Source of the DNA: Ignavibacteriales bacterium
GTDB lineage: Bacteria > Bacteroidota > Ignavibacteria > Ignavibacteriales > Melioribacteraceae
DNA: 64,000 bases
Assembly: GCA_026390795.1 (NCBI GenBank)
Contig: JAPLFG010000005.1
Span: forward strand, 348,200 to 412,199
Reading direction: 5' to 3'
In this document: positions 1 through 64,000 of the stretch, one piece after another
How the letters are laid out: each line of letters opens with the position of its first letter
Position numbering within the stretch: position 1 is the stretch's first letter
Translations under genes and position numbers: made by a program
Notes under the pieces: model-generated
Told to the model about the DNA's origin: nothing
Databases searched by the model: none
Seen by the model: the letters and a program-made list of their open reading frames with translations, nothing else

Positions 1-97
1 TTCTTTTAATCTCAGATCGAACAATTACATAACCGAGAAGAACGAGTGAAACAACAACAACTATCGATATAAAATTTTTTAATGACGATCCCTTCAT
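1..97 (-). CDS. FtsL-like cell division protein, N-terminal part (runs off the window)
   Basis: An ATG at 97 on the minus strand opens a frame that runs out of the window after 32 codons. The peptide starts MKGSSLKNF and then has a hydrophobic segment (ISIVVVSLVLLGYVIV), so it looks like a short cytoplasmic tail followed by one membrane helix. It starts 3 bases after the rsmH stop, the position ftsL holds in dcw clusters. A purine-rich AAGAG lies about 11 bases before the ATG. The family call rests on position and on the single helix; FtsL proteins are poorly conserved. Only the N-terminus is visible. Confidence 0.55.
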   Translation of the reverse strand, partial: MKGSSLKNFISIVVVVSLVLLGYVIVRSEIKR

Positions 98-100
98 TTT

Positions 101-1018
101 TTAGACTCTTTCGGCTACACGCATTTTTGCACTTCTAGATCTTCGATTATTTTCGATTTCCAAATCTGAAGGAACTACCGGTTTATGAGTTATTAATTTT
201 AGCCGTTTTATTTTTCCACAGATACAGATTGGCGTTCCGGGAGGACAGATACAGTCTAAACTTTCATATTTAATTTTTTCTTTTACAATTCTGTCTTCCA
301 AAGAATGATAACTAAGAATCACTAATCTTCCGCCGGGTTTTAGAAGTGAAACCGATTTATCAATAAAGAGCTTTAGTTCTTCAAGCTCATTATTTACAAA
401 AATTCTCAATGCCTGAAATACACGCGACAGAGTTTTATTCAAGAACCGCTGCGGTGTTATAAGTTCGATTATTTTTTTTAGTTGAGAAGTACGTGAAATT
501 CTTTCCGTTAATCTGTATTCGGTAATTTTTTTAGCGATGAGTCTTGAGTTTTTTTCTTCACCGTATTCATATAAAATTTTAGCAATTTCTTCTTGCGGAA
601 ATTTATTCAGCAAGTCCGATGCGGAAATTCCTTCAGCTTTGTTCATCCTGAGATCAAGGGCGGCGTCCTCCCGGAATGTAAATCCCGCTTCAATTGTGTC
701 CAATTGAAATGAGGAAACACCTAAGTCTACTAAGATGCCATCAAATTGTTCAATGAACTCAAACTTGGAAATAGAATCAATATTTGTAAAGCCGGTGTGA
801 AAAATTGAAAATCGTTTGTCGGCAGAAAATTTATTTTTGCTATATTCAAAAGCTGTGAGATCTTTATCTGTTGCAATCAATTTTCCTTTTTCATTTAATG
901 TGTTTAATATTTTTTCAGAATGTCCGCCGAATCCTGCCGTACCATCAAAGTAAATTCCGTCTTTTTGCGTTACCAAAAAATCAATGCTCTCTTTCAAGAG
1001 AACCGGTTCGTGGCTCAT
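101..1018 (-). CDS. rsmH: 16S rRNA m4C1402 methyltransferase RsmH (MraW)
   Basis: The 305-residue product is full length for RsmH, which methylates N4 of C1402 in the 16S rRNA P site using S-adenosylmethionine. The N-terminus HEPVLLKESIDFL, the SAM-binding loop FDGTAGFGGHS (residues 24-34), the LDLRM stretch and the late SYHSLEDRIVK motif are all typical. Its start overlaps the mraZ stop by four bases (ATGA), indicating translational coupling. The order mraZ-rsmH-ftsL is that of the conserved dcw division/cell-wall cluster. No anomaly is seen. Confidence 0.97.
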   Translation of the reverse strand: MSHEPVLLKESIDFLVTQKDGIYFDGTAGFGGHSEKILNTLNEKGKLIATDKDLTAFEYSKNKFSADKRFSIFHTGFTNIDSISKFEFIEQFDGILVDLGVSSFQLDTIEAGFTFREDAALDLRMNKAEGISASDLLNKFPQEEIAKILYEYGEEKNSRLIAKKITEYRLTERISRTSQLKKIIELITPQRFLNKTLSRVFQALRIFVNNELEELKLFIDKSVSLLKPGGRLVILSYHSLEDRIVKEKIKYESLDCICPPGTPICICGKIKRLKLITHKPVVPSDLEIENNRRSRSAKMRVAERV

Positions 1019-1464
1019 TTCTGTTTTTTCTGCATGATTAATTTTGCTATTTCAGCAAACGGTTTGGTGTTTTCTTTTTTATGTGATTCATAGATCTCGG
1101 GATTCCAAATTTCAATTTTTTTATTCTGCCCGAGTATAAAAACTTCTCTTTCTATTCCGGCAAACTCTAAAAGATTTTTTGGGATTAACAATCGTGATTG
1201 AGAATCAAGTTTATATTCAGCTGCGAGTTCAAAGAGCATTCTTTTAAAAGCAGCTTCTTCAGGGTCAAAATCATCAAGCTGATTGATCCGGGTTAGAACT
1301 TCTTCTTTCCAGAAATCTTGAGGATAAATATCAATGCACTGTACAATACCCCGCGTCATAACGAATGTTTCGTTCGCGGCTTCATTGACATATTTCTTAA
1401 AAATGGAGGGAATACTTACCCTTCCTTTTGCATCAGCTGAATATTTAAAGCTTCCTATAAACAT
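1015..1464 (-). CDS. mraZ: MraZ transcriptional regulator of the dcw cluster
   Basis: The 149-residue protein has the two AbrB-like MraZ repeats. The first is near residues 2-25 (GSFKYSADAKGRVSIPS) with the D-x-KGR signature. The second is around the YKLDSQSRLLIPK stretch, where the usual G-R is S-R. MraZ forms a ring-shaped oligomer and, in studied bacteria, binds TGGG direct repeats in its own promoter to repress the dcw operon. It is the first gene of the cluster here and overlaps rsmH by four bases. A promoter-like sequence and TGGGT words lie just upstream. Confidence 0.95.
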   Translation of the reverse strand: MFIGSFKYSADAKGRVSIPSIFKKYVNEAANETFVMTRGIVQCIDIYPQDFWKEEVLTRINQLDDFDPEEAAFKRMLFELAAEYKLDSQSRLLIPKNLLEFAGIEREVFILGQNKKIEIWNPEIYESHKKENTKPFAEIAKLIMQKKQK

Positions 1465-1513
1465 AACCCATCCACTATTTGGGAAAATTAAACACTATTA
1501 CCCACTTGCATGC

Positions 1514-1543
1514 AAAATAACTGTTTTTATGTGGGATTGTCAA
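1514..1543 (-). promoter_or_regulatory. Probable mraZ/dcw promoter with TGGGT words downstream
   Basis: On the minus strand TTGACA (1543-1538) is followed after 18 bases by TATTTT (1519-1514), or after 17 by TTATTT, a good match to a sigma-70 promoter. Between it and the mraZ start lie TGGGT at about 1500-1505 and GATGGGTTAT just before the ATG. In other bacteria MraZ binds spaced TGGG repeats in this position; the spacing here is not the textbook 5 bases, so the operator is only suggested. Confidence 0.45.
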
Positions 1544-1667
1544 GGTTTTTTTGCTTCAAATAGCGAGAAAAATCTTAAGGATGGGTAAAATCACAAATAC
1601 TTGGGACTAAAATTTAACCTTTCATATCAGTGGTCCGATAATAATGGTAAAAAAGAAGGAGCATCCC

Positions 1668-1895
1668 ATGAATGATATTCTTCCACTCGGAATTATTGTG
1701 ATATTAGGCATCATCTTCATAATATCTTATTTCATTTTTATCGAATTGAAAATTAACTGGAAACTTTTAAGAACGGCTAAAAAAGAGAAGGAATTTATAG
1801 ATGTCGAAAAAGAATTTGATAGAAACGAAGCGATTATTAGAGGACTTAATTTCTTTCACAATCAAACAGCTATGAATTCAAGAGGTAAAAATTAG
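1668..1895 (+). CDS. Small single-helix membrane protein, unknown
   Basis: I do not recognise a family. The frame is open from an ATG at 1644, but GAAGGAG lies inside those first codons, 6-7 bases before the ATG at 1668, so 1668 is the better start. That gives 75 residues. A hydrophobic helix (PLGIIVILGIIFIISYFIFI) covers about residues 4-25, followed by a charged K/E-rich tail, suggesting a small inner-membrane protein with a cytoplasmic tail. It is divergent from mraZ. Its layout resembles the two larger proteins at 3581 and 4227. Confidence 0.6.
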   Translation: MNDILPLGIIVILGIIFIISYFIFIELKINWKLLRTAKKEKEFIDVEKEFDRNEAIIRGLNFFHNQTAMNSRGKN

Positions 1896-1987
1896 ATGTC
1901 AATTAGTTTTGTTAGTTAGATGCTTTTGGAGATCTATCTGAAAGGTTCTTCAAAGTTAGAAAACTAGCGGGCATTTGTATACTTTAG

Positions 1988-2060
1988 AGCCACCTGGCGG
2001 ATTCGAACCGCCGACCTGCTCATTACGAATGAGCTGCTCTACCAGCTGAGCTAAGGGGGC
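1988..2060 (-). tRNA. tRNA-Thr (anticodon CGT)
   Basis: The minus strand folds as a complete 73-nt tRNA. The acceptor arms are GCCCCCT and AGGTGGC, the anticodon stem GCTCA/TGAGC encloses loop TTCGTAA (anticodon CGT, codon ACG), and the T arm is GGCGG-TTCGAAT-CCGCC. The discriminator is T. The CCA end is not encoded. One acceptor pair (4:69) is a C-U mismatch. Confidence 0.93.
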
Positions 2061-2080
2061 TTATTAAGCGAAGATGAAAT

Positions 2081-2133
2081 ATGGTTGATGGATGATGGAA
2101 AAAAATCCACATTAATCATCATACATCAACCAT
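2081..2133 (-). terminator. Imperfect hairpin downstream of the mS38-like gene
   Basis: ATGGTTGATG (2081-2090) is an exact inverted copy of CATCAACCAT (2124-2133), and the pairing continues for about six more bases after one mismatch. The hairpin sits between the small ribosomal-type gene and tRNA-Thr, both on the minus strand. It has no clear U run, so it may be an interspersed repeat rather than an intrinsic terminator. Confidence 0.4.
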
Positions 2134-2137
2134 TACA

Positions 2138-2233
2138 TTATCTCAATTTCTTTTTATGACGATTTTTTCTCAAACGCTTTTTGCGTTTGTGAGTAGCCAT
2201 TTTGTGGCGTTTTCTTTTTCTACCGCAAGGCAT
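2138..2233 (-). CDS. AURKAIP1/COX24 (mS38-like) short basic protein
   Basis: This 31-residue gene is easily missed because of its length. The minus strand from ATG 2233 encodes MPCGRKRKRHKMATHKRKKR, then LRKNRHKKKLR and a stop. It matches the very short basic proteins annotated in Bacteroidota/Chlorobi genomes as AURKAIP1/COX24 domain proteins; the eukaryotic relative is mitoribosomal protein mS38. A strong GAAGGAGA Shine-Dalgarno precedes the ATG by 6-7 bases. More than half the residues are K, R or H, fitting rRNA binding. A role on the small ribosomal subunit is inferred from the family. Confidence 0.85.
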   Translation of the reverse strand: MPCGRKRKRHKMATHKRKKRLRKNRHKKKLR

Positions 2234-2246
2234 TTACATTCTCCTT

Positions 2247-3011
2247 CTAATGTGTTTTAATTAATTCTTTTGCTTTTTGTCCGATCTCGTTAGTCGAATC
2301 AATTTCAATTGCTTTTTTCCAATAACCGAGTGCATTAGCAGTGTTACCTGCAGACATATTTACGATACCGAGATTTAAATTAGCAATTTGATGTTTCGGA
2401 TTTATTTTTAATGCTTTCTCCATCGCAGACATTGCTTCTGGATTCTTTCCCGTCTCGAAATAACAAACTCCCAAATCAACTAATACATCTGCTTCTTTCG
2501 GATATTTTTTTAAGTAAAGATTATATTTTTCTATAGCTCTCTCTTTCAAACCGCTATCATTTAACAAATGAGCAAGCTCCAATAGAGATGGATAATCATT
2601 TGGGTTTTTCTTTATTCTTTCTTCTAGCGATTGAATCTGTTCAAGATGATTTAGATCAACGCCTGCATGTGGATTGTCCGGATCAACTTGCTGAGATTGA
2701 ATTGATGACGGAGCCGAATCGAAAATACCGGATGAATATACAATTATTGCACCGATCAAAATTAAAAATAGAACCAAATAAAATAATTTTGTTGAAGAAA
2801 GAGATTTTGTTTTTTTTGTCTCTTCAGTAACTATTTTTTTCTTTCCAGATTTAACAGGTTCAGTTTTATTGCTCACACTTTTAGTATTACTAGATTTTTT
2901 TTCAGAAACCGGATCTGTGTTTTTAATCTCACTTACAATGGCTGCACCGCAACTTGGACAGGTTTTGTCACCTTCATTTATAACTTCTCCGCAAATTGAA
3001 CATCTTCTCAT
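2247..3011 (-). CDS. Zinc-ribbon, single-helix, TPR protein
   Basis: The 254-residue protein opens with a zinc ribbon: CSIC at residues 4-7 and CPSC at 18-21. A lysine/serine-rich linker follows, then one membrane helix at about 76-97 (LFYLVLFLILIGAIIVY), then three or more TPR units between about 130 and 250 (for example PEAMSAMEKALKINPKHQIA). The layout implies a cytoplasmic ribbon and a periplasmic TPR scaffold. The specific partner is unknown. It is 14 bases downstream of the HU/IHF gene and probably cotranscribed with it. Confidence 0.75.
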   Translation of the reverse strand: MRRCSICGEVINEGDKTCPSCGAAIVSEIKNTDPVSEKKSSNTKSVSNKTEPVKSGKKKIVTEETKKTKSLSSTKLFYLVLFLILIGAIIVYSSGIFDSAPSSIQSQQVDPDNPHAGVDLNHLEQIQSLEERIKKNPNDYPSLLELAHLLNDSGLKERAIEKYNLYLKKYPKEADVLVDLGVCYFETGKNPEAMSAMEKALKINPKHQIANLNLGIVNMSAGNTANALGYWKKAIEIDSTNEIGQKAKELIKTH

Positions 3012-3025
3012 TTCACTCTCCTAAA

Positions 3026-3337
3026 TCATTCCTTGGTGGTTTTCAAATCCATTTCTTTCATTCCGGCATCTACTGCAGACTTAAAGTCTTTGGAAAACTT
3101 GAACATCGGGACATAATGATCTCCGACATAAACTTTTTCCCCAGTTCTTGGATTACGGGCATAGCGAGCTTTTTTCTTTTTTACACGATAACTGCCAAAC
3201 CCACGAATTTCAATTCCACGACCATCACGCAAAGCACCAATAACGGTATTTAAAAAACCTTCAACAATTGCTTCGGTTTCTAACTTCGTTAATCCGGTTC
3301 CGGAAGCAACTTTTTCGACAATATCTGCCTTGGTCAT
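3026..3337 (-). CDS. HU/IHF family nucleoid DNA-binding protein
   Basis: The 103-residue protein has the complete HU/IHF fold: an N-terminal helical dimerisation part (MTKADIVEKVASGTGLTK), the GFGSYRVKKKKARYARNPRTG beta-arm region with the conserved R-N-P tip, and a C-terminal helix. The short extension after VDAGMKEM is slightly longer than in E. coli HU. These proteins bend or wrap DNA as dimers. HU versus IHF cannot be decided from sequence alone. GAGGTTAGAG precedes the ATG. Confidence 0.93.
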   Translation of the reverse strand: MTKADIVEKVASGTGLTKLETEAIVEGFLNTVIGALRDGRGIEIRGFGSYRVKKKKARYARNPRTGEKVYVGDHYVPMFKFSKDFKSAVDAGMKEMDLKTTKE

Positions 3338-3580
3338 CTCTAACCTCTAATTTTTAAGTGAGTTACAGATAAAAGTGGGTCAAAAAATATTAAAAAGCAG
3401 GGTAAAAACAAATTAATTAACTACGATTCAGAAAATGAAAAAAATCCGGTCATCTCAATAAATATATTTGCCTCAAATTAAGACAAGGAATACCGGGTAA
3501 ATCATTCTATTATGTGTGAAATAAGACCATATTCGCAATTTAGTGGCTGGTACAATGTTTGTTTATAAATCAACAAAAAT

Positions 3581-4177
3581 ATGGTTTTTAAAATGTCTCT
3601 ATTGCCAATCATATACACAAGCATACTAATTTTTACGGCATTCATGCTATTTGTAATCTTTCTTTCTTATGTCATCTACAAAGCGAAGTCGAAAAATAAT
3701 GTTCCGGTTTACCTTAAACATGTAGATCCTCTCGGAAACCGTCTTGTTCCTCAGCCTATTTTAATTAATAGTAATGCTATCCGACAGACAATTATCGCAG
3801 GTTCCATTCCCCAGAGAAATAAAGCAATTCAATTGAGCGCCGAGAGAATAAGGAATAGACAAGATGAATATACCCGGGCAGTTCAATCCATTCAGAATGA
3901 AAAAGTTTCAAGACGGAAAAATGAACAAACACAAAGAAACGATAATTCCGCTAGAGAACTAATCAATTATAAACCGAAACCGATTTCTGCGAGAATCGAG
4001 GTTATGAATAATTCTGAACGATATAAAACCAAATTCACAAACGAAGAAATAAAAAGAACACTTTCACCAAATCATTATACAAATCACGGAGATGTTAATC
4101 TGCTAACTTTCTATAGCGATAAATCAGATCTTGATTTGGTTACATTATCTACACCGCAAGCGACCAAAGCAATTTAG
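3581..4177 (+). CDS. Membrane-anchored basic protein, unknown
   Basis: No family is recognised. The 198-residue product has one N-terminal helix (about residues 8-31, PIIYTSILIFTAFMLFVIFL) followed by a polar tail rich in K, R, N and Q, with no cysteines. ATG 3581 or ATG 3593 could be the start; neither has a strong Shine-Dalgarno. Its helix and following YKAKSK/NxxPV segment resemble the next gene, so the two may be diverged paralogues. It lies 49 bases upstream of that gene and in the same direction as the HMA-AraC regulator. Confidence 0.6.
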   Translation: MVFKMSLLPIIYTSILIFTAFMLFVIFLSYVIYKAKSKNNVPVYLKHVDPLGNRLVPQPILINSNAIRQTIIAGSIPQRNKAIQLSAERIRNRQDEYTRAVQSIQNEKVSRRKNEQTQRNDNSARELINYKPKPISARIEVMNNSERYKTKFTNEEIKRTLSPNHYTNHGDVNLLTFYSDKSDLDLVTLSTPQATKAI

Positions 4178-4226
4178 CATAGAATAAGAAAATTGTTGCA
4201 GAAAGGATATTTTTATATTTTGAGAT

Positions 4227-4742
4227 ATGGAAATAGTCCCAATCATATCTACTGCTTTAATAATTGTTCTGCTGTTAACTCTCTTGACTTTGGCTTTATC
4301 ATACTTCTATAATAAAGTAAAACTGAAAAACGGAGAGACGGTTAAACCGCTTAAGAACAGTCACAAACAATTAGAACAAGAAGAAATTATTGAAGACCAT
4401 CTAAAACCAATCCCTAGACCTTTTGCCGATAAAAAAGAAAAATCAATTGCAGAAAAAGAAAAAGGTGAAGATCAAAAAAAAGATATTGGAAAAATTTCTG
4501 CTCAACAAAAAGCTGATAATAATACTGACAAACCAAAAAACCGGAATAAAAGATTAACAATTCTGAAAAATCTCACCGAGAATGCAAAGCAAGAGACAAA
4601 AATTAAAGATTCTAAAAAGAAAATTGAGAATGAGCCTACCAATTCGCTTGGTGGTGAAATTCTTGATAAATATGTTGAAGAAAATGATAGTAGTTTATAC
4701 ACACTAAACGTAAAAGCGAAAAAAGAAAAGCCGAAAGGATAA
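4227..4742 (+). CDS. Membrane-anchored lysine/glutamate-rich protein, unknown
   Basis: No family is recognised. The 171-residue product has an N-terminal helix (residues 4-28, VPIISTALIIVLLLTLLTLALSYF cut at its charged edge) and a strongly charged tail dominated by K, E, D and N, with coiled-coil or disordered character. It follows the gene at 3581 and ends 13 bases before the HMA-AraC gene, so these three may form one transcript. The lysine-rich codons (AAA) make base composition especially low in GC here. Confidence 0.6.
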   Translation: MEIVPIISTALIIVLLLTLLTLALSYFYNKVKLKNGETVKPLKNSHKQLEQEEIIEDHLKPIPRPFADKKEKSIAEKEKGEDQKKDIGKISAQQKADNNTDKPKNRNKRLTILKNLTENAKQETKIKDSKKKIENEPTNSLGGEILDKYVEENDSSLYTLNVKAKKEKPKG

Positions 4743-4755
4743 TATTGTTTTAGAC

Positions 4756-5337
4756 ATGAAACCAAAGAACGTTTTATATATCAAGAACATGGTTTGCAAC
4801 CGATGTATTAAGGTTGTTAAGGAAGAGTTGGAAAAGCTTGGCGTAGCTATAAAAAATATCTCGCTAGGAGAAGTTGAGACAGAGCAATCCATGGAAGCAT
4901 TACCGTTAGATAAGATAAAAGAAGTTTTAGAAAAAAACGGTTTTGAACTTATCGAAAACAAAAAAGCAAAAGCGGTTGAAAAGATTAAAAATTTCTTGAT
5001 CAAAACGATTTACGAAAACGAAAAGATCATAAGTGAAAATCATAAATATTCGCTGCTTATTGAGAAGGAACTTGGGCTCGATTATAATTATCTGAGCAGT
5101 TTATTTTCTTCTCAAGAAAGTATTACAATTGAACAATATATTATTCTGCAAAAAATTGAGCGGGCAAAAGAACTTCTGAAATATGGGGAACTAACTCTTA
5201 GCGAGATTGCCTATAGATTAGGATACAGCAGCGTTCAGCACCTTTCCAATCAATTCAAAAAGGTTACCGGATTCACCGCCAGCCAATTTAGATCTCTTAC
5301 AAAAAATATGCGCAAACCGTTAGACAAAATAAGTTAA
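4756..5337 (+). CDS. AraC-type regulator with an N-terminal HMA metal-binding domain
   Basis: The 193-residue protein joins two domains. Residues 1-70 look like a heavy-metal-associated domain: VLYIKNMVCNRC with the C14-x-x-C17 pair, then a beta-alpha-beta pattern ending in VLEKNGFELIE. Residues about 85-185 are an AraC/XylS double helix-turn-helix (TLSEIAYRLGYSSVQHLSNQ and FKKVTGFTASQFR). It lies 123 bases upstream of copZ-copA on the same strand. I infer a metal-responsive, probably copper-responsive, regulator of that pair. Whether it activates or represses cannot be read from sequence. Confidence 0.82.
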   Translation: MKPKNVLYIKNMVCNRCIKVVKEELEKLGVAIKNISLGEVETEQSMEALPLDKIKEVLEKNGFELIENKKAKAVEKIKNFLIKTIYENEKIISENHKYSLLIEKELGLDYNYLSSLFSSQESITIEQYIILQKIERAKELLKYGELTLSEIAYRLGYSSVQHLSNQFKKVTGFTASQFRSLTKNMRKPLDKIS

Positions 5338-5424
5338 TCGTCATTTTCCCCAGCAAAACAAACCAGTAAAGTTTATAACAAATTTCTAAAATTATGTAAC
5401 GGTAAATTCCTGCTAAGGATTATT

Positions 5425-5437
5425 TTTACAGTGTAAA
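5425..5437. promoter_or_regulatory. Inverted repeat upstream of copZ-copA, possible operator
   Basis: TTTACA-G-TGTAAA is a perfect 6-bp inverted repeat with a one-base centre, 23 bases before the copZ ATG and just before its AAGGAG site. It resembles the TACA..TGTA core of copper operators in other bacteria, though that box has a two-base centre. Assignment to the HMA-AraC regulator is inference. Confidence 0.35.
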
Positions 5438-5460
5438 TAAAACAATCAAGGAGATTCAAA

Positions 5461-5661
5461 ATGACGACACAAGAATTCAAAATAGAAGGCATGAGTTGCG
5501 GTCATTGCGTAATGGCTGTAAAGAAAGAACTTTCAAAATTAAATTTGATCTCTGCTGAAGTTGAGATTGGTTCGGCCAAAGTACATTTTGACGAGACAAA
5601 AGTAAATTCATCAACAATTGAGAACGCCATTACCGAAGCAGGCTATAAGGTCGTAAAATAG
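5461..5661 (+). CDS. copZ: Copper chaperone, CopZ-like HMA protein
   Basis: The 66-residue protein is a single HMA domain with the copper-binding loop GMSCGHC (C13 and C16) and the usual ending ITEAGYKVV. Such chaperones carry Cu(I) in the cytosol and hand it to the copper ATPase. The gene is preceded by a strong AAGGAG and lies 12 bases upstream of the ATPase gene, which fits that partnership. The mercury protein MerP shares the fold, but no signal peptide is present. Confidence 0.9.
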   Translation: MTTQEFKIEGMSCGHCVMAVKKELSKLNLISAEVEIGSAKVHFDETKVNSSTIENAITEAGYKVVK

Positions 5662-5673
5662 AAAGGACTTCTA

Positions 5674-7905
5674 ATGAAACAGATCAATCTTCCCGTTGAG
5701 GGAATGACGTGTGCCAGTTGTGTTACGCGGGTTGAAAAAATAATTAGCAAGTTCGAGGGCGTTAAAAATGTAAACGTAAATCTTGCTACGGAACGAGTTT
5801 CATTCGATGTGGAAAAAGATGATTTTAATCTTGATTCTGTTGCAGAGGCGGTTCAAGATTACGGCTACAAATTAAAATTGGAATCTCCTGCCAATCCAAA
5901 ATCGCAATCAGAGAGTGATGCATCATCAATTTCAGAAAAGGATGAATACTTTGCCGAAATCAAAAAAGATTTTCTTCTTGCTCTTATTCTGACGCTTCCC
6001 GTTTTTGCCATCAGCATGTTGATGGATTATTCTTTCTTCAAAAACATTTGGCCCTTCTCTGTAGACAGCACTCATAAGATATTATTAATATTGATAACGC
6101 CGGTAATATTCATCAGCGGAAAAAGATTTTATAAAATATTCTGGACTAACCTCAAGCATTTTTCTGCAGAGATGAATTCTCTTGTCGCAATTGGAACGGG
6201 CGCAGCATACGGCTACAGTACAGTTGCAACTCTATTCCCGGATGTTATCTCAATTCATGGTGGACTTCCGCATGTTTATTTTGAAACTGCCGGTGTTATT
6301 ATTACTCTCATTCTGATGGGAAAACTACTTGAGCATAACGCCAAAAGGAAAACCAATACTGCAATAAAAAAATTAATTGAGCTCAAACCGAAAAGCGCAA
6401 GAATCTTGATCGGTGAAAAAGAAACCGAAATAAAGATTTCCGACCTGCAAGTTGGAAATATTGTTGTAATCAAACCGGGAGATAAAATTCCAGCAGATGG
6501 AATAATTGTCTGGGGCAGTTCCGCAATCGACGAAGCAATGATCACCGGTGAAAGCATTCCAGCCGAAAAAATTATCGGTTCAAAAGTTATTAGCGGTACA
6601 ATCAACAAAAACGGTGCATTCAATTTTAGAGTTACTGAAATCGGGAATAATACAGTTCTGGCTCAAATCATACGGCTCGTAGAACAAGCGCAATCATCTA
6701 AACCGCCAATACAAAAATTAGTCGATAAGATTGCTGCTGTTTTTGTTCCGGTTGTTGTTCTAATCGCAATCATCACATTTACAGTTTGGATGTTTATCGG
6801 CGTACATAATCCGTTTAGTGTTGCTTTAATTAATTTTGTTGCCGTTTTAATTATTGCTTGTCCGTGCGCGCTTGGACTTGCAACACCCACAGCTATAATA
6901 GTTGGAAGCGGACTAGGTGCGTCAAATGGAATATTAATTCGCAACGGAGAGAGTTTAGAGATCGCGCAAAAAATTACGACTGTCATCTTCGATAAAACCG
7001 GGACACTTACAGAAGGCAAACCGGCAGTTACTGAAATTGTGACTTTTAATATTTCCGAAAATGAATTGCTTCAACTTAGCGCTTCACTCGAATCTAATTC
7101 CGGGCATCCATTGGCGATTGCGGTTGTTGAAGCGGCTAAATCGAAAAATATTTCTTTCTCGAAGCCGGGATCATTTCAAAATTTATCAGGATTTGGTTTA
7201 ACGGGAATTGTGAATGAACATGCCCTTTTAATCGGAAACTTGAACCTGATGAGCGAGTATTCAATCAAATCAGAAATTGTGAAAGAGCAGTTTGATAAAT
7301 TAAGTACAGGTGGCAGAACAGTTATTTACATTGCGATTGATGGTGAACTTAAAGGAATGATTGCTGTTGAGGATAAACTGAAAGAGAGTTCCGTTAATGC
7401 AATAAAAGAATTAAACCGAATGAAAATAAAGACAGTAATGCTCACTGGTGATAATTATAAAACCGCAGAGACAATCGCTAATAAAATAGGAATTTCGGAA
7501 TTCCGTGCGGAAGTACTACCGGCGGGCAAAGCTGATATTGTTAAAGAATATCAGAATAAAGGAGAAGTCGTTGCGATGGTCGGTGACGGGATAAATGATT
7601 CTCCCGCACTCGCTCAAGCTGATGTGGGAATTGCCATCGGCACCGGAACCGATGTTGCAATAGAGACCGCACAGATTACTTTGGTGCAAGGCAATTTATT
7701 AAGCGTATCAAAAGCAATTAATCTTTCGCGGCATACAATCAGTACAATAAAGCAAAATTTATTCTGGGCTTTTATTTATAATACGGTTGGAATTCCGCTT
7801 GCGGCACTTGGAATGCTTAATCCCATGATCGGCGCACTTGCAATGTCCCTTAGTTCCGTTTCGGTCGTAAGCAATTCATTACGATTGAAAAGAGTAAAAA
7901 TATAA
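5674..7905 (+). CDS. copA: Copper-translocating P1B-type ATPase
   Basis: The 743-residue pump has one N-terminal HMA domain (GMTCASC, C13/C16), a membrane region starting near residue 95, the intramembrane metal site CPC (396-398) in ACPCALGLATP, the phosphorylated aspartate D440 in DKTGTLTEG, the SGHPLA motif of P1B pumps and the MVGDGIND hinge near 635-642. These residues define a Cu(I)-exporting type. It acts in the inner membrane to move copper out of the cytoplasm. It forms an operon with the chaperone gene. Length and all catalytic motifs are normal. Confidence 0.95.
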   Translation: MKQINLPVEGMTCASCVTRVEKIISKFEGVKNVNVNLATERVSFDVEKDDFNLDSVAEAVQDYGYKLKLESPANPKSQSESDASSISEKDEYFAEIKKDFLLALILTLPVFAISMLMDYSFFKNIWPFSVDSTHKILLILITPVIFISGKRFYKIFWTNLKHFSAEMNSLVAIGTGAAYGYSTVATLFPDVISIHGGLPHVYFETAGVIITLILMGKLLEHNAKRKTNTAIKKLIELKPKSARILIGEKETEIKISDLQVGNIVVIKPGDKIPADGIIVWGSSAIDEAMITGESIPAEKIIGSKVISGTINKNGAFNFRVTEIGNNTVLAQIIRLVEQAQSSKPPIQKLVDKIAAVFVPVVVLIAIITFTVWMFIGVHNPFSVALINFVAVLIIACPCALGLATPTAIIVGSGLGASNGILIRNGESLEIAQKITTVIFDKTGTLTEGKPAVTEIVTFNISENELLQLSASLESNSGHPLAIAVVEAAKSKNISFSKPGSFQNLSGFGLTGIVNEHALLIGNLNLMSEYSIKSEIVKEQFDKLSTGGRTVIYIAIDGELKGMIAVEDKLKESSVNAIKELNRMKIKTVMLTGDNYKTAETIANKIGISEFRAEVLPAGKADIVKEYQNKGEVVAMVGDGINDSPALAQADVGIAIGTGTDVAIETAQITLVQGNLLSVSKAINLSRHTISTIKQNLFWAFIYNTVGIPLAALGMLNPMIGALAMSLSSVSVVSNSLRLKRVKI

Positions 7906-7906
7906 T

Positions 7907-7970
7907 TTCTTACTGACTTTGAGTCTTGGTGGCAAAGACAATTTGTTAATTGCCACAAAGTCACTAAGAA
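7907..7970. repeat. Imperfect inverted repeat after copA
   Basis: A left arm TTCTTAcTGACTTTG plus TGGCAA pairs with a right arm ATTGCCACAAAGTCACTAAGAA (given here as TTGCCA and CAAAGTCA..TAAGAA), with a 7-base insertion in the left arm. It looks like an interspersed hairpin element in the copA-cupin gap and could end the cop transcript. Confidence 0.5.
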
Positions 7971-8004
7971 TCTAAGAATCGAAATTTATTAAAGAAGGAA
8001 GCAT

Positions 8005-8367
8005 ATGAAAAACTACGAACTCCAAACAAACCCTTTTATCGTTCCTACCACCGACGGCAAACTGATCGAAGAACATTATGGCAAAGCAAGCATTGATATT
8101 GGAGATTACAGCTTCGCTCACATGATCGCACCTGCGGGGTGGTCCGAACCATTCCAAGTTCCGGAGTTTGACGAGATCACTTTTATCTTCAGCGGAAAGA
8201 AAAAATTTGAAGTCGACGGAGATGAAATTATTCTGGAAAAGAATCAGTCAATTTGTGTGAAGAAAGGAAGCCGTGTACGCTACTCAAATCCCTTCGATCA
8301 GCCGTGCGAATATGTTTCGGTTTGTGTTCCGGCATTTACGATTGATAGAGTTAAGAGAGAAGAATAA
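8005..8367 (+). CDS. Small cupin-domain protein
   Basis: The 120-residue protein is a single cupin barrel: APAGWSEPFQVPEFDEITFIFSG corresponds to cupin motif 1 and the KKGSRVRYSNPF part to motif 2. The histidines usually found as H-x-H in motif 1 are absent (W, E and F stand there), while E at the EFDE position remains, so metal binding in the classical way is doubtful. AAGAAGGAAGC precedes the ATG. The ligand or substrate is unknown; such proteins bind small polar molecules. Confidence 0.75.
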   Translation: MKNYELQTNPFIVPTTDGKLIEEHYGKASIDIGDYSFAHMIAPAGWSEPFQVPEFDEITFIFSGKKKFEVDGDEIILEKNQSICVKKGSRVRYSNPFDQPCEYVSVCVPAFTIDRVKREE

Positions 8368-8370
8368 ATC

Positions 8371-8453
8371 GCTAATAGAACACTGATCATCATGATTGAT
8401 TATGATAGATCATGAAAAATCATAATCATCTTATAAAATCTGCGTTCTATTAT
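8371..8453. repeat. Interspersed hairpin repeat between convergent genes
   Basis: The element is bounded by AATAGAAC (8374-8381) and its inverted copy GTTCTATT (8444-8451), with internal nested GATTATGAT/ATCATAATC arms. It fills the space between the cupin gene and the convergent guaC-like gene, so it may serve as a bidirectional transcription stop. It is of a different family from the 9548 and 56654 repeats. Confidence 0.55.
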
Positions 8454-8467
8454 TTTTTATAACATGC

Positions 8468-9484
8468 TTATTTCCTCGGCAAGCGTTCCAGATAGGAACT
8501 TGTACTCAACACCGCAAATGAGTCTTTCTCTTTTAATTCACTCAGCGATTCACAATTCAAATAGCTCATAGCACTTTTCAATCCGTCGGATATTGCGTTG
8601 ATAACACTTTTTACTGCACCTTTGTATGGAACCATAGTTTCTTCACCTTCAATAAACTCCCCTTTCATTTTAACACCAAACGATGCGGAGCCGCGATATT
8701 TTTTCCAGAGCTGATCGCTGTATTTAATTACCTCGCCGGGAGTTTCTTTAGTGCCGGCTAGCATTCTTCCAAGCATAACTGCATCCGCACCCGCCGAAAG
8801 CGCTTTTGCTACATCACCTGGAGATTTAATTCCGCCGTCGGCAATTAACGCAATATTCAATTTCTGTTCTTCACGTACAAAGTATGTATCGATCAATGAT
8901 GATACTTGTCCGATTCCAATTCCAGTTTGAATCGATGTTGTGCACATGCTTCCGCCGCCGATTCCGATCCGGACTGCATCCGCTCCGGCATCAACTAATT
9001 GTTTAAGTGTTCCGCCGTGAGCAATATTTCCGACAATCACTTTCACTTTGTATCTCTTCTTAATCTCTTCGCATTTTTGAAGTACGTTGGCATTGTTTGC
9101 GTTAGCCGTATCAATGCATACTATCAAATTGTTCGCTGCAATTTTTTCCAACAAATCATCTTCGGCGTTCAAACTGACGGAAACAGCTTGAATGCCTTCG
9201 GCTACACTTCCATTTGTAAATAATTCATTTAGTGAGGAATCAAATCTGTTGACAATTCCAATACATCCGGAAGCAGAAAGCTCTTTAGCCATTGCTATTC
9301 CTGTTACCGTATCCATCGGACTTGAAACGACCGGAACTGCTAAATCTTTGCCTAAAAAATTGGATTTTATATTTACTTCGGATCTCGTTTTAACACGCGA
9401 CACTTCTGTAGGAATAAGACTTATATCATCATAAGTAAGCGAGAGTGAGTAGTTGTTCAATTCATGTTTAGAATAAATTTTCAT
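8468..9484 (-). CDS. guaC: IMPDH/GMP reductase family, most likely GMP reductase
   Basis: The 338-residue TIM-barrel enzyme has the nucleotide-binding glycine loop and catalytic cysteine in GGGSMCTTS, the DGGIKSPGD phosphate site and YRGSASFG. It lacks the CBS pair that most IMP dehydrogenases carry. More tellingly, between YRG and VPYKG only about 20 residues occur (GEFIEGEETMVPYKG), so the long IMPDH flap with its Arg-Tyr pair is missing; this favours GMP reductase (GMP plus NADPH to IMP, purine salvage). A CBS-less IMPDH remains possible. It is transcribed alone. Confidence 0.75.
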   Translation of the reverse strand: MKIYSKHELNNYSLSLTYDDISLIPTEVSRVKTRSEVNIKSNFLGKDLAVPVVSSPMDTVTGIAMAKELSASGCIGIVNRFDSSLNELFTNGSVAEGIQAVSVSLNAEDDLLEKIAANNLIVCIDTANANNANVLQKCEEIKKRYKVKVIVGNIAHGGTLKQLVDAGADAVRIGIGGGSMCTTSIQTGIGIGQVSSLIDTYFVREEQKLNIALIADGGIKSPGDVAKALSAGADAVMLGRMLAGTKETPGEVIKYSDQLWKKYRGSASFGVKMKGEFIEGEETMVPYKGAVKSVINAISDGLKSAMSYLNCESLSELKEKDSFAVLSTSSYLERLPRK

Positions 9485-9547
9485 TTAGAACTCCGTTTTA
9501 ATCCATTTAGGTTTTACTTAATGGTTCTCTGAATAATTTTAATTAAG

Positions 9548-9656
9548 GGTCATTGCGAGGAACCTTCCTACCGGCAGGTAGGTGAAGTGACGAAGCAATC
9601 TCTCTTTTGATCAATAAATAAGAATTAGTTTGCTTCGCTCCGCTCGCAAAGACAGA
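9548..9656. repeat. REP-like repeat with nested palindrome, upstream of transporter
   Basis: Left arm GTCATTGCGAGG and GACGAAGCAATC face a right arm TTTGCTTCGCTCCGCTCGCA plus AAGACAG. This is the familiar dispersed REP-like family of environmental genomes. At 9567-9582 a perfect 16-base palindromic hairpin (CCTACC-GGCA-GGTAGG) is inserted in the left arm. The rest of the gap 9485-9821 holds only a repeated ATTATCTAAC (9753-9762 and 9781-9790) before the transporter gene. Confidence 0.75.
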
Positions 9657-9821
9657 TGCTGTTATTTTTCAAGGACTATTTCGATTAATCAATTATTTCC
9701 GGGGTTGAATCTATGCAATTTTTCTTTTCAATTCCCGCAAACATGAAAAAATATTATCTAACATTTTTTAAGTGAATGAAATTATCTAACTTGCCGCTCA
9801 CTTTTCATCAACTGGAAACTT

Positions 9822-11171
9822 ATGCCTCAACAAACAAACACCCAATCAAAAACCGGCTGGAAATTTCCGAATGATTTTTGGATCGCAAATGTGATGGAGC
9901 TCTTCGAGAGAGCCGCTTACTACAGTTTTTTCATTGTACTTACTTTGTATTTGACAAACATTGTGGGATTTTCCGACAAAGAAACGGGAGTTATAGCCGG
10001 AATTTTTTATGCAGGAATCTTTTTTCTTACTCCATTCATGGGCGCCATGGCAGATAAGATCGGCTTTCGAAACGGAATGTTACTAACTTTTACTTTTTTA
10101 TCTATAGGCTATTTCTCACTAGCAATGCTTCATACAAAAGTTGTAGTACTTTTCTTTTTAGTGATAGTAATGCTTGGAGGTTCATTTATAAAGCCGCTGA
10201 TTACCGGAACAGTTGCTAAAACTACTACCGAGGAAAATCGTGCGCGAGGTTATTCTCTTTTTTATTGGGTCGTAAATATCGGTGCATTTGCTGGAAAAAC
10301 ATTTGTTCCATTTGTAAGGCAAGGACTTGGTTTAGAAAATGTTTATTTCTTTTCTTCCGCAATGGCTCTTATTGCGCTCCTCTTTACTTTCCTTTTCTAC
10401 AAGCCGAAAAATTTCTCCGGCGAAAGAAAAAGTATCAGACAAATTGCCCGAACACTTTTAAAAGTTGTCCGAACTCCGCGACTAATAATCTTAATATTAA
10501 TCGTCTCGGGATTCTGGATTACGCAAGGTCAGCTTTACGCCTCGATGCCTAAATATGTGATCCGTCTATTAGGTGAAAGCGCCAAACCAGAATGGCTCGC
10601 AAATGTAAATCCCCTTTTTGTTGTTCTTTTTGTTGTACTCGTAACTCAATTAATGAGAAAGAAAAAAGCAGTTACATCAATTTTTGTCGGAATGTTGTTA
10701 ATGCCCTTTTCGGCATTTGCGATGTCGTTGGGGCAGAGTTTTGAAGGCGGATTTGCACATCAGATTTCTATCTTTGGATTATTCTCTCTTCATCCATTAA
10801 CACTGATGATGATTATCGGAATTGCCATTCAAGGATTGGCTGAATGTTTTATCTCGCCGCGTTATCTTGAATATTTTTCTTTGCAAGCTCCGAAAGGTGA
10901 AGAAGGCTTATATCTCGGCTTCAGTCATTTATATAATTTTGTTTCATCATTAGCCGGTTTTATAATGAGCGGATTTTTATTGGATGCTTACTGCCCGGAT
11001 CCGAAAACATTACCCGCCGGATTGACGGAAGTTCAACGTGCGGCATATTATTCAAACGCAAGTCATATCTGGTATTACTTTCTAGCAATTGGATTTGTTG
11101 CAGCGGTTGCACTCTTTGTTTTTAAATATGTAACGGAAAAGATTGACAAAAAGAAAGCTCTGCAAAGTTGA
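9822..11171 (+). CDS. POT/PTR-type MFS transporter
   Basis: The 449-residue protein has about 12 membrane helices. Near residue 25 it has ELFERAAYYSF, matching the ExxERFxYY signature of proton-dependent oligopeptide transporters, and GAMADKIGFRNGM after helix 2 is the MFS loop motif. Members import di- and tripeptides with protons; substrate here is inferred from the motif only. It is slightly shorter than typical POT proteins (about 460-500). It stands alone, bracketed on both sides by copies of the same REP-like repeat. Confidence 0.8.
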   Translation: MPQQTNTQSKTGWKFPNDFWIANVMELFERAAYYSFFIVLTLYLTNIVGFSDKETGVIAGIFYAGIFFLTPFMGAMADKIGFRNGMLLTFTFLSIGYFSLAMLHTKVVVLFFLVIVMLGGSFIKPLITGTVAKTTTEENRARGYSLFYWVVNIGAFAGKTFVPFVRQGLGLENVYFFSSAMALIALLFTFLFYKPKNFSGERKSIRQIARTLLKVVRTPRLIILILIVSGFWITQGQLYASMPKYVIRLLGESAKPEWLANVNPLFVVLFVVLVTQLMRKKKAVTSIFVGMLLMPFSAFAMSLGQSFEGGFAHQISIFGLFSLHPLTLMMIIGIAIQGLAECFISPRYLEYFSLQAPKGEEGLYLGFSHLYNFVSSLAGFIMSGFLLDAYCPDPKTLPAGLTEVQRAAYYSNASHIWYYFLAIGFVAAVALFVFKYVTEKIDKKKALQS

Positions 11172-11200
11172 TTGATATTCTAAGGCGGAATATTGTATTT

Positions 11201-11286
11201 GTCTTTGCGAGCGAAGCGAAGCAAAGGAAAATTAGTTTTTTAGTCAAAATCTGGATTGCTTCGTCATTTCATTCCTCGCAATGACC
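11201..11286. repeat. REP-like repeat downstream of transporter
   Basis: GTCTTTGCGAGCGAAGCGAA on the left faces GGATTGCTTCGTCATTTCAT and TCCTCGCAATGACC on the right, giving a long imperfect hairpin. It belongs to the same family as 9548-9656, in inverted arm order, and lies between the transporter and the convergent amidase gene. Confidence 0.75.
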
Positions 11287-11320
11287 TTCAAGAAATAATA
11301 TTCGATACACTTTAATAAAA

Positions 11321-12388
11321 TCAATCAATAATTTCCGGTTCAAGAAGGTCACTTACAATAATTTTTTTATGGAATGGGAACGAATAGTTCCCATTTTTAT
11401 TTGCGGCAACTACTTTAAGAGCATATTCGCCCGGAATTGGTAAATCAATTTTGACATTTACAATGCCGGATAATTTATCAAAAGAAAATTCTTTTTCTTC
11501 TTTATTGAAGAAGACTTGAATTGACCTCGGATCGATACCGGAAGAATCTGTAAGCATTAATGACACCTTTAATAAATTGTTCTCAATTTTCGAACTATCG
11601 GCAAGAATATTTATTTCCGGTTTACCTGCACGCAAATATTTTGCAACTCCTCTAAAAATTCCCCAGGCTTGAATTTGGTTGAACTCTTCATTATTAAGAC
11701 GAAGTTCTTCAAAATGACTTGTATGAAACGCGCACTCAACTAAAACTGCCGGTATGTTTGTTTTGCGAAGCACAGAAAATCCTTCACCGGGATAAATATT
11801 ATAATCGGAATATGTTCCGTCGAACGAACCGAGTCCTCCCGGATTTCTCATCACATATGAAAGATCACGTTCAATATAACGGGCTAAATCATGATTGCAC
11901 GGCTCGTATTCATAGTCAGTTTGTTTCGCATGATAGTAAACTGCAGTATAATTCGTGTAATCATCTTCAACTTTTGAGGGTGCGTTATGGTGAATGCTTA
12001 TAAATATTTCCGCACCGCTTTGATTCGCGAGTTCAGATCGAAGTGCAAGTGCAACAGTTTTATCAATCTCGCGCGAAATAAAAACTTGCGCTCCGGCTTC
12101 TTCAAGATATTTTTTCAAGTTTAGTGCAACACGCAAATTTACATCGGCTTCAATTACACTTCCGTCCTTATTTTTATTCTTCCGGTCTTCTCCACCGTGC
12201 CCGGGATCTAAAAAGATTTTTCTGCCGGAAAGATATTTTGAGTAATCTGCAATAGTTTTTTCACGAGTCGCTTTGTCTTTCCAATCGGGCGGATATTCGT
12301 AAAGTGGAATAACCGGTGAAGATGAACAAGCATATACTAGAAGCAACAATAAAATTGCCGGAATGGTTATGAAAATAATTTTACGCAT
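11321..12388 (-). CDS. N-acetylmuramoyl-L-alanine amidase, lipoprotein (Amidase_3)
   Basis: The frame extends to 12415, but ATG 12388 is preceded by GAAGGGAAC and gives a clean lipoprotein signal (MRKIIFITIPAILLLLLVYAC), so I take 12388. The 355-residue product has the zinc amidase motifs FLDPGHGGEDR, the E of SVIEADVNL, FISIHHNA and, later, PAVLVECAFHTS. It cleaves the bond between MurNAc and L-alanine of peptidoglycan from the periplasmic side. A C-terminal beta domain follows after about residue 270. Its start overlaps the helicase gene by 22 bases, so it is in the same transcript. Confidence 0.9.
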   Translation of the reverse strand: MRKIIFITIPAILLLLLVYACSSSPVIPLYEYPPDWKDKATREKTIADYSKYLSGRKIFLDPGHGGEDRKNKNKDGSVIEADVNLRVALNLKKYLEEAGAQVFISREIDKTVALALRSELANQSGAEIFISIHHNAPSKVEDDYTNYTAVYYHAKQTDYEYEPCNHDLARYIERDLSYVMRNPGGLGSFDGTYSDYNIYPGEGFSVLRKTNIPAVLVECAFHTSHFEELRLNNEEFNQIQAWGIFRGVAKYLRAGKPEINILADSSKIENNLLKVSLMLTDSSGIDPRSIQVFFNKEEKEFSFDKLSGIVNVKIDLPIPGEYALKVVAANKNGNYSFPFHKKIIVSDLLEPEIID

Positions 12389-15300
12389 TTGTTCCCTTCT
12401 AATGCATAATGGCATTTAGAACAATGATTTAAATTCGGCTTAAATTGTTCCGAATAAATTTTACTTGTTGCTTCATTCAATTCAGTGCCGAAGATTTTTA
12501 AATCATTGCGGTTAATTTGATATGAGCCCGTGTGGTCGGCATATTTCAGAAAGATAATCCGCAATTCAAACAGATCGCATTCCCTAAAAAGTTTTGAAAG
12601 AATGTATGCGTAGAATTTAAGCTGCGGCAGATAATCTTCTGTTCGCGAGATTAACTGCTCGGAAGTAATATTATCCGTCTTATAATCAATAATAATCAGT
12701 TTGTCCTTCTCTATGATCAATCTATCAATAATTCCGTAGAGATAATGTTCTCCCTCTTCACAATATATTTCAAATTCGTTCTTATAATTTTTCGACGAGG
12801 ATATTTCGGAATAGCCTGCCGATTTGTAAAATTGTTCAAGATCATTGACAATTGTTGTTATAAACTTATTTCTTACTGTTTCATTTTCGGAAAAATCCTC
12901 TGCAGCAATTTTGCTTAAGAGAAATGTTTGAAGTTTCTCACCGCTGATTTCATCTTTGAGAGCTGCGTGAATAAGTCTCCCTTTAATCTGCCCGAATGGA
13001 CGCATTTCATCATCTTCGTTCGAGCTGAATTCATAATCATTCGTTTTTTCTTTTATTAGCTTGTAAATAGTAGAGTAACCGAGCTCGTAAGTTAGTTGAT
13101 ATTTAACCGGACATTGAGTGAACATCGAAATTTTTGTAGCGGAAATTATTTCCCTTTTAGGTACATCATTAATTTTTTGAGTGAGTTGAATTATTTCTTC
13201 TTTCTTCTGCTCCGCCGCTGAGATAGCTGAAACCGTCTCATCAAGTTTAGTTGTTACCGGAATTGTAAGTGATACCGTTCTGGCAAATGATTCATATTTA
13301 TCATCAGAAAACTTCATGTAATCAACTTGGGAGGAAAGACTAATTTTATCTGTCGTAAAATCTGTTTCCAGTCCTTCACTAAACAAATGTAAGAAGGTAC
13401 CGGGTTTACAACTAAATTCCTTATGTGTGGCTGTTATAAAAAGATAATTAATTGCGCGGGTGACGGCAACATATAAAAGCCGTTTAACTTCAGCTGCATT
13501 TTTCCGTTTGATTGTATAATTATAAAGTGCGGCAATGGGCGCGGAAGAATAAGTGTTGAAATAATTTTTACTAAGCGGAACTTTTGTAAGCAATCCGTAA
13601 TTTTTATCAATGCTAAGAGATTTTGCCCGGATTGAATCTTCCTGAGTTTTTTGATTGCAACCGTAAAGAAATACTGCCTTGAACTCAAGTCCTTTTGCTT
13701 GATGGATTGTAAGAAGTTTTACAGTATTTTCATCTCGAGCCACTTGAGCTTGCCCTTCGTCTTCGTAACCTTCAATTGATTCGAGCAAGAAAACTGTGAA
13801 GTCGTATAAATTTTTAAAACTCTTTTTAGAAAATGTCCGTGCGAGCGAAAGCAATTTTTCATTGTTTGCCAGCTCTTGAGATGAATTTTGTTTCGATGCA
13901 ATTACGGACCAATATCCGCTCTCCAAAAGTATCTTTCGAATAATTGAATATATTTCACTGTTATATGCAATTTTCAAATTTTCATTTAGCTTATCACACA
14001 CAATCTTAATTTCGATATTTGAGTTCGATAAATTCATTACTTTTTCGAAGAACGAGTTTCCATTTTCAAGCGAGATTTTATAAAGCTGCAAATCTGAAAG
14101 GCTGAAGAACGGAGATCGTAGAAGACCGACAAGCGCGGCATCATCTTCTTTATTGAGCAAAAAAGCCAAATAATTATAAATGTCATAAATAGTTTGCCGC
14201 TGGTAAAATCCTTTTCCTCCGACAATTGTAAATGGTATTCCGTGCTTGACGAATGATTTCTCCAATTCGGCAAATGAATCGCGTTTGCGGCATAGAACCG
14301 CAATTTCTTTGAACGCAATTGCGCTATCTGTTTTCAAAGATGCAAGTTGTAAAATTTTATTCGCGGTCAACTCACTTTCTGTAACATCTGAATCTTCATC
14401 GGCAAGCAGAAATTCAACGTTTCCTTTTTCTGTTTCATCCTTAGCGCAAATCAAGCTGCTCTGTGCGACATCGTTGAAATGCGGATTTGGATTCTTAAAT
14501 AAATTTTTGAAAAGCAGATTTGTGAATAGAACCAGTTGAGGCGACATTCTGAAGCTATGCGGCAGACTTAATATTTGTCCTTTATTTTCCGGTAGATTAA
14601 TTTCTTCTTTTGTGCGCTCGAAAACCTCAGGCTCCGCATTCCTGAACATATAAATACTCTGCTTCTCATCTCCGACTACAAATAAATTTCCGCTTTTCAG
14701 GTGGTCAAGTATCGGCATAAATATTTCGTATTGAAGTTCGTTCGTATCCTGATATTCATCTATCATTATATACTTGAATTTATCGCTCAGATATTTCCTC
14801 ACTTCGTCTCTCAATAATATTTTCTGAGTAAAAAGGAGAATATCTTCAAAATCGAGAAATCCTTTTTGCTTCTTTTTTTGTGTATAGAGACTCTTCATAT
14901 AAAGATGAATTTTTATAAATGCTTTACCAAAGTTGGCAAGTTCTTTTTCTGCTTCTTCTGTTTTTTCGAGTGAAAGAAAATCATTTAGGTCGGCCAATAG
15001 AGATTCAACTTCTGCTATTTCTTTCTCCAGTTCATCGCGGTTCTTACTTAAGTATCCCCGGTTGCGTAATTTGCCATCGGTTTTGGTAAGCAATAAATTT
15101 TTAATTGAGCTTAGTATTGCCAGCTGACCGGCAAGTATTTTTTCTTTTGAATATTTCGAGAGCTGTTCTAGTATTGCCAGAGCGGTTTCATTATTTGATT
15201 TTTGGCGTAGAACAAATTCATTAATTATTCCAATTATATTAAGCCCATTTATAATTTGGGATGAAAATAATTCTTTAAATTCATTCTGAAATTTCTGCTT

Positions 15301-15906
15301 GAACAAACCGGCAATCTCATTTTCGTCTTTTAAGTAGAAAGAATCGTTTAATTGTTCAATGATTCTTCTCTTGTTAATCGAATTTTCCAACTGTTGAGTA
15401 AATATTTTTTTTGAACCGAAGAAACGGATCAGATATTTCAACTCTCCGGAATATTCCTTGTTCTCGATCAGGCTGTTAATAGTTTCTTCAACGCTTAATT
15501 CAATTAGTTCACTGGATGTATTTTGATCGATAGGATTAAAATTTGCATCAATTCCTGCCTCAGGTGAAAATTCTCTTAAAATATTTATACAAAAAGAATG
15601 GATCGTTGAGATGTTTGCAGATACAAGCTGGCGCCTTAAACTTTCAAGTTTTCTCCTTTTCTGAACACCGGTTTCGGATACAATTCGTTCATCAACCTCA
15701 CTCGCAATTTTTTTACTTAATTCTCCTGCCGATTTATCTGTAAAAGTTATTGCAACGATACTGCTCAGATCGATCTCTTCATTTAAAAAAATTTCTACGA
15801 ATCGTTTTGAAAGTACAAAAGTCTTTCCTGAGCCGGCATTTGCAGCCAACGAGATGTGCGTTTTATAATTGATCGCTTCTTTCTGTTGAGGAGTAAGCTG
15901 GTGCAT
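12367..15906 (-). CDS. UvrD/RecB-like helicase-nuclease (AddA-like) with Cys cluster
   Basis: The 1179-residue protein has the SF1A helicase motifs: Q motif LTPQQKEAI, Walker A AANAGSGKT (21-29), MIDEYQDT, VVGDEKQSIYMFR, LPHSFR, LTIHQAKGLEFK and RLLYVAVTRA. A PD-(D/E)XK nuclease domain follows, with GIIDRL and IIIDYKTDN near residue 1070. C932 (QCPVKY) with C1162, C1165 and C1174 at the end forms the pattern of a 4Fe-4S-stapled nuclease. A role in double-strand-break end processing is inferred. No AddB or RecC partner is adjacent. The start overlaps the kinase stop by one base (TAATG). Confidence 0.88.
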   Translation of the reverse strand: MHQLTPQQKEAINYKTHISLAANAGSGKTFVLSKRFVEIFLNEEIDLSSIVAITFTDKSAGELSKKIASEVDERIVSETGVQKRRKLESLRRQLVSANISTIHSFCINILREFSPEAGIDANFNPIDQNTSSELIELSVEETINSLIENKEYSGELKYLIRFFGSKKIFTQQLENSINKRRIIEQLNDSFYLKDENEIAGLFKQKFQNEFKELFSSQIINGLNIIGIINEFVLRQKSNNETALAILEQLSKYSKEKILAGQLAILSSIKNLLLTKTDGKLRNRGYLSKNRDELEKEIAEVESLLADLNDFLSLEKTEEAEKELANFGKAFIKIHLYMKSLYTQKKKQKGFLDFEDILLFTQKILLRDEVRKYLSDKFKYIMIDEYQDTNELQYEIFMPILDHLKSGNLFVVGDEKQSIYMFRNAEPEVFERTKEEINLPENKGQILSLPHSFRMSPQLVLFTNLLFKNLFKNPNPHFNDVAQSSLICAKDETEKGNVEFLLADEDSDVTESELTANKILQLASLKTDSAIAFKEIAVLCRKRDSFAELEKSFVKHGIPFTIVGGKGFYQRQTIYDIYNYLAFLLNKEDDAALVGLLRSPFFSLSDLQLYKISLENGNSFFEKVMNLSNSNIEIKIVCDKLNENLKIAYNSEIYSIIRKILLESGYWSVIASKQNSSQELANNEKLLSLARTFSKKSFKNLYDFTVFLLESIEGYEDEGQAQVARDENTVKLLTIHQAKGLEFKAVFLYGCNQKTQEDSIRAKSLSIDKNYGLLTKVPLSKNYFNTYSSAPIAALYNYTIKRKNAAEVKRLLYVAVTRAINYLFITATHKEFSCKPGTFLHLFSEGLETDFTTDKISLSSQVDYMKFSDDKYESFARTVSLTIPVTTKLDETVSAISAAEQKKEEIIQLTQKINDVPKREIISATKISMFTQCPVKYQLTYELGYSTIYKLIKEKTNDYEFSSNEDDEMRPFGQIKGRLIHAALKDEISGEKLQTFLLSKIAAEDFSENETVRNKFITTIVNDLEQFYKSAGYSEISSSKNYKNEFEIYCEEGEHYLYGIIDRLIIEKDKLIIIDYKTDNITSEQLISRTEDYLPQLKFYAYILSKLFRECDLFELRIIFLKYADHTGSYQINRNDLKIFGTELNEATSKIYSEQFKPNLNHCSKCHYALEGNKCVKLFS

Positions 15907-18900
15907 TAGTTTGCCAATGGAATTGTGATTAAAATTGTAGTTCCTTCATCATTTGATGATCTTTCCACCAATATCGTTCCGCCGAGTACATTGATAAATC
16001 TTTTAGCCATACTTAAACCCAGACCCATGCCGCCCCGTTTTGTGGTAAAGTTATTTTCGAAAACTTTTTCAAAATTTTCTTTGCTTATTCCTTCTCCGTC
16101 GTCGGATATTCTAATTTCGCATAAATTTTCGTGCAAAGATAATTCTGTTTTAATATTCTTAGCCCCGGCCTGAATTGAGTTGCGAACTAGATTGACAATG
16201 GTTCTTTTCAGTTGATCTTGATCGGCATTAATAAATATTTCTGTTTCTTTACAGTAAAAATTTATCGATATTTCTTCATCTTCGAACAGGTTAAGCGATT
16301 CTCTTATAGTTTCCACTCCATTCAATTTTTCAATATTAACTCTCGGCATACGGGCAAAATTGGAAAATTCCGAAGCGATGTTTTTTAATATTTCTATCTG
16401 AGAAATAATTGTTGAAGTAACCTTTTCGAAAATTGAATCGAATTTGGGAGATTTATCAATGTGAGCGGCAATAAGCTGCTGAACAGAAAGTTTCATCGGT
16501 GTTAGAGGATTTTTAATTTCATGAGCAACTTGTTTTGCCATCTCTTTCCATGCGGATTCGCGTTCAAGTTGTGCAAGATCGGATTGGCTTTGTTTTATTC
16601 TCTTAACCATTTGATTAAATCCGTCCACAAGCTCTTTGATTTCTCCTGTGGTCTTGTAATTTACTTCAACATTAAGATCTCCGCTGCCAACAGATTTTGT
16701 TGCATAGGTTAATTTTCTGATCGGCGAAGAAATTTGATTTGCCAATACCGTACTGAAAATAACTAATAATATTACGGCAAGAGAAAATATTCCAAACAGA
16801 AAAATATCAAGTTCAACATCGGAAAGAGGAAGAACAATTCTATTAAAAAGATCATTCACTTGAATTATGTACCCGGATCCCGAAATGTCAGCAAGAGTAT
16901 AAACTGAATTAACCGGATAATTTTCAATCGGTTCTTTAAGAAAGAGTTTTTGATCCCTGCCAAGCCAGCAATTTAAGTACACAATATCATTTAGCGTTGC
17001 CGGTAGTAATCCAATATCGCTGTACACTTTGTGTGAATCGTAGATCAAATTTTTATCTTCATAAATAGAAAAGCTGATGCTGAGATCACGTGCAGCTTTA
17101 TCGAAAATTACCTGCCGGTTTAAAGAAGAATCATTAGAGTACAACGATATATAAGATTTAACCTGATCGGTAAGTTCGGTTAATCGTTTTTCAACCAGCT
17201 CGGAATTTTTACCTTCAGATAAATTTCTGAAATAGATTGCGATAAGAAAGAGCGGAATAAGCGAAACAACCAAGAATGCGCCGGTTAAACGTGTTCTGTA
17301 GGATGCCAATACATTTTTATTTTTTTTATAACGTAAAGCAGAAAATATCAGAAGAAGACTTACAATAATTATAGTATGAACAAAAAAGATTTTAAAGAAG
17401 TCAGATAGATTCCATGAGAAGCTTTTTTCTTCAAGAGCAATTGCCAATATTTTATTGCTCTTTGGTAAATTAACTTTTAAAGCATAGATCAAATTTCTTT
17501 CACCGTTCAGGTCCAGTTTTAGCCATGCTTCATCCAGATTAGTAAAATTAGATTTTAAGATTGAGTTCTCATCATCGCTAGATAATATGGCACTACCGTA
17601 TGTGTATTTTAATTGGTTATCCTGAAAATCAAAAATCTTGAGTTTATCAAGATTAATTACAGAAGAAATTCCCGCCTTGGTTGTAATTATAAATTTTGGA
17701 AATTCAGCAAAATTAAGATAGTCTTCTTCATATATTGCAGAAACAAGAGCATATCCCGCAAGCTGATCATTAATCTTTACCGGCGCTATACCAATGAATG
17801 TTTTTTCATCTCCGAAGATATTGGATTGCCGGTTAATTGTTAAAGAGTCTCCTGCATGTTGAATATAAGTTTCAAACAATTCTCGAGAAAACTCCTTGCC
17901 TGTTTCAAATCCGCCTAAATACTGTTTTTGCGTATCATAAAAATTTATTGCTGAGCGGATTCCCTCCCGATAGAGCAAACTATTGCTCCACAAAACAAAT
18001 GCATCTGATGATAGATCTTTTAATTCCGCGTATGAATTTTGAATCCGTTCGTTTTGCACTGCCTGAGTCAATGTTTGTACTACCATGAAGTCAACCATGT
18101 TTTCATCGGTCCGGATCAACTCATGTGCGGTTGTTTTTAACGATTCTCTTTCTATTTCAGAATTATAATATGTAAGAAGGCTGACAGAAATTATTGATGC
18201 CGCAAAAGCATAATAGATCAGTGCTATCGTTTTTGGCTTATTGTTAAAGAGAAAAAGATAAAAAAGCACAAAGACAATTGTTATATAGACTATTCGAATA
18301 AGTGGAGTTCCTTGCGGCTCAAGTTGAAGTCCGTCGAAAATCCAGCCACAGAACTGGGTTAGAATAAAAAGCGATATTAAAAGATTTCTCTTTTTCTTTT
18401 CTTCCATAAAAGAATATTGAGAGTAAATGAATGTTATTAAGATTAATGAGAAGATGATGGCACTCAAACCAAGGATAAGAATATTGAAATTCATCAGTAG
18501 AATGGCGGGAGAGGGTATTAAAGAAAAATCTTTGAAGTAACGAATCGTCGAATCGAAGACCACACTGCGAATTGCGGCACCAATTCCTCTGTAGGTAAGA
18601 AGGAATAACAAAATAGAAATTATAAATGATGCCATGGTTTTGAATAAACTTGCGGATTTCGTTTCAGATCGGTTGTATATGAACTCTAAAAAATATTTAT
18701 AGCCAATCAAAACTATGATTAGAAGAAATAGAACCGTAATAAAAAACTCCAATGGTGAACGGACCATACCAAAAACAAATACTGAAGAAAAATTAGAAGC
18801 ATCTGTTAAGGAGTTATGAATAAACGAAGATGGAATTCCAAAATAAAAGAGAATTGTTCGAAGTAGAGCCATATAAACCGTGAAGAGAGCGAACCGGTAT

Positions 18901-19736
18901 CTTTTTTTATCTATGCGCCGCAAATAGACTCTTGCCCAGAGCCCTAGAATCATTACAATAAAAGCAGTTAATAAATATTGTATAATCTCGGTCGACTTAC
19001 GGATACTGTTTAGATTAAGTTCGAGCGAGGGTTTATCAAATGTGGCAACTGCAATTTTGTTCTTGAAATTATTAAGAACGGCAAAAGAATATTTTCTACC
19101 GTCTTTTGACAACTTTGCAAACGGAGAGTATTCGATTTCAATTCCAATTGAGAAACCACGCGAAAGCGAATCAACTATGTTAAATGACGGCTCGTCTTTC
19201 TTTGTGAGCGAAAAATGTTTTTCAATCGGAATACTTGAGACCAGCGTATAAACTTGTTCATTTGCTTTCAGTGTATCTACAAACGATAGATAGGTGAATA
19301 GTTTTTTACCGCTAAAAAATGTTTGATTAAAAAATTGCGGGAGATTTTGTAATTCGTTAGAAGAAAGAATCGGCTCGGAATTCCAGGCAACTAAACTCAT
19401 TTCGGAATTATAAAGATGGATAGAAAAATCCCGGAATTTTGGATCTGCTATAAGGTTAATAACCTTTTTCCGATCAAGGGCGGGACTTGTAACAAGGCTG
19501 CGCAATTTTCTTTTTACTTCGTAACCCGTCGTTATAAGTAAACTAGATTTATTGTCGAACGCTTGATTGATGTTATTTTCAAAAAAATCTGTTTTATCAA
19601 TTAAAATTTTGTCCCAATCATTTTTTTCTTTTTCCAGAATGATTGGAGAAATAATGCCCGAAACAATAATTAAGACCAACAAAAATGTTATCAGCGAAAA
19701 GTAAATTCTATTTCGTGTGAATATTTTTTTGATCAT
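15906..19736 (-). CDS. Giant membrane sensor histidine kinase, NtrY-like
   Basis: The 1276-residue protein has an N-terminal helix, a long extracytoplasmic region, a block of many helices (about 240-520), a second sensory region, and further helices. A HAMP segment then leads to the H box VAHEIKNPLTPMKLS (phosphorylated His near 1071) and an HATPase domain with NLVRNSIQAG, DDGEGI, FTTKRGGMGLGLS. The H-box wording and HAMP are typical of NtrY. It is far longer than ordinary NtrY (about 750). No response regulator is nearby, so its partner is encoded elsewhere. It begins 1 base after the DUF4783-like gene. Confidence 0.88.
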   Translation of the reverse strand: MIKKIFTRNRIYFSLITFLLVLIIVSGIISPIILEKEKNDWDKILIDKTDFFENNINQAFDNKSSLLITTGYEVKRKLRSLVTSPALDRKKVINLIADPKFRDFSIHLYNSEMSLVAWNSEPILSSNELQNLPQFFNQTFFSGKKLFTYLSFVDTLKANEQVYTLVSSIPIEKHFSLTKKDEPSFNIVDSLSRGFSIGIEIEYSPFAKLSKDGRKYSFAVLNNFKNKIAVATFDKPSLELNLNSIRKSTEIIQYLLTAFIVMILGLWARVYLRRIDKKRYRFALFTVYMALLRTILFYFGIPSSFIHNSLTDASNFSSVFVFGMVRSPLEFFITVLFLLIIVLIGYKYFLEFIYNRSETKSASLFKTMASFIISILLFLLTYRGIGAAIRSVVFDSTIRYFKDFSLIPSPAILLMNFNILILGLSAIIFSLILITFIYSQYSFMEEKKKRNLLISLFILTQFCGWIFDGLQLEPQGTPLIRIVYITIVFVLFYLFLFNNKPKTIALIYYAFAASIISVSLLTYYNSEIERESLKTTAHELIRTDENMVDFMVVQTLTQAVQNERIQNSYAELKDLSSDAFVLWSNSLLYREGIRSAINFYDTQKQYLGGFETGKEFSRELFETYIQHAGDSLTINRQSNIFGDEKTFIGIAPVKINDQLAGYALVSAIYEEDYLNFAEFPKFIITTKAGISSVINLDKLKIFDFQDNQLKYTYGSAILSSDDENSILKSNFTNLDEAWLKLDLNGERNLIYALKVNLPKSNKILAIALEEKSFSWNLSDFFKIFFVHTIIIVSLLLIFSALRYKKNKNVLASYRTRLTGAFLVVSLIPLFLIAIYFRNLSEGKNSELVEKRLTELTDQVKSYISLYSNDSSLNRQVIFDKAARDLSISFSIYEDKNLIYDSHKVYSDIGLLPATLNDIVYLNCWLGRDQKLFLKEPIENYPVNSVYTLADISGSGYIIQVNDLFNRIVLPLSDVELDIFLFGIFSLAVILLVIFSTVLANQISSPIRKLTYATKSVGSGDLNVEVNYKTTGEIKELVDGFNQMVKRIKQSQSDLAQLERESAWKEMAKQVAHEIKNPLTPMKLSVQQLIAAHIDKSPKFDSIFEKVTSTIISQIEILKNIASEFSNFARMPRVNIEKLNGVETIRESLNLFEDEEISINFYCKETEIFINADQDQLKRTIVNLVRNSIQAGAKNIKTELSLHENLCEIRISDDGEGISKENFEKVFENNFTTKRGGMGLGLSMAKRFINVLGGTILVERSSNDEGTTILITIPLAN

Positions 19737-19737
19737 T

Positions 19738-20181
19738 CTAATTTATTGTTATCTGAGAGATGTGCCATTTGTTATCGGTCATTTGCAGAGAGATAAATAC
19801 AATTGCATTACCCCTAATACCTTTATTGTTGTACTTCAAATTTCCGGAAGCAAAAGGAGTCGCTGTTTCTGTAACAATATTTGTCAGCTTAAACGAAATT
19901 GGCTGATATATGCTTAAGAAATCTTTAATAACATAGTAAGATTGATTTGCACTGTAATACCCCGTAGTACCGTCATTAAAACTGAAGTAATTTTTTGCAC
20001 TAAAATAATTCGAGAATTTATCTACTGCTGCCGAATTTATTCCTTCTTCAATTCTTAAAAAAATTTTTTGCGCCTCTTTGCTTTTAGTCTCCTGTGCCGA
20101 AGTATTATACCAAGCGGAACTGAATACAGAAAGCAGCAAAAATAAAATCAGATATGATTTGTGATGTGATTGCATATTCAC
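19738..20181 (-). CDS. Exported DUF4783-like (NTF2-fold) protein
   Basis: The 147-residue protein has a signal peptide (LILFLLLSVFSSAWYNTSAQ) and a compact domain with LRIEEGINSAAVDKFSNYFS, NYFSFNDGTTGYYS and a final WHISQITIN strand, consistent with the NTF2-like DUF4783 family of Bacteroidota. Function is unknown; it acts in the periplasm. It heads the four-gene minus-strand operon with the sensor kinase, the helicase and the amidase, since all junctions are overlapping or within a base or two. A second ATG at 20175 is an alternative start. Confidence 0.65.
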   Translation of the reverse strand: MNMQSHHKSYLILFLLLSVFSSAWYNTSAQETKSKEAQKIFLRIEEGINSAAVDKFSNYFSAKNYFSFNDGTTGYYSANQSYYVIKDFLSIYQPISFKLTNIVTETATPFASGNLKYNNKGIRGNAIVFISLQMTDNKWHISQITIN

Positions 20182-20220
20182 TTAATAATTAACTATTTGC
20201 AAAATAAACCAAAAGAAATA

Positions 20221-20249
20221 AAAAAGCATACCACCCGGGTATGCTTTTT
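20221..20249. terminator. Intrinsic terminator after the FN3 lipoprotein gene
   Basis: AAAAAGCATACC and GGTATGCTTTTT form a perfect 12-bp stem with a five-base loop. The A/T ends make it usable in both directions. It ends the minus-strand transcript of the FN3 lipoprotein and separates it from the kinase operon. Confidence 0.88.
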
Positions 20250-20274
20250 CAACAAGGAGTATAGTGCATCGAGT

Positions 20275-21108
20275 TTAGTACTGCTTTTCAACATTAGCAG
20301 GAATTGTTTTTCTAACCTCTGGAATTTGTCCTCTTTTAAGTTCTCTATTACCTTCAACTAATTGATAAGCCCAGTCGAAAATCATTTTGTCACTTGTTAG
20401 ACTATAAATTCTGACTTTGGCATAATGGAGATCCCAAGTTCTAACTACGTATGTGTGACCAACAATTGCCGGCGCATACTTAACATTTTCATCTGGCTTT
20501 AATGGAATCCATCCGGTAAGTGGTGCATAGCTTATATCCCAGATATCTTTCGTTGGACCCATATCTTGAATTTCAGAATCATCCCATACATTGATGTAAA
20601 ACTGTCCATTGTAATTTTCAAAGAAGAAATCAGTCGAATTATCATTATAAGGAAGGACAGTAAAATTACTGAAATCGTAACCGGAGTTATTTGGAAATAG
20701 CGTGTAATCGAAAATGGTTTGATTTAGTCCTTCGGGTCTTGGTGTATCATAAACTTCGTCTTTACTTAGCTCGCTTTCATTGCCGTCATAATCATAAGCT
20801 GTAACTGCATAATAGTAGGTTACTCCGTTTTTTGCGCCATCATCAATGTAGGAATCATTTTGTGTACTGCCGATAAGCGTATATTTTCCGTCATAAGTGT
20901 AGGAATAATAAATATTGTAACCGGCTAAATCATTCTCCGGATTAGAATCCCAAAATATATCGATCCTATTATCACCGGTAACTGAATAAACATTCTTCGG
21001 TGGTGCAGGCGGTGTATTATCACGATAGCCGTTCATATTATCACAGCCAGTGAGAAATATTATTCCACCGATTAAAGTTAATAAAAAAGTTCTTTTTAAG
21101 GTTTTCAT
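20275..21108 (-). CDS. Lipoprotein with a fibronectin type III domain
   Basis: The 277-residue protein has a lipoprotein signal ending LTGC (cysteine about residue 22). A fibronectin type III domain covers about residues 35-120 (PPAPPKNVYSVTGDNRIDIF, then AGYNIYYS and YYYAVTAYDYDGNES). The C-terminal 150 residues contain repeated W-D-S/W-D-I strands and look like a beta-rich domain without a recognised family. It is surface or periplasmic. It is preceded by its own gap and followed by a strong terminator, so probably monocistronic. Function is unknown. Confidence 0.7.
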   Translation of the reverse strand: MKTLKRTFLLTLIGGIIFLTGCDNMNGYRDNTPPAPPKNVYSVTGDNRIDIFWDSNPENDLAGYNIYYSYTYDGKYTLIGSTQNDSYIDDGAKNGVTYYYAVTAYDYDGNESELSKDEVYDTPRPEGLNQTIFDYTLFPNNSGYDFSNFTVLPYNDNSTDFFFENYNGQFYINVWDDSEIQDMGPTKDIWDISYAPLTGWIPLKPDENVKYAPAIVGHTYVVRTWDLHYAKVRIYSLTSDKMIFDWAYQLVEGNRELKRGQIPEVRKTIPANVEKQY

Positions 21109-21250
21109 TGCATCCTCCGTAAATTTCTATATTCTATTACTCAATCATAGTGCCAAAGAAATTTCTATCACTTGAGATAGTAATCTTACTTTTTAGTTCA
21201 ATTTGATGGCAGGTTTTCATATAAAATATTGATTTGTGTGAAAGAACCGT

Positions 21251-21280
21251 CAGAGCTGTAGCAATAATTGAACAGCCCTG
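21251..21280 (-). terminator. Hairpin downstream of pyrC
   Basis: CAGGGCTGT and ACAGCTCTG (minus strand) form a 9-bp stem with one wobble pair and a 12-base loop, 20 bases past the pyrC stop. No long U run follows (only TTCTTTC), so termination strength is uncertain. Confidence 0.35.
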
Positions 21281-21300
21281 AACAGTTTAGTAAAATAATT

Positions 21301-22590
21301 TTAGATAAGGAAATATTTTTCTTCGAAGTACATTTTCTGATTATTGACAACAGCTATAGCTTTACCCGTCATCAATCTTTTGTCAAATGGTGAATTTTTC
21401 GATTTGGATTTGAAACTTGAAACATCAACAGTCCAGATCAAATCCGGATCTAGAATAGTAAGATTTGCTGGGGCACCCTCTTTAAACTGAGGAACCGGAA
21501 GATTCAATACTTTTCTTGGATTGATAGAAAGTTTTTCAATTACTTGAGCAAGAGTTAAATGTTTTTTGTGAACAAGTTCGCTTAAGGTTAATGCAAGAGT
21601 AGTTTCAAGTCCTACAATTCCGTTTGGTGCGTAAATAAATTCCATCTCTTTTTCTTCGATAGAATGCGGTGCATGATCACTCGCGATACAATCAATTGTT
21701 CCATCTTTCAGTCCCTCCAACAACGCTTCAAGATCGGCTCGGGTTCGCAAAGGCGGATTCATTTTATAATTTGTGTCGTAAGATTTTAGAGAATCGTCTG
21801 TCAGAGTAAAATGATGCGGTGCAACTTCAGAGGTAATATTAATTCCTCGCTTTTTAGCTTGCCGGACAAGTTCAACCGAGTTCTTTGAACTGATGTGAGC
21901 AATATGCACTTTACCTCCGATAAATTCGGCAAGCATAATATCTCTAGCAACAATTAGATCTTCAGCAACATTTGGAATTCCTTGCAGACCAAGTGTTGTT
22001 GAATTTAATCCTTCGTTCATTGCCCCATCTGCAAGTGTTTCGTCTTCGCAGTGTTCAATGATCGGAGTTCCAAAATTTTTGGAATACTCTAAAGCATTTC
22101 TTAAAACACCGGCATTCTTAATTGCAACGCCGTCATCTGAAAAAGCAATGGCTCCGGCTTCATATAATTCGTACATAGGAGAAAGAGCTTCACCTTTACG
22201 CGCAAGAGTTGCTGCAGCTACCGGATAAACATCAACAAGATGGTTTTTAGCTTTCTCTTTTATAAAACGGACAACCTCGGCAGAATCAATATCCGGATTT
22301 GTATTCGGCATGCATGCAACACCTGTGAATCCGCCTGCGGCTGCAGAGTTACTTCCGGTTTCAACCGTTTCTTCATCTTCTCTACCAGGTTCGCGCAAAT
22401 GAACGTGCATATCAAATAATCCGGGTACACAAAATTTGTTCTCAAAGTCATAAATTTTGGATGATTTAAAATCTTCTTCTTTCAGTCCGCCTATTTTTTT
22501 TATTATACCGTCTTCAATCAATAGATCATTTTTTTGATTTAATTTTTGATCGGGGTTCAGTAGAACAACTTGTTTGAATATAATTTTCAT
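21301..22590 (-). CDS. pyrC: Dihydroorotase
   Basis: The 429-residue enzyme has the zinc-site motif DMHVHLREPG near residue 60, MPNTNPDID, the SDDG stretch, HISS, VAPHHF and SDHAPH, all typical of class I dihydroorotases. It closes carbamoyl aspartate to dihydroorotate, step 3 of pyrimidine synthesis. It lies 14 bases downstream of pyrB in the operon pyrR-pyrB-pyrC. No pyrDEF or carAB genes are adjacent. AGGTG precedes the ATG. Confidence 0.95.
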   Translation of the reverse strand: MKIIFKQVVLLNPDQKLNQKNDLLIEDGIIKKIGGLKEEDFKSSKIYDFENKFCVPGLFDMHVHLREPGREDEETVETGSNSAAAGGFTGVACMPNTNPDIDSAEVVRFIKEKAKNHLVDVYPVAAATLARKGEALSPMYELYEAGAIAFSDDGVAIKNAGVLRNALEYSKNFGTPIIEHCEDETLADGAMNEGLNSTTLGLQGIPNVAEDLIVARDIMLAEFIGGKVHIAHISSKNSVELVRQAKKRGINITSEVAPHHFTLTDDSLKSYDTNYKMNPPLRTRADLEALLEGLKDGTIDCIASDHAPHSIEEKEMEFIYAPNGIVGLETTLALTLSELVHKKHLTLAQVIEKLSINPRKVLNLPVPQFKEGAPANLTILDPDLIWTVDVSSFKSKSKNSPFDKRLMTGKAIAVVNNQKMYFEEKYFLI

Positions 22591-22604
22591 TTTTCACCTA
22601 TAGA

Positions 22605-23525
22605 TTAATGCATTGTACCAAGTAAATATAGAACTGCCATTCGTACAGCAACACCATTTGTAACTTGATCAAGAATAACTTGATACGGTCCGTCAGCAAC
22701 TTCAGAGGAAATTTCAACACCGCGGTTAATTGGTCCCGGATGAAGAATTACAATTTCTTTATTTTGTTTTTCAATTCGTTCGGATGTAATTCCAAAATAT
22801 TTATGATATTCCCTTAATGATGGAATTCGTGTTCCGGCATTACGTTCCAGCTGAATCCTTAAAACGTTCAGAACATCATTCTTTTGCATGGCTTCATCGA
22901 TGTTGGTATAAATTTTTACTCCGAGCGATTCGATTCCAAGCGGAATCATTGTTAACGGTCCGCACACCGAAACAGTTGCACCCATTGTTTTCAAACCAAA
23001 AATATTTGAGAGCGCAACCCGGCTGTGCGCAACATCTCCAACAATACATACTTTCAAACCTTCTAACTTACCGAGGCGTTCTCTGATTGAATACATATCC
23101 AGCAATCCTTGCGTCGGATGTTCATGCAAACCGTCGCCGGCGTTAATAATATTTGCTTTAGATATTCTTGTGAGATACTGCGGTACTCCGGCAGATTTAT
23201 GCCGCACAACAATCATATCAACTTTCATTGCTTCAATATTTCTCACAGTATCTTTAAAAGTTTCTCCCTTTTTGACGCTGCTTGTAGAAGTAGAAAAATT
23301 TATTGTGTCTGCGGAAAGACGTTTTTGTGCAAGTTCAAAAGAAATTCTTGTTCGTGTCGAATCTTCATAAAAAAGATTTACAATTGTCTTGCCCTGTAAA
23401 GTCGGCACCTTCTTGATTGGTCTTTCTAGAACCTCTCTAAAAGTTGTTGCAGTATCAAGAATCAATTGAAGATCTTCCTTAGGTACTCCGTTCAGTCCCA
23501 ATAAGTGTCTGCTTGATAATGACAT
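22605..23525 (-). CDS. pyrB: Aspartate carbamoyltransferase catalytic chain
   Basis: The 306-residue enzyme has the carbamoyl-phosphate loop FYEDSTRTRISFE (around residue 55), HPTQGLLDM and LHPGPINRGVE. It condenses carbamoyl phosphate with aspartate. Length is standard for a catalytic chain; no pyrI regulatory chain is present, as in other operons controlled through PyrR. It lies 10 bases downstream of pyrR. Confidence 0.96.
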   Translation of the reverse strand: MSLSSRHLLGLNGVPKEDLQLILDTATTFREVLERPIKKVPTLQGKTIVNLFYEDSTRTRISFELAQKRLSADTINFSTSTSSVKKGETFKDTVRNIEAMKVDMIVVRHKSAGVPQYLTRISKANIINAGDGLHEHPTQGLLDMYSIRERLGKLEGLKVCIVGDVAHSRVALSNIFGLKTMGATVSVCGPLTMIPLGIESLGVKIYTNIDEAMQKNDVLNVLRIQLERNAGTRIPSLREYHKYFGITSERIEKQNKEIVILHPGPINRGVEISSEVADGPYQVILDQVTNGVAVRMAVLYLLGTMH

Positions 23526-23535
23526 TTTTTTCTCT

Positions 23536-24084
23536 CTAATTTTTACTTGGAACGTTTATTAAATAAACAGCATCTTCACCATCAGTTTCTCTTATCCGTA
23601 CACGGATTTCTTCGTTGATTGAAGTTGGAATATTTTTCCCCACAAAATCGGCACGTATCGGCAGTTCGCGATGTCCTCTATCAACTAGAACACAAAGTTG
23701 TATAGTATTAGGTCTTCCAAGATCCATCAGCGCATCAAGTGCAGCGCGTACAGTTCTTCCGGTATAGAGAACATCATCAATAAGGATTATGTCTCGGTCA
23801 TTTACATCGAATGTAATGTTCGTCACTGAAACTTCCGGCTGTTTAAGACGGGTGCGGAAGTCATCTCGGTATAAGGTAATATCTAGAACACCGAAATTTG
23901 GTTCGGATTTGTCAATTTCCCTGATCTTCTCTTTAATTCTTTCTCCAATGAATTCACCACGCGTACGCATTCCAATAAGAACTAGATTTTTAGAACCTTT
24001 GTTCTTTTCAAGAATTTCGTGAGCAAGACGGGTTAAGGTCCGGTTAAGACCTTCTTCATCAATAATTTTCGCTTTTATTTCCAT
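23536..24084 (-). CDS. pyrR: Pyrimidine operon attenuation regulator PyrR
   Basis: The 182-residue protein has the phosphoribosyltransferase loop [19 protein letters not shown] and the basic RNA-binding residues typical of PyrR. In Bacillus, PyrR with UMP binds a leader hairpin and lets a terminator form; it may also have uracil phosphoribosyltransferase activity. Here the leader just upstream contains a matching binding hairpin and a terminator, so autoregulation of the pyrRBC operon is strongly indicated. The ATG lies only 2 bases from the terminator U run. Confidence 0.95.
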
Positions 24085-24086
24085 AT

Positions 24087-24121
24087 AAAAAAAATCCTCG
24101 TTGACTATTCAGTCGCCGAGG
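24087..24121 (-). terminator. Attenuator terminator of the pyr leader
   Basis: On the minus strand CCTCG..GACT-GAAT-AGTC..CGAGG is followed by T8, a clear intrinsic terminator. The U run ends 2 bases before the pyrR ATG. CGAGGA in the 3' half of the stem is the only Shine-Dalgarno-like sequence for pyrR, about 10 bases before the ATG. Confidence 0.9.
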
Positions 24122-24156
24122 TCTCCATTTTTGTTTTCTATTTTTATTTTGTGTTT

Positions 24157-24180
24157 CATCCCTTGCCTATCTCTCCGGAT
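24157..24180 (-). promoter_or_regulatory. PyrR-binding RNA element
   Basis: The minus strand reads ATCCGGAGAGATAGGC then AAGGGATG. The AUCC/GGGAU lower stem, the GGAGAGA internal bulge and the AAGG(G)AU 3' side match the PyrR binding-loop consensus of Bacillus pyr leaders. It is 36 bases upstream of the terminator, where the anti-antiterminator is expected. I could not identify an exact antiterminator pairing by eye. Confidence 0.82.
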
Positions 24181-24250
24181 AAAGTTAAAGGAAATATTTT
24201 CTGATACAAACTTAGATTTAAAATCAATTAGAACAAAATAGTGATTAAAA

Positions 24251-24273
24251 AAAGGGAGCTTAGAAGCTCCCTT
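24251..24273. terminator. Intrinsic terminator after the OmpA-family gene
   Basis: AAAGGGAGCTT and AAGCTCCCTTT form an 11-bp stem with a one-to-three-base loop; on the minus strand a T run follows (24253-24247). It lies 11 bases beyond the stop of the OmpA-family gene and separates it from the pyr leader. Confidence 0.9.
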
Positions 24274-24283
24274 TCAAAAATAA

Positions 24284-25384
24284 TTATTGCACCTTAAATT
24301 CAATTCGTCTGTTCATTGCCCTACCATCTGCTGTTTTATTATCAGCAACTGGACCGCCTTCTCCAAAACTAATTGCATTAATTCTGTTTGCGGCAATTCC
24401 TTTGGAAACGAGATAATCCTTCACTACATCAGCTCGTCGTTGGCCTAGCTTTATATTATAAGATTCAGATCCAATGTTATCTGTATAACCTTGTATCTCA
24501 ACTTTCATATCCGGATTTCTTAATAAAGTCTTTGCAGCATCATAAAGAATTGGATATGATTCTGGTAATAATTTTGATTTGTTAAAATCGAAGTTAACAC
24601 CAATAAGAACCCATTTTTCCATCATTGAAGTTGCTTTAGCCGGTTTTTCAACAACGACTTCTTTTACAACTTCTTTAGGGATATGTTTAACTATCATCGA
24701 TTCAATTTTATTGTAATCAGTCATATCCTTATACTCTTGGGTGATGCCGGAATAGAGCTGACAATATTTTGAGGGTTCACCTTTCTCAAAGAGATAATTA
24801 AGACCCAGACTGAGTCCAAAATAAGAATCGCGTCCGTTAATTTCTCCAGCGCCAATAGCACCATCGAATTCAGAATTGTTAGTAACATGGTAACCAAACT
24901 CTGCCATGATTTTCCAATCTGAATCAAGACCCACTTCCACACCAGTACCAATATTGAAAGCTAGAACGGTTTCATTTTCATCCAAAGTCTTTGTTGCATT
25001 ATTTTTTATCGTTCTTAAACCAGCACCAGCACCAACAAACAAATAAGGTGAAACCGGTTCGCAAGGGAAAAAATAATAAAGAAAATCAAGGTCTCCCATT
25101 ATTGCGTTCGTGCTTGAAGTTATTTTGGTTAAAGTTACATCTGTAAACTCCCCTTCAAAATGAGAGTAACTTGGCCTCAATCTTAGCCCCACATGTTCGG
25201 AGAAATTTCTTTGTAATGAAATAAAGCCGCCATAGTTAGAGTTAAGCGGTTGAACATTTGCACTTACATATCTAGGATATCTAAAGCCAAAACCGAATGA
25301 CCAGCTATCGGTTACTAATTGTGCTTGATTTATATCAACAAACACAATCAATAAAAAAGAAAATATTATAGAAATTTTTTTCAT
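24284..25384 (-). CDS. OmpA-family outer membrane protein
   Basis: The 366-residue protein has a signal peptide (MKKISIIFSFLLIVFVDINQ), an N-terminal beta-barrel of about 180 residues (alternating strands such as WSFGFGFRYPRYV and VGLRLRPSYS), and a C-terminal OmpA domain (about 258-366) with VNFDFNKSKLLPES, IQGYTDNIGSESYN and NRRIEFKV that binds peptidoglycan. It anchors the outer membrane to the wall. It is monocistronic, with a terminator after it and tRNA-Pro upstream on the other strand. Confidence 0.88.
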   Translation of the reverse strand: MKKISIIFSFLLIVFVDINQAQLVTDSWSFGFGFRYPRYVSANVQPLNSNYGGFISLQRNFSEHVGLRLRPSYSHFEGEFTDVTLTKITSSTNAIMGDLDFLYYFFPCEPVSPYLFVGAGAGLRTIKNNATKTLDENETVLAFNIGTGVEVGLDSDWKIMAEFGYHVTNNSEFDGAIGAGEINGRDSYFGLSLGLNYLFEKGEPSKYCQLYSGITQEYKDMTDYNKIESMIVKHIPKEVVKEVVVEKPAKATSMMEKWVLIGVNFDFNKSKLLPESYPILYDAAKTLLRNPDMKVEIQGYTDNIGSESYNIKLGQRRADVVKDYLVSKGIAANRINAISFGEGGPVADNKTADGRAMNRRIEFKVQ

Positions 25385-25477
25385 TTTTTATCTCCTTTGT
25401 TTGATGTAATTAATTTAATTGACATCTTAATGTTTTTTCTAACCGTAAAAAATTTTATCTTAGCCCCGTTCATTTTT

Positions 25478-25552
25478 CGGGGTGTAGCGCAGCCCGGTTA
25501 GCGCGCTTCGTTCGGGACGAAGAGGTCGGGAGTTCGAATCTCCCCACCCCGA
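25478..25552 (+). tRNA. tRNA-Pro (anticodon CGG)
   Basis: A complete cloverleaf of 75 nt. Acceptor arms CGGGGTG and CACCCCG pair perfectly, the anticodon stem CTTCG/CGAAG encloses TTCGGGA (anticodon CGG, codon CCG), and the T arm is GGGAG-TTCGAAT-CTCCC. The discriminator is A. CCA is not encoded. Confidence 0.95.
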
Positions 25553-25566
25553 CTAAAAATCAAATC

Positions 25567-26856
25567 TTAAAATGGTCCAAAAAATATTCCACCTTGATCA
25601 TGAGGTACCCAGTACCAACCTTGATGAACTATTAACCACTGCTGATTTGTGGCTGTAAGAGTTCTTGTCCAACTTGCGCCAGTTGCAGTTCCAGTGGTTG
25701 ATGTTGTTTGTAAGGCATAATACGATCTGAATTCCCAATTTCCTTTTTCGTTTTCATGCCCTGCTGGACCAACTTGAACACCATTTTGTATATACTGAGA
25801 TGGTAAGGCAATTATATTAAAAGAAAGTGTTTGAGATGTAGAACCAATTGAGAATGATAATCTACTTGCAATCTCATCTTTCAGCCAGAGTTCATTTACA
25901 GTTCCGGTACCAGAAAGTGAAATTGCATTTACAGTTGAAAGCGTTCTTGATTCTGAACCGCTCGTAAGAGCTATATAAAATTCATTTGCAGTTGAAGAAG
26001 AAGGAGTATTTAAAGTAAGTGTAACACCTTCTTGCAAAGTATAGGTTGTAAAGTGCGTAACTTGTGCAGAAGCTGAAGTACCATCAGCGTTTACCGTAGC
26101 AGTAAAGCCTGAGTTTGTATATGCACCGGTTGATTCATTCAGTTGCATCAAGGAGAAAGTTGTTCCAGGTGTACGTGAATAAGGAAGCGGGAAGGAAATT
26201 GTAACAGGCTGAGAAAACTGTGTACCCGAAGGACCGAATTGTCCGGCACTCACAATTGAAGTGTTTGCGGCAGTTGGCCGAGGAATTTGTCCTGCCGGAA
26301 TTGAGGAGACAGTAAGTTGAACATTAGAAGAGACTGCATTTGAAGGTACTTGCACAGTTAAAGGTTGATTTGAAACCGATTGTGTATTTGTAGTAGAGGC
26401 ATTTCCACCCGTGGCAACAGTAACGGTTGTAGAAGCCACTTGTAATTTTGTCAGCAGTATATCTGAAACAATTGCAGAATTTGCTACTTTGTTTAGGGTG
26501 GCTATTCTGCTTCCAAAAGAATAACCATCTTTGGTAGCATTTACAGATAAGGAGTTATCTGTAATGGCGGATGCATCATAAGAAAATTTTCCGCTATTAT
26601 CGGAAAGAGAGGTTGCTAAAACAATACCGTCTGTCCGGACAATTTTAACTGTAGCACCTGAAATTCCGATTTGATTCGATGCGTCTTTAACGTAGGAGTT
26701 CAAGATAAGTGGTTGAGCCGCCGCCGCAGGAGGATTTGGTTGTGGCAGTTCCGGTCCAATCCTAGAACTCTCACAACTTGAGAGTAATAATAATCCGAAT
26801 ATAAGGAAGAAAAATGAACCAACAGTATACATCGCAGTAGTCTTGTGGTTTTTCAT
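25567..26856 (-). CDS. Lipoprotein with carboxypeptidase-regulatory-like domain
   Basis: The frame can start at GTG 26868, but that GTGAGG reads better as the Shine-Dalgarno of the ATG at 26856 (429 residues). A lipoprotein signal ends LLLLSSC. A carboxypeptidase-regulatory-like beta domain follows (about 50-140, YVKDASNQIGISGATVKIV), then a ZU5-like region (LTVQVPSNAV, GPSGTQFSQPVTISFPL) and an unrecognised C-terminal domain. It is rich in S and T and probably surface-exposed. No function can be assigned. It is convergent with tRNA-Pro. Confidence 0.68.
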   Translation of the reverse strand: MKNHKTTAMYTVGSFFFLIFGLLLLSSCESSRIGPELPQPNPPAAAAQPLILNSYVKDASNQIGISGATVKIVRTDGIVLATSLSDNSGKFSYDASAITDNSLSVNATKDGYSFGSRIATLNKVANSAIVSDILLTKLQVASTTVTVATGGNASTTNTQSVSNQPLTVQVPSNAVSSNVQLTVSSIPAGQIPRPTAANTSIVSAGQFGPSGTQFSQPVTISFPLPYSRTPGTTFSLMQLNESTGAYTNSGFTATVNADGTSASAQVTHFTTYTLQEGVTLTLNTPSSSTANEFYIALTSGSESRTLSTVNAISLSGTGTVNELWLKDEIASRLSFSIGSTSQTLSFNIIALPSQYIQNGVQVGPAGHENEKGNWEFRSYYALQTTSTTGTATGASWTRTLTATNQQWLIVHQGWYWVPHDQGGIFFGPF

Positions 26857-26877
26857 ATTGTACCTCACTCTACTTTA

Positions 26878-28158
26878 TTAATTTATCGAGAAATAGTTCT
26901 TTATAAAATTTGGATTCAGTTTTTTATTAAAAATTCCAATTCTATTATCTGTATTATATCTTAACCCAATTAACTGATCGGGATTTGTTTTAACTAGGTA
27001 GCTCCAAGAAAAATTTTCGTTTGATCTTAATCTAACAAAACTTGGTCGCCAATAGTTCGCTGGAAATAGAGGAATAGTAATATTTATTCCCCCGTTAGAG
27101 ACGCTTGTGCTGGATCTAATGGCGAAAAAGCCTATTTCAATTTCACCGAATTCTCTTGAAACATCTATCCGAAAACTATTATCTCCCATCAAGAATTTAC
27201 CAACCATTAAGCCCAGAGTCAAATCATATTTAGGAATTCTGTATTCTAAACTTAAAGAACCTGTCCATTTGAATATTTCATTATAGAGAATTTTGGTCAT
27301 CCCGGAAAATGAGACGAAGCTTGTTAATCCAAAATTAAGTCCAACATTAAAATCACCATTCATAAAATATCTCTTCAAGTCAAAATCCAAACCAAAACGG
27401 TTCTGAGTAAAAAATCCTACTGATGAAGAGACAAAAAAATCATTTGGAAGTCTGAGCACCTGGTTCAAGGCAATAATACCTGGTCTAACAGAATTCTCAC
27501 TGGTTCCAAATTCGTTAATAATTGGAATAAGTAATTCATAGTTGAAACTCATCCCATTCCAAAAACTAGTTTTTAATTCCGGAACGGCATTTATTTGAGA
27601 GATTACCGGTTTCTCATAAGGACCGAATTCAAATTTTAATTGTGGTTTAACGGCAATATCAAATTTAAATGAAGAAGAATTCATCAATTCAACATCCTGA
27701 ATTTCCTTAAATATATCATCCGTGTTGAAATCAATTTTTAGTTTGGAAGCAAATTCCTTTCCGGAAAATATTCCGTTGAAATAATTTTTACAATCTTCCG
27801 CCGATGTTTCTATGGATACAATAGGAATTTTTCTGTTTTGCGGAATCAAAATAATTTTTTGCTGATCGTTTAATTCCGTTACCACTATTTTGAGTATCTC
27901 TTTCATTGCCTCAATATCAAATCTATAAACTCGATTCTCATAAGCAATAATTACTCTTTGATCATCTATCTTCACACGAATATTTTCAAATCCGCTATTA
28001 ACCAATTTACGGATTAGATTATCCTTAATAGCTCCATCATCATATCCAAAACTGAGATTATTCACAAAAAGAATAAAACAGAAGAAAAATATTTGTCTCG
28101 AATATGAAATATTATATAATCTCAAAATTTGCGGTCTTTCAAGTATTATTCTGAGCAA
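26878..28158 (-). CDS. Probable outer membrane beta-barrel protein, YjbH-like
   Basis: The frame begins at a TTG (28158); the true start is uncertain because the first in-frame ATG is 85 codons in, past the signal-like segment RQIFFFCFILFVNNLSFG. From about residue 180 it alternates as beta strands (FFVSSSVGFFTQNRFGLDFD and similar) and ends with FPLFPANYWRPSFVRLR, reminiscent of the YjbH exopolysaccharide-associated family. That resemblance is weak. It ends 22 bases before the start of the lipoprotein at 26856 and may be cotranscribed with it. Confidence 0.55.
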   Translation of the reverse strand: MLRIILERPQILRLYNISYSRQIFFFCFILFVNNLSFGYDDGAIKDNLIRKLVNSGFENIRVKIDDQRVIIAYENRVYRFDIEAMKEILKIVVTELNDQQKIILIPQNRKIPIVSIETSAEDCKNYFNGIFSGKEFASKLKIDFNTDDIFKEIQDVELMNSSSFKFDIAVKPQLKFEFGPYEKPVISQINAVPELKTSFWNGMSFNYELLIPIINEFGTSENSVRPGIIALNQVLRLPNDFFVSSSVGFFTQNRFGLDFDLKRYFMNGDFNVGLNFGLTSFVSFSGMTKILYNEIFKWTGSLSLEYRIPKYDLTLGLMVGKFLMGDNSFRIDVSREFGEIEIGFFAIRSSTSVSNGGINITIPLFPANYWRPSFVRLRSNENFSWSYLVKTNPDQLIGLRYNTDNRIGIFNKKLNPNFIKNYFSIN

Positions 28159-28355
28159 GAAAAGAAATAGAAATTAGGAAAAGAAAATATTACCAGAAGT
28201 TTCAACCCTTAGAATTACTGGCAGAATATAAGAATTAGATTACATAATTTCAAAGCATAAATTAGCTAATAATAGAATTGTGCCGGGACATTCGATCTAA
28301 CTGAAATACCTTTGAATAATTTTATCTAAATTTACATCAAAAAAAGGATGACTAT

Positions 28356-28853
28356 ATGGCAACGAATCATTCCTTCGATATCGTTTCTGAAATTGATTTT
28401 CAAGAAGTAGATAATGCCCTCAATCAGGCTATAAAAGAAATTGCTCAACGCTATGATCTAAAGGATTCTCATACAGAACTTGTTCTGAATAAGAAAGAAA
28501 AACAGATAACGTTAAATACAAAAGATGATTATTCCCGCAAACAATCAATTGATATCCTTCAAACAAAATTTATTAAGCGAGGCATTTCCATTAAAGCATT
28601 AAAATATTCCGAACCCGAACCGGCTGCAAATTCAAGATTGAAGCAAACCATTGATCTTCAAAGCGGAATTTCCAAAGAGCATGCTAAGACCGTAACCAAA
28701 ATGATCAAAGAGAGTAAACTCAAAGTGACGTCGCAAATTCAGGATGAACAAGTACGTGTACAAGCAACAAAAATTGACGACCTACAAGCTATAATGAAAT
28801 TAATTAAAGAAGCCGATCTCGAATTCCCGGTTCAATTCACAAACTATAAATAA
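28356..28853 (+). CDS. yajQ: YajQ family nucleotide-binding protein
   Basis: The 165-residue protein starts HSFDIVSEIDFQEVDNALNQ and contains RYDLKDSHTELVLN and VTKMIKESKLKVTSQIQDE..VR, the YajQ hallmarks. Proteins of this family have two ferredoxin-like domains and bind nucleic acid or cyclic di-GMP in studied species. Length is standard. AAAGGATG precedes the ATG. It is transcribed alone, with a bidirectional terminator after it. Confidence 0.93.
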   Translation: MATNHSFDIVSEIDFQEVDNALNQAIKEIAQRYDLKDSHTELVLNKKEKQITLNTKDDYSRKQSIDILQTKFIKRGISIKALKYSEPEPAANSRLKQTIDLQSGISKEHAKTVTKMIKESKLKVTSQIQDEQVRVQATKIDDLQAIMKLIKEADLEFPVQFTNYK

Positions 28854-28880
28854 ATTTTTCACTCCGCTATGTTTAAAATA

Positions 28881-28910
28881 AAAAGAGCCCCGGATTTGCG
28901 GGGCTCTTTT
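28881..28910. terminator. Bidirectional terminator between yajQ and TonB receptor 1
   Basis: AAAAGAGCCCC and GGGGCTCTTTT form a perfect 11-bp stem with an 8-base loop, between convergent genes. A and T runs on both sides let it act in both directions. Confidence 0.93.
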
Positions 28911-28930
28911 GTAATTATTAGAAACCAAAA

Positions 28931-31900
28931 TTAGAATGAGTATCTAACATTAAACTGCATTTGCCAGCGTGAAGAAAGATCATCATAAACGAATACAGTA
29001 TTATTTGCAGGTTTTGTAAAACTATAAACCGGTACATTAGCATTTCCTTGATAAGCAATCCTGCCCTGGTAAGTAACGACATTTTTTGTATCGTTAAAAC
29101 CATCAACATCTTTCACTTGACCCCAATTTGGATTAATTAGATTGAGTACATTAGAAATATCCAAAGAAACTTGGAAAGCACCAAATCCCATGAAATCAGG
29201 AATTTCTTGTTGAATATGCATGTCAAGATAAGATCGCGACGGTGCTGTAGCTCCGTTTCTTTCAGCTATTTGACCGCGGTGAGTATTTAAATACTCATCA
29301 TTTTTAATGAACGCATCAAGGTCGTTGTAAGTTGTTCCCGCAGTTGTGGCAGGTACAAATTGACCGCTAGTGATTTTACCAATAAGAATTTCATTTGCGT
29401 TTCTTGGAATATAAAACAAATCATTACCAGGATAATTGTCACCGTTAAGATCGGTTGTTCCGGTACCGGTAGTTATTGAACCGGATTGTGAAGTAAATGA
29501 GAACTTCCTACCGGACTGAACATTGTAGAATAATGATATTGTTGTAGGTGCGTTTTTAAAGAATTCCCAAACAAATGATGCTGATATAAACGCTCTGTGA
29601 GTAATTTCCCAATCACTTGTTGTTAGTGGAGGTGAATTTGGATCTCCGGCTACTGCTAAAAACGACATTTGAGATTGAGCTTGAGAAGATGTAACGCTTG
29701 AGCGATCAAATGCCTGCATATAATTATAAGCTGTGCTGAGAGAAAGACCTCTTGCTACACTTCGTTGAACCTGGAACGATAAATTATATTGATAACCATC
29801 GCCCGTATTATATGCCTGAAGAACATCTGTGAAATTATTGTTATACAAGTTTTCACCACCGAAAATAGGTCTCTTTATTGAACCTTCATAATCCCCGTTG
29901 GGTAATCTAACATAACCGATTATTGGATTAAGATTGAGTTTTCTATAAATAATATCATTAACAGTTTGTGAATATAGAAACTCTGCAGTACCAACAAAAC
30001 CAAGCGGCAACTCTTGATCAACTGCAGCATTAAATTTAATTAGCTGCGGCATTTTAAGATTTGGATCGGCTAAATCGATTTCTGATCTAACACTCGGAGC
30101 TCCCAGTAGTGCACTCGACCCAACTGTATATTGATTATTAGGATCCGGTCTGAAGACTAAATTGGTTCTTGCAGTTTTCAGATCGATTTGCTGTGTTAAC
30201 ATTCCTGAATTACCATAATTATTTGAGATCCAGACGTAAGGAACGCGGCCTGAAAAGATTCCTACACCGCCTCTAATTTGTGTGGTTCTATCTCCCGAAA
30301 CATCGTAGTTAAAACCAATACGAGGAGACCATAGAAGATTTCCAGTAGGTGCTGAACTTGTACTGATTCCCGGAAAATATTTTGAAACTGAGTCATTCTG
30401 TGCGGGAGCGTCCGGGAATGTTGGTACATCTACTCTTAGACCGTAAGTAATTTTAAATTGCGGTAAAACAGCCCATTCATCTTGAACATAAAAACCTAAT
30501 TGCGCAACACTGAAACTTGCTGCAGGCCTGCTGCTTTGATCTCCAAACCTTGCATATGTTCTTGTAAAACTATTCGGGAGGTCCGCATTGAAATCAGCTA
30601 AACTATTATAAGAATAGTTTCCAAGAATATTCCGGATAAACAAATTTTTGAATTTGAAAAATTCATTGTGCGTACCAATTGTTATAGTATGGTTACCAAC
30701 AAAGTACGAGAAGTTATCTGTGAATTCGATAATATCTTGATCCAGCGAATTTGCGCCGGAGAAGTTATCAAAACCTGCAGTCATTGTAAAAGTTGAACTT
30801 AGTTCTCTTACAGTAACCAAAGGTGTTAGTCCGCCAGTTGCAGTTCTCTTTTCTCTTACTGTAGTATAACCTACGATTAATTCATTCGACATATTATTTC
30901 CAAAATGGCTATTCAATAATAATGCAGTTGAATTAGTTGTACTGTTGAAGCGGTAATTATACGAATCGAAACTCATAGATGAAGTACCTCTACCAGCGAG
31001 GTTATCCTGATATGCGTCAACATAATTATGTCGTAATGTTAACTGGTGGTTATCAGAGAGGTTGTAATCAAATTTCAACAATAATTTGGTACTTGGACTT
31101 TTTCTTGTGAAATCGGCTGAACTACCCGGTTCCATTCCTTTAGCTCTTAAAGCGACTGCAAATTGATCTACAAGTGCTTGAAGTTGAGCGGCTGAATTGG
31201 AGCCAATACCCGTTTGTAGAGATGGTGTAACTACCGGTCTATTATCAGTCGTTATTTCTCCATTTATAAAGAAGAAAAGCTTATCCTTCATTATTGGTCC
31301 GCCTAATCTGAAACCGTATTGCGAACTCGTAAAATCCGTAACTTTTTTGTCTACACCAGTAGTTGGATTCCTTTGTCCAGTAAAATCCTGGTTTCTCCCT
31401 AAAAAGAATACAGAACCGCTAAAATTGTTTGTACCGGAACGTGTGATAGCATTGATACCGGCACCTGTAAATCCGCTCATTCTAACATCGTAAGGTGCAA
31501 TAACAACTTGGAATTCACGAATAGCATCAAAACTTATTGGGTTGGTTCCTGCCTGTCCTCCGGGAGTACCCGATGATGCAAGACCAAATAAATCGTTATA
31601 TGCAGTTCCGTCAATTTGTATATTATTGAATCTGCTTGATCGACCAGCCGCTTGAGTTGAGGTTCCCGAAAACATAGGCGAAAGTTTTGCGAAACTTGCA
31701 AATGTTCTGTTGAGTGTAGGAATTTCTTCAATTTGTTTTAATGAAACGTTCTGTGCAGCACCGGTTCTTGCTTGACTAAGTACCGCACCTCTTTCAGCGG
31801 TTACCGTTACGCCGGTAAGCTGAACTGCTTGTTCTGGAAGTTTAAAATTGATTTGTAAATTCTGACTTAATTCCAGATTGAAACCTTCTTCAACTTGCGT

Positions 31901-32170
31901 GGTATATCCAATCATGGATACTGTTACTTTGTATGGACCGCCAACTCGTAAACTTACCAAGTTATACTTTCCATCTGCGCGAGCAGTTGTACCAAATTGT
32001 GTTCCTGAAGGTACATGGACTGCAATAATTGTAGCACTCGGTAATGGACTCCCGTTTTGATCAACTACTGTTCCGTTAATGGATGCAGTAGTTTGGGAAT
32101 ACATCGACTGAGAGCTAAGTAGTAAAACCACAAACACGAAAAAAGAAATAAATAGTTTAGCTTTTCTCAT
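28931..32170 (-). CDS. TonB-dependent receptor, Oar-like, copy 1
   Basis: The 1079-residue outer membrane protein has a signal peptide (about residues 1-25), a carboxypeptidase-regulatory-like domain (28-115, INGTVVDQNGSPLPSATI), a plug (from about 120, TGVTVTAERGAVLSQ) and a long barrel ending NVRYSF with terminal phenylalanine. The plug has the EFQVVIAPYDVR and GINAITRSGTN stretches of Oar-type receptors. The ligand is unknown. It is a close paralogue of the next gene, which lies upstream on the same strand with a terminator between them. Confidence 0.9.
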   Translation of the reverse strand: MRKAKLFISFFVFVVLLLSSQSMYSQTTASINGTVVDQNGSPLPSATIIAVHVPSGTQFGTTARADGKYNLVSLRVGGPYKVTVSMIGYTTQVEEGFNLELSQNLQINFKLPEQAVQLTGVTVTAERGAVLSQARTGAAQNVSLKQIEEIPTLNRTFASFAKLSPMFSGTSTQAAGRSSRFNNIQIDGTAYNDLFGLASSGTPGGQAGTNPISFDAIREFQVVIAPYDVRMSGFTGAGINAITRSGTNNFSGSVFFLGRNQDFTGQRNPTTGVDKKVTDFTSSQYGFRLGGPIMKDKLFFFINGEITTDNRPVVTPSLQTGIGSNSAAQLQALVDQFAVALRAKGMEPGSSADFTRKSPSTKLLLKFDYNLSDNHQLTLRHNYVDAYQDNLAGRGTSSMSFDSYNYRFNSTTNSTALLLNSHFGNNMSNELIVGYTTVREKRTATGGLTPLVTVRELSSTFTMTAGFDNFSGANSLDQDIIEFTDNFSYFVGNHTITIGTHNEFFKFKNLFIRNILGNYSYNSLADFNADLPNSFTRTYARFGDQSSRPAASFSVAQLGFYVQDEWAVLPQFKITYGLRVDVPTFPDAPAQNDSVSKYFPGISTSSAPTGNLLWSPRIGFNYDVSGDRTTQIRGGVGIFSGRVPYVWISNNYGNSGMLTQQIDLKTARTNLVFRPDPNNQYTVGSSALLGAPSVRSEIDLADPNLKMPQLIKFNAAVDQELPLGFVGTAEFLYSQTVNDIIYRKLNLNPIIGYVRLPNGDYEGSIKRPIFGGENLYNNNFTDVLQAYNTGDGYQYNLSFQVQRSVARGLSLSTAYNYMQAFDRSSVTSSQAQSQMSFLAVAGDPNSPPLTTSDWEITHRAFISASFVWEFFKNAPTTISLFYNVQSGRKFSFTSQSGSITTGTGTTDLNGDNYPGNDLFYIPRNANEILIGKITSGQFVPATTAGTTYNDLDAFIKNDEYLNTHRGQIAERNGATAPSRSYLDMHIQQEIPDFMGFGAFQVSLDISNVLNLINPNWGQVKDVDGFNDTKNVVTYQGRIAYQGNANVPVYSFTKPANNTVFVYDDLSSRWQMQFNVRYSF

Positions 32171-32471
32171 AAATTTTTCCTCACTAGGTTAGTAAATTTT
32201 AATTAATAAAAGACTTGAAGTACATTTTTTGAACTCGGGAAGAATAATAACAATTTTCTTAAAAAGATCAAATATCTTTTATGATTAAGAAATTGTTAAC
32301 AAATGATAATTGAGATTATTTAATTGGAACTAATTATCATTTGCAAAATGAATGGAAAGAAATTTGTTGGCAACAATTGGATTAGTCACTTAAGACTAAC
32401 GGAATGATTCTTTTATCAGAGCCCGATTAAAGTTTTTTTCTTGATAGAAAAATGTGGAAACATTCAAAAAA
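32171..32471. other. Intergenic spacer between the two TonB receptors
   Basis: About 300 bases, AT-rich, with no open frame or RNA that I can recognise. It must contain the promoter of receptor copy 1; I see no convincing -35/-10 pair. Confidence 0.5.
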
Positions 32472-32492
32472 AACCCCGCTGAATGCGGGGTT
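32472..32492. terminator. Terminator after TonB receptor copy 2
   Basis: AACCCCGC and GCGGGGTT form a perfect 8-bp stem with loop TGAAT, with A and T runs on the two sides. It lies 27 bases beyond the receptor stop and isolates the two paralogues transcriptionally. Confidence 0.92.
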
Positions 32493-32518
32493 CTTTTTTT
32501 ATTTCATTTCTTCCAGAA

Positions 32519-35500
32519 TTAGAAAGAGTATCTAACTCCCAACTGCATTGACCAACGTGAGGCTAAGTCTGAATAACTCCAAACCACGTTATCCTTAGGT
32601 TTGGTGAAACTATAAACTGCTGTGTTGGCTTTTCCGTTGTAAGTAATTCTGCCTTGATAAGAAATAAAAGTTGGGGTATCATTAGCAACATCATATACAT
32701 GTCCCCATTCCGGATTTAGTAAGTTGAGTAAGTTCTGAACATCAAGCGTTAGTTGGAATGCACCTAAACCCCAAAGGTCAGGAATATCCTGAGCAACATG
32801 AAGATCAAAATATTCTCTCCAAGGAGCAGAAGCACCATTTCTTTCTGAAATCTTTCCACGATTATCATTTAAGTAAGAATTGTTTTTAATAAAAGCATCT
32901 AAGTCAGCGAAAGTTGTACCTGCTTTTGTTGAAGGAACAAACTGATTATTTGAAATTGATCCAAGAAGAATTTCACTACTGTTTCTTGGAATGTAGAATA
33001 AATCATTTCCATCAAATCCATCATTATTCAAATTGTTCGATGCCGTTCCTCTTGCAGTGAATGAGAATGGCGAGCCGGTTTGGCCGTTGTAGAATAATGT
33101 GATCGCTGTCGGTGCATTCTTAAAGAATTCATGTGTGAATGTAACAGATGCAAAAAATCTGTTACGGATTTCCCAGTCAGATGTGGTTAATGCCGGAGAA
33201 TTCGGATCAAAGTCGACAGCTGAATATCTCATTTGAGATTGAGCTTGTGAAGAAGTTACGCTATTACGATCATATGATCTGCCGTAAGTGTAACCTGTAC
33301 TAACCGAGAATCCTCTCGCAACATTTCTTTGAATCTGGAAAACTAAATTGTACTGATAACCATCGCTCGTATTATATAGATACATAATATCATTGAAATT
33401 ATTATTGTAGCTGTTGGTTCCGCCATAAATCGGACGACCGTCATTACCGCTGCCGAGAGGTGCAACTTTTCCAGTAGGAGCCATAAGGTTGAGTTTCTTG
33501 TAGAGTAAGTCATTGATTGATTGCGAATAAAGGAATTCCGCAGTTCCAACAAATCCGAATGGTAATTCCTGATCTACGCCTAAGTTATATCTTAACAACT
33601 GTGGCATTTTCAAATTTGGATCAGCCAAGTCAATTTCAGATTTTACAGTTGGCGCACCTAATGAAGCATGCTGACCTGGTAAATACTGATTGTTCGGATC
33701 AGCTCTAAATGGTAAAGTTTTACCAAAGGCGCTGACTTCGGCAATCAACATACCAGAATTGCCGTAATTATTTGAAATCCATACATAAGCCGGACGGCCT
33801 GTGAAAATACCAACACCGCCTCTAATCTGAGTTGTTCTGTCGCCGGAAACATCCCAGTTAAAACCAACTCTTGGAGACCATAAAAGATTTCCTGATGGCA
33901 CTTGATCTGTACTCATTCCCGGTAGATATTTTGAAACAGAATCGTTCTTTGCCGGTGAATCCGGGAAAATAGGAATGTCAACACGTACACCGTAAGTCAA
34001 TTTCAACTGTGGTAAAACCGCCCATTCATCCTGAAGGTAGAAACCAAATTGAGCTACACTGAATTCGGCGGACGGTTGTGGGTCGGGCGTTCTTGAATAG
34101 TCATGATAATAAGTAGCAACTAAATCATTCTGGAAATCTGCAAGACTATTATATTGATAATAGCCCAAGAAATTTCTGATGAATAGATTTCTGAATTTGA
34201 AGAATTCATTGTGTGTACCGATCGTGATAGTATGATTTCCGGCGTAATAAGAAAAGTTATCAGTTACTTCAATAATATCTTGATCTAACTGATTAGCTCC
34301 GGAATACTGATCGAAACCGGCTGTCATTGTAAATGTACGGTTTAATTCGCTTACAGATACATTGGGTGTAAGGGCACCAGTATTTGTTCTGTGATCACGA
34401 ATTGTTGTGTAACCCACAATTAGTTCGTTTGAGATATTGTTGCCGAAACGGCTGTTTAATCTAAGAGTAGTTGAATTTGTAACGCTATTCATTCTATAAT
34501 TATAGGAATCGAAACTCATGCTAGATGTACCTCTACCAGCTAAGTTATCCTGATATGCATCAACATAATTATTGGTAAGAGAAAGTTGATGATTCTCACC
34601 TAAGTTGTAATCAAATCTTAACAACAACTTCGTGCTTGGTTGTTCAGAACTGAAAACATCAGAACTACCGGGATTTGTCATTCCTTTTGCAATCAATAGA
34701 TTTCTGAATTGATCAACTTTTGCTTGCAAATCTGCTACAGTATTATTTCCAAATCCAACTTGTAATGATGTATTGTATAGTGGTCTTGTATTTGTAGTCA
34801 TTTCACCATTTACAAAGAAGAAAAGTTTATCTTTAACTATCGGACCGCCAATACGGAAACCATATTGGTAATTAGAAAAATCAGCAACTTTTTTATCTTC
34901 CCCTGTAATAGCATTTCTTTGTCCAATGAAATTCTGATTTCTGCCAAATAAGAATGCTGAACCGGAAAAAGTATTTGAGCCGGAACGGGTAATTGCATTT
35001 ATTCCACCGCCTGTGAATCCGCCATATCTGATATCATAAGGAGCAATAACAACTTGAAACTCTTGGATAGCATCCAAACTGATTGGATTTGTACCTGCAG
35101 TACCGCCAGGTGTACCAGATGAACCAAGACCGAATAAGTCGTTGTACTGAGCTCCGTCAATCTGAATGTTATTGAATCTGCTTGTTCTACCTGCGGCTTG
35201 TGCATTTAAACCGGAGAAAAGAGGAGATAATTTAGCAAAATCTGAAAACCTTCTGCTAATAGTTGGAATTTGTTCAATCTGTTTAAGAGAGACGTTCTGA
35301 GCAGCACCGGTTCTTGCTTGACTAAGTACTGCGCCTCTTTCTGCCGTTACCGTTACACCGGTAAGCTGAACAGCCTGTTCTGGAAGTTTAAAATTGATTT
35401 GTAAATTCTGGCTTAATTCTAGGTTGAATCCTTCTTCAATTTGAGGCGTATAACCGATCATTGAAACAGTAACTTTATATGGACCTCCAACTCGTAAGTT

Positions 35501-35716
35501 AACCAAGTTGTACTTTCCGTCTGCTCGTGCGGTAGTACCATATTGTGTTCCTGATGGTAAATGAATTGCAATAATTGTAGCACTCGGTAATGGGCTTCCG
35601 TTTTGATCAACTATTGTACCATTAATGGCTGCAGTTGTCTGGGAATACATTAACTGAGAGCTAAACATTACAACCACAAACAGGAAGAAGGAAATCAATT
35701 GTTTAACTTTTCTCAT
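32519..35716 (-). CDS. TonB-dependent receptor, Oar-like, copy 2
   Basis: The 1065-residue paralogue of the preceding receptor has the same layout: signal peptide, carboxypeptidase-regulatory-like domain, plug and barrel ending GVRYSF. The first 165 residues differ from copy 1 at only a few positions and the plug (EFQVVIAPYDIR, GINAITRSGSN) is nearly the same. Differences gather in barrel stretches and loops, as between TGRGTTDLNG-type and TARGTASNN-type segments. This points to tandem duplication followed by divergence of surface loops. The ligand is unknown. Confidence 0.9.
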   Translation of the reverse strand: MRKVKQLISFFLFVVVMFSSQLMYSQTTAAINGTIVDQNGSPLPSATIIAIHLPSGTQYGTTARADGKYNLVNLRVGGPYKVTVSMIGYTPQIEEGFNLELSQNLQINFKLPEQAVQLTGVTVTAERGAVLSQARTGAAQNVSLKQIEQIPTISRRFSDFAKLSPLFSGLNAQAAGRTSRFNNIQIDGAQYNDLFGLGSSGTPGGTAGTNPISLDAIQEFQVVIAPYDIRYGGFTGGGINAITRSGSNTFSGSAFLFGRNQNFIGQRNAITGEDKKVADFSNYQYGFRIGGPIVKDKLFFFVNGEMTTNTRPLYNTSLQVGFGNNTVADLQAKVDQFRNLLIAKGMTNPGSSDVFSSEQPSTKLLLRFDYNLGENHQLSLTNNYVDAYQDNLAGRGTSSMSFDSYNYRMNSVTNSTTLRLNSRFGNNISNELIVGYTTIRDHRTNTGALTPNVSVSELNRTFTMTAGFDQYSGANQLDQDIIEVTDNFSYYAGNHTITIGTHNEFFKFRNLFIRNFLGYYQYNSLADFQNDLVATYYHDYSRTPDPQPSAEFSVAQFGFYLQDEWAVLPQLKLTYGVRVDIPIFPDSPAKNDSVSKYLPGMSTDQVPSGNLLWSPRVGFNWDVSGDRTTQIRGGVGIFTGRPAYVWISNNYGNSGMLIAEVSAFGKTLPFRADPNNQYLPGQHASLGAPTVKSEIDLADPNLKMPQLLRYNLGVDQELPFGFVGTAEFLYSQSINDLLYKKLNLMAPTGKVAPLGSGNDGRPIYGGTNSYNNNFNDIMYLYNTSDGYQYNLVFQIQRNVARGFSVSTGYTYGRSYDRNSVTSSQAQSQMRYSAVDFDPNSPALTTSDWEIRNRFFASVTFTHEFFKNAPTAITLFYNGQTGSPFSFTARGTASNNLNNDGFDGNDLFYIPRNSSEILLGSISNNQFVPSTKAGTTFADLDAFIKNNSYLNDNRGKISERNGASAPWREYFDLHVAQDIPDLWGLGAFQLTLDVQNLLNLLNPEWGHVYDVANDTPTFISYQGRITYNGKANTAVYSFTKPKDNVVWSYSDLASRWSMQLGVRYSF

Positions 35717-36103
35717 AGATTACTCCTAAGTAGGTTGATGAATTATTAATTAAAAGAATATCGTTTTTAGATTTAATTTGAGGAAAAATATTTGAATTGC
35801 GACCTAGAGTATAAAAATTCATTTTCAGATTCATTGAGAGGAAGTATATTATTTTTAATTCACTTTCTTTGAATTAATTTAGCCATGGAGATTTTTTTTT
35901 ACACTTGGAAGATATGAAAATCCGTTTAATGTCAAAAGGGATTTAAATTATTTTTTATCCGATCTAGATTATTGACATATTTGGATTTTTATCTACTATA
36001 TTCACTGAAAAACTATTTTTCGATTAGCCTCACAAGAAAGTCAATATAGAATTATTTCATCGTTATATTTACAGACAATATTTAACTCAGATGGATCTTT
36101 CAT
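35717..36103. other. Divergent intergenic region
   Basis: About 390 AT-rich bases between the receptor gene (minus) and the phosphodiesterase gene (plus). It holds the probable promoter at 35972-35999; otherwise I see no gene or RNA. Confidence 0.5.
35972..35999 (+). promoter_or_regulatory. Probable promoter of the phosphodiesterase/M16 cluster
   Basis: TTGACA (35972-35977) and TACTAT (35994-35999) are spaced by 16 bases, a good sigma-70-type match, about 105 bases before the ATG of the next gene. Confidence 0.45.
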
Positions 36104-37312
36104 ATGAAAAAATATCTTATTCTCATTAGTCTTTTGTTCATTACAACTATAAGTATTGCTCAAAAACCATACGTAATCTTAGTTTCATTCGATGCATTTA
36201 GATGGGATTATCTAAACCGGGGAATCTCACCGAACCTGGAAAAAATAAGAGAAGAGGGAGTTTCCGCTCTTTCTCTACGTCCATCATTTCCTTCAAAAAC
36301 TTTTCCTAATCATATTTCAATTATAACTGGAATGTATCCTGCTCATCATGGAATAATTCTAAATAATTTTGCCGATCCATTTGATAAGACTTTCTACCGG
36401 ATGAGCGATACAAATGCAGTGCAGGATGGAAGGTGGTATCTTGGAGAAGCGTTTTGGGAAACAGCCGAGCGTCAAGGAATAATTACGGCGAGCTATTTTT
36501 GGCCCGGATCTGTTTTGAAAATTCCATACCGTAAACCAACATATAATGAAGCTTACGAACACGATAGACCGTATGAAAAACGAGTTGACGGGGTTATAGA
36601 TTGGTTAAAACTTCCAGCCGATAAGCGTCCGCATTTTATAACTCTTTATTGCCACGAAACCGATACACAAGGTCACGATTTTGGTCCCGACTCACCTCAA
36701 ACGAACGAAGCGATAAAACGGCTCGACTATATTGCCGGTTACCTTTTCCAGAAGCTGAATGAAATTAAAATGAAGGATAGTGTAAATGTTATTTTTGTTT
36801 CAGATCATGGTATGACGGAAGTTTCTAAAGAGCGAACAGTTAATATTGAAAAAATTGCCGGATCAGATAAATGTAAGTTTTCTGATATGGGTCCTATTAT
36901 GTTTGTTGAACCTCAGAAAGAAAAACTAAAAGAGGTTTATGATATTCTTAAGAAAAATGAGAACCATTATAAAGTCTATTACCGCAATGAAATTCCGGAG
37001 TATTATCATTTTAATGATCATCCGTTTATCTCGTCCATTGTAGTAATTGCTGATCTTGGCTGGTCTGCTATTTCTAATTATCATAGAAAATCGGAAAGAG
37101 ATGAGAAAGGGAACCATGGATATGATAACAACCAGTTAGATATGCATGGAATCTTTTTAGCTACCGGTCCTAGTTTTAAGAAAAATTATCACACCGGCAC
37201 TTTATGGAATATTGATATCTACCCATTGCTGTGCAAAATTTTTGATATTTATCCACGCACAAATATTGACGGCAGACTCGATCGGATTGAATTCATTTTG
37301 AATAATAATTAA
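36104..37312 (+). CDS. Exported NPP-type nucleotide pyrophosphatase/phosphodiesterase
   Basis: The 402-residue protein has a signal peptide (MKKYLILISLLFITTISIA) and the alkaline-phosphatase-superfamily metal sites of the NPP family: VSFDAFRWDY, the nucleophile threonine in PSKTFPNH, HETDTQGHDFGP, VSDHGM and, near the end, LDMHGIFLATGPSF. NPP enzymes hydrolyse phosphodiester or pyrophosphate bonds of nucleotides or lipids with two zincs in the periplasm. The specific substrate is not visible. It is followed after 10 bases by two M16 peptidase genes, likely one operon. Confidence 0.9.
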   Translation: MKKYLILISLLFITTISIAQKPYVILVSFDAFRWDYLNRGISPNLEKIREEGVSALSLRPSFPSKTFPNHISIITGMYPAHHGIILNNFADPFDKTFYRMSDTNAVQDGRWYLGEAFWETAERQGIITASYFWPGSVLKIPYRKPTYNEAYEHDRPYEKRVDGVIDWLKLPADKRPHFITLYCHETDTQGHDFGPDSPQTNEAIKRLDYIAGYLFQKLNEIKMKDSVNVIFVSDHGMTEVSKERTVNIEKIAGSDKCKFSDMGPIMFVEPQKEKLKEVYDILKKNENHYKVYYRNEIPEYYHFNDHPFISSIVVIADLGWSAISNYHRKSERDEKGNHGYDNNQLDMHGIFLATGPSFKKNYHTGTLWNIDIYPLLCKIFDIYPRTNIDGRLDRIEFILNNN

Positions 37313-37322
37313 GTGAAAACTG

Positions 37323-38609
37323 ATGACTAAAAATCTTTTAAAGATTGATTACGAAAAATATTCGCTTGCGAATGGATTGCAGGTTATACTATATCCCGAT
37401 CAATCATTCCCTCTTGTTGCGGTAAATGTATGGTACAGGGTTGGATCGGCAAATGAAAAACCGGGTAAAACTGGTTTTGCGCATTTGTTCGAACATATGA
37501 TGTTTCAAGGTTCTCAGAATATTCCAAAGGAAGGACATTTCCGTTACGTTCAAGAAGCTGGCGGAAGTTTAAACGGCTCCACAAGTATAGACCGGACAAA
37601 TTATTATGAAACGGTTCCGGCAAATTATTTCGAACTTCCACTTTGGCTGGAATCCGATCGAATGGGATTTATGATTCCGGGACTGACACAAGAGAAACTT
37701 GAGAACCAAAAAGATGTAGTAATGAATGAACGGCGCCAGCATTACGAAAATCAACCGTATGGAATGGCCTGGGAAAAATTATTTTCAAATTTATTTTCTG
37801 CAGAACATCCATATTCATGGCCAACAATTGGCTGGATGGAAGACATTGCGAAATTTGAATTGGACGATGTAAAAAAATTTTTCAGCACTTATTATTGTCC
37901 GAATAATGCGACTCTTGTTGTGGGCGGAAATTTTAATGTCCCTAGAATAAAAGATTTAATTGATAAATATTTTGGAAATATTCCTAAGGGCATCTCAGTC
38001 CCCGAAGTAAAAACAACTAGACAAAATTTAACTGAAACAAAAAAAATAATCATGGAAGACAATGTTCAACTTCCGAGAATTTATTTAGCATGGCATACAG
38101 AAAAAGCATTTAGTACAAACGATGCGGCGCTTGATATTCTTTCCGATATATTGACTTCATCCAAAAATGCGCGTCTGCAAAAATCGCTTGTCTTTGAAAA
38201 ACAGATTGTACAAGATATTTCATCATTCCAGTATTCGGCTAAACTGGATGGTTCATTTATTATTGTGTCAACCGCAAAGCCTGGAATTGAACTGGGAGAT
38301 ATAAAGATTGAAATTGAGAACACGATTGCCGATCTGATCAAAAATGGAATTACTACCGATGAACTGATACGCGCAAAAAACAGTCTGAAGTCATCTTATA
38401 TTTATTCACTTCAAAAACTTGATTTGATCGTTGACCATTTGAATCACTACAACTATTTCCTAAATGAACCCGATTCATTCGTTTTTGATTTATCGAGATA
38501 TGAAAATGTAACCCGTGAACAAGTAATTGAAGCTGCAAAAAATTATTTAATAAAGCCTCATGTCGAACTAAATGTAATTCCCAAAAGTGACGGCTCAAAA
38601 GAAAAATGA
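37323..38609 (+). CDS. M16 family zinc peptidase, catalytic subunit
   Basis: The 428-residue protein has the inverted zinc motif HLFEH (near residue 55-60, in FAHLFEHMMFQGS) and the later glutamate of the ENQKDVVMNERRQ stretch, as in processing-peptidase-type M16B enzymes. There is no signal peptide, so it is probably cytoplasmic. It is coupled to a second M16 gene lacking the motif, giving the usual active/inactive pair. Confidence 0.92.
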   Translation: MTKNLLKIDYEKYSLANGLQVILYPDQSFPLVAVNVWYRVGSANEKPGKTGFAHLFEHMMFQGSQNIPKEGHFRYVQEAGGSLNGSTSIDRTNYYETVPANYFELPLWLESDRMGFMIPGLTQEKLENQKDVVMNERRQHYENQPYGMAWEKLFSNLFSAEHPYSWPTIGWMEDIAKFELDDVKKFFSTYYCPNNATLVVGGNFNVPRIKDLIDKYFGNIPKGISVPEVKTTRQNLTETKKIIMEDNVQLPRIYLAWHTEKAFSTNDAALDILSDILTSSKNARLQKSLVFEKQIVQDISSFQYSAKLDGSFIIVSTAKPGIELGDIKIEIENTIADLIKNGITTDELIRAKNSLKSSYIYSLQKLDLIVDHLNHYNYFLNEPDSFVFDLSRYENVTREQVIEAAKNYLIKPHVELNVIPKSDGSKEK

Positions 38610-38619
38610 TGAGTTAAAA

Positions 38620-39981
38620 ATGATAGATAGATCAACAGCGCCCGCACCAGAAAAAAGTTTATTGTTTAATTTGCCTGAAGTAAAAGAACTTAAGCTATCT
38701 AACGGTGCAAGTCTTTATTTCGTTCGGAAAGAGAAGCTTCCGATAGTATATACAAATGTTCTGGTTTTAGCCGGAAGCAAATTCGATCCATCAGATAAAC
38801 GAGGACTGGGGTATTTGACTTCCCTTTTGATTGACGAAGGTGCGGGTGAATATGATTCTTTGCAGTTAAGCGATGAATTTGAAAAACTTGGATCTATTTT
38901 TTCTGTTAATTCGAATCACGACTTGATTTCGATGACTCTTCTTTCGCTGAAAGAAAATTTTATCCGTTCTCTCGAATTACTTTCCAAAGTAATTTTGTCA
39001 CCTAAGTTCGAAGAAAAAGATTTTGCGAGAGAGAAGAAGAAAGTTTTAGACAGAATATTACAACTCAAAGATGAGCCATCATTTATTGCGTCAACTGCTT
39101 TTGATAAAGTCCTCTTCGGAAAGACTTATTACGCATATCCGGAAATCGGGTATGTTAATTCGGTAAATGAAATTTCGAACGGTGATGTAAAAAAATTATA
39201 TCAAGATATTTTTACGGCATCCAACACCAAATTTATTGTTGTCGGCAATTTAACCGAAGAAGAAGCTGTTGAACAATTCAATAAATATTTAGGCGGATGG
39301 GAAGGTTCCATAAAATCATCAGTTTCCTTCGAAATGCCTAAAAGAAATCCGACACAATTTTACTTCGTTCACAAAGAAAATTCCGCCCAAAGCGAAATTC
39401 GTGTCGGGCATATTTCAAAAAAACGTAATGCCGAAGATTACATACCGGCAAGAATTATGAATACAATTCTCGGTGGACAATTTTCAAGCCGCATCAATCA
39501 TAATTTACGTGAAGAGAAAGGATTTACTTACGGCGCAAATTCGGGTTTTCAATATTTTCAAGATGCCGGTGCATTCGAAGTATCCACTGCAGTGAACATT
39601 GAAAATACTGGCGCTTCTATTTCTGAAATAATTAAAGAACTTGAAGGGATACGCAAAAACATTTCACATGAAGAAATTGAATTTGCCAAATCATATTTGA
39701 TTAAACAATTTCCATCTCGTTTTGAAACTTATTCTCAAGTAGCAAAGAATATCGAACAACTTCTCATTCACAATCTTTCATTTAATGAACTAGCAGATTA
39801 CACAGCGAAAATTGAGTCTGCCGCTGATGGAAGTGTGATTAAATCGGCTGTTGAAAATGTTTTTCCGGATGAGCTCGTTGTAGTTGCAGTTGGAGATCGC
39901 GAAAAAATTCCCGATCAGGTGAAAAATTTGATTGGAGAAGATGCGGTTGAATTGGACAATGACGGGAATGTCAAGGAATAA
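38620..39981 (+). CDS. M16 family peptidase-like protein without zinc motif
   Basis: A GTG at 38587 would overlap the previous gene by 23 bases; ATG 38620, 10 bases after that stop, gives 453 residues and I prefer it. The fold matches M16 (LKLSNGASLYFVRKEKLPIV, then NTILGGQFSSRINHNLREEKGFTYG, shown here in part), but where HxxEH belongs the sequence reads LTSLLIDEGAG. It should be the non-catalytic half of an M16B heterodimer with the gene upstream. Its stop is 3 bases from that of the convergent gene. Confidence 0.87.
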   Translation: MIDRSTAPAPEKSLLFNLPEVKELKLSNGASLYFVRKEKLPIVYTNVLVLAGSKFDPSDKRGLGYLTSLLIDEGAGEYDSLQLSDEFEKLGSIFSVNSNHDLISMTLLSLKENFIRSLELLSKVILSPKFEEKDFAREKKKVLDRILQLKDEPSFIASTAFDKVLFGKTYYAYPEIGYVNSVNEISNGDVKKLYQDIFTASNTKFIVVGNLTEEEAVEQFNKYLGGWEGSIKSSVSFEMPKRNPTQFYFVHKENSAQSEIRVGHISKKRNAEDYIPARIMNTILGGQFSSRINHNLREEKGFTYGANSGFQYFQDAGAFEVSTAVNIENTGASISEIIKELEGIRKNISHEEIEFAKSYLIKQFPSRFETYSQVAKNIEQLLIHNLSFNELADYTAKIESAADGSVIKSAVENVFPDELVVVAVGDREKIPDQVKNLIGEDAVELDNDGNVKE

Positions 39982-39984
39982 GTT

Positions 39985-41007
39985 TCAATTTGTTTTTTGA
40001 ATAAGAAAAGTTTTTGAGAGAGGAATAATTTTATGACCTTTCTTTTTAAGTCTTACAAGTACAGGCAAAATCTTCTCGTAATTCTCGAATGTACTGATAA
40101 AAAGTTTCTGATGAACTCCCGTAGTGTCGTTGCAATAAAATTTGAATTTGGAAAATAGTTCCGAATCCTCTTTAGCGTTCAACTCGATCAACTCCGATTT
40201 GGGATAAAGTGTAATTCCGCGCATCTTAAAATCATCTCTAACAAAATTGTAAATGGGAGAATTGAATAATGTCGATTTCTCATCCACAAGAAAAACCCGG
40301 GCATCTTTGAATGAGCTTATTATATTTTTTATTGATCCCCGTAACAATTCCTTTTGAAATTCTTGTTTTAATTTCATTTCGGAATCGCTTATATCGTTAT
40401 TAAGAATCATTGCATATTCTTTTCTGTAATTTTTCAAGGAATCAACTTTTAGAATAATTGATTTACCCGGGACTACCGTACAGGCAAGAGGATAAGGAAC
40501 CGATAAAAAAGCATTGAAACTGCTTTCACTCAAATCCAGAGCATCGGATATAATAAATGACAATTCGTTGTTTGTGCGTATTATATTTTTATCCGGAGAA
40601 AGTGTTGCCCTCAGCTTTAAAATTTCGTTTGTGTAAATTCTGATTTCAGTTGTGCCATAAATTTTCTTTTCTTCGGATATGAATCCGGTTATATCTTTTT
40701 CTATAATGTTATTTATATCCCTTAGAATAAAGGGTACGGGAATATCGGAAGGAATTTTTATAAAATATTGTGCAACAGTTGAATCATCCTGTGTTGGTTT
40801 TACTTTTTTGCTTGAGATCCACTTGCTCTGTATACCGTAATCATCAAGCACTTTTTTAAATACGGAATCTATTTGCCTTACGGAGATTTTACTAACAACT
40901 GGGAGTCTCTGCTTTTTCTTGAAATGATCTATCGAGATATCGGTTACTAACAGAATAATTGTTAAAGCAAAAAGATACTTGATGAATTTTTGTTTCCGGT
41001 TTGTCAC
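39985..41007 (-). CDS. Membrane-anchored protein, possibly a divergent polysaccharide deacetylase (YibQ-like)
   Basis: The 340-residue protein has one N-terminal helix (FIKYLFALTIILLVTDISI) and a periplasmic domain. In the middle, ELSFIISDAL followed by VPYPLACTVVPGKS parallels the IIIDDLG and LPxPxTxAVLPG blocks of divergent polysaccharide deacetylases, and ARVFLVDEKSTLFNSPIYN parallels their FVDSxT block. Several of the metal-binding aspartates seem altered, so it may be inactive. The family call is tentative. Confidence 0.45.
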   Translation of the reverse strand: MTNRKQKFIKYLFALTIILLVTDISIDHFKKKQRLPVVSKISVRQIDSVFKKVLDDYGIQSKWISSKKVKPTQDDSTVAQYFIKIPSDIPVPFILRDINNIIEKDITGFISEEKKIYGTTEIRIYTNEILKLRATLSPDKNIIRTNNELSFIISDALDLSESSFNAFLSVPYPLACTVVPGKSIILKVDSLKNYRKEYAMILNNDISDSEMKLKQEFQKELLRGSIKNIISSFKDARVFLVDEKSTLFNSPIYNFVRDDFKMRGITLYPKSELIELNAKEDSELFSKFKFYCNDTTGVHQKLFISTFENYEKILPVLVRLKKKGHKIIPLSKTFLIQKTN

Positions 41008-41077
41008 AAGGGTTTCCGAACACAGAATTACAATCTGTGTTATTTAAGTATGCAGAATAAAAATTTTACGTTAGAGA

Positions 41078-41860
41078 TTATTCATTTTTAAAATTTGGTT
41101 TTCTTTTTTCCAGGAATGCTAAAGTGCCTTCTTTAAAATCATCGGTGCCGCAGCAGATAGCAAATAAACTCGATTCCTGGTTTTGACCTTCGGCTTCAGA
41201 TGTTTCGCTACGAGAGACTATTGCTCGCAATGCCATTTTTACGGCAATTTGTCCTTTAGAAGAAATTTTTTCTGCCATCTCGATCGCTTTGCTCATTGTC
41301 TCTTCACTTGAATAAACTTTATTCACAAGACCGATTCTCAGTGCTTCAGTTGAATTAATCGGTTCACCGGTCAAAATCAATTCTGAGGAAAGACCGGAAT
41401 TTATTAAACGAGTTAAGCGTTGGGTTCCGCCGTATCCGGGAATAATTCCGAGATTAACTTCCGGCTGACCAAACTTTGCCTTTTCATTTGCAATACGTAT
41501 ATGACATGCTAATGCTAACTCACATCCTCCGCCAAGTGCAAAACCGTTTACAACCGCAATTACCGGTTTGCCCAGCTTTTCAATAATGTTAAAAACTTCT
41601 TGCCCCTTCTCTGAAAATAGTTTTCCTTCAACTGTGTTTAATTTATTTAGCTCGGAGATATCAGCCCCGGCAACGAAAGCCTTCTCGCCTGCGCCAGTTA
41701 TAATTGCGACATTAACAGTATTGTCATATTTAATTTCGTTAAAACAATTTTTTAGTTCATCAAGAGTTGAATTATTGAGAGCATTTAATTTATCCGGTCT
41801 GTTGATTGTAACAAATGCAATATTATTTTTTATCTCAAATAAAATGTTTTTGTATTCCAT
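41078..41860 (-). CDS. Enoyl-CoA hydratase/isomerase (crotonase) family
   Basis: The 260-residue protein has the crotonase oxyanion-hole regions: FVAGADISEL and NGFALGGGCELALACHIR, then GQPEVNLGIIPGYGGTQRL with both catalytic-type glutamates. These fit 3-hydroxyacyl-CoA dehydratases (short-chain enoyl-CoA hydratase). Substrate chain length is not determined by sequence. It lies 10 bases downstream of the beta-barrel gene, but functional linkage is not obvious. Confidence 0.92.
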   Translation of the reverse strand: MEYKNILFEIKNNIAFVTINRPDKLNALNNSTLDELKNCFNEIKYDNTVNVAIITGAGEKAFVAGADISELNKLNTVEGKLFSEKGQEVFNIIEKLGKPVIAVVNGFALGGGCELALACHIRIANEKAKFGQPEVNLGIIPGYGGTQRLTRLINSGLSSELILTGEPINSTEALRIGLVNKVYSSEETMSKAIEMAEKISSKGQIAVKMALRAIVSRSETSEAEGQNQESSLFAICCGTDDFKEGTLAFLEKRKPNFKNE

Positions 41861-41870
41861 AATAACCTCA

Positions 41871-42455
41871 TTAAAATTTTACAAAGATTGGAATATTAGC
41901 TCTCAAGTTGAATGATAAATATTGATTTGCCGGTAAATAATTATAGTAAGTGATTACATCCAAAATGAACATCGAAAATCCGGCTCCGACATGAAAACCA
42001 AATTTACCAATATCTTCCAAGTAATCTTGCTTACCGCTTCCAATTTTAAATTGATTTAGGTTTTCAAAATATCCGAACTCGGCGCCAACATCAATAATCG
42101 GCATAAGCAGTACAATGTTTTCGAGAATTGGTTTGAAATAATAACGTACGCCACCTGTTAGTATTAGTGCATTGCTTGAGTAAGATGAATAATCGCTAGT
42201 TTTATAAAAAGCTTGACTACCTGGAAAATGTCCATAACCGATTGAAGTGTAAATAAAAAAAGGAATGAAAATATTATCAGTATAAGATAGGGTTACATCG
42301 GCGCCAATACCGATATTATGCTTTTGAGACATATCGCCTATAGGAAAACGGGGACCGACACCGATTCCCATGAACAGTCCTTTTGCTTCTCCAAGCCGAA
42401 ATTGTCCAAGGACTACAGAAGCAGAGATTACAATTAATAAAAATATTTTTTTCAT
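41871..42455 (-). CDS. Outer membrane beta-barrel protein, unknown
   Basis: The 194-residue protein has a signal peptide (MKKIFLLIVISASVVLG) and alternating amphipathic strands (FIPFFIYTSIGYGHF, ALILTGGVRYYF, GFHVGAGFSMFI), ending SFNLRANIPIFVKF. It looks like an 8-stranded barrel of the OmpX/OprF-like size class. I do not recognise a family. It is between the DUF2231 and crotonase genes, with short spacings. Confidence 0.6.
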   Translation of the reverse strand: MKKIFLLIVISASVVLGQFRLGEAKGLFMGIGVGPRFPIGDMSQKHNIGIGADVTLSYTDNIFIPFFIYTSIGYGHFPGSQAFYKTSDYSSYSSNALILTGGVRYYFKPILENIVLLMPIIDVGAEFGYFENLNQFKIGSGKQDYLEDIGKFGFHVGAGFSMFILDVITYYNYLPANQYLSFNLRANIPIFVKF

Positions 42456-42472
42456 TTATTTATAGAGTGATT

Positions 42473-42952
42473 TTACTTTACAAAGATCTGAGTGCCAATT
42501 CCATGTTGAAAGACTAGATCTCCCCCATGAATTCCCGTCATATAAATTAAATAACAGCCTATCAATCCCAATAATACAAATGCATATTTTAAGTTGTTGT
42601 TTTCTGAAGTTATTGACTTCCAAATTTTTTTCTTAGCCATCAAGTAAGTCCTAAAAATTAGAACAGCAGAAAAATACCAGACTGTGATTGTTGCATAATT
42701 TTCATGAATTTCGATAAGCTCATTCAGATCACTTTTTTTACCGATTAACAATTTAGCTGCAGTATAAGCCTGATTACCGGTTAGTACTGCTATAAGTGCT
42801 GTGAAAACTCCGGCAATTAACAACAGGTAAGCGGCTTTTACCAAATGATCTTTTTTCAAAATCATTCCAAACGTTTCAAGAATAAAATACATAATGAAAA
42901 ATGCTACCGGAAAATGAACAATACGCGGATGAATCTGTGATAGAAATTCCAT
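42473..42952 (-). CDS. DUF2231 membrane protein
   Basis: The 159-residue protein has four hydrophobic helices and starts with IHPRIVHFPVAFFIM, the hallmark HPxxVHFP of DUF2231. The same family shows the GNQAYTAAK and HENYATITV stretches. The function of DUF2231 is unknown; histidines in the membrane suggest redox or metal binding in some members. Confidence 0.8.
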   Translation of the reverse strand: MEFLSQIHPRIVHFPVAFFIMYFILETFGMILKKDHLVKAAYLLLIAGVFTALIAVLTGNQAYTAAKLLIGKKSDLNELIEIHENYATITVWYFSAVLIFRTYLMAKKKIWKSITSENNNLKYAFVLLGLIGCYLIYMTGIHGGDLVFQHGIGTQIFVK

Positions 42953-43023
42953 TTATAATCTTTCATTGAAATATTTCAACCTGTTTCAAATATATGACAA
43001 TGAACTCAATATTCAAAAATGAA

Positions 43024-43794
43024 TTAGCCGCACAAAATACTTCCGCCATTCACATTTAGTATTTCCCCGTTAATGTGGCGAGCAAGATCCGAAGCGAGAA
43101 ATAAAATTGGACCGGCAATATCCTCCGCAGTCGCAATCCTTCCAACAGGGATCTCTTTTCTAACACTCTCTTTGTATTTAGCATCGGAAAAAACTTTACT
43201 GCACATTTCCGTATCAACCCAACCGGGTGCAACAGAATTTACAGTTATGTTATATTGTGCCAATTCAACTGCAAGTGATTTAGTAAATGAAATAATTCCT
43301 CCCTTGGATGCCGCATAATGTGAGTGAAATGCCTCTCCACGCTGACCGGCAGTTGATGAAACCAATATCATTCTTCCGAAATTATTTTTCTTCATTTGCT
43401 GTGCAGCGGCTTTACAAAATATGAATGTAGAAGTGAGATTAACTCTCATTAGTTCATTCCAATGATCAAGAGTCATTTCATCCAATGCGCCATCGTTCCA
43501 TATCCCGGCGTTATGAACAAGGATATCAATTTTTCCAAATTCATCGGAGACTTTCACAATCATTTCATTGATTTCTTTTTCGGATTCCATATCAACGCGG
43601 TATGCTTTCACTTTAGGAAATTGATTATTAGATGATCGATCAAATTTTTTTTCAAGTTTCTTGGCCTGATCTTCGGCATTTTTATAAGTAAACGCCACAG
43701 AAGCATTTGCCTGCGAAAACAATTTAACGCATGCTTCGCCAATTCCGCGTGAACCGCCGGTTACAATTGCGACTTTATTTGTCAGATCTATCAT
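43024..43794 (-). CDS. Short-chain dehydrogenase/reductase, FabG-like
   Basis: The 256-residue protein has the Rossmann glycine motif VTGGSRGIGEA, HNAGIWND (NNAG variant), the serine in VSSTAG, the catalytic Y-x3-K in YAASKGG and NSVAPGWVDTEM. It matches 3-oxoacyl-ACP reductases most closely, though many SDR substrates are possible. It is 1 base downstream of truA. Confidence 0.88.
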   Translation of the reverse strand: MIDLTNKVAIVTGGSRGIGEACVKLFSQANASVAFTYKNAEDQAKKLEKKFDRSSNNQFPKVKAYRVDMESEKEINEMIVKVSDEFGKIDILVHNAGIWNDGALDEMTLDHWNELMRVNLTSTFIFCKAAAQQMKKNNFGRMILVSSTAGQRGEAFHSHYAASKGGIISFTKSLAVELAQYNITVNSVAPGWVDTEMCSKVFSDAKYKESVRKEIPVGRIATAEDIAGPILFLASDLARHINGEILNVNGGSILCG

Positions 43795-43795
43795 G

Positions 43796-44530
43796 TTAAT
43801 ACCTCACTTTAAATAAGAATAAACCTTTTGCCGGAACCGCTTCGGCTGCTTCTTCTCTGTTTTTTTCTTCAAATACTTTTAATAAATAATTTTCATCTAG
43901 ATTTTTTTCAGCGGCATAAAGTAAAGTGCCTACAATCGTGCGAACCATTCCGTGCATAAAACGGTTTGCCGTAATATAGAACATTGAAATATCTTTCCCT
44001 TTTCTCCACCAGATTTCTGAGACGTTGCAGATTTTGTCTTCAATATCTTTATTTTTCTTTGAGAAGGAAGTGAAATCGTGCTCGCCTAATAAAACTTTTG
44101 ATAATCGATTCAGATCAGAAAAATCAATTTTATTTATTGGAGGATAGTAATGAGAATACTTATAAAAGAAAGGTGATTTGTGATGGCTGAAAATGTAAAT
44201 ATAACTTCTGCTTCTCGCATCAAACCGGGCATGAAAATTTTCATCAACTTTTCCCATCTTTATAATTGATATATCATTAGGCAGAATTGAATTGAGCGAG
44301 TACTTGAATTTATAAATGTCCAATTCATTCACAGTTCTAAAGTTAGCCACCTGTCCCCATGCATGAACACCGGTATCCGTTCTGCCTGAGCCGATTAAAT
44401 TCACACGTTCTTTATTTATGACTTCAACAGCATCAATAACTTTTTGCTGAACCGACATGGCATTTTTCTGAACCTGCCAGCCTGCATAATTGGAACCGTC
44501 ATATTGAATAGTTAGCCGATAATTGTTCAC
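43796..44530 (-). CDS. truA: tRNA pseudouridine38-40 synthase TruA
   Basis: The 244-residue enzyme has the catalytic aspartate in GSGRTDTGVHAWGQV (near residue 54) and the C-terminal NRFMHGMVRTIVG motif. It converts U38-40 of the tRNA anticodon arm to pseudouridine. It starts the minus-strand run truA-SDR. The gap upstream (44531-45148) belongs to the SusC promoter region. Confidence 0.96.
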   Translation of the reverse strand: MNNYRLTIQYDGSNYAGWQVQKNAMSVQQKVIDAVEVINKERVNLIGSGRTDTGVHAWGQVANFRTVNELDIYKFKYSLNSILPNDISIIKMGKVDENFHARFDARSRSYIYIFSHHKSPFFYKYSHYYPPINKIDFSDLNRLSKVLLGEHDFTSFSKKNKDIEDKICNVSEIWWRKGKDISMFYITANRFMHGMVRTIVGTLLYAAEKNLDENYLLKVFEEKNREEAAEAVPAKGLFLFKVRY

Positions 44531-45148
44531 GATGCCTCAATATAATTATCCCACATTTTCATGCGGGTAAATTTTTATAATAGAATAGATAAAAGTTGTT
44601 TATTTCTCCGGAAAAAATTATTTTCGATTAGTATTGAACAATTTTGAATTACAAGTTTTACCTGATATCTATTTTTACACGGCTATAAATATATTTAATT
44701 GTTAATTCACAAGTCCAAAAAATACCTTAAAAGGTGAGGTTTGTTTATTGTACTGTGCGTTCAATGATTTTAATTAATTACAATTATTCATCCTTCATCA
44801 TGGATCGACCAACTTGCAAATAGCACAAATGGATTTAATCTCAACAATCGGATACATCCCGGGATTCTAAGGGTTGATAAATTTTCGAATATATTTAAGT
44901 AATAATTGTATTTATAAACAAAATAAATTACATTAAAGAAGAATTTGAATTATTTTTTTACACGGCTAAATTATTCTTTTCCTTATACTCTTTCTTTTAC
45001 TCTTACATTTTCTCTTAACATGATTGATGTTTATTCCTAATCTGGAATTGTACCTTAATACTGAGATTTTGTTTTTAAATTTTTGGACTTTGATAAACAA
45101 AGCACTGATTAATTCACTAATCTCATTAATAACTTACATGGAGAATCT
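44531..45148. other. Long regulatory gap upstream of susC
   Basis: A 618-base AT-rich region with no open frame worth calling and no RNA I can recognise. It contains a 14-base direct repeat TTTTTACACGGCTA at 44672-44685 and 44955-44968, 283 bases apart, each followed by an AT-rich stretch. Confidence 0.5.
44672..44968 (+). repeat. 14-base direct repeat pair upstream of susC
   Basis: TTTTTACACGGCTA occurs at 44672-44685 and again at 44955-44968. A GC-containing 14-mer repeated in such AT-rich DNA is unlikely by chance, and both copies face susC. They may be regulator sites or two tandem promoters. Confidence 0.4.
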
Positions 45149-48094
45149 ATGAGAAGATTATTACTGTCCTTCCTCATTCTTGCTCTGGTTCCCAGTCTAT
45201 TTTTCGCCCAGGAAACATTTAAGGTTTCCGGTAAGGTAACGGATGCCAAAACCGGCGAAGCATTGATTGGAGCCAACGTAATGCTGAAAACTTTAAATCT
45301 CGGCGCTGCGACAGATTTAGAGGGCAATTACACTTTTGATGTACCCAAAAGTCTTGCTAACGGTCAAGGCGCCGACCTAACAGCTTCTTTTGTAAATTAT
45401 AAAAAGAAAACTGTCAGAGTCACACTAAATGGTACAAACATAACGCACAACTTTGCTCTAGATGAAGATGTTTTTCAGAACGAAGAAATTGTTGTAACAG
45501 GTATCGCGTCAAAAACGGCTAAAGCAGTAGCCGAAGTTTCGGTAGGAAGAGTTGATGCTGCAAATCTATCTACGATTAATACTTACAACAGTCTCTCACA
45601 ATTGGTAGGAGGCAAAGTTGCCGGAGTCCAATTAAATACTTCGTCGGGTAACGTTGGTTCTGGCTGGAGATTCTTTGTACGTGGAGGCGGCGGTCTCAAC
45701 GGTAACGAACAACCAACAATCTACTTGGATGGAACCAGATTAGATAACACTGAAATCAATTATTTTGGAAACGGCGGTCAGGGTACAAGTCTTTTATCAA
45801 ATCTAAATACAGATGATATAGATAAGATTGAATTCTTAAAAGGCCCGGCGGCGGCGGCAATGTATGGCACAAACGGTTCAAACGGTGTTGTCTTAATTAC
45901 GACCAAGGCCGGAAAATTAGCTCAAGGATTAGGTCAAGGACTTTCGATTGATTACAAATTCAATTACGGTTATAACCAGAAAATGTACTCATACAAAACC
46001 GGAGATTTCATAAGTGCAAATGATGCAAACAATATATTCGTGACAGGATATTTACGAAGCCATGCAATTAATGTTGCCGGTGGAGGAACTAGATTAAGAT
46101 ATTATACTTCAATTGAGAACCGGAGTGAATTAGGAATTATACCCGGGAATTCGGAAAACAGAACTTCTGTTAGGTTGAATGTCAGTTCTTTTCCATCGGA
46201 TAATCTTACTTTGAAGTTAAGTTCCAATTATGTTTATAACAAATTATTAAGACCATGGGGCGATAACAATGTTTTCGGGTGGCTTGGTAATACTTTGCTT
46301 AGACCAACATCTTACACATTCACTTCGGATGCGGCAATGCGCGTACTGGATGATCAAAGTATTGTTAACGAATTCATTGGGAATGTTTCCGCTATTTGGA
46401 CACCAATAGAAAACCTCGAAGTTGTTGCAGGTATCGGTGTCGATAATTCTGGATGGGAAGAAAAGAGATTATTTCCTTATGGATATAGCTATGGTGGTGG
46501 TTTAATTACTACGGGCGAAAAGGATATCTATAACAGAAATAACAGACAATTTACATACGATTTCAATGCAAATTATTCTTTTAAATTATTCGATATGATT
46601 AATGTGAGATCATTAATCGGGTCTCAAATTTTTACTCAAACTTTAAGATTTAGTGCCCAACAGGGACAGCAATTCTCTTCAAATTTAATATCGTCAATCG
46701 GAGCTGCTGGAAAAATTATTTTTTATGATGAAGGAATAACTGATTTAAAACAAGCTGGTATTTTCACTGAGCATTCATTCAGTTACCTCGATCAATATTT
46801 TCTAACTCTCGGTCTCAGAAAAGATTATGCTAGTGTAATCGGAGAAGAGGCACCATCAATCACTTATCCTAAAGCAAGTTTTGCAGTGCGTTTAGATAAG
46901 TATGACTTTTTACCTTTATGGGTTGGTCTTTTGAAAGTGCGTGCAGCTTACGGAGAAAGCGGTGTGCTACCGGGAACAACAGATGCCATACCATTATTAT
47001 GGACAGCACAAACAGGCGGTTACGGCGCGGGTGCTGTACTCTCAATCATCGGTAACTCTGCTATTCAGCCCGAAAGAGTCAAAGAATTAGAATTAGGTTT
47101 TGATACTGAATTATTTACAGATATCTCTCTTGAATTTACTTACTACAAAGGTAATGCGGTTAATTCAATCATTGGTTTATTGAATGCACCATCAACAGGT
47201 AAAACTGCTTCATCTCAACCATTTAACATTGGTGCAATTAAGAGCCATGGATGGGAGACTTTAATACAATATTCTCCAATCAGGTCAATCGATTATAATT
47301 TGGATCTAAGTTTAACTTGGAATTATCAAACAAATATGGTTGAAAGTCTTGGCGGAGCTCAGCCAATTTATGATGGATTCGGTTTCAATGTGATACAAGA
47401 AGGGATGAAGAAACATGAATTTTTCGGATTTGTTTCTACCGGTGCAATTTTAAGTACAACAACCGGAAAATACTCAGCGCCTCAACCAACAGTAGATGCA
47501 AATGGAGTTGCTACAAAAATAGATCTTGGTAGTCCGACTCCGGACCATAGCGGTTCATTCTCTGTTAATTTTAAATTCTTAAAGAATTTTAATCTTTATG
47601 CCTTAGCTCAATGGGCTCTCAATTTCAAAGTGGTGAATTATACTAAATTCTTTGCAACAAGATTTGGAAATAATCCATATGTAAATAGGTTGAGAGCATT
47701 ACTTGGATTATCTGCACTTGCACCTGGAGTAGCACCAACTGACGTTACACCGATAACTCCCGGAACACCTGAATATAAACAGACGGCGGATGAATATTCC
47801 CATTACGATGTCACATACGGATTAAATTATGTAGAAGACGGCGATTATTTAATAGTACGTGAATTAAGTTTGGGTTACGATTTCACAGATCTTCTTAAGG
47901 ATTTCGACATCCATACTTATGTTAAAGCTTTAACAGCCGGATTTTCAGTACGAAATCTTGTTAGATTCACTAAATATACAGGTGCCGATCCAGAAATTAA
48001 CACTGCGGGTTCACGTTCGTTATCTTATGGACAGGATTTCCTAACTCTCCAATCGCCCAGAACGCTGAATTTCTGGGTAAGAATTGGTTTATAA
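45149..48094 (+). CDS. SusC/RagA-family TonB-linked outer membrane protein
   Basis: The 981-residue protein has a signal peptide, a carboxypeptidase-regulatory-like domain (FKVSGKVTDAKTGEALIGAN), the plug with YLDGTRLDN and MYGTNGSNGVVLITTK, and a barrel ending LNFWVRIGL. It should import a bulky nutrient through the outer membrane with energy from TonB. GGAG lies 6-7 bases before the ATG. The SusD-like partner follows 17 bases later. Confidence 0.93.
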   Translation: MRRLLLSFLILALVPSLFFAQETFKVSGKVTDAKTGEALIGANVMLKTLNLGAATDLEGNYTFDVPKSLANGQGADLTASFVNYKKKTVRVTLNGTNITHNFALDEDVFQNEEIVVTGIASKTAKAVAEVSVGRVDAANLSTINTYNSLSQLVGGKVAGVQLNTSSGNVGSGWRFFVRGGGGLNGNEQPTIYLDGTRLDNTEINYFGNGGQGTSLLSNLNTDDIDKIEFLKGPAAAAMYGTNGSNGVVLITTKAGKLAQGLGQGLSIDYKFNYGYNQKMYSYKTGDFISANDANNIFVTGYLRSHAINVAGGGTRLRYYTSIENRSELGIIPGNSENRTSVRLNVSSFPSDNLTLKLSSNYVYNKLLRPWGDNNVFGWLGNTLLRPTSYTFTSDAAMRVLDDQSIVNEFIGNVSAIWTPIENLEVVAGIGVDNSGWEEKRLFPYGYSYGGGLITTGEKDIYNRNNRQFTYDFNANYSFKLFDMINVRSLIGSQIFTQTLRFSAQQGQQFSSNLISSIGAAGKIIFYDEGITDLKQAGIFTEHSFSYLDQYFLTLGLRKDYASVIGEEAPSITYPKASFAVRLDKYDFLPLWVGLLKVRAAYGESGVLPGTTDAIPLLWTAQTGGYGAGAVLSIIGNSAIQPERVKELELGFDTELFTDISLEFTYYKGNAVNSIIGLLNAPSTGKTASSQPFNIGAIKSHGWETLIQYSPIRSIDYNLDLSLTWNYQTNMVESLGGAQPIYDGFGFNVIQEGMKKHEFFGFVSTGAILSTTTGKYSAPQPTVDANGVATKIDLGSPTPDHSGSFSVNFKFLKNFNLYALAQWALNFKVVNYTKFFATRFGNNPYVNRLRALLGLSALAPGVAPTDVTPITPGTPEYKQTADEYSHYDVTYGLNYVEDGDYLIVRELSLGYDFTDLLKDFDIHTYVKALTAGFSVRNLVRFTKYTGADPEINTAGSRSLSYGQDFLTLQSPRTLNFWVRIGL

Positions 48095-48111
48095 CGAAAG
48101 GAGACATGAAA

Positions 48112-49323
48112 ATGAAAAAGAATAAAATAAAATATCTTCTAGCCGTCCCGGTACTAATCTTGTTTGGTGTAGCCTGCAATGATTATGTTTCGGATGTACA
48201 GCCGTTAATAACTCAAGCCCAGGATAACCTCTTAAATACCGAGGCGCAAGTTCCATTCTTGGTTGCAGGAGTAAAACAACAATTTGCAAACATTGCATCT
48301 CAGCTTGCTGGCGAATCTGATATGCTATCAGATCAAGTTATATATACAAGCGACATTCCAACAGCAAGTTTTCCGCAATTCGAGGAGATAGATAAAGGGT
48401 TGATATTAACTAATAATGCATCAGTGACAAATCTTACCTTAGCTCTTGGTCCATTAAGATTCTATGCTGATGACCTTGTTAGAAGAATTGGTACTATAAC
48501 CTTTACAAGTACTACAATACAGAATGATGGTTTGTTTACCGGTTACCTCTATGGCGGTTATGCAAGATATTTGATGGCAGTAAACTTTGGTTTAAATCAA
48601 AATCAACCCGGAAATACTATTGATGCAGGTCCTTTCATTGCACAATCCGATTTATTAAACCAGGCAATTGACAAACTTAAAAGCGCATTGACTGTTACTT
48701 CAAAAGCGACTGACACAAGGATTGTAAATTCGTTGATTGCAAAAGCATATTTAGCCAAAAGCGATTATACAAATGCCGCAACGTATGCTGCCTTGGGAAT
48801 GGCGAAAGGTGATGCAGAATTCGATGCATTATATAGCAGTACAAGCCAGACCTGGTGGTGGGGATTTGCTGGAAACGGCCGCGTTCAAGCAGGAGTAAAT
48901 TCCAGGTTCAACGATTATATAACAGCAGATGCCAATGAAGCCAACAGAATTAAAATAAAAACGGTAAAAGGCACTAGCGGAGCTACTTACTATTATCAAA
49001 TTAAATATCCTAACCAAGATTCCCCTATGCCGGTTATGACATGGCAGGAAAATAATTTGATGCTTGCAGAATTAATCCTAAGAGGAAATGCGACAGGTAA
49101 TGCCCTCGCCCTTGTAAATGATGTAAGAGATTCACACTCACTCAGTGCATTAACATCCATTACAACGGATGGTGTATTGGTTGAACGCGATAAAGAATTG
49201 TTCTGCCAAGGAACTCGCCTAATGGACCAGAACAGAACGGGTAATTGGCACTTAGCTGCAGGAACATGGCATTACCTGCCTATTCCGGATAGAGAAAGAC
49301 TTGCCAATCCTAACTTGCATTAA
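48112..49323 (+). CDS. SusD/RagB-like lipoprotein
   Basis: ATG 48106 is only 2 bases after the AAAGGAG site, while ATG 48112 is 8 bases away, so I take 48112 (403 residues). A lipoprotein signal ends FGVAC. Helical TPR-like segments follow (IVNSLIAKAYLAKSDYTNAA), and it ends with HYLPIPDRERLANPNL, the usual SusD C-terminus. It caps the SusC channel on the cell surface. It is shorter than typical SusD proteins (about 500 or more), which fits a reduced ligand-binding insert. Confidence 0.9.
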   Translation: MKKNKIKYLLAVPVLILFGVACNDYVSDVQPLITQAQDNLLNTEAQVPFLVAGVKQQFANIASQLAGESDMLSDQVIYTSDIPTASFPQFEEIDKGLILTNNASVTNLTLALGPLRFYADDLVRRIGTITFTSTTIQNDGLFTGYLYGGYARYLMAVNFGLNQNQPGNTIDAGPFIAQSDLLNQAIDKLKSALTVTSKATDTRIVNSLIAKAYLAKSDYTNAATYAALGMAKGDAEFDALYSSTSQTWWWGFAGNGRVQAGVNSRFNDYITADANEANRIKIKTVKGTSGATYYYQIKYPNQDSPMPVMTWQENNLMLAELILRGNATGNALALVNDVRDSHSLSALTSITTDGVLVERDKELFCQGTRLMDQNRTGNWHLAAGTWHYLPIPDRERLANPNLH

Positions 49324-49350
49324 TGAACAAGTCATAGGTAATTACAAAAA

Positions 49351-49371
49351 AGGGCTGCAGAATTGCAGCCC
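49351..49371. terminator. Terminator after the SusC/SusD pair
   Basis: AGGGCTGC and GCAGCCCT form a strong stem with loop AGAATT (shown as 8-bp arms), flanked by A and T runs. It ends the SusCD transcript 27 bases past the stop. Confidence 0.93.
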
Positions 49372-49557
49372 TTTTTTATAGAAAAAAGTTTTTCTGTTCA
49401 AATTTATGTATATAATAATTTTAATGTAATATATTTATGAAGATAGTAATGGAAAATTTTTTAATGCAAAAGGAAATGCTTTTTTTTTAACCCAAAACTT
49501 TTTGAACATATAAAAGTCTCTTTAAGTAACATTCAGATCATTATTTGAGCTAACCAC

Positions 49558-50277
49558 ATGAAATTCCATCCACTTATTAAAAATCTTTCTCGGTATATGC
49601 TATTAATATATTTTTCTGTTTTATTAATAAGTTGCTCAAGTTCATCACAATTCCAGTATATCTCACAAGAATACAAAAGCAGAAATGAAACAACAGTTAA
49701 AGTGATGGTAATGCCGTTTATTTTAAAATTATTGGATATTCAACAAAAAGAGTTACTGATAGATAAAAAAAACCGCGAGAAGAAACCGATTACCAATAGA
49801 GAAGTAGAATTATTTGATAATTATATGACACAACTGATCGCAGATAATACACGAGCAAAAATAAGTAGTGCAAGTAATTTACCCAATCTGGAGGATTTTA
49901 AATTTTCAAAACAAATAGTTAAGAACAAAACTGTTGATAATTTTGAAATTTTCATCCCTTCTTTCGACAAAAAAATTTTTAAATCAGAAGTGCCCGACTA
50001 TTTAGCTCTTTTTACAGATTTATTTATCTTGAAGTATAATGATGATAAAGGACTTAGTGTGGGAAGGGGGTCTGAAACTTCATATTCTTTGGAAGCAGGC
50101 TTGGAATATGTACTATGGGATGTTAAAAATATGAGAGTTGCATCATATGGGAGATTAAATCAAAAAATAAAATTATTAGATACCCCGGCAAAAGAAGATT
50201 ATTTAGCCATCTTTGAGAAGTTTGCGATATCAATAATTCAACAAAGCCCTTTTGCTACAAAGAAAATTTATTTCTGA
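49558..50277 (+). CDS. Lipoprotein of unknown function
   Basis: The 239-residue protein has a signal ending SVLLISC, with serines after the cysteine. The rest has MPFILKLLDIQ and EAGLEYVLWDVKNMRVASYG, with the latter resembling strands of lipoproteins that report on outer membrane assembly, but I do not recognise a family. No Shine-Dalgarno is clear. It is convergent with the DUF5683-like gene, 21 bases apart. Confidence 0.6.
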   Translation: MKFHPLIKNLSRYMLLIYFSVLLISCSSSSQFQYISQEYKSRNETTVKVMVMPFILKLLDIQQKELLIDKKNREKKPITNREVELFDNYMTQLIADNTRAKISSASNLPNLEDFKFSKQIVKNKTVDNFEIFIPSFDKKIFKSEVPDYLALFTDLFILKYNDDKGLSVGRGSETSYSLEAGLEYVLWDVKNMRVASYGRLNQKIKLLDTPAKEDYLAIFEKFAISIIQQSPFATKKIYF

Positions 50278-50298
50278 ATTATTTTTTTGAAGGCGGTT

Positions 50299-51063
50299 TT
50301 AAAGTTTTGACACGAAATTCAGTGTTATAGTCTGTGGAATTGTCTGCCTGTTTTCTATATTAAAATAAACATTCCAGCTTAATTCTTTTGGAAGATTTTT
50401 ATTATAAGCCGCAACCAATCTAACGGCATTAATTGCACTTATAACACGGTTCAATATTAACGCACCGACAACAAATCTAACATTAGTATAAGCAGCTTCG
50501 CTGGAGGTCCACATATTCCGGTACTCTTTACGCTGATCAGGGTTGGACCAATTCCAGTAATGTGTTGCCGGGTTATAAACTTTTTCAAAATTACGATCTA
50601 ATTCCATTACGCTGTTGTATTCATCCAAACTCTGATAAATACCAATATTGGCAAAGTACTCCGAATCTTTGTTGTCAAGTTTAGCGCCTGCTTTGGATTC
50701 TGCAAATGATTTGTAATTTTTCGCCTGCCAATTTCCATACAAATCAAATCCGGTAAAGGTACCCCACAAAACACCATCGGCTATTGTAAAATATTTTCCG
50801 CTCTCGTAACCATTCGCGTAAAGCTCACCCATTCCGGGTAATATCATAGAATATAAAATTGCAAGCGCCGGATTTTTCTTCTGAGATTGCGGATTCTGGA
50901 TGTCTGGTGTATGGTTGCTGATTGCTGACTGCTGATTGCTGACTGCCGATAGCTGATGGCTGATTGCTGTAGCTTGTTTCAGTTCAGCAAGACTTTTTGT
51001 AGAAGATGTTTGGGCAATCAGAATTGATGACATAAGTACAACTAGAGAAATAATATTTTTCAT
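50299..51063 (-). CDS. DUF5683-like membrane protein with repeat-derived N-terminal insert
   Basis: The 254-residue protein has a signal peptide (MKNIISLVVLMSSILIAQ) and a core starting NPALAILYSMILPGMGELYANGYESG, with the PG-x-GELYANG motif of DUF5683-type proteins, then a further hydrophobic segment near 205-220. Residues 31-51 (ATAISHQLSAVSNQQSAISN) are the translation of a GCTGATTGCTGA-type DNA repeat. Function is unknown. It overlaps the mtaB stop by four bases. Confidence 0.7.
   Translation of the reverse strand: MKNIISLVVLMSSILIAQTSSTKSLAELKQATAISHQLSAVSNQQSAISNHTPDIQNPQSQKKNPALAILYSMILPGMGELYANGYESGKYFTIADGVLWGTFTGFDLYGNWQAKNYKSFAESKAGAKLDNKDSEYFANIGIYQSLDEYNSVMELDRNFEKVYNPATHYWNWSNPDQRKEYRNMWTSSEAAYTNVRFVVGALILNRVISAINAVRLVAAYNKNLPKELSWNVYFNIENRQTIPQTITLNFVSKL
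50913..50973. repeat. GCTGATTGCTGA-type repeat inside the DUF5683-like gene
   Basis: Short words such as GCTGATTGCTGA, CTGCTGATTGCTGACTGC and AGCTGATGGCTGATTGCT follow one another for 60 bases with about a 7-base rhythm. The frame stays open through it. Related word sets lie in the gap 54567-54628. Confidence 0.6.
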
Positions 51064-52436
51064 TTTGAACCTGGCGATATTTTTAACAATTCATTGATTT
51101 CAAGTTTCTCTGCCGTACAAATATTTTCATCAACCTCCTTAATTTTTGCCTTCACAAATTTATTAATTATTTCTGAATTGTATAGTGCTTTTATTCTTAC
51201 ATAGTTAGAAGTAAATCCTTTCATAAAACCATCATGGTTCTCATGTTCGAACAACACAGTTAATTCTTTGCCTATCATACTCTGATAAAATTCATGACGT
51301 TTCTTCTCGCTTAGAATACGCAACATATTACTTCTTCGCTTCCGTTCAATAACATCAACCGAATTAGGCATTTCAATCGCTTTTGTGTTGGGTCTTTCCG
51401 AATAAGTAAAAACATGAAGATAAGAGATCGGCAAATCACGTAGAAAATTATAAGTATCCAAAAAATCTTCTTCTGTTTCTCCGGGAAAACCAACTATAAC
51501 ATCAACGCCAATTCCTAAATCTTTTATTCTCCCCTTTGCTTTCAATATTAGTTCTTTGTAATCTTCGACACGGTAACGTCTTTGCATCAACTTCAAAATT
51601 TTCGAACTGCCGCTTTGGAGCGGAATATGAAAATGATTGCTAATTCTTGGATCACTCGAAGCCAATTCTAAAATATCATCTGTAAGAAGATTCGGTTCAA
51701 TTGAACTGATTCTTATTCTATAATCACCTTCGACTTTTAACATATTCTTTAACAATGCATACAAATCCATTTCCTGCTCTTGATCATGATCAAGAGTATG
51801 AGCAAGATCATGATTAGAAGGAGAACTATAATCTCCAACATTAACGCCGGTAAGAATTATTTCTTTGTACCCTTGTTTGAGTAATTCCTTAAATTCTTTT
51901 ATTACTTCTTCAGGTTGAGCGCTTCTGCTTTTACCGCGCGCTAATGGAATTGTACAGAATGAACATTTATAATCGCATCCATCCTGAACTTTGAAGAATG
52001 CACGTGTCCGGCTATCGGCATCAGTTGAAAACGAAGAGTTAAACGAATTTAATTCTTCAGTTGGTGAAACGTGGATACACGATAATTCTTTCTTCTCAAA
52101 ATTTTCTAAGTATGAAAAAAGATTGAATTTTTCGTTACTTCCCAGAACAGCATCTACGCCGTCAATCTTGGCAATCTCATCCGGACGAAGTTGCGCATAA
52201 CATCCGGTAACAACCACAAACGCATTTGGATTATTCCGCAATGCGCGACGAACAACTTGCCTGCATTCGCGGTCCGCGTTATCGGTAACCGTGCAAGTGT
52301 TGATCACGTACACATCGGCTGCATCTTCATAATCAACAATTTTGAAACCGCGTTTTAAAAATTGATTGCCGATCGTAGATGTTTCCGAAAAATTCAGTTT
52401 ACAGCCTAATGTATGGAATGCTACTTTAGATGCCAT
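51060..52436 (-). CDS. mtaB: tRNA t6A37 methylthiotransferase MtaB
   Basis: The 458-residue enzyme has the N-terminal cluster cysteines in TLGCKLN, NTCTVT and TGCYAQ, and the radical SAM motif CDYKCSFC. This set, and the N-terminal TLGCKLNFSETS, mark MtaB, which converts t6A37 of tRNA to ms2t6A37. A C-terminal TRAM domain follows. Around residues 200-222, between VNVGDYS and LYALLKNM, an 18-residue insert (SNHDLAHTLDHDQEQE) comes from a DNA repeat. Confidence 0.94.
   Translation of the reverse strand: MASKVAFHTLGCKLNFSETSTIGNQFLKRGFKIVDYEDAADVYVINTCTVTDNADRECRQVVRRALRNNPNAFVVVTGCYAQLRPDEIAKIDGVDAVLGSNEKFNLFSYLENFEKKELSCIHVSPTEELNSFNSSFSTDADSRTRAFFKVQDGCDYKCSFCTIPLARGKSRSAQPEEVIKEFKELLKQGYKEIILTGVNVGDYSSPSNHDLAHTLDHDQEQEMDLYALLKNMLKVEGDYRIRISSIEPNLLTDDILELASSDPRISNHFHIPLQSGSSKILKLMQRRYRVEDYKELILKAKGRIKDLGIGVDVIVGFPGETEEDFLDTYNFLRDLPISYLHVFTYSERPNTKAIEMPNSVDVIERKRRSNMLRILSEKKRHEFYQSMIGKELTVLFEHENHDGFMKGFTSNYVRIKALYNSEIINKFVKAKIKEVDENICTAEKLEINELLKISPGSK
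51774..51820. repeat. GATC-type palindromic repeat inside mtaB
   Basis: CTCTTGATCATGATCAAGAG at 51777-51796 is a perfect 20-base palindrome, followed by ATGAGCAAGATCATGATTAG. Related word sets occur at 52448-52510 and 60992-61186. The frame of mtaB is preserved. Confidence 0.7.
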
Positions 52437-52447
52437 TACTACCTTTA

Positions 52448-52510
52448 ATTCTTGATCTTACTCATGAACTTGATCGTTATCGGAAAAGATCAGGATCAAG
52501 AGCATGATTA
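52448..52510. repeat. GATC-type inverted repeat upstream of mtaB
   Basis: GAACTTGATC and GATCAGGATC (8 of 10 pairing) face each other around GTTATCGGAAAA, inside a longer run of TTGATCTTACTCATG and AAGAGCATGATTA. It is built from the same words as the mtaB insert and the lon-upstream array. Confidence 0.6.
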
Positions 52511-52543
52511 ACAAAAAATGGTTTTCAAATTTCTATAATAAAA

Positions 52544-52594
52544 TGGGCTGCATTTAATTCAAACATAAGAACATATTTGATTAAACACAGCCCA
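52544..52594 (-). terminator. Long hairpin downstream of rpsA
   Basis: TGGGCTG (52544-52550) pairs with CAGCCCA (52588-52594), and inner TTTAATTCAAA pairs with TTTGATTAAA with one bulge. On the minus strand ATTTTATTA follows. It fits a transcription stop for the cmk-rpsA transcript, 33 bases beyond the rpsA stop. Confidence 0.5.
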
Positions 52595-52626
52595 ATCTTA
52601 ATTGCTAAGAGCTAAATGCTGCAAGC

Positions 52627-54465
52627 TTAAGCAGTAGTTTCTTTCTTTTCTTCTTCAGCCGGACGATTACTTTCTCTTTGTGTCTGCGGCTTAGCATCTT
52701 CATATAAATTGAAATCGGATGAATCGAACTTACCGGCATCGGCAGTTTTTACGTCTGCGACCGATACTTTTTCCAACTTAAAGTCGGTAATATATTGAGC
52801 AATTTCTTCATCTGATTTTTCTTTCAAAGCAGCGAGTGCGCTAAGAACAATTTTCTTGTTCTCTTTATCGAACTCAACAACTTTCATTTCCAATTTGGTT
52901 CCGATTGGGAAACAGAAAGAAAGATTTTTAATTTTGGAAGTCGACAGCTGTGTTGCAGGAATAAATCCATCAACACCAAGTGAAAGTTCCGCGATCAATC
53001 CTTTTTCGATGATGCGGACAATCTTACCGTCTGCTTTCTTTCCAACAGCATACTCTTTCTCAAAATTTTCCCAAGGATTTTCGTTTATCTGTTTATGACC
53101 AAGAGAAATTTTTCTTGAATCGGTATCTACACCAAGAACAACAACATCAATCTTATCACCTTTCTTTACTACTTCACCGGGGTGGCGTATTTTTTTAGTC
53201 CATGATAAATCTGAGATATGTACTAAGCCGTCAATACCCGGTTCAAGTTCAACGAACACACCAAAATTTGTTAAGTTGCGTGCGATTCCTTGATGTTGTG
53301 AACCGACCGGATATTTCTTTAATAGGTCAGACCACGGATCAGGCGTTAACTGTTTCATACCAAGAGAAATTTTCTTGTCATTCTTATCCAAACTTAAGAC
53401 AACAGCTTCAACAACTTGTCCCATAGAAACGAATTGTGAAGGATGACTGATATGCTGAGTCCAGCTCATTTCAGAAATGTGAATTAATCCTTCAATTCCT
53501 TTTTCGATCTCTATGAAAGCGCCGTAATCTGTAAGCGATACAACACGACCGGCAACTTTATCGCCGATTTTTAATTTATCTTCAATTTTTTCCCATGGAT
53601 GCGGCAAGAGTTGTTTCAAGCTAAGTGAAATTCGCTTGCGTTCCATTTCGAAATCTGTAACAACAACTTTAATCTTCTCATCAAGTTTAACAACTTCGCT
53701 AGGATGATTAATTCTTCCCCAGCTTAAATCTGTAATATGAACAAGACCGTCAACACCGCCAAGATCAATAAACACACCAAAATCCGTAATTGCTTTAACA
53801 GTACCTTCAAGAATTTGTCCCTTCTCAAGCTTATCAAGAATTTCTTTTCGCTGATCGGAGATCGTTTCTTCAATAAGAACTTTGTGGGATACAACTATAT
53901 TTTCTGTAGGAACATTAACCTTCACAATTTTGAAATCCATTGTCTGACCGACGAATGCATCAAAATCGCGAACCGGGCGAATATCAATTTGTGAACCTGG
54001 AAGGAATGCTTCAATTCCCATCAAGTCAACAACCATTCCGCCTTTAATACGTTTAAGAATTTTTCCAGGAAGGATTTTTTCGTTTTCGAATGAATCCATG
54101 ATTCTTCCCCAAATTCTAAGGAAGTCTGCCCTCTTTTTGGAAAGGATAAGATTGCCGTCTTCATCTTCAACACTTTCAATAACGATTTCGACGCTTTCGC
54201 CAATTTTAATTTCGTCAGTTGAATTGAATTCTGCTTTAGAAATTGAGCCGTCGGATTTGAATCCGACATCTACAACAACGTTATCTGCGTTTATGCCAAC
54301 AATCTTTCCGGTAACAATTTCGCCTTCTTTAAATTCGCGAAATGAATCTGCATAAAGTTTTGATAATTCTTTTAAATCTTCCGGTGAGTATTCATCTTCA
54401 TTGATGAATCTTTCTTTTTTTACTTTAGATACTTTTTTAACAGTATCTTTTTCTTGTTCGAACAT
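52627..54465 (-). CDS. rpsA: 30S ribosomal protein S1
   Basis: The 612-residue protein has six S1 (OB-fold) domains. Repeated blocks such as FGVFIDLGGVDGLVHITDLSW, YGAFIEIEKGIEGLIHISEM and FGVFVELEPGIDGLVHISDL (each cited in part) mark domains 3-5. It binds mRNA and helps load it on the ribosome. The C-terminal tail is acidic/lysine-rich. AGGAG lies 5-6 bases before the ATG. cmk lies upstream, the usual neighbour of rpsA. Confidence 0.96.
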   Translation of the reverse strand: MFEQEKDTVKKVSKVKKERFINEDEYSPEDLKELSKLYADSFREFKEGEIVTGKIVGINADNVVVDVGFKSDGSISKAEFNSTDEIKIGESVEIVIESVEDEDGNLILSKKRADFLRIWGRIMDSFENEKILPGKILKRIKGGMVVDLMGIEAFLPGSQIDIRPVRDFDAFVGQTMDFKIVKVNVPTENIVVSHKVLIEETISDQRKEILDKLEKGQILEGTVKAITDFGVFIDLGGVDGLVHITDLSWGRINHPSEVVKLDEKIKVVVTDFEMERKRISLSLKQLLPHPWEKIEDKLKIGDKVAGRVVSLTDYGAFIEIEKGIEGLIHISEMSWTQHISHPSQFVSMGQVVEAVVLSLDKNDKKISLGMKQLTPDPWSDLLKKYPVGSQHQGIARNLTNFGVFVELEPGIDGLVHISDLSWTKKIRHPGEVVKKGDKIDVVVLGVDTDSRKISLGHKQINENPWENFEKEYAVGKKADGKIVRIIEKGLIAELSLGVDGFIPATQLSTSKIKNLSFCFPIGTKLEMKVVEFDKENKKIVLSALAALKEKSDEEIAQYITDFKLEKVSVADVKTADAGKFDSSDFNLYEDAKPQTQRESNRPAEEEKKETTA

Positions 54466-54566
54466 CTGAGCTCCTGCTTGTCTTACTCTGCTTCGATTAT
54501 CCTACCATCAAAGAAATCTTGGCAGTTTTTGTTTAGTTATACATCAGTTTTTTGTGATGGTATTTT

Positions 54567-54628
54567 ATAGCTAAAAGCTTTTGGCAATTAGCTGTTAGTC
54601 AAAATCTCTTACTCAGTCACTCAGTTAC
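54567..54628. repeat. Imperfect repeat between rpsA and cmk
   Basis: The words TAGCTAAAAGCTTTTGGCAA, TTAGCTGTTAG and ACTCAGTCACTCAGTTACTT follow one another in the 167-base gap between the two genes. They resemble the GCTGATT-type repeat in the DUF5683-like gene in style, though sequence identity is low. Confidence 0.4.
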
Positions 54629-54632
54629 TTCA

Positions 54633-55310
54633 TTAACTTTTTTTTAGCACATCTTTAATCTTCACCAATAAATAATCCAAATCTTGTTCCGGAGTTAACG
54701 CAGAATTATCAAACTCGATTGCATCTTCTGCTTTACGTAAAGGAGAAACTTCTCTTCCGCTGTCAAGCTTATCTCTCTTTTCAAGATTTTCTTTTACTTC
54801 ATCATAAGTGATTGAAAAATTCTTTTCCTGAAATTCTCTCAATCTTCTTTTTGTACGGACGTCAATAGTTGCTGTTAGGAAAACTTTCAGATCAGCATTA
54901 GGAAATACGACAGTAGTAACATCTCGTCCTTCGGCAACAATATTGCCTTCGTTGCCAAGCTTTTTCTGAATTTTTACAAGTTCCGAGCGAACTTCAGGAA
55001 TTTTACTTATGTCGCTCACTTTTGCATTCACTTCTGCGCTTCTAATCTGCTCGGTAACTTCTTCATCATTTGCAAAGACTCTAGTAATGCCGTTTTCAAA
55101 TCTTAGCTTAAGATTAATCCGCCTCGCCAATTCGATAACAGCGGAGATATCTTCCGAAATTCCGTCACGGAGAGCAAGAAAAGTTATTGCGCGGTACATT
55201 GCACCCGTATCCAAATATATGAATCCGAGCTTTTGAGCAATGTTTTTAGCAGCAGTACTTTTACCGGAACCGGCGGGACCGTCTATTGCTATGATAATTT
55301 TATTTGACAT
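54633..55310 (-). CDS. cmk: Cytidylate kinase
   Basis: The 225-residue enzyme has the P-loop IDGPAGSGKSTAAKNI, LGFIYLDTGAMYRA and the substrate-binding VAEGRDVTTVVFPNADLK stretch (in part). It phosphorylates CMP and dCMP with ATP. The order cmk-rpsA is common in bacteria. Its start is in a gap of about 160 bases. Confidence 0.97.
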   Translation of the reverse strand: MSNKIIIAIDGPAGSGKSTAAKNIAQKLGFIYLDTGAMYRAITFLALRDGISEDISAVIELARRINLKLRFENGITRVFANDEEVTEQIRSAEVNAKVSDISKIPEVRSELVKIQKKLGNEGNIVAEGRDVTTVVFPNADLKVFLTATIDVRTKRRLREFQEKNFSITYDEVKENLEKRDKLDSGREVSPLRKAEDAIEFDNSALTPEQDLDYLLVKIKDVLKKS

Positions 55311-55469
55311 TTGGCTTGCAAAAATAGGAAATCAACCCCGATGCTGCAAATTAATAATCTAATTTAATTCCAGACAGTAGTTTGATCCAATAATGAGGAA
55401 ATTAGATGAAATTCTTTCTCATTTTGATGATTTTGAACTTAACTGCGAAAAGATCTGAAAGGATTGTTT

Positions 55470-56639
55470 TTAACCTCCTCTCAAAGCATTAACAATATTT
55501 AGCCTTGCAGCACGAACCGATGGTAAAAAACCTCCAACGAAGCCCATGATAATAGCAAAAATGAATGATGAAATGACGATCGAAAACGATAGCGCGAATG
55601 AAAATGATAATTCTGCGAATGAACTAAAGTTCAGAGTTGAAACAGTGAAAAATTGTAAAAACGATGCGAAGAATAATCCAACTACAGCGCCTATCACCGA
55701 GATAAAAAGCGCTTCAGTTAAGAATGCAACTAAAATACTTCTTCTGCTGAAACCTAAAGAGCGCATTGTTCCAATTTCAACTGTGCGATTAGCAACAGCC
55801 GAATACATTGTAATCATTGCACCAATTATTGCACCGATACTGAAAATTACCGTGATAAAAATTCCAAGTACGCGGATGAATGTTGCAAGAAATTCCGATT
55901 GTTCTTCAAAAAATTTCTGTTCTATCTTAGGTTCGAATTGGACCAGACGCTTGTCGGTTTCAAATGCAATTTTACATTTTTCAAAATCATTAGTATTTGC
56001 CATTTTAAATGTAAGTGTGGAAACGGAACTTCCACGGTTAAGAGCATTTAGTAATTGATTTGAATCTCCCCACAATTCAGAATCAAATCCGCTTCCGTTC
56101 GATTCCATAATTCCAACAATTGTCCAATTATCTCCTGCGAATTTTACTGTGCTTCCTATCTGAGCGCCGAGAAATTTTTTAGATATTGCTTCGCCAACAA
56201 TTAATTCTCTCAAAGAAGGATTGAACATTCTTCCTTCTTTAATTTTGATTTGCGGACGCAATAAGAGTACATCGGGAGAAACGCCGCGTACAGTTACATT
56301 GCTCATTCCCCCTTTTTTAATTTCAAGATTGATTACAACGACCGGTTCTTCCGAGATGATCTGTTTGCCGTCATTCGATTTTGCAATGAAGGGTAAAGTC
56401 TTAATAACGTTACGCGTCTCACCATCGATGATACTTGATATCTCGCCGTTGGAAGCTTTTCTTGTTACCATTATGTTATCCGGCGATCCGGTTGCAATTA
56501 AAGTTTTTTGAACACCGTAAGCCATCATCAATACGGCAGCAAAAACAAAAACCACTAAGGCAATTCCGGTTACAGTAATTGCTGACGTAAGTTTTCTAGT
56601 ATAAAAACTTCTTAAAACATATTTGAATGGAACTGCCAT
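55470..56639 (-). CDS. ABC transporter permease, MacB/FtsX type, second copy
   Basis: The 389-residue protein has an N-terminal helix (LTSAITVTGIALVVFVFAAV), a large periplasmic domain and three C-terminal helices, with the VEIGTMRSLGFSRRSILVAF coupling-helix motif of FtsX-type permeases (in part). It is the last gene of the adaptor-ATPase-permease-permease run. It should pair with the upstream permease. It has no ATPase domain fused. Confidence 0.88.
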   Translation of the reverse strand: MAVPFKYVLRSFYTRKLTSAITVTGIALVVFVFAAVLMMAYGVQKTLIATGSPDNIMVTRKASNGEISSIIDGETRNVIKTLPFIAKSNDGKQIISEEPVVVINLEIKKGGMSNVTVRGVSPDVLLLRPQIKIKEGRMFNPSLRELIVGEAISKKFLGAQIGSTVKFAGDNWTIVGIMESNGSGFDSELWGDSNQLLNALNRGSSVSTLTFKMANTNDFEKCKIAFETDKRLVQFEPKIEQKFFEEQSEFLATFIRVLGIFITVIFSIGAIIGAMITMYSAVANRTVEIGTMRSLGFSRRSILVAFLTEALFISVIGAVVGLFFASFLQFFTVSTLNFSSFAELSFSFALSFSIVISSFIFAIIMGFVGGFLPSVRAARLNIVNALRGG

Positions 56640-56653
56640 GTCTACCTCTTTTT

Positions 56654-56713
56654 GTCATGTCGCGCTTGCTGCGGAATCTATTTAAACTAGATTCCAGCTA
56701 TCGCTGGAATGAC
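56654..56713. repeat. REP-like hairpin between the two permease genes
   Basis: A left arm GTCATGTCGCGCTTGCTGCG then GGAATCTA faces TAGATTCCAGC. The right part ATTCCAGC-TATC-GCTGGAAT (56691-56710) is a perfect hairpin, ending GAC. This is the GTCATTCCAGC family of dispersed repeats, inside an operon. Confidence 0.75.
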
Positions 56714-56730
56714 ATTTTAATTATTAAAAA

Positions 56731-57888
56731 TCATCCTACAAACCTAAATCCATCAACAATTTTTGTGTTGAGTGCTTTATGTATCGGAAAGACAGATGCT
56801 ATAACACCAATAAAAATTGCGGAGGCTGCAGCCAGTATAACAGTTATCGGTTCAATAAAGAAGAACGGGAAAAATCCTTTCGGCATAACCTGTTCGAATC
56901 CGGCTACAATCGGATAGAGTAAAGAAATTCCAATTCCAGCTCCCAAACAAGAGATTAACATTGATTCACCAAGTATCAATCCTGTTAAATGGTAAGCTGA
57001 GAATCCGAGTGTTTTAAATACTGCATATTCTCTTGTTCTTTCTCGGGCAGACATAACCATCGTATTTGCAAGAACCAGCATAATTATTCCAATAATCGCA
57101 AAGGACATAAAATTCATTGCGGTAATAATTGCACCTGAAGCGGAAACAAATCCTTGTGTAAATGCTTTTTCCGTTTCCGTCTTTGTCTCTGCAGTTGAAT
57201 TTTTAAATTCCGCATCAATCTTTTCCGATATCTGAGCGGAGTTGTTTGTATTATCAATCTTAACTATGAACCAAAAAAATTGATCGCCCCTTACCGGGGT
57301 TTCCTGTTTGATTCTTTCATTTAGATAATCCCAATGAAAGAGCATCTGAGTTGCATCTGTATTTTTATTCTGTGGTAGATAAATTCCGCTCACAACAAAT
57401 TCCCATCTGCCCGGAAAGATATCTCCATCGAGAACTATGATATCTCCAATCTTGAATTTATATTGATCCGCAATTGATTTACCTACAATACAACCGTTCC
57501 GTTCTTTTTTATAACGATCGAAGTCATTTTTAGAGACCATAAATTCTGGATACAGATCAAAATAATTATCGTCAATTGCCACTCTTGCAAAGAAATTACT
57601 TTTATCTTTGTAAGTACCGCCGAACCACGCGGCTCCGCAGACTTCCTTAACTCCGGGAACTGATTCAATTTTAGTTTTGTATGCTAGCGGTAGCGGAAAT
57701 ATAAATGAAACCGCCTGACGTGTAATTAATCTGTCCGCACCGGCAGCATCAACACTTGAATCCCAAATTGTTACTACGGTTCTCAATAATCCATAAGCGA
57801 TTACTGCAATCGCAATTCCAAAAATAGTTAATGATGTTCTCAGTTTATGCCGCAGAGCATTCTTAAAAATTAATTTGAATACTTTCAT
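56731..57888 (-). CDS. ABC transporter permease, MacB/FtsX type, first copy
   Basis: The 385-residue protein has the same layout as its neighbour: one N-terminal helix, a periplasmic domain and three C-terminal helices, with ARERTREYAVFKTLGFSAYH as the coupling region. The two are similar in plan but clearly divergent, so they likely form a heterodimer served by the ATPase at 57997. Confidence 0.87.
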   Translation of the reverse strand: MKVFKLIFKNALRHKLRTSLTIFGIAIAVIAYGLLRTVVTIWDSSVDAAGADRLITRQAVSFIFPLPLAYKTKIESVPGVKEVCGAAWFGGTYKDKSNFFARVAIDDNYFDLYPEFMVSKNDFDRYKKERNGCIVGKSIADQYKFKIGDIIVLDGDIFPGRWEFVVSGIYLPQNKNTDATQMLFHWDYLNERIKQETPVRGDQFFWFIVKIDNTNNSAQISEKIDAEFKNSTAETKTETEKAFTQGFVSASGAIITAMNFMSFAIIGIIMLVLANTMVMSARERTREYAVFKTLGFSAYHLTGLILGESMLISCLGAGIGISLLYPIVAGFEQVMPKGFFPFFFIEPITVILAAASAIFIGVIASVFPIHKALNTKIVDGFRFVG

Positions 57889-57996
57889 TTCTGCTCCTTA
57901 AAGGGGTGTGAGAAAGTATCGTCCCACATCCTCAAAATTTCTATTCTTGAAAAGTACTCTGTCAATTGTATTAATAAAGAAATCATCTCAAACCCC

Positions 57997-58668
57997 TTAA
58001 ACCAAATCGCCTTTTTCTAAGTGAAGCAGGCGCGTTGCTTTTTCCGCCGCATGAGGATCATGAGTTACCATTACAATTGTTTTCTTAAATTCTTTATTGA
58101 GCCGTTCCATCAAAGTGAGAATTTCTTCTGCAGAAGTTCTATCCAAATCGCCTGTCGGTTCGTCGGCAACCAAAATTACCGGATCGGTTACAATTGCGCG
58201 GGCAATTGCAACACGCTGTTCCTGTCCGCCGGACAGTTGTTTCGGATAGTGATGAATCCTATCGCCAAGTCCCACAATGCTCAACACGTTCTCAACGTGT
58301 TTTCTTCTATCTGACTTTGAAAGTTTAGTTAGAAGAAGTGGGAGTTCAACATTTTCATATGCAGTTAGAACAGGAATCAAATTATAAAATTGAAATACAA
58401 AACCGACATTGGCAGACCGCCATTTAGCAAGACCGGATTCATTCAGCCTTGCAATGTCTGTTCCGGCGACATTCAATTCTCCTTTTGAAGGGCGATCAAT
58501 TCCTGCAATAAGATTTAGCAGAGTTGTTTTACCGGAACCGGAAGGTCCCATCAAAGCTAGGAATTCTCCTTCTTCAACATTTAGTGTTAAATCATGAAGA
58601 ACAGGAATTTCCAAACTGTTTCTCCAATACGATTTTGAAACGTTCTTTACTTGTATTATTACAGACAT
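57997..58668 (-). CDS. ABC transporter ATPase, MacB/LolD type
   Basis: The 223-residue ATPase has Walker A GPSGSGKTT, the signature LSGGQEQRVAIARA, Walker B VILVADEPTGDLD and the H-loop VMVTHDPHAA. These fit the MacB/LolD subgroup that works with FtsX-type permeases. It sits 25 bases downstream of the adaptor gene. Substrate is not determined. Confidence 0.94.
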   Translation of the reverse strand: MSVIIQVKNVSKSYWRNSLEIPVLHDLTLNVEEGEFLALMGPSGSGKTTLLNLIAGIDRPSKGELNVAGTDIARLNESGLAKWRSANVGFVFQFYNLIPVLTAYENVELPLLLTKLSKSDRRKHVENVLSIVGLGDRIHHYPKQLSGGQEQRVAIARAIVTDPVILVADEPTGDLDRTSAEEILTLMERLNKEFKKTIVMVTHDPHAAEKATRLLHLEKGDLV

Positions 58669-58693
58669 ATTTTCTCCTGCTTTTCTTAAAACT

Positions 58694-59887
58694 TTATTTC
58701 AATTTTACTTTTACGCCGTCTTTAATTTTTTCATCAATCGTCTCGATAATTTTATCTCCGTTCATCAGTCCGGATTTTATTTCGATATATGAACCAAGTT
58801 CTCTACCTGTAGTTACAGGAACTTCGATAGCTGTCTCATCACGCACCATATAAACAACTTTTGCGTTGTTACGGGTAAAAACCGAACCGATAGGAACAAC
58901 GAGAAATTGTTTTGTCTCTTGAATGTTTTCATTCTTTGAATTTTCATTTAAGAAAATTACTTTTGCGCTCATTTCCGGCAGAACTCTTTGATCGTAATTT
59001 TTAAATCCGACTTTAACCATTACAGTTGCTTTGGAACGGTCTGCGGTTGGAACAATCTTGGCAACATAACCGGGATAAGCGTTATCAGGATAAGCGTCAA
59101 GACGTATTTCACAATCTTGATTAATATTAATTTTTTCAATGTTGGATTCCGATACATCAATCTCGGCTTGAAGTGAAGTCATATCAGCCATCAAAACAAC
59201 CGCTGCTTTGGAATTTACACCTGCTCCGAGAGGTGCAACAACTTCGCCAACATCTGCATTTTTTGTTAGGACCGTTCCGTTGAACGGTGCGCGTATTAAA
59301 GTATTTTCCATTGCAACTTCAGCACCTTGAAGCAGAGCTTTGGCAACTTCGATTGAAGCAAGCACACGGTTATACCTTGACTGCGCTCCATCCAATTCCA
59401 TCTGAGAAGCTGAGCCGGATTTAAATAAACTTTGGTAACGTTTATAATTATTATCCGCGTCGGTAAGATCAGCTTCGTTGAGTTTCAAATTTGCTTTTGC
59501 CTGTTCAAGCTGAGCTTTGATATCACTGTCGTCAATTCTTGCAATCACCTGGTTTTTTTGAACGCGGTCTCCTTCAACAACACCAAGGTAGACCAAACGT
59601 CCCGTTCCTTTAGAAGCAACAGCAGCTTTTCTTTGCGCAACCACATATCCGCTTGCAGTTAAAACAGCATTTGTCTGTGCCGGTGACTGCAAAGTAACAG
59701 ATGTTAATTTTACTTCAACAGCGGGGTTGGTAAAGGATTTCCATCCAAAATAAATTATAAGAATGAAAATAATAATTCCCGCAATCGTTGCAATCATCTT
59801 AAACATCTTACCGCGCTGTTCAGGATTTTTAAGTTCGGTCGCTCTGTCAATTTTTAATGATGATAAATCTGCGTTTGTAGTTTTCAC
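58694..59887 (-). CDS. Periplasmic adaptor (MacA/HlyD-like) of the efflux system
   Basis: The 397-residue protein has one N-terminal helix (MIATIAGIIIFILIIYFGW), a lipoyl/barrel-sandwich part (VASKGTGRLVYLGVVEGDRV), a helical hairpin (LEQAKANLKLNEADLTDADN) and a beta-barrel part ending in KDGVKVKLK. It should bridge the inner membrane permeases to an outer membrane channel. No TolC-like gene is in the window, so that partner is elsewhere. Confidence 0.9.
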   Translation of the reverse strand: MKTTNADLSSLKIDRATELKNPEQRGKMFKMIATIAGIIIFILIIYFGWKSFTNPAVEVKLTSVTLQSPAQTNAVLTASGYVVAQRKAAVASKGTGRLVYLGVVEGDRVQKNQVIARIDDSDIKAQLEQAKANLKLNEADLTDADNNYKRYQSLFKSGSASQMELDGAQSRYNRVLASIEVAKALLQGAEVAMENTLIRAPFNGTVLTKNADVGEVVAPLGAGVNSKAAVVLMADMTSLQAEIDVSESNIEKININQDCEIRLDAYPDNAYPGYVAKIVPTADRSKATVMVKVGFKNYDQRVLPEMSAKVIFLNENSKNENIQETKQFLVVPIGSVFTRNNAKVVYMVRDETAIEVPVTTGRELGSYIEIKSGLMNGDKIIETIDEKIKDGVKVKLK

Positions 59888-60129
59888 TTTTATACTCTAT
59901 AGTTTTAACAGTTTTCGGTTATAAATAAAAAGTTGAGTCGAAATTATGAATTCCAGATTATTCAAACAAGAGAATCATAAAAATTTTGTGCTAGTTCAAT
60001 TTATCAAAGATATTTTTGTCTTGAGATTTTTTTTCAAAACCAAAATAAATTAATTCATTGATACGAATAATAAATAATCGGCGAGTTAAGGAAATTAATC
60101 GGTGAATGAAATTTTCAAAAAAAATATAA

Positions 60130-60897
60130 CTAATAAGATTTCAATACATCAATCATCCGCTTCTGCACCTTTCCATTTGTTGCTAATATTTGTTTGGAGA
60201 AAATATCAATTTCCTCTCCTGCAAAATTTGTAACAACACCGCCGGCTTCTTCTATAATTAATTTGCCGGCACACATATCCCATGGATGAAGATGCACTTC
60301 CCAAAATCCATCGAAAACGCCCGCAGCTACATAACACATATCAATTGCGGCGGATCCCAATCTTCTAACCGCACGGGAAGTTTTCAAAAATGCAGCAAAT
60401 CTTTCAATTGCAAAATCCGGATTATCATGAATATCGTATGGAAATCCGGTAACCAGCATACTCTTTCCTAAATCATCATTAGAACTGACTTGCAATTTTT
60501 TCCCATTTCGGAATGACCCGCTTCCAATTTCCGCAGAATAAATTTCATCCCGCATCACATCATAGACTACCCCGCAGATTGTTTCACTGTTTTTCTGAAG
60601 TCCGATTGAAACGGAAAATATCGGCAGTCCTAAAGCAAAATTGGTTGTTCCGTCAAGTGGATCAATTACCCATAAATAATCCGATGATGATTTATGCTCG
60701 CCGCTCTCTTCAGCAAGAACCGCATGAGTAGGAAATTCCTTCTTTATATAATTTATTATCGCTGCTTCCGATTTTTTATCTATTTCCGTTACCATATCCG
60801 TGATATTGGTTTTGAACTCAACAGAAAAATTTTTGCCAAATCCTTCTTTAACAATTTCTCCAGCTTCTTTCGAAATTTGAATTACTTTGTCAATCAT
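60130..60897 (-). CDS. Inositol monophosphatase family protein
   Basis: The 255-residue enzyme has the metal-site motifs AEESGEH, WVIDPLDGTTNFALGLP and WDMCAGKLIIEEAGG. Members hydrolyse inositol phosphates or, in bacteria, other sugar or nucleotide phosphates. Length is usual. It is the last minus-strand gene before the lon promoter region. Confidence 0.93.
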   Translation of the reverse strand: MIDKVIQISKEAGEIVKEGFGKNFSVEFKTNITDMVTEIDKKSEAAIINYIKKEFPTHAVLAEESGEHKSSSDYLWVIDPLDGTTNFALGLPIFSVSIGLQKNSETICGVVYDVMRDEIYSAEIGSGSFRNGKKLQVSSNDDLGKSMLVTGFPYDIHDNPDFAIERFAAFLKTSRAVRRLGSAAIDMCYVAAGVFDGFWEVHLHPWDMCAGKLIIEEAGGVVTNFAGEEIDIFSKQILATNGKVQKRMIDVLKSY

Positions 60898-60991
60898 AAT
60901 CTTCCATAAATTGTTTTTACAAAAATAGTTTAATAAAAGTTTTCCTGCTGTTAATCTTGTTAATGCTTTTCAGACTCATATTCTTGTTTGT

Positions 60992-61186
60992 GATCTTGCT
61001 CTTTTTCATGATCTTCATCTTTCTCTCTTTCATGATCTTGATCTTCCTCTTTTTCATGATCTTCATCTTACTCTCTTTCGTGATCTTGATCTTGCTCTTT
61101 TTCATGATCTTGATCTATACATTCCTAAGGTGCTAAGAATAAGATCATGATTAAGATTAGGATCATGAGCAAGATTAAGAGGAAGG
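60992..61186. repeat. 24/48-bp higher-order tandem array with inverted arm upstream of lon
   Basis: Starting at 60992, units of 24 bases (GATCTT-GATCTT-GCTCTT-TTTCAT type) follow each other: 61010-61033, 61034-61057, 61058-61081 and 61082-61105, with partial units before and after. Alternate units match better, so the real period is 48: 61010-61057 and 61058-61105 differ at only 3 of 48 positions. A reverse-oriented arm (GATCATGAGCAAGATTAAGA) follows at about 61161-61180. A short lysine-rich frame across it is a by-product. Confidence 0.85.
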
Positions 61187-61218
61187 GAATTAGATAAAAT
61201 AACCGTTATTAGTCTTCC

Positions 61219-61247
61219 TTGATAGCCCTATGATTTATTGGTATATT
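61219..61247 (+). promoter_or_regulatory. Probable lon promoter
   Basis: TTGATA (61219-61224) and TATATT (61242-61247) are spaced by exactly 17 bases. The expected transcript start (about 61254) is between the two possible lon starts, supporting 61283. I see no CIRCE-like heat-shock operator. Confidence 0.55.
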
Positions 61248-61282
61248 TTGATTGTAAATCAAATACGGAGTTTTTAACCCTG

Positions 61283-63703
61283 ATGAATGAAAAAAATACA
61301 AAGCTCAGCGATGAAATTACGAGTATAGAGAACATTCCGCACGTTCTTCCCGTTCTGCCGTTACGTGATAATGTGATATTCCCCTACATGATTTTCCCCG
61401 TTCTAGTAGGACGTGAGCAATCAATCCGGGCGGCAAATTTTGCACTCGATAATTCCAAATATATTTTCCTCGCCGCGCAAAAAAGATCGAATGTTGAAGA
61501 ACCGGCAAAAGAAGATATTTATATAGAAGGAACAATCGCCAAAATAATTCAAATATTAAAATTGCCAAACGGTCTCTTGAAAATTCTGGTTGATGGAATT
61601 ATTCAAGGAAGAATTATTGCTTACACCGAACGAACCAATTTTTTTGAGGCTGAGATAGAAGTCATTACTCCCAAAAATGAAGACAAGCGGGAAATGAATG
61701 CCCTCTTGCGGCAAATGTCTACATTATTCAAAGAATATGTTAAAATAAATAAATCAATACCTCCGGAAGCTGTTCATGCGTTTGATAATATTGATGAACC
61801 GGACAGAAAATTGTTTTACGTTGCCGCGAATATCAATCAACAAATCGATGTGAAGCAAAAGATACTTCAAAATTTTTCATTGAAAGATCAACTTTATGAA
61901 GTGATCCGTTTACTAAACTCCGAAATTGAAATATTGAAAATCGAAAAAGAGATTGAAGGTAAAGTCCAGGATAATATACAAAAGACACAGCGGAAATTTA
62001 TTATACAAGAGCAGATCAGAATTCTGCAGGATGAACTTGGAGAGGAAGAAGAGACATCGCCCGATTTTATAAAACTGAAAGAAAGAATCGATACGGCAAA
62101 AATGCCTAAAGCAGTTTTTGAAAAAGCGATTGAAGAATTTACTAAATTGAAGAAGACTCCACCAAGTTCACCGGAATCAACAGTTATACGCAACTATCTG
62201 GATTGGCTTGTTGATGTTCCTTGGCACACAAAAACTAAAGATCACCTTGATATAAAAAACGTTCGTAAAATTTTAGATGAAGATCATTACGGGCTTGATA
62301 AACCTAAAGAAAGAATTGTTGAACATATTGCTGTGTTAAATCTTGTGAAAAATATGCGCGGACAAATTTTATGTTTTGTGGGACCTCCCGGAGTTGGAAA
62401 AACTTCTTTAGGAAAATCAATTGCACGGGCAATCGGAAGGAATTTTGTACGCATTTCTCTCGGTGGAGTTAGAGACGAAGCTGAAATTCGAGGTCATAGA
62501 AGGACTTATATCGGCTCTATGCCGGGGAAAATAATTCAATCTATGAAGCGCGCTAAAACAATAAATCCCGTAATGCTTCTTGATGAAATAGATAAAATGA
62601 GCATGGATTTCCGAGGCGACCCTTCTTCTGCAATGTTGGAAGTGTTAGATCCCGAACAGAACCATACTTTCAATGACCACTATCTTGATATAGATTATGA
62701 TCTTTCTCAAGTAATGTTTATAACTACTGCTAATGTTCGTTACAATATTCCCCTTCCTCTTCAGGACAGAATGGAAATTATTGAGTTGCCCGGTTATCTG
62801 GAACACGAAAAAATTCAGATTGCAAAACGCCATATAATTCCGAAGCAAATTGCAGCTCATGGTTTGGAAAAATTTAATGTTGAGTATAAAGATGAAGCGA
62901 TAAATAAAATTATTATGGAGTACACCCGGGAAGCCGGAGTAAGAAATCTAGAACGTGAAATAGCTTCTGTATTAAGAAAGACAGCTCGAGAAATAGTTTC
63001 TACTCATTCGAACAATGGAAAATCATTAAAATCAAAGAAGAAATTTCCAATTGATTCAGCTCTAGTAGAAAAATTTCTAGGTGTTCCAAGATTCAGAGCT
63101 CAAAAAGCTGATAAAGAATTAAGAGTTGGAAGTGTTACAGGTTTAGCATGGACTAGTGTTGGCGGAGAAATTCTTCAGGTGGATGCAACTGTAATGACTG
63201 GTGCAGAAAAACTTACAATCACCGGACAAATTGGAAACGTGATGAAGGAATCGGCTCAGGCAGCATTAAGCTACTTACGATCAAACGCAAAAGATTTTGG
63301 TCTTGATGCACACTTTTCAAAAGGAAAAGAAATTCATATTCATTTACCCGAGGGTGCAATTCCAAAGGACGGACCGAGCGCAGGTATTACACTTGCAATG
63401 GCAATGTATTCGGCACTCAGCAATAAACCGGCACGTAATGATATTGCAATGACCGGTGAAATTACATTGCGTGGGAAAGTACTACCTATCGGCGGATTAA
63501 ACGAAAAACTTTTAGCCGCAAGAAGAAATGGAATGAAGACGGTTCTAATTCCGAAGGAAAATGTAAAAGATCTGAGCGAAATTAAAAACGAGGTTAAGGA
63601 AGGATTAAAAATTGTCCCTATTGAGACAATTAAAGAAGCTTTGCCATACGTGTTTGAATCTCCGAGAGAAAAAAAATCAACTAGCAGAAAAAAGAAACGA
63701 TAA
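61283..63703 (+). CDS. lon: ATP-dependent Lon protease
   Basis: A TTG at 61238 extends the frame, but it overlaps the promoter -10 and the ATG at 61283 follows ACGGAG, so 61283 is preferred (806 residues). The N-terminal LON substrate-binding domain ([20 protein letters not shown]) is followed by the AAA+ module with [13 protein letters not shown] and LLDEIDKMS, and the Ser-Lys protease domain with [11 protein letters not shown] (catalytic serine) and [12 protein letters not shown] (lysine). It degrades damaged and regulatory proteins in the cytoplasm. It is transcribed alone, just after the repeat array. Confidence 0.97.
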
Positions 63704-63830
63704 TAATACTATAGAAAAGATCATCATTAAATTTGATATTAAGGTGAAGCTAATAGAATCATTATCTTAAAATAAATTCAACAAGAGATAATATTAAATG
63801 CTGGTTTTAAAGATTGGGGAGAATATTTAT

Positions 63831-64000
63831 GGACTTAAATAAGGATGTCTACAAGAATATTAATTCTGGTCGGTCTAATATTGCGCAAAAGGAAGAGCCA
63901 TTAAGTGAGGAAATAGTAGAAGAATTCAAGAATTATCTTGAGACACTTGAAAAAAAAATCGAAGAAAGATACGGAAGGGTTAGATTACAAGAACGGCTAA
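63831..64000 (+). CDS. Start of an unknown gene (runs off the window)
   Basis: An ATG at 63831 with GGGGAGA 6-7 bases before it opens a frame that stays open to the window end (56 codons). The peptide starts MDLNKDVYKNINSG and is rich in E and K (SEEIVEEFKNYLETLEKKIE), likely helical. No family is visible from this part. Confidence 0.55.

Follow-up and report, generated by a model that had tools for sequence, protein, structure and literature searches.

Cyanobacteria carry short tandemly repeated repetitive (STRR) heptamers and small dispersed repeats, which have a short unit, are spread through the genome and lie partly within genes. STRR are thus heptamers of another phylum. Two reports describe dispersed heptamers. 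In PMC4692102, these are the heterogeneous (GGGANTN)n of Xanthomonas and the GGGGA(C/T)T of Nostoc; in PMC4679880, the unit is TAACTGA, present in Beggiatoaceae, Cyanobacteria and five Bacteroidetes. PMC4679880 refers to Mrazek (2007) for the term "long simple sequence repeats" and for the statement that units of a multiple of three are likeliest in coding regions. Repeats of a different build are the Rickettsia palindromic elements (RPE). According to PMC2229807, they measure 105–146 bp, have terminal inverted repeats and can lie in frame within proteins. An 18-nt extragenic palindrome is described for Caldithrix abyssi (PMC5317091).

The DNA analyzed here is a window of 64 kb, by which we mean the whole stretch under study, in which the initial annotation had pointed to a palindromic repeat within the gene mtaB. 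We found that the repeat consists of tandem arrays of a degenerate hexamer, WTRHTC, occurring in either orientation. The following features of the window are referred to below:

51060..52436, minus strand: mtaB, intact gene of the tRNA t6A37 methylthiotransferase (458 aa), which carries the insert (ORF and TIGR01579)
51774..51817, unstranded: in-frame hexamer array of 44 bp in mtaB (array scan score 42.6)
51777..51796, unstranded: perfect 20-bp palindrome CTCTTGATCATGATCAAGAG where the array orientations meet (one exact occurrence in the genome)
52452..52511, unstranded: extragenic array pair, T-rich at 52452-52483, then A-rich at 52486-52511 (array scan)
60978..61117, unstranded: long T-rich hexamer array of 23 units (scan score 101.3)
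61135..61184, unstranded: A-rich hexamer array of 8 units, partner of 60978-61117 (scan score 42.4)

The WTRHTC family resembles the dispersed heptamers of Xanthomonas, Nostoc and Beggiatoaceae more than it does the Rickettsia elements. Both kinds have a short unit (in the Xanthomonas and Nostoc repeats also one with fixed and variable positions), are dispersed genome-wide, mostly intergenic and often near stop or start codons, and are patchy between species, with length and sequence varying between relatives at one place. Unlike the heptamers, our family has a 6-nt unit, its arrays often adjoin in opposite orientations, and copies of it sit in loops of a housekeeping enzyme that is conserved. 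With RPE, the arrays share dispersal, extragenic copies and in-frame copies in conserved proteins, here MtaB and a 609-aa protein, at places that appear to be tolerated judging from the intact genes. Unlike RPE, they lack fixed length, fixed ends and any consensus beyond the hexamer, and no defined 105–146-bp element with terminal inverted repeats was recognized among the arrays of this genome. Extragenic location, frequent adjacency to stop codons and inverted arms are shared with REP, REPIN, interspersed mosaic elements and the Caldithrix abyssi palindrome; as in REP and mosaic elements, the arms of one relative (G027) are embedded in larger repeated intergenic stretches. Unlike REP/REPIN, there is no fixed consensus palindrome and no association with a Y1 gene (20 stretches). 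A literature search, with most subscription papers outside its scope, found no description of the WTRHTC family. The kind of repeat is already known; this family and its recurrent presence in the MtaB loop look undescribed.

Among 127 extragenic units of this genome, which were listed by hand, the hexamer had T, T and C at positions 2, 5 and 6 with a frequency of 0.97–0.98; position 1 was mostly T or A, position 3 mostly G or A, and position 4 was A, C or T. Arrays comprised 4 to 23 units kept in a 6-nt register, in line with the tandem units of 5–11 nt of the LSSR/STRR kind. A genome-wide search (4.08 Mb) for three exact consecutive units gave 54 overlapping matches at 25 separate places, and the pattern written backwards gave 0. 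The occupation of many sites above chance, another trait of LSSR/STRR repeats, was therefore evident, and the initial proposal of a dispersed repeat proved right. For the array scan we set the matrix ourselves from arrays of this same genome and used 20 first-order Markov shuffles of 400 kb as control. In an even 400-kb sample of the genome, five arrays reached a score of at least 18, vs. a mean of 0.30 (maximum 1) in the shuffles; at a score of 24 the figures were five and 0. At a score of 14, we obtained 14 arrays vs. a mean of 6.4 (maximum 10), so that weak hits are often due to chance. Two weak hits in the window, at 62673-62710 (score 18.2) and 16212-16225 (two units), are probably of this sort. 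A test of periods 4–12 over 464 kb gave 5, 4 and 5 segments for periods 6, 7 and 12 and only 0 or 1 for the others (one shuffle, 0 for each of the three), and the period-7 segments indicate that the genome also carries some heptamer arrays. Periods detected by TRF in the window were multiples of 6: 12 in the mtaB array (51782-51813), 12 and 18 at 61135-61184, and higher periods of 24 and 48 bp at 60978-61117.

Both intergenic occurrences named by the initial annotation were recovered as arrays, at 52452-52511 and 60978-61184. The former occupies the spacer between rpsA and the start codon of mtaB; the latter lies upstream of lon, with its T-rich arm placed between a minus-strand ORF and this gene. 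In the spacer preceding mtaB, hexamer arrays were also present at the related loci L103 and L064, and the array scan detected none at L104, L105, L106, L142 and L149. Twenty-eight elements were gathered from the genome by BLAST, pattern and sample searches, a list that is incomplete; 20 of these lay wholly outside ORFs, three overlapped them partly and five were inside, with ORFs covering 89.7% of the 400-kb sample under the identical longest-ORF rule. Nine of the 28 began or ended no more than 10 nt from a stop codon, and the genes on either side of elements were divergent, co-directional or otherwise arranged. One match (L011) probably reflects a mis-set start. At L023:1501-1532 and L226:1498-1529, array-like DNA codes for the Leu-rich hydrophobic core of signal peptides, which may be a coincidence of Leu codons, and these two loci, which make up two of the five elements inside ORFs, were for that reason not counted as insertions. 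We also noted that many arrays of either orientation are clustered in 1.2 kb immediately upstream of a MiaB/RimO-like gene (G000:C3:1911370-1912565, L003).

MtaB matched the TIGR01579 profile with 440.9 bits (cut-off 357.05), its UPF0004, Radical_SAM and TRAM domains all scored above cut-off, and the cluster and radical-SAM cysteines (C12, C48 and C79; C154, C158 and C161) were invariant in 27 aligned sequences. The best structure matches were an integrative MtaB model (9a6d), followed by MiaB and RimO structures. The array at 51774-51817, read on the plus strand, is composed of two T-rich units followed by five A-rich units, and codes for MtaB residues ~207–221. The repeat-coded peptide amounts to 16 residues rather than the 18 given initially, and the net insert to 14 residues, given that most relatives have a loop of 26 residues. 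In the GAT register, arrays of either orientation can be read through and yield DL, AH, DH, DQ and EQ. The stop-bearing unit GATTAA was found in 0 of 29 coding A-rich units vs. 14 of 127 extragenic ones, with P ~0.03 if units were independent; the 29 come from several related genomes, and units of related inserts are non-independent. An AlphaFold2 model based on the 27-sequence alignment had a mean pLDDT of 89.3, with values below 50 for residues 208–220, i.e., the insert, which is located between a strand (192–196) and a helix (225–233). The insert is thus predicted to form a disordered loop, in keeping with the initial idea of a surface-loop insertion, and the intact 458-aa ORF bears out the in-frame location and suggests that the insert is tolerated.

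MtaB is not an isolated case, because a 609-aa protein encoded on contig C4 carries hexamer arrays in two loops. This protein is rich in hydrophobic stretches and had no Pfam match at E 0.001. A relative was found in 11 of the 12 genomes of the genus; at the permissive score of 14, arrays were present in loop 1 in five and in loop 2 in three of these 11. The array in loop 2 is read in another frame (MSRSTSAKK). One further low-scoring hit, close to the C-terminus of the relative from G004, is probably due to chance.

The loop of MtaB, defined as the segment between GVNVGDY and RISSIEP, was readable in 66 of the 71 genomes attempted. The script did not read it in G003, G035, G037, G048 and G053; in G003, an NN assembly gap falls exactly within the loop. 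At the search cut-off, no MtaB was detected in three further members of the genus (G006, G008 and G009), nor in G065, G066 and G094. A short loop of 25–28 residues was determined in 51 of the 66 genomes: G004, G007 and all 49 readable members of the order outside four genera (g1, g12, g42 and g53). The alignment of relatives called for by the initial annotation thus shows many loops free of the insert, including those of G004 and G007 within the genus, and no insert conserved in distant lineages was found among these 49. Extended loops (30–86 residues, +4 to +60) occurred in the remaining 15 genomes, all of them among the 17 read genomes of the four genera; the only exceptions there were G004 and G007, both of g1. 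By eye, hexamer words were recognized in 12 of the 15, few of them in G011 and G092, and no clear words were seen in G022, G093 and G095. In six genomes of the genus, the net inserts measured 14, 30, 18, 12, 4 and 26 residues, all even and therefore multiples of 6 nt. Even values were obtained for 13 of the 15 extended loops, the odd ones being those of G091 (+13) and G093 (+25); as the genomes are related, these lengths are not independent observations. The encoded peptides also varied: DQEQE in some genomes, NLTHNHNLDH in Stygiobacter electus and none in G004 and G007. In a sample of the phylum, a match was obtained in 136 of 148 genomes, with net lengths estimated by hand for part of the listed rows. 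Eight MtaB genes of apparently greater or slightly greater length were fetched, and no repeat was seen in their loops.

In a tree of MtaB calculated without the loop, a single 22-row clade (support 99/96) contained all 15 genomes with an extended loop. Five genomes of g6 and g8 with a short loop (G018, G078, G016, G083 and G084) fell into this clade too, and G004 and G007 were nested in g1 beside the insert-bearing G002 and G011. Most likely, a single extension of the loop, in an ancestor of the four genera, was followed by fast turnover, with losses at least in G004 and G007. A single old gain is the simplest reading; more than one gain is possible, because the clade includes short loops and the deep branching is poorly settled. 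A fresh insertion specific to this species does not agree with extended loops running through four related genera with apparent losses. One housekeeping enzyme offers a natural series across sister species and genera, in which the repeat is absent, short, long or differently oriented, and the spread of short dispersed repeats and its tolerance by proteins therefore become testable questions. For annotators, DQEQE or NLTHN segments in these genomes call for caution, as they may be repeat-coded and not functional.

Across the family, 65 of 79 genomes contained at least one exact match to three consecutive units, with counts ranging from 0 to 282; 28 genomes had at least 20 matches and 41 had five or fewer, and controls gave 0–4 per strand. 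Counts in the 12 genomes of the genus ranged from 1 to 203, and strong differences were observed within genera, e.g., 282 vs. 5 in g53. Some of the low counts in other genomes may represent Leu-rich signal peptides, as in the two such cases of this genome. A contig search returned relatives assigned to Melioribacter sp., Ignavibacteriales, Bacteroidetes and Stygiobacter electus. In S. electus, a single array, that in MtaB, was found in eight 20-kb stretches of one contig, because matches are concentrated in few long arrays. By eye, blocks of 12 and 18 bp recur within arrays of this genome (G090), a pattern that slippage or unequal exchange would be expected to produce. Eight copies in G027 have sequence in common beyond the arms, two of them (L276 and L278) as part of one longer duplication, and the arms differ among copies by steps of 6 or 12 nt; the hexamer arms ride inside larger intergenic repeats. 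These repeats (L275, L276 and L278-L283) join the arms with other hairpins, such as GGTGGAAAGG..CCTTTCCACC and TGCCGAGGT..ACCTCGGCA.

The initial annotation took the palindrome itself for the element. A perfect 20-base palindrome is indeed located inside mtaB, at 51777-51796, and CTCTTGATCATGATCAAGAG is the only one within the window, where ~0.13 per 64 kb would be expected by chance (arithmetic from base composition). The even 400-kb sample held three perfect 20-base palindromes, all of other sequences, and the genome-wide search proposed at the outset returned CTCTTGATCATGATCAAGAG exactly once (counted once per strand); what recurred, at 25 places, were the hexamer words. The palindrome alone is weak evidence and the surrounding array strong evidence; the former arises because the T-rich array turns A-rich in one register at the orientation junction. 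In 13 two-armed elements, the arm score sum with the own partner was 149.5 vs. 162.5 ± 9.3 with random partners. The arms use a common vocabulary yet are not each other's copies, and with the exact palindrome present once in the genome, the palindrome as a unit was ruled out. A related explanation, which we consider unlikely, is a REP-, MITE- or RPE-like palindromic element moved whole by a transposase such as RAYT and inserting into genes. It agrees with a dispersed repeat of which many elements are two-armed, with in-frame insertions resembling those of Rickettsia, and with the eight G027 copies conserved around their arms. Counts of arrays and of Y1 (IS200-type) transposase genes were also correlated in 79 genomes (Spearman 0.40, P 0.0003, uncorrected for relatedness, genome size and completeness). 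This explanation is at odds with the lack of pair-matching between arms and with elements that have one arm only. Among 24 elements of this genome whose arrays were masked, the flanks gave just three marginal similarities, and neither fixed ends nor terminal inverted repeats of the MITE type were seen. Moreover, no array was found within ~1.5 kb of the Y1 gene in any of 20 fetched stretches, which covered two of the three Y1 genes of this genome and were sampled from many more, some ending at contig ends. On this result, RAYT mobilization with repeats flanking the Y1 gene was rejected, although the positive rank correlation persists. Of the initial wording "mobile or copy-spreading", the second half fits the data, and mobility in the sense of a transposon is unsupported.

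The location of the arrays raises the question of a nucleic-acid function, for which an RNA hairpin, a terminator or a protein-binding array could be under selection outside genes; the MtaB copy would then be incidental. That 20 of the 28 elements were wholly extragenic in spite of ORFs covering 90% of the sample, and that nine were within 10 nt of a stop codon, speaks for such a role, as do the hexamer arms in the spacer preceding mtaB in G000, L103 and L064, as if a hairpin were wanted there. Other spacers at this position showed heptamer-like inverted arms by eye, confirmed by the scan in L106 only. Yet the arms have no specific complementarity, divergent, co-directional and other gene pairs all flank elements, and copy number varies from 0 to 282 within one family; purifying selection against genic copies would account for the location just as well. 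A functional element of this kind is therefore improbable in our view. Even less credit can be given to an ordinary loop, selected as protein, whose DNA merely resembles the repeat. Its persistence through four genera would suit this explanation, but the coded peptides differ between relatives or are missing, and the MtaB insert and the extragenic arrays have DNA words in common. The extragenic copies, together with the change of frame in loop 2 of the 609-aa protein, largely refute it already, and we regard it as very unlikely.

In the light of these data, the feature in mtaB is likely an array of degenerate WTRHTC units, belonging to a dispersed short-unit repeat of this lineage, whose length varies by steps of 6 nt and which genes tolerate. 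Replication slippage or unequal exchange would make arrays longer or shorter by blocks of 6, 12, 18 or 24 nt; differences of whole units were seen between species. Such changes would leave proteins in frame, because 6 nt correspond to two codons and, apart from the unit GATTAA, neither orientation has a stop in the GAT register, and the inserts may persist as tolerated, largely neutral loops. The degenerate, non-identical units are unlike the product of fresh slippage alone, and the G027 copies fit transposition or segmental copying better than slippage. New sites could be seeded by ectopic copying, by recombination or by capture in larger intergenic repeats, as in G027.

In two Bacteroidetes MAGs that do not belong to the group, this loop of MtaB was found to carry tandem heptamers unrelated to the hexamer: AGAGTCA (L113:10637-10669, period score 24) and AGAAGTC (L146:8446-8480, period score 28). 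For this survey, 57 of 80 retrieved loci were readable; one retrieval peptide was derived from the MtaB insert, with a possible locus bias, and it is absent from L113 and L146. A GGAATCA-like heptamer in L118 (5617-5653) was not established, since it scored 14 and a loop of ordinary appearance (L170) reached 15. It is conceivable, but in our estimate doubtful, that unrelated short-unit repeats land time and again in the beta-alpha loop of MtaB that follows the GVNVGDY strand, where a shared activity writes degenerate repeats in both orientations and permissive loops record them. Such a landing place would cover WTRHTC in Melioribacter and Stygiobacter as well as AGAGTCA and AGAAGTC in the two Bacteroidetes MAGs, and perhaps a third.

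Heptamers were also noted around mtaB outside the loop. Directly downstream of the gene, (TTGCTGA)n at 50916-50969 lies in frame near the N-terminus of a 254-aa DUF5683 ORF and codes for AISHQLSAVSNQQSAISN. In L103, L104, L105 and L106, heptamers of several vocabularies occur within ~700 nt after mtaB. In the spacer preceding the gene in L104, L105, L106, L142 and L149, heptamer-like inverted arms, CAGTTGT and ACAACTG, were recognized by eye, and the period scan backs those of L106 only.
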